A DNA stretch of 9,160 nucleotides from Clostridia bacterium (lineage in GTDB: Bacteria > Bacillota_A > Clostridia > Christensenellales > Aristaeellaceae): positions 1-9,160 of the forward strand of contig JAGBAU010000255.1 of NCBI GenBank assembly GCA_017938785.1. The letters are read 5' to 3'. Both the position numbers and the translations under genes were made by a program. The notes under the pieces are model-generated. The model was not told where the DNA came from and did no database searches. It was given only the letters and a program-made list of their open reading frames with translations. The number at the start of each line of letters is the position of its first letter. Within the stretch, counting starts at the first letter, position 1. Below are positions 1 to 9,160 of the stretch, piece after piece.

Positions 1-1664
1 AGCATGCGGCTCATGCTCTGGGCATACACCGCATCTCCCGACTGGGGCAGGGGCTTGACCACCGCAGCCTCCAGGGATTCGGTGAGAGTTTGGGTGAGTT
101 CTCTCAGGGAGAGCTTCGCTTCGCCCATCAGCGCCGCCATCTGGTCCAGCGCGCCGATGATGCGGTTCCAGCTCTGGCCCAGCGCGCCCGCGGTTTCGCG
201 CATGCCGCTGTCGTTGAGCTCCTTCTGGAGCTCCAGGCTGCGGCCGTGGGCGTTGATTTCCGTCAGGAAGCCGAACACGGCGGAAAGCTGGCCCTTCAGA
301 TCCTTGGCGGATTTCAAATCGTCCCGGAGCTTCGCCACCGGCGCCATCAAACGGGCACGGATGGGCTCCAGCTCCTCGATTTCCACATCGCTGCCCCGAT
401 TCAGCGGCCGCAGCCAGCGGCTGCCGTCGATGCCGCGCCGCACGGCATAGTTGGCCAGGCGATCGGCTTCATCCCGGGAAATATCCATGTAGCCGCAGCG
501 CATGAGTGTGAACACATCCTCGCTGCGGAAGTTTTTATCGATCAGGCGCAGCGCCGTGAGCAGGCATTCCGCCGTGGCCATGCGGGATACGGGGCGGCTG
601 CTCTCCAGGAACAGCGGCACGTCATACACGCCGAAGGCTTCGATCAGACCCTGGCGGTAGCCCTCCATGTCCATGCTCAGCAGCTGAATATCGCTGTAAT
701 GCAGACCGTCCATGGCGCACTTTCGGGCGATGGCCGCGGCCAGCATGCATTCCTCTCGCACATCCCGGGCGTAGGCCAGGTGCACATGCTTCACGGCTTC
801 GCTATGGCTCTTCGCCGGATAGGCGTAGAGCTCCCGGGCCAGGAAGCGCAGTTCTCCCCCGTCCGCAGGCGGATTCAATCGGATGCGCTCCATCTGCGCA
901 CCGGCGTCCCGGCAGGCGGCAACCATGCGTCCCAGCGCCTTCTCCAGGGGACGAGCGCTATCATAGTCACGCTCACCCTCCCGGCCGCCCAGGGGGAAGA
1001 ACAGCTCCGCATCCGGGCTGTGGGCCGCCACCTCGCCGATGAGGCGGTTCAGTGTGGGCGGCGTGATATCAAAACCGAAGAACCAGAAGTGGGATTCCCT
1101 GACAAAGGAGGCCTTCCCTGCGCGCAGCGCGGCTTCGGTCATCTCCGTATCGCCGTCCTGATAGCGTCCGGCGATGAGTTCAGTGTAGTTTTCAAGGATG
1201 GAAGCCAGGTCGTTGAGCTTCATGCGGGTCATGCCCTCGCTGTCGAGAGCACATTGGCGCAGGCTTTCCGCCGTGACGCCGCCCTGGACGAACAATTCCA
1301 GCTGGCGTGCACAGCGGTCGGCAAAGCCGCGCCGGCGGTCCGCATTCTTGTAGATGGTCAGTCCCCCGGCGGCGCGGATGGCCTGGCGCACCAGCATCAC
1401 CCGGCCGCGCTCGTCCACGCGCACGCCCCTGGGCATGCCCGCCTCCTCAAAGATGCGGCTGCACAGCCTGGCGGGAGACAGAACCCGCAGGCGGAAAGAG
1501 CCGGGCAGCTTCAAACCGGAGAGCAGCAGCCGCTCTGTGAACAGCGTGAGCTGCTTGGGCACGACGATATACTGCACAGCATCCTCCCGGGCCAGCGCAT
1601 CGCCGATGCGACGCGTAAGCTCCCCGGACAGCAGACAGTTTTCACCCGTATAGACCCGAAGCAT
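1..1664 (-). CDS. addB: AddB subunit of the AddAB helicase-nuclease, N-terminal half (partial, runs off left edge)
   Basis: AddB pairs with AddA to resect double-strand DNA breaks for RecA-dependent repair; it is the Bacillota counterpart of RecBCD. The frame is open for 554 codons from ATG 1664-1662 to the left edge. The start has a good ribosome site (GAGGTGAG, a few bases upstream). Family landmarks I recognise are residues 31-45 (YIVVPKQLTLFTERL, the AddB 'LVPEQ.TFQ.E' block), 59-72 (RVLSPARLCSRIFE), 83-95 (DERGRVMLVRQAI), about 158-168 (YTELIAGRYQD), 192-210 (FWFFGFDITPPTLNRLIGE) and 323-371 (a block with VPLFLESSRPVSR). AddB proteins are usually about 1100-1170 residues, so roughly half is present. 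The C-terminal nuclease domain and iron-sulfur cysteines, and any addA, would lie beyond the edge. Oddity: the N-terminus reads MLRVYTGENCLSGEL where many AddB proteins have a Walker A motif (GxxGSGKT), so that motif is missing. Identity rests on remembered family patterns. Confidence 0.88.
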   Translation of the reverse strand, partial: MLRVYTGENCLLSGELTRRIGDALAREDAVQYIVVPKQLTLFTERLLLSGLKLPGSFRLRVLSPARLCSRIFEEAGMPRGVRVDERGRVMLVRQAIRAAGGLTIYKNADRRRGFADRCARQLELFVQGGVTAESLRQCALDSEGMTRMKLNDLASILENYTELIAGRYQDGDTEMTEAALRAGKASFVRESHFWFFGFDITPPTLNRLIGEVAAHSPDAELFFPLGGREGERDYDSARPLEKALGRMVAACRDAGAQMERIRLNPPADGGELRFLARELYAYPAKSHSEAVKHVHLAYARDVREECMLAAAIARKCAMDGLHYSDIQLLSMDMEGYRQGLIEAFGVYDVPLFLESSRPVSRMATAECLLTALRLIDKNFRSEDVFTLMRCGYMDISRDEADRLANYAVRRGIDGSRWLRPLNRGSDVEIEELEPIRARLMAPVAKLRDDLKSAKDLKGQLSAVFGFLTEINAHGRSLELQKELNDSGMRETAGALGQSWNRIIGALDQMAALMGEAKLSLRELTQTLTESLEAAVVKPLPQSGDAVYAQSMSRM

Positions 1665-1684
1665 AAGCTCACCTCACATTCCGA

Positions 1685-1719
1685 TATAAAACCAAAGCCG
1701 ACGACATGCGCGTCGGCTT
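1685..1719 (-). terminator. Intrinsic terminator between the export-family gene and addB
   Basis: Read on the minus strand, AAGCCGACG and CGTCGGCTT form a 9-bp perfect stem (1695-1703 with 1711-1719) around a 7-base loop. It is followed by a T-rich tract, TTTGGTTTTATAT. It starts 10 bases after the stop of the export-family gene and ends about 20 bases before the addB start. The plus-strand side has no T tract, so it acts on leftward transcription. It should end the upstream transcript, but it leaves little room for a separate addB promoter; some read-through may feed addB. Confidence 0.8.
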
Positions 1720-1729
1720 CATGCAGACC

Positions 1730-2314
1730 TTAGAAAATAGAAATTACGCCCATGGTGGCCGCCAGCATGATGGCGCAGGCGGTGATATTGCCCAGGGTGA
1801 TGGCCACGGCAGCCTTCAGGCGGGGCATTTCAAAGAGCGTAGCCACGGCGCTGCCGGTCCAGCAGCCGGTACCCGGCAGGGGCAGGGCCACGAAGATGTA
1901 CAGGCCGATCAGTTCGATGGTATCCTGGGACAGGTGCTTGCCCAGCCAGCCGCGGATGCCGGTACCCTTATTGGCATGCATCTTGGCGCGCTTCTTTTCG
2001 CTGCGCTTTTCCAGCCATGCAGCGAAGGCGCGCACGGGCTTGATGGGCAGGGTGTAGAACCAGTCCAGCACGGGACGCAGCAAAAGCAGGATGATGGGCA
2101 TCGGCAGGGTGGAAAACACCACAGCCAGCAGGTAGGCAACGCCCACGGGCATACCCATGCCCAGCATAACGGTGATGGCGTAGCGGCCCTCAAAGGTGGG
2201 CACCATGCTCAAAAGCGCCGCAACGATGACCTTGACGATATTTTCACTCCAGACAAACTTCCCAGCAGCCGCTTCCAGCAGCATTGCATTTCTCAGGAAA
2301 AAACCTTTCAGCAT
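1730..2314 (-). CDS. Small multidrug-export family membrane protein (COG2426 / Sm_multidrug_ex type)
   Basis: This is a 194-residue integral membrane protein. Hydrophobic stretches lie at about residues 26-38, 44-67, 68-84, 132-147 and 165-193. The basic stretch at about 100-126 (LEKRSEKKRAKMHANKG) is probably a cytoplasmic loop. Two family signatures are visible: SMVPTFEGRYAI (36-47) and PLPGTGCWTG (145-154), which match the COG2426 family named small multi-drug export protein. The function of that family is poorly established, so transport of drugs should not be assumed. ATG 2314-2312 is preceded by TGGAGG at 5-base spacing, and a promoter can be seen upstream. The gene lies in front of addB in the same direction, but a terminator separates them. 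It is divergent from the HAD-thymidylate kinase gene across a 174-base AT-rich gap. Confidence 0.85.
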   Translation of the reverse strand: MLKGFFLRNAMLLEAAAGKFVWSENIVKVIVAALLSMVPTFEGRYAITVMLGMGMPVGVAYLLAVVFSTLPMPIILLLLRPVLDWFYTLPIKPVRAFAAWLEKRSEKKRAKMHANKGTGIRGWLGKHLSQDTIELIGLYIFVALPLPGTGCWTGSAVATLFEMPRLKAAVAITLGNITACAIMLAATMGVISIF

Positions 2315-2345
2315 AGAATCCTCCAGAACATATTCATACTATTAT

Positions 2346-2374
2346 ATATTAGCATATTCCGCCCACCAATTCAA
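2346..2374 (-). promoter_or_regulatory. Sigma-A-type promoter for the export-family gene
   Basis: On the minus strand, TTGAAT (2374-2369) is followed after exactly 17 bases by TAATAT (2351-2346). TGC directly precedes the -10 box, which makes it an extended -10. The predicted transcript starts about 25 bases before the GGAGG and ATG of the gene. Each hexamer matches the consensus at 4 of 6 positions. The AT-rich setting, ideal spacing and extended -10 support the call. Confidence 0.6.
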
Positions 2375-2434
2375 CCGCCCCCTCACAAAGCCCAGCTGTT
2401 TTCATAGCGTCTTAGTCTTAAAGTCACATTTCGC

Positions 2435-2443
2435 TGATACAAT
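2435..2443 (+). promoter_or_regulatory. Possible extended -10 promoter for the HAD-thymidylate kinase operon
   Basis: TGATACAAT is an extended -10 element (TACAAT is 5 of 6 to consensus). No good -35 hexamer stands 16-18 bases upstream, but an extended -10 can work without one. Transcription would start near 2450, about 40 bases before the TTG start codon. It is the best candidate in the 174-base divergent gap, but not a certain one. Confidence 0.35.
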
Positions 2444-2488
2444 GAGCATGGATAAATTCACGATCATATACGATGGGAATGATAGTTT

Positions 2489-3757
2489 TTGAAATACAAC
2501 GCAATTCTTTTTGATTTTGACGGCACCCTCACTGAATCCGGCATCGGCATCACCACCAGCGCAGCTTATGCATTCGAGCGGCTGGGTTTGCCTGTGCCCA
2601 GCCAGGAGGAGCTGGATACCTTTATCGGCCCGCCCCTGGTCACCTCCTTTATGAAATACGGCAACATGGACGAAGAGGGCGGCCGCAGGGCCACCGAACT
2701 GTTCCGTGAACGCTATTTCAGCATCGGCTGGAAGGAGAACCGCGTCTATGCCGGTATTGCTCCCCTGCTGAAGGAGCTGAAGCGGCAGGGCGTCCACATT
2801 GCCATTGCCAGCGCCAAGCCCGATGTGCTGGTGAACAAGATTGCCAAGCATTTCGGCATCTTCGATTACTTTGACAAGATCGTGGGCACCACCCTGGAAA
2901 CCACCCACGCCGACAAGAGCGACATCCTGCGCGCTGCGCTGCCGGAGAACTATGATCCTGCACGCTGCGCCATGGTGGGCGACCGTCTGTACGACATGGA
3001 AGCCGGCAAGAACCTGGGCCTGACCAGCATCGGCGTGCTCTACGGCTACGGTTCCCGCGAGGAATTGGAATCCTCCGGCGCAGACCTGATCGCTGAAACC
3101 GTAAGCGACCTGCGCGAAATCCTGCTGCCCGGCGTGAAGAAGGAACGCGGCCTGTTCATCACCTTCGAGGGCGCGGACGGCTGCGGTAAGTCCACCCAGA
3201 TGCAGAAGCTGGCCACCTACCTGAACGAGCGCGGCTATGAAACCGTGCTCACCCGCGAGCCCGGCGGCTGCGAAATCTCCGAGTGCATCCGCGACGTGGT
3301 TCTGGATATCCGCCACAAGGGCATGTCCAGCGAATGCGAGGCCCTGCTCTACGCCGCCAGCCGCGCCGAACACGTGCGCCAGGTGATCATTCCCGGCGTC
3401 GAAAGCGGAAAAATTGTGCTCTGCGACCGTTTTTTGGACTCAAGTTTCGCATATCAGGCCCGTGGGCGTGAACTTGGAGACGATTTTATACGTCAAATAA
3501 ATGCACCGGCGATGGCAATCGTCCCGGATCGCACGCTGCTCTTCGTGGGCGACCAGCAGGTCGTGCTCAAGCGGCTGCGCTCCGGCGAGAACCTAGACCG
3601 CATTGAGGTGGAGAAGGACGAATTCTTCCGCCGCGTCTACGAGGCTTTCGAGGAAATCCACGAGGCCAATCCCGAGCGCGTGCACAGGATCGATTCCAAC
3701 CGCACCATCGATGAAATCTTCGCAGACGTGTGCGAGGACATCAACGCGCTTCTGTAA
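2489..3757 (+). CDS. tmk: Fusion of HAD-family phosphatase (Gph/5'-nucleotidase-like) and thymidylate kinase
   Basis: This 422-residue protein has two complete domains. Residues 1-213 form an HAD subfamily IA hydrolase: FDFDGTLTES with Asp9 and Asp11 as nucleophile and acid/base, motif II Ser108 in IASAK, a Lys near 143 and motif IV VGDRLYD (163-169). It resembles the phosphoglycolate phosphatase/5'-nucleotidase group. Residues 221-422 form thymidylate kinase, which phosphorylates dTMP to dTDP for DNA synthesis: P-loop GADGCGKST (228-236), TREPGG (255-260), DRFLDSS (313-319), AYQARGR (321-327) and a lid/helix region, DRIEVEKDEFFRRVYEAF. The join at about 214-220 (PGVKKER) is very short. The start must be TTG 2489, because an in-frame TAG sits at 2483-2485 and the HAD motif begins eight residues in. 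The ribosome site is weak (GGG at 2475-2477). The next gene follows after 33 bases, so they are probably co-transcribed. An AT-rich, rare-codon patch covers the DRF motif. Kinase assignment is firm; the HAD substrate is unknown. Confidence 0.93.
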   Translation: MKYNAILFDFDGTLTESGIGITTSAAYAFERLGLPVPSQEELDTFIGPPLVTSFMKYGNMDEEGGRRATELFRERYFSIGWKENRVYAGIAPLLKELKRQGVHIAIASAKPDVLVNKIAKHFGIFDYFDKIVGTTLETTHADKSDILRAALPENYDPARCAMVGDRLYDMEAGKNLGLTSIGVLYGYGSREELESSGADLIAETVSDLREILLPGVKKERGLFITFEGADGCGKSTQMQKLATYLNERGYETVLTREPGGCEISECIRDVVLDIRHKGMSSECEALLYAASRAEHVRQVIIPGVESGKIVLCDRFLDSSFAYQARGRELGDDFIRQINAPAMAIVPDRTLLFVGDQQVVLKRLRSGENLDRIEVEKDEFFRRVYEAFEEIHEANPERVHRIDSNRTIDEIFADVCEDINALL

Positions 3758-3790
3758 TTCGTGCGATTTCCCGCCAAAGGAGTAAAGAAT

Positions 3791-6700
3791 ATGGCTTACG
3801 AAAATCTGTGTATGTACTGCTTCAAGGATCTGGGCGGCGATTCCATCTGCCCCCACTGCGGCAGGGACGCCCGCGCCGCGGTTCCCCAGATCCAGATGCT
3901 TCCGGGTACGCCCGTATACCGCGACCGCTTCCTGCTGGGCCGCGCCCTGGGCCAGGACGCCAGCGGCATCGTGTACACCGCGCTGGACACCAAGCGCGGC
4001 GGCACCATCCGCATCCGCGAATACCTGCCCCGCAACTGCGCCGAGAGACTGAACGACGGCACCGTTGTGCCCATCGCCGGCATGGAGGACGCCTTCGACG
4101 CCGGCATGCGCAAGCTGCGCGCCAGCGTGGACAGCGTGGAGGACCCCAAGAAGCGCCATTTCTATTTTGAAGAAAACGGCACCGCCTACATCGCCCAGCG
4201 CAAAAACGGCGGCGGCAGCAGCGCGCCCATGCGCGATTACGCCGACGATGAGGATGAAGCCGACCACAAGAAGGCCATCGCCCTTTACATCGCCATCGCG
4301 GCAGCCGTGGTGCTGGCCGTGGCCATCGGTTTGATCTGGTTCCTCAATTCCATGTCCGACCCGGATGATGTGACCCTGCCCAACACCCTGAGCACCACCT
4401 CCCCCGGCGCCACCTGGATGCCCGCCCAGACGCCCACCCCCACGCCCTACGCCACCGCAACCTTTGCGGCCCTGGTGGATCCGGAGCTTTCCTGGATGGA
4501 CTACACCTACAAGGGCGATGTGAACAACGATTACCAGCAGCAGGTGAACGCTTCCGCAACGAAGAAGCCCACCGTGGACACCAATCAGGATTACAACACC
4601 ATCAACAACAATTCCAACGCCAACAAGGTCAAGGAATTGCAGGAAACCCTGGTGAAGCTGGGCTGGCTGGATTACACGGGCCTCACCGGCAAGTACGACG
4701 CCGCCACCAAGAAGGCGGTGAAGGACTTCCAGAACTATGTAAACAACTACTGCTCCCCGGCAAAGAAGCTGGCTGTGGACGGCATCGCGGGCGAAAAGAC
4801 CCTGCAGTGGCTCTACAACGCCTCTGTATCCCTGGTCAAGCCCACGCCCACGCCCACTCCGCTGGTCACCGCCGCACCGGACGACAGCGTGATCAATGAA
4901 AACTCCCCCGCTGTGGATATCCTGGCGCTGCAGAACAAGCTGATCACCCTGGGCGTTATGGACTTCGGCACCGCCGACGGCAAGTACGGCGCCGCCACCG
5001 CCACGGCCGTGAAGAACTTCCAGATCCGCGTCAACCAGCTGCAGGGCTACACTGCGCTGGAAGTCACCGGCAAGGTGGACGGCCTGACCATGGCCTACCT
5101 CAACTACTACATCCAGTGGTGGGAAAACCAGCAGCAGGCCACCGCAACTCCCAGCGCCAAGCCCACTGCAACCGCAACCCTGGAGCCCCTGGTCACCCAG
5201 GCGCCCACCGACGTACCCACCAGCGTGCCCACCCAGGATCCCAACGCACCCATCGACGCTTCCTCCTCTCAGGATCGAATCACCTATGTGCAGGAGATGC
5301 TGGAAATCGTCGGCCTGCTCAAGTCCGGCGATGTGGACGGCGTGTACGGCTCCGGCACCGCCAATGCGGTCAAGACCTTCCAGAACTGGGTGAACGAGGT
5401 CCGCGGCGAGCAGACCCTGCAAATCAGCGGCGTATGCGACCAGCTGACCCGCGCTTACCTGGAATACTGCGTGCAGAACGGCATGACCGTTTCCCAGCCC
5501 ACCGCAGTTCCCACTGAGGTACCCACCGCCGTACCCACCCAGACGCCCACCGAGGTCCCCGCGCTTCCCACTGAGGAACCCCCGGTGTATGATCCCGGCG
5601 AGGGCGAGGGCGAAACCGGCGGCGGCGAAACCACCATCGACCCCTCCTCTCCCACCGAATCCATCAGCTTCGTGCAGGAAATGCTGGCCGAAATCGGCCT
5701 GCTGGGCTACGACCAGATCGACGGCCAGTACGGCGAGATGACCAAGCAGGCCATCCGCACCCTGCAGGAATTCGTGAACGCGCAGGGCGGCGAACAGCTG
5801 CAGGTTACCGGCATCTGCGATACCCGCACCCTGGACGCCCTGATGTACTGCTACGATTACGGCATCACCGTCGGCGGCCAGAACCAGCAGCCCGATCCTG
5901 AACCGGAACTGCCCGAGGCCACCGATGCTCCCGAGCAGCCCCAGCAAAGCGGCATCACCCCCGATTCCGCACCCGAAACCATCAGCTACATGCAGGAGAT
6001 GCTGGCCAGCGTCGGCCTGCTGGGCGAACACCAGGTGGACGGCGATTACGGCGCCAACACCAGGGAAGCCATCAGCGCCCTGCAGCAGTTTGTGAACGAT
6101 ACCTACGGCCAGGACATCCTGCCCGTGAACGGCATCTGCGATGAAAACACCCTGAAGGCCCTGCAGAAGTGCTACGATGAGGGCTGGAACGTGGTGGACC
6201 GCGGCGATGAACCCGAACCCACCCAGGAGCCCATCCCTGAAGCCACTGAGGAACCCACGCCCGAGCCCACCGATGCGCCCAACCTGGGTGTGATCGACAG
6301 CTTCTCCGTCTATGTATCCGGCATGGAGAGCAGCGGCGGGCTGATCGAATTGAACCCCGGCAAGTACGACGTGACCTGGAACGCAGACGGCCAGGTGGCA
6401 AGCTATTTCCTCTACCTCTTCGACGGCAACAAGAACCTGCTCAAGAGCGCAGAAAACACCGGCGCCACCGGCTTCACCATGGATACCTCCGCCATGAACC
6501 AGGGCGAGATCTATGAGCTGCGCGTGGGCGCGCTGCCCCTGAACGGCGGCCAGGGCGATATCCTGTGGCAGAGCGTTCAGATGATGCTGCCCGTGCAGGC
6601 CACCCCCGAACCCACCGCTGAACCCACGCCCGAGCCCACTGCCGCGCCCACCGTATCCGCGCCGGCCATCAACATCGGCTCCAGCGTATACCAGAAGGAT

Positions 6701-7279
6701 GGCGTGACCTACGTCAACGATTCCACCGTCATCTTCAGCTGGATGGCCGTCGGCGATGTGCAGCACTACACCGTGAACCTGGTCTATGAGGACGGCACCA
6801 CCTTCTCCCTGGGCACCACCGGCGATACCAGCAAAACCGTATCCGCCGACCAGCTGGCCCCGGGCCTCTACAAGCTCTACGTGGGCGCAACCCCCGTGGG
6901 CGGCAACGAGGAATCCACCATCTGGAGCGAGCTGCTGTTCGGCGTTCCCGCGCCGGAACCCACCGCAGCGCCTGAACCGGAGGTTCCCGATGTACCCGAT
7001 GAGCCCGAAGTGGAAGAGAGCGTCATCAGCTACATCGACGCAAGCAGCTCCGCCGAGGATATTCAGACCGTCCAGATGGCGCTCTACCAGCAGGGCCTGC
7101 TCAACGCCGACGGCATCCAGCCCGGCGTACTGGATGCAGGCACCCTGCAGGCGGTCGCCGCATTCCAGCAGAAGATGAACGATACCATGGGCGCGGGCCT
7201 GTATGTGATCGACCCCGCCGTGGACGCCTTCATCGACAACGGCACCCTGCAATATCTTCTCTACGGTACTGGACTTTAA
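3791..7279 (+). CDS. Zinc-ribbon/degenerate kinase N-lobe membrane protein with six peptidoglycan-binding and two Ig-like domains
   Basis: This 1162-residue protein starts at ATG 3791, which has AAAGGAG 8 bases upstream; GTG 3761 is in frame but lacks such a site. Layout: zinc ribbon with CMYC (7-10) and CPHC (20-23); residues about 38-137 match a Ser/Thr kinase N-lobe of the clostridial zinc-ribbon kinase type (FLLGRALGQDASGIVYTALD, IRIREYLP, F..G..KL, FEENGTAYI). The VAIK lysine is Arg75 (IRIREY), the glycine loop is altered (GQDASG), and the C-lobe with HRD and DFG is absent. An acidic linker follows, then one membrane helix (about 162-186). The outside part holds PG_binding_1-like domains at about 277-344, 373-444, 495-562, 625-690, 730-797 and 1087-1158, and Ig/FN3-like domains at 834-934 and 957-1051. 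Pro/Thr/Glu-rich linkers join them. Inference: a wall-binding membrane protein with a cytoplasmic pseudokinase remnant. Its role is unknown. It sits 33 bases behind tmk, probably in the same operon. Confidence 0.9.
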   Translation: MAYENLCMYCFKDLGGDSICPHCGRDARAAVPQIQMLPGTPVYRDRFLLGRALGQDASGIVYTALDTKRGGTIRIREYLPRNCAERLNDGTVVPIAGMEDAFDAGMRKLRASVDSVEDPKKRHFYFEENGTAYIAQRKNGGGSSAPMRDYADDEDEADHKKAIALYIAIAAAVVLAVAIGLIWFLNSMSDPDDVTLPNTLSTTSPGATWMPAQTPTPTPYATATFAALVDPELSWMDYTYKGDVNNDYQQQVNASATKKPTVDTNQDYNTINNNSNANKVKELQETLVKLGWLDYTGLTGKYDAATKKAVKDFQNYVNNYCSPAKKLAVDGIAGEKTLQWLYNASVSLVKPTPTPTPLVTAAPDDSVINENSPAVDILALQNKLITLGVMDFGTADGKYGAATATAVKNFQIRVNQLQGYTALEVTGKVDGLTMAYLNYYIQWWENQQQATATPSAKPTATATLEPLVTQAPTDVPTSVPTQDPNAPIDASSSQDRITYVQEMLEIVGLLKSGDVDGVYGSGTANAVKTFQNWVNEVRGEQTLQISGVCDQLTRAYLEYCVQNGMTVSQPTAVPTEVPTAVPTQTPTEVPALPTEEPPVYDPGEGEGETGGGETTIDPSSPTESISFVQEMLAEIGLLGYDQIDGQYGEMTKQAIRTLQEFVNAQGGEQLQVTGICDTRTLDALMYCYDYGITVGGQNQQPDPEPELPEATDAPEQPQQSGITPDSAPETISYMQEMLASVGLLGEHQVDGDYGANTREAISALQQFVNDTYGQDILPVNGICDENTLKALQKCYDEGWNVVDRGDEPEPTQEPIPEATEEPTPEPTDAPNLGVIDSFSVYVSGMESSGGLIELNPGKYDVTWNADGQVASYFLYLFDGNKNLLKSAENTGATGFTMDTSAMNQGEIYELRVGALPLNGGQGDILWQSVQMMLPVQATPEPTAEPTPEPTAAPTVSAPAINIGSSVYQKDGVTYVNDSTVIFSWMAVGDVQHYTVNLVYEDGTTFSLGTTGDTSKTVSADQLAPGLYKLYVGATPVGGNEESTIWSELLFGVPAPEPTAAPEPEVPDVPDEPEVEESVISYIDASSSAEDIQTVQMALYQQGLLNADGIQPGVLDAGTLQAVAAFQQKMNDTMGAGLYVIDPAVDAFIDNGTLQYLLYGTGL
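4619..6181 (+). repeat. Five successive peptidoglycan-binding-like repeats coded within the membrane protein
   Basis: Five diverged repeat units are coded at about 4619-4822, 4907-5122, 5273-5476, 5663-5860 and 5978-6181, each about 66-72 codons. The shared pattern is V..LQ..L...G.L....DG.YG..T..AV..FQ..VN, then a variable stretch, V.G..D..TL..L. Units 3, 4 and 5 are closest to each other: each starts with (I)(T/S)(Y/F)(V/M)QEML, keeps G(V/I)CD, and ends in a (Y/K)C-type helix. This suggests recent duplications among those three. A sixth, more distant unit lies at 7049-7264, beyond the Ig-like pair. Linkers between units are low-complexity (PTPTPTP, PTEVPTAVPT, EPTPEPT). Confidence 0.8.
6290..6943 (+). 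repeat. Duplicated Ig/FN3-like domain pair within the membrane protein
   Basis: Residues 834-934 (6290-6592) and 957-1051 (6659-6943) look like two copies of one beta-sandwich domain of about 95-100 residues. Each has a V.W/FSW strand (VTWNADG and FSWMAVGD), a central Y-rich strand (YFLYLFD and YTVNLVYED), and an ending of the type Y.L.VGA.P..GG....IW (907-926, 1027-1045). The two are separated by a PEPTAEPTPEPT linker. The fold is inferred from the strand pattern and could equally be another small beta-sandwich family. Confidence 0.6.
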
Positions 7280-7309
7280 GGCCGCGGAATGATAGAATAA
7301 TACTGGTAT

Positions 7310-7350
7310 AAAAGCCAAATCCGGCGTTTATCCGCTGGATTTGGCTTTTT
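7310..7350 (+). terminator. Strong intrinsic terminator ending the tmk/membrane-protein operon
   Basis: AAAAGCCAAATCC (7310-7322) pairs perfectly over 13 bp with GGATTTGGCTTTT (7337-7349). GCG/CGC pairs can form further inside, and the U run TTTTT comes at the end. It lies 30 bases after the membrane protein's stop. The A run on the left arm means it could also work on the minus strand, but no leftward gene ends here. Confidence 0.9.
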
Positions 7351-7366
7351 GTGAATCCAATGTGCC

Positions 7367-7375
7367 TGGTATAAA
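7367..7375 (+). promoter_or_regulatory. Possible extended -10 promoter for the hydrogenase gene
   Basis: TGGTATAAA is an extended -10 element (TATAAA is 5 of 6). It lies just after the upstream terminator and about 70 bases before the hydrogenase start, the only gene it could serve. The -35 is poor: TTTTTG at 18 bases or TTGTGA at 15 bases, both overlapping the end of the terminator. An 8-bp palindrome, TGTGCACA (7392-7399), lies just downstream and could bind a regulator, though none can be named. Confidence 0.4.
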
Positions 7376-7446
7376 TTACAGGCAACTTTGCTGTGCACAA
7401 ACGCGTCCAATGAATGCGATTCGACAGTCATACAAGGAGGAATTCT

Positions 7447-8889
7447 ATGCCGTTCTTTGAGACTTCCGTTCAGGAAATCAAGTACAAGGTACTCAAGAAG
7501 GTGGCCGAGCTGGCCTATGAAGACAAGCTGCTTCCGGAGAACACCATCGGTATCGCCGAGGAAATCATCCCTGAGGGCAAGCCCACCATGCGCTGCTGCA
7601 TCTACAAGGAGCGCGCCATCATCAACCAGCGCGTATCCGCAGCCATCGGCGGCGGCGGACACAGCAAACGCGCTGTGCGCGTGCTGCCCATCGCCTGCGA
7701 CGAATGTCCCATCGAAGGCATCCAGGTCACCCATTCCTGCCACGGCTGCATCGCCCGCTACTGCGTCAACACCTGCCCCAAAGGCGCCATCTCCATCGTG
7801 AACATGCGCGCGCAGATCGACAAGAGCAAGTGCGTGGAGTGCGGCCAGTGCCTCAACGCCTGCTCCTACTCCGCCATCATCAAGGTCACCCGCCCCTGCG
7901 TGGAGGCCTGCAAGACCCGCGCCATCGAAATCGACCAGGATACCCGCAAGGCCCTGATCAACGAGGAAAAGTGCGTATCCTGCGGCGCATGCGTGCACCA
8001 CTGCCCCTTCGGCGCCATCACCGATGAATCCTACATCCCGGAGATCATCAAGCTGATCCGCGAATCCGAAAACAATACGAAATACCGCGTGTACGCCGTA
8101 CTGGCCCCGGCGATTGCCACCCAGTATCCCAAGATTCCCGTCAGCCGCATCGTAAATGCCATCAGCAAGCTGGGCTTCTATTTCGTCACCGAAGCCGCAA
8201 TGGGTGCGGACCTGGCCGCCTGGGAGGAGGCGCAGGAGCTGGCCGAAAAGGGCTTCTTGACCAGCAGCTGCTGCCCCGCATTCGTAACCTTCGTCAAGCA
8301 GGAATTCCCGAACTTGAGCGACTATGTATCCCACACGCTCTCTCCCATGGCGCTGATTTCCAAGCGCCTGAAGGAAAAGGATCCCAGCTGCAAGGTGGTG
8401 TTCATCGGCCCCTGCATCGCCAAGAAGAGCGAAGTACTCAACACCCGCGCCGGCGAATATGTGGATTACACCATGACCTTTGAGGAAATGCAGGCCATGT
8501 TCGGTGCAAAGGACATCGATCCCACCCAGTGCGAAGAGGTTGAGCTGCTGAGCGTATCCTCCTTCGGCCGCGGCTTCGCCCGCTGCGGCGGCCTGGCGGA
8601 AGCCGTAAAGGAAGCGCTGCTGGAACAGGGCATTACCGACGAAATGTTCAAGCTGGATCCCATCGTGGGCGACGGCCTGGTGGAATGCAAGAAGCTGCTC
8701 ACCATCACCAAGAGCGGCAAGATGAAGAACAACTTCATCGAGGGTATGGCCTGCAAGGGCGGCTGCGTGGGCGGCCCCGCATGCCTGAGCCACAACCCCC
8801 GCGCCCTTGCCCAGCTGGAGCTGCACAAGAAGCAGGCCAAGGGTACCATCAGCTCCACCGTCAAGGAAAACACTTCCTCCGGTGACTGA
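7447..8889 (+). CDS. [FeFe] hydrogenase, group B-like, monomeric, with multiple [4Fe-4S] motifs
   Basis: This 480-residue cytoplasmic enzyme is predicted to interconvert protons and H2 using electrons from ferredoxin. The start is ATG 7447, with AGGAGG 6 bases upstream. The N-terminal half carries cysteine motifs C84xxC87, C98xxC101x4C106x3C110P, C129xxC132xxC135x3C139, C151x3C155 and C176xxC179xxC182x3C186P, enough for three or possibly four [4Fe-4S] clusters. The H-cluster signatures are L1 TSSCCPAF (272-279), L2 IGPCIAKKSE (320-329) and L3 EGMACKGGCVGGP (432-444). L2 as GPC.AKK.E and L3 ending GGP fit the group B (CpIII-like) class rather than group A (MPC..K..E). By family analogy Cys275 relays protons and Cys276, Cys323, Cys436 and Cys440 hold the cluster. 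The length is normal. No HydE, HydF or HydG maturases, nor electron-transfer partners, are in the window, so it looks like a single-gene unit. The physiological direction is not known. Confidence 0.92.
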   Translation: MPFFETSVQEIKYKVLKKVAELAYEDKLLPENTIGIAEEIIPEGKPTMRCCIYKERAIINQRVSAAIGGGGHSKRAVRVLPIACDECPIEGIQVTHSCHGCIARYCVNTCPKGAISIVNMRAQIDKSKCVECGQCLNACSYSAIIKVTRPCVEACKTRAIEIDQDTRKALINEEKCVSCGACVHHCPFGAITDESYIPEIIKLIRESENNTKYRVYAVLAPAIATQYPKIPVSRIVNAISKLGFYFVTEAAMGADLAAWEEAQELAEKGFLTSSCCPAFVTFVKQEFPNLSDYVSHTLSPMALISKRLKEKDPSCKVVFIGPCIAKKSEVLNTRAGEYVDYTMTFEEMQAMFGAKDIDPTQCEEVELLSVSSFGRGFARCGGLAEAVKEALLEQGITDEMFKLDPIVGDGLVECKKLLTITKSGKMKNNFIEGMACKGGCVGGPACLSHNPRALAQLELHKKQAKGTISSTVKENTSSGD

Positions 8890-8929
8890 AAATAATAATG
8901 ACTTCTTTGCACTATATACCGGAGTTGTG

Positions 8930-8958
8930 TTGACAAATTGGATGTATCGCGTTAAAAT
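8930..8958 (+). promoter_or_regulatory. Near-consensus sigma-A promoter for the solute-binding protein gene
   Basis: TTGACA (8930-8935, perfect) is followed after 17 bases by TAAAAT (8953-8958, 5 of 6). This is the strongest promoter in the window. Transcription would start at about 8964-8966, giving a 5' leader of about 55 bases that begins with a stem-loop. It marks the binding-protein gene as independent of the hydrogenase gene and probably highly expressed. Confidence 0.85.
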
Positions 8959-8964
8959 TAGTTA

Positions 8965-8985
8965 GTGGAATTTTTGCAATTCCAC
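8965..8985 (+). promoter_or_regulatory. Stem-loop at the predicted 5' end of the binding-protein mRNA
   Basis: GTGGAATT (8965-8972) and AATTCCAC (8978-8985) form a perfect 8-bp stem with a 5-base loop (TTTGC). The predicted transcription start falls at or within a base or two of the stem, so the mRNA would begin double-stranded. Stems of this kind are known to protect mRNAs from 5'-end-dependent decay (for example E. coli ompA). It has no following T run, so it is not a convincing terminator for the hydrogenase gene. It could instead be an operator for a dimeric repressor. Confidence 0.55.
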
Positions 8986-9019
8986 CGTATATGGTAAGTC
9001 TGAAAGGAGAAACTGAACT

Positions 9020-9160
9020 ATGAAGAAAATTGCAGCACTCGTTCTTGCTCTGATGCTGGCCCTGTCCGCAATGGCCATCGCATCCGCAGAAGAAGCTGGC
9101 TCCATCTACTACCTGAACTTCAAGCCCGAAGTTGCTGAAGCTTGGGAAGCACTGGCTGCA
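9020..9160 (+). CDS. Secreted ABC-transporter solute-binding protein, N-terminus (partial, runs off right edge)
   Basis: The first 47 residues are present. Residues 1-23 are a Sec signal peptide: MKK, a hydrophobic core rich in Ala and Leu, then ASA, with likely cleavage before EE at 24-25. The mature start, GSIYYLNFKPEVAEAWEALA, has the look of family 1 extracellular binding proteins for carbohydrates, which would deliver sugar to a membrane permease pair. There is no lipobox cysteine, although binding proteins in Gram-positive bacteria are usually lipoproteins. ATG 9020 has AAAGGAGA with 9 bases between it and the start. Codons favour GCA, GCT, GTT and GAA, unlike the G/C-ending codons of neighbouring genes, as often seen in highly expressed genes. 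A near-consensus promoter lies just upstream. Permease genes would be expected to the right. The substrate cannot be told. Confidence 0.8.
   Translation, partial: MKKIAALVLALMLALSAMAIASAEEAGSIYYLNFKPEVAEAWEALAA

Follow-up and report, generated by a model that had tools for sequence, protein, structure and literature searches.

The window (the whole stretch of DNA analysed, 9,160 nt of contig JAGBAU010000255.1 in the Clostridia bacterium assembly GCA_017938785.1) encodes on its + strand a protein of 1162 amino acids (3791..7279) that we call a half-kinase wall protein. Its ATG at 3791 is preceded at a distance of 8 nt by AAAGGAG (3776-3782), and the first residue is shared in the alignment by 119 of 122 sequences, a count that takes in two entries for the window itself; a GTG upstream at 3761 is a less likely start. 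From the N-terminus, and throughout on the + strand, the protein comprises: a zinc ribbon (residues 1-28, 3791..3874) built on Cys7, Cys10, Cys20 and Cys23, for which Pfam offers only a weak match (DZR_2, E 0.11); a kinase N-lobe (residues 43-138, 3917..4204), matched by sequence and fold, that runs up to the hinge position; a variable acidic linker (residues 139-162, 4205..4276) where a C-lobe would start; a single membrane helix (approximately residues 163-185, 4277..4345), read by eye, with KK on its N-terminal side; a stalk; and an outer part made up of six PG_binding_1 repeats and a weakly matched Ig/fn3-like region. The repeats (PF01471, over cut-off in six stretches, E 2.6e-50) occupy residues 277-341 (4619..4813, Pfam), 376-417 (4916..5041, E 6.7e-11), 494-533 (5270..5389, E 3.7e-9), 627-684 (5669..5842, E 8.3e-11), 731-791 (5981..6163, E 4e-10) and, beyond the Ig/fn3-like domain (residues 965-1042, 6683..6916; Big_13 E 0.0023 and fn3 E 0.009, both below the Pfam cut-off), 1088-1130 (7052..7180, E 2.5e-5). 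The layout of kinase lobe, membrane helix and wall repeats that had been put forward in a preliminary description is thus present, with six PG_binding_1 stretches and a membrane helix read by eye. We infer a one-pass membrane protein with a cytoplasmic head, whose outer repeats would bind or lie in the cell wall. Rfam gave no match, and PHROGs gave none for the head.

Upstream on the same strand lies a gene for a HAD phosphatase fused to thymidylate kinase (TMK; 2489..3757, +; TIGR00041, 1.7e-49, together with HAD families). A part of AddB (3-1664, - strand; TIGR02773) and a gene for a small membrane protein (1730-2314, - strand; no NCBIfam match at 1e-5) precede it, and both recur near half-kinase genes in other loci. 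Downstream, a monomeric [FeFe] hydrogenase of group B1 (7414-8889, +; TIGR04105, 3.4e-158) follows the half-kinase gene, as it also does in L001-L003.

A kinase N-lobe without catalytic residues

The head has the fold of a kinase N-lobe, with strands 1-5 and helix C, and its nearest solved structure by both sequence and fold is PpkA (5hnv/5x1r), a full kinase domain of approximately 280 residues whose match to the half-kinase starts after the zinc ribbon; the earlier identification of a kinase N-lobe joined to a membrane helix is confirmed. Pfam finds neither a kinase domain (PF00069, at E up to 1) nor PASTA domains in the protein, and the protein is not a PASTA kinase by NF033483, which scores 13.2 bits against a cut-off of 450 and covers residues 147-204 only. 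Among the best 120 of 191 related proteins, PF00069 is found in none. Because the Pfam kinase model misses the half-kinase, kinome surveys using that model would miss such proteins.

The loss of catalytic residues and C-lobe, as the preliminary description had it, extends across the family. The glycine loop is a degenerate GQDASG (residues 54-59, 3950..3967, +) where intact relatives have GxGGFG; Arg76 (4016..4018, +) takes the place of the VAIK lysine; and helix C (residues 99-114, 4085..4132, +) is shorter by about six residues, the stretch with the conserved Glu being missing. Arginine occupies the lysine position in all 121 rows (the window, an identical match and 119 others), and a histidine is found there in L035, which came from the genome scan. 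At positions 76, 56, 57 and 58, the 35 rows labelled as intact Zn-ribbon kinases by motif scan and reading have K35, G35, G35 and F34/W1, against R11/H1, D10/E1/T1, A10/S2 and S9/G2/T1 in 12 half-kinases. After residue 138 of the window's half-kinase there is no HRD or DFG, linker and membrane helix coming instead, and a motif scan of the family loci L089-L092 found no HRD after the N-lobe. The 17 deeper members likewise all do without the lysine (arginine in 15, tyrosine in L164, leucine in L165), and the C-lobe is absent from every one of them by motif scan. Judged from its sequence, the head is incapable of catalysing phosphotransfer.

Spread, conservation and site of the gene

A scan of genome contigs gave 50 loci, of which 47 are members of the family, L046 is an intact Zn-ribbon kinase, and L049 and L050 match in the zinc ribbon only; with the 17 deeper members, the same architecture, which the preliminary description had proposed to seek in related genomes, is therefore found there repeatedly. 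Carriers are titled in their records as Clostridia, Clostridiales, Eubacteriales, Candidatus Pullichristensenella and Candidatus Faecivicinus, and many are from animal gut. In the family-level group of genome G002, matches at 1e-12 occur in 57 of 150 genomes, 25 of which belong to the 47 family loci; 20 places with weaker matches were typed as 17 half-kinases and 3 intact kinases, and at least 42 of the 150 genomes carry a half-kinase. A sample of the order yielded matches at 1e-3 in 42 of 297 genomes, with four places belonging to the main family and the typed loci being main-family members, the half-kinase of genome G044 (see below) or intact kinases. Matches at 1e-10 in a sample of the class were found in 39 of 391 genomes, and no further half-kinase was seen in the 29 additional loci there. 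Of ten deeper members scanned for PF01471, nine have it. Some relatives have other outer parts: P0100 (905 aa) and P0188 (746 aa) carry SH3 domains, P0100 ending in an NlpC/P60 domain (794-896), and P0169 (565 aa), which may stem from a chimeric contig, has a half-kinase-like head and, reported along with it, the domain of a phage minor tail protein (PF10145, 4.7e-43).

No part of the protein is better conserved than the head. Measured against the window in 28-33 loci, mean identity is 77% for the zinc ribbon, 84% for the linker of residues 29-42 and 78% for the N-lobe, as against 43% for the membrane helix, 49% for the stalk, 34-55% for the repeats and Ig regions and, over 33 loci, 17% for the acidic linker of residues 139-162. 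The four cysteines of the ribbon are invariant in 121 of 121 aligned rows and in 48 of 48 rows of another alignment. Nei-Gojobori dN/dS of the N-lobe ranges from 0.017 to 0.337 and is lower than that of PG_binding_1 repeats 1-2 in all ten pairs compared, several of which come from one and the same genome; in the pair L016/L018, which differs by few changes, N-lobe and repeats are nearly tied and the stalk and Ig regions are slightly lower. Such strong purifying selection rules out a decaying pseudogene, and the word "remnant" used in the preliminary description does not fit a head that is the most conserved part of its protein. The strong conservation points to the half-kinase having been retained as a docking or regulatory piece.

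The site of the gene is constant. A HAD and/or TMK match ends at most approximately 360 bp before the half-kinase gene on the same strand in all 46 assessable loci, L033 showing the TMK end only; L030 offers no more than 137 bp of upstream sequence. The TMK half was not found beside the half-kinase in nine loci. Among the deeper members, HAD and/or TMK is upstream in 16 of 17, the exception being L151. In 19 of 20 genomes lacking a half-kinase match, HAD-TMK is followed by a gene that we take to be mnmA-like from its motifs (L180 differs). This mnmA-like gene is absent from the window and was seen in 7 of 65 carrier loci, many of which are cut short: it lies at most 0.1 kb behind the half-kinase gene in L041, L042, L047 and L151 (the last without HAD-TMK upstream), approximately 0.9-1.1 kb beyond it in L152 and L164, and at another place in L149. 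The HAD-TMK/mnmA order in non-carriers, and the order HAD-TMK, half-kinase, mnmA-like in a few carriers, imply that the half-kinase gene was either inserted into an older HAD-TMK/mnmA pair or lost from it, and a site fixed over such divergence points to vertical descent.

Kinship with zinc-ribbon kinases

The Zn-ribbon Ser/Thr kinases of Clostridia (for example P0123 and the kinase of G044 in L117) have in common with the half-kinase a zinc ribbon and an N-lobe with EYxP and EENxTAY, and P0123 and the G044 kinase likewise continue into a membrane helix and an outer part; unlike the half-kinase, they keep GxGGFG, VAIK, HRD, DFG and the C-lobe, all of which it has lost. The half-kinase thus presents a four-Cys ribbon joined to a homologous N-lobe, as in the Zn-ribbon kinase lineage. 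The ribbon and N-lobe motifs that the two share, and that PrkC rows lack, support at the level of sequence the view that Zn-ribbon kinases are the nearest full kinases, a kinship already held in the preliminary description; the trees are unrooted. The main half-kinase family forms one clade in all four trees; it falls among the Zn-ribbon kinases in two, which have no outgroup root, and in the tree with the 17 deeper rows, which has no outgroup and left out several main-family and kinase rows, the midpoint root splits it from all other rows.

Genome G044 encodes a second kind of half-kinase (L093, the same gene in L117) adjoining an intact Zn-ribbon kinase that has a related outer domain without a Pfam family. 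The two are 54% identical over zinc ribbon and N-lobe (77/142) and 34% identical over membrane helix and outer domain (145/427), and they lie in a run of genes (L117:6594-14746, - strand) for an FHA protein, a PP2C, a trypsin-FHA protein, the intact Zn-ribbon kinase, the half-kinase and a small protein without a Pfam match. Genomes G067 and G107 have the run from FHA to kinase, without the half-kinase. This arrangement, together with the identity between the sisters, suggests that one of two sister copies was deprived of its C-lobe. P0124 was the only protein of the second kind among 17 matches; PF00069 is carried by the other 16. As to the intact sister kinase, which the preliminary description had proposed to look for with peptidoglycan-binding domains, this is the one sister pair found, and Pfam recognises no family in the outer domain of its kinase.

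Whether the two kinds of half-kinase had one origin depends on the tree. L093 joins the main family in two trees (support 100/99 and 95/99); it groups with G044-type kinases in the tree with catalytic columns removed (91/91) and in the tree with 17 deeper rows added (97/85), whose bootstrap had not settled. A single half-kinase clade is rejected neither with catalytic columns removed (p-AU 0.366) nor with deeper rows added (p-AU 0.376), and the grouping of L093 with G044-type kinases is not rejected in the 95/99 tree (p-AU 0.312). A second, independent origin of the G044 half-kinase is our guess.

Ten further loci (L121, L122, L130, L133, L134, L136, L140, L142, L143 and L147) encode two-lobed Zn-ribbon pseudokinases with a membrane helix and PASTA-like tails, in which the VAIK lysine is arginine and HRD and DFG are lost; this is a reading by eye for all but L121, in which two PASTA stretches are matched. 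They resemble the half-kinase in zinc ribbon, lysine-to-arginine change, membrane helix and wall-type outer domain, but L121 and its nine fellows keep the C-lobe (PF00069, E 1.2e-10 in L121). They form a separate branch in the 95/99 tree and in the deeper-row tree; a single clade of two-lobed pseudokinases and half-kinases is not rejected in the former (p-AU 0.356). These loci are possibly an undescribed family of pseudo-PASTA-kinases. In L148 an intact Zn-ribbon kinase is followed downstream, without a change of reading frame, by a second kinase-like match of this type that is degenerate, reading HGNIRPEN and having no DFG.

Possible partners and function

Among known systems, the PASTA kinases PrkC and PknB share with the half-kinase a cytoplasmic part of kinase fold, one membrane helix and a wall-related outer part, from which the half-kinase departs by having no C-lobe, no catalytic residues and PG_binding_1 in place of PASTA domains. 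EssB/YukC and MviN (ActPs3) share with it a membrane-tied, non-catalytic kinase fold with lost motifs; their pseudokinase domains, of 203 and 233 residues, are about twice the size of the half-kinase head, and the available part of PMC12599244, from which these comparisons are drawn, tabulates bacterial pseudokinase domains of approximately 200 residues or more and describes none with one lobe. Transmembrane pseudokinases of the EssB/YukC and MviN type are two-lobed, whereas the half-kinase has an N-lobe only. A one-lobe pseudokinase with wall repeats is not described among the matches listed from the open-access PMC literature (titles and abstract starts), in agreement with the preliminary description, which knew of no system of this build. 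By its sequence, the half-kinase would be a variant of the transmembrane pseudokinases, new in being one-lobed.

We propose that PG_binding_1 repeats hold the protein at the wall, and that the N-lobe, after loss of the C-lobe and catalytic residues, would have been kept as a protein-docking surface at the membrane, a rigid non-catalytic lobe offering a conserved face to a partner. Pairing would take place in response to the wall or be positioned by it, so that partner binding might couple wall state to signalling or put the partner in place, with PrkC the first candidate and, as the contact, the face of the N-lobe on which bacterial receptor kinases dimerise. A wall-tied non-catalytic docking module that pairs with another protein, PrkC being the likeliest single one, is on balance the probable reading; PrkC as the actual partner is a tentative suggestion. 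Counting against a docking role is the arginine at the lysine position in 15 of the 17 deeper members, which could mean another kept role. Of the preliminary description, then, the observation is confirmed and the interpretation is partly supported, namely in the kinship with Zn-ribbon kinases, the loss of catalytic residues and the layout; a scaffold or decoy that binds a kinase or its regulator under the control of wall binding is a hypothesis.

A PrkC-type kinase, whole or in part, is encoded in 46 of 47 carrier genomes. Eleven of the first 12 have a PF00069 kinase read as PrkC-type (the exception is G009, an assembly of 1.3 Mb in which PF00069 matches nothing), and in five of the 12 it is the only PF00069 match (E 1e-3); the other 35 all match NF033483, 33 over the cut-off, with pieces in G704 and G709. 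Among 14 control genomes, NF033483 matches 11, three of them over the cut-off. PASTA kinases are common in Firmicutes. Because they are so widespread, and because G012, the one non-carrier in the PF00069 scan, also has a PrkC-type kinase, the co-occurrence is weak evidence; no linkage of the half-kinase gene to prkC was seen. Full Zn-ribbon kinases were seen in one of the first 12 carrier genomes (G004) and in three of the other 35 (G691, G696 and G709), and G681 has related kinases whose match begins after the ribbon. With none seen in 42-43 of the 47, the usual partner, if it is a kinase, is not a Zn-ribbon one, and the Zn-ribbon sister kinase, to which the preliminary description had looked, is not supported as a general partner.

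Dimers of PknB are built on an Arg-Asp salt bridge, although the kinase domain of Staphylococcus aureus PknB is a monomer in solution (PMC3372466, seen in part), and two dimer modes are reported for PknB (PMC6333020, in part). All 12 half-kinase rows retain Arg46, which matches the PknB dimer arginine; at the position of the aspartate these rows have F7, P3, A1 and D1, against D in 11 of 11 PrkC rows. With the arginine kept and the aspartate mostly gone, a one-way pairing with PrkC would be possible and the known symmetric homodimer mostly would not, as far as the aligned residues tell. MviN forms a back-to-back dimer with constraints in its N-lobe (PMC12599244, in part).

The head might instead serve partners other than kinases, as a scaffold or assembly hub of the divisome, of wall synthesis or of a secretion machine, with no kinase involved, much as EssB/YukC, a transmembrane pseudokinase with a scaffolding role, serves type VII secretion (PMC12599244, in part). 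The zinc ribbon and the linker of residues 29-42 are as conserved as the lobe, and the SH3 and NlpC/P60 domains of some relatives connect the outer part with wall remodelling; no such machine was seen to be linked to the gene, however, where neighbours beyond HAD, TMK, AddB, the small membrane protein and the hydrogenase were clustered only, and we regard this alternative as somewhat unlikely. A more specific version of the docking proposal, in which the single lobe would be a wall-anchored trans regulator acting on the PrkC N-lobe as a second wall sensor, half-kinases having arisen at least twice from Zn-ribbon kinases, is likewise unlikely, and slightly more so. That the head is a mere cytoplasmic cap or homodimerising anchor of a wall protein without signalling would suit an outer part much longer than the head and the ability of PknB-type N-lobes to dimerise (PMC3372466, in part), but an inert cap would hardly need invariant FEEN and GQD in the most conserved part of the protein, and most half-kinase rows lack the aspartate through which the known homodimer makes contact; this we judge improbable. 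Still less probable is a head or linker that is a PrkC substrate or an FHA-bound readout, as distinct from a regulator of PrkC: PrkC-type kinases co-occur, and the pseudokinase tail of MviN is phosphorylated by PknB and recruits FhaA (PMC12599244, in part), yet the acidic linker is the least conserved region and has no fixed Ser/Thr. A split kinase completed by a C-lobe encoded elsewhere would explain why the half-kinase ends exactly at the hinge; it is extremely unlikely, since the VAIK lysine and the helix C glutamate are lost anyway and in five of 12 carriers, whose assemblies may be incomplete, the sole PF00069 match is PrkC-type, so that no separate C-lobe is seen there. A resemblance due to chance, or a kinase gene cut short by misassembly, would account for the silence of Pfam and has a negligible probability, given the match of sequence and N-lobe fold to PpkA, which rules out chance, 191 related proteins and the same layout in many assemblies.

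A one-lobe form that has been conserved would indicate what small portion of the kinase fold suffices for a regulatory role, and it can serve as a compact natural probe of the contacts that N-lobes make in wall-sensing kinases.
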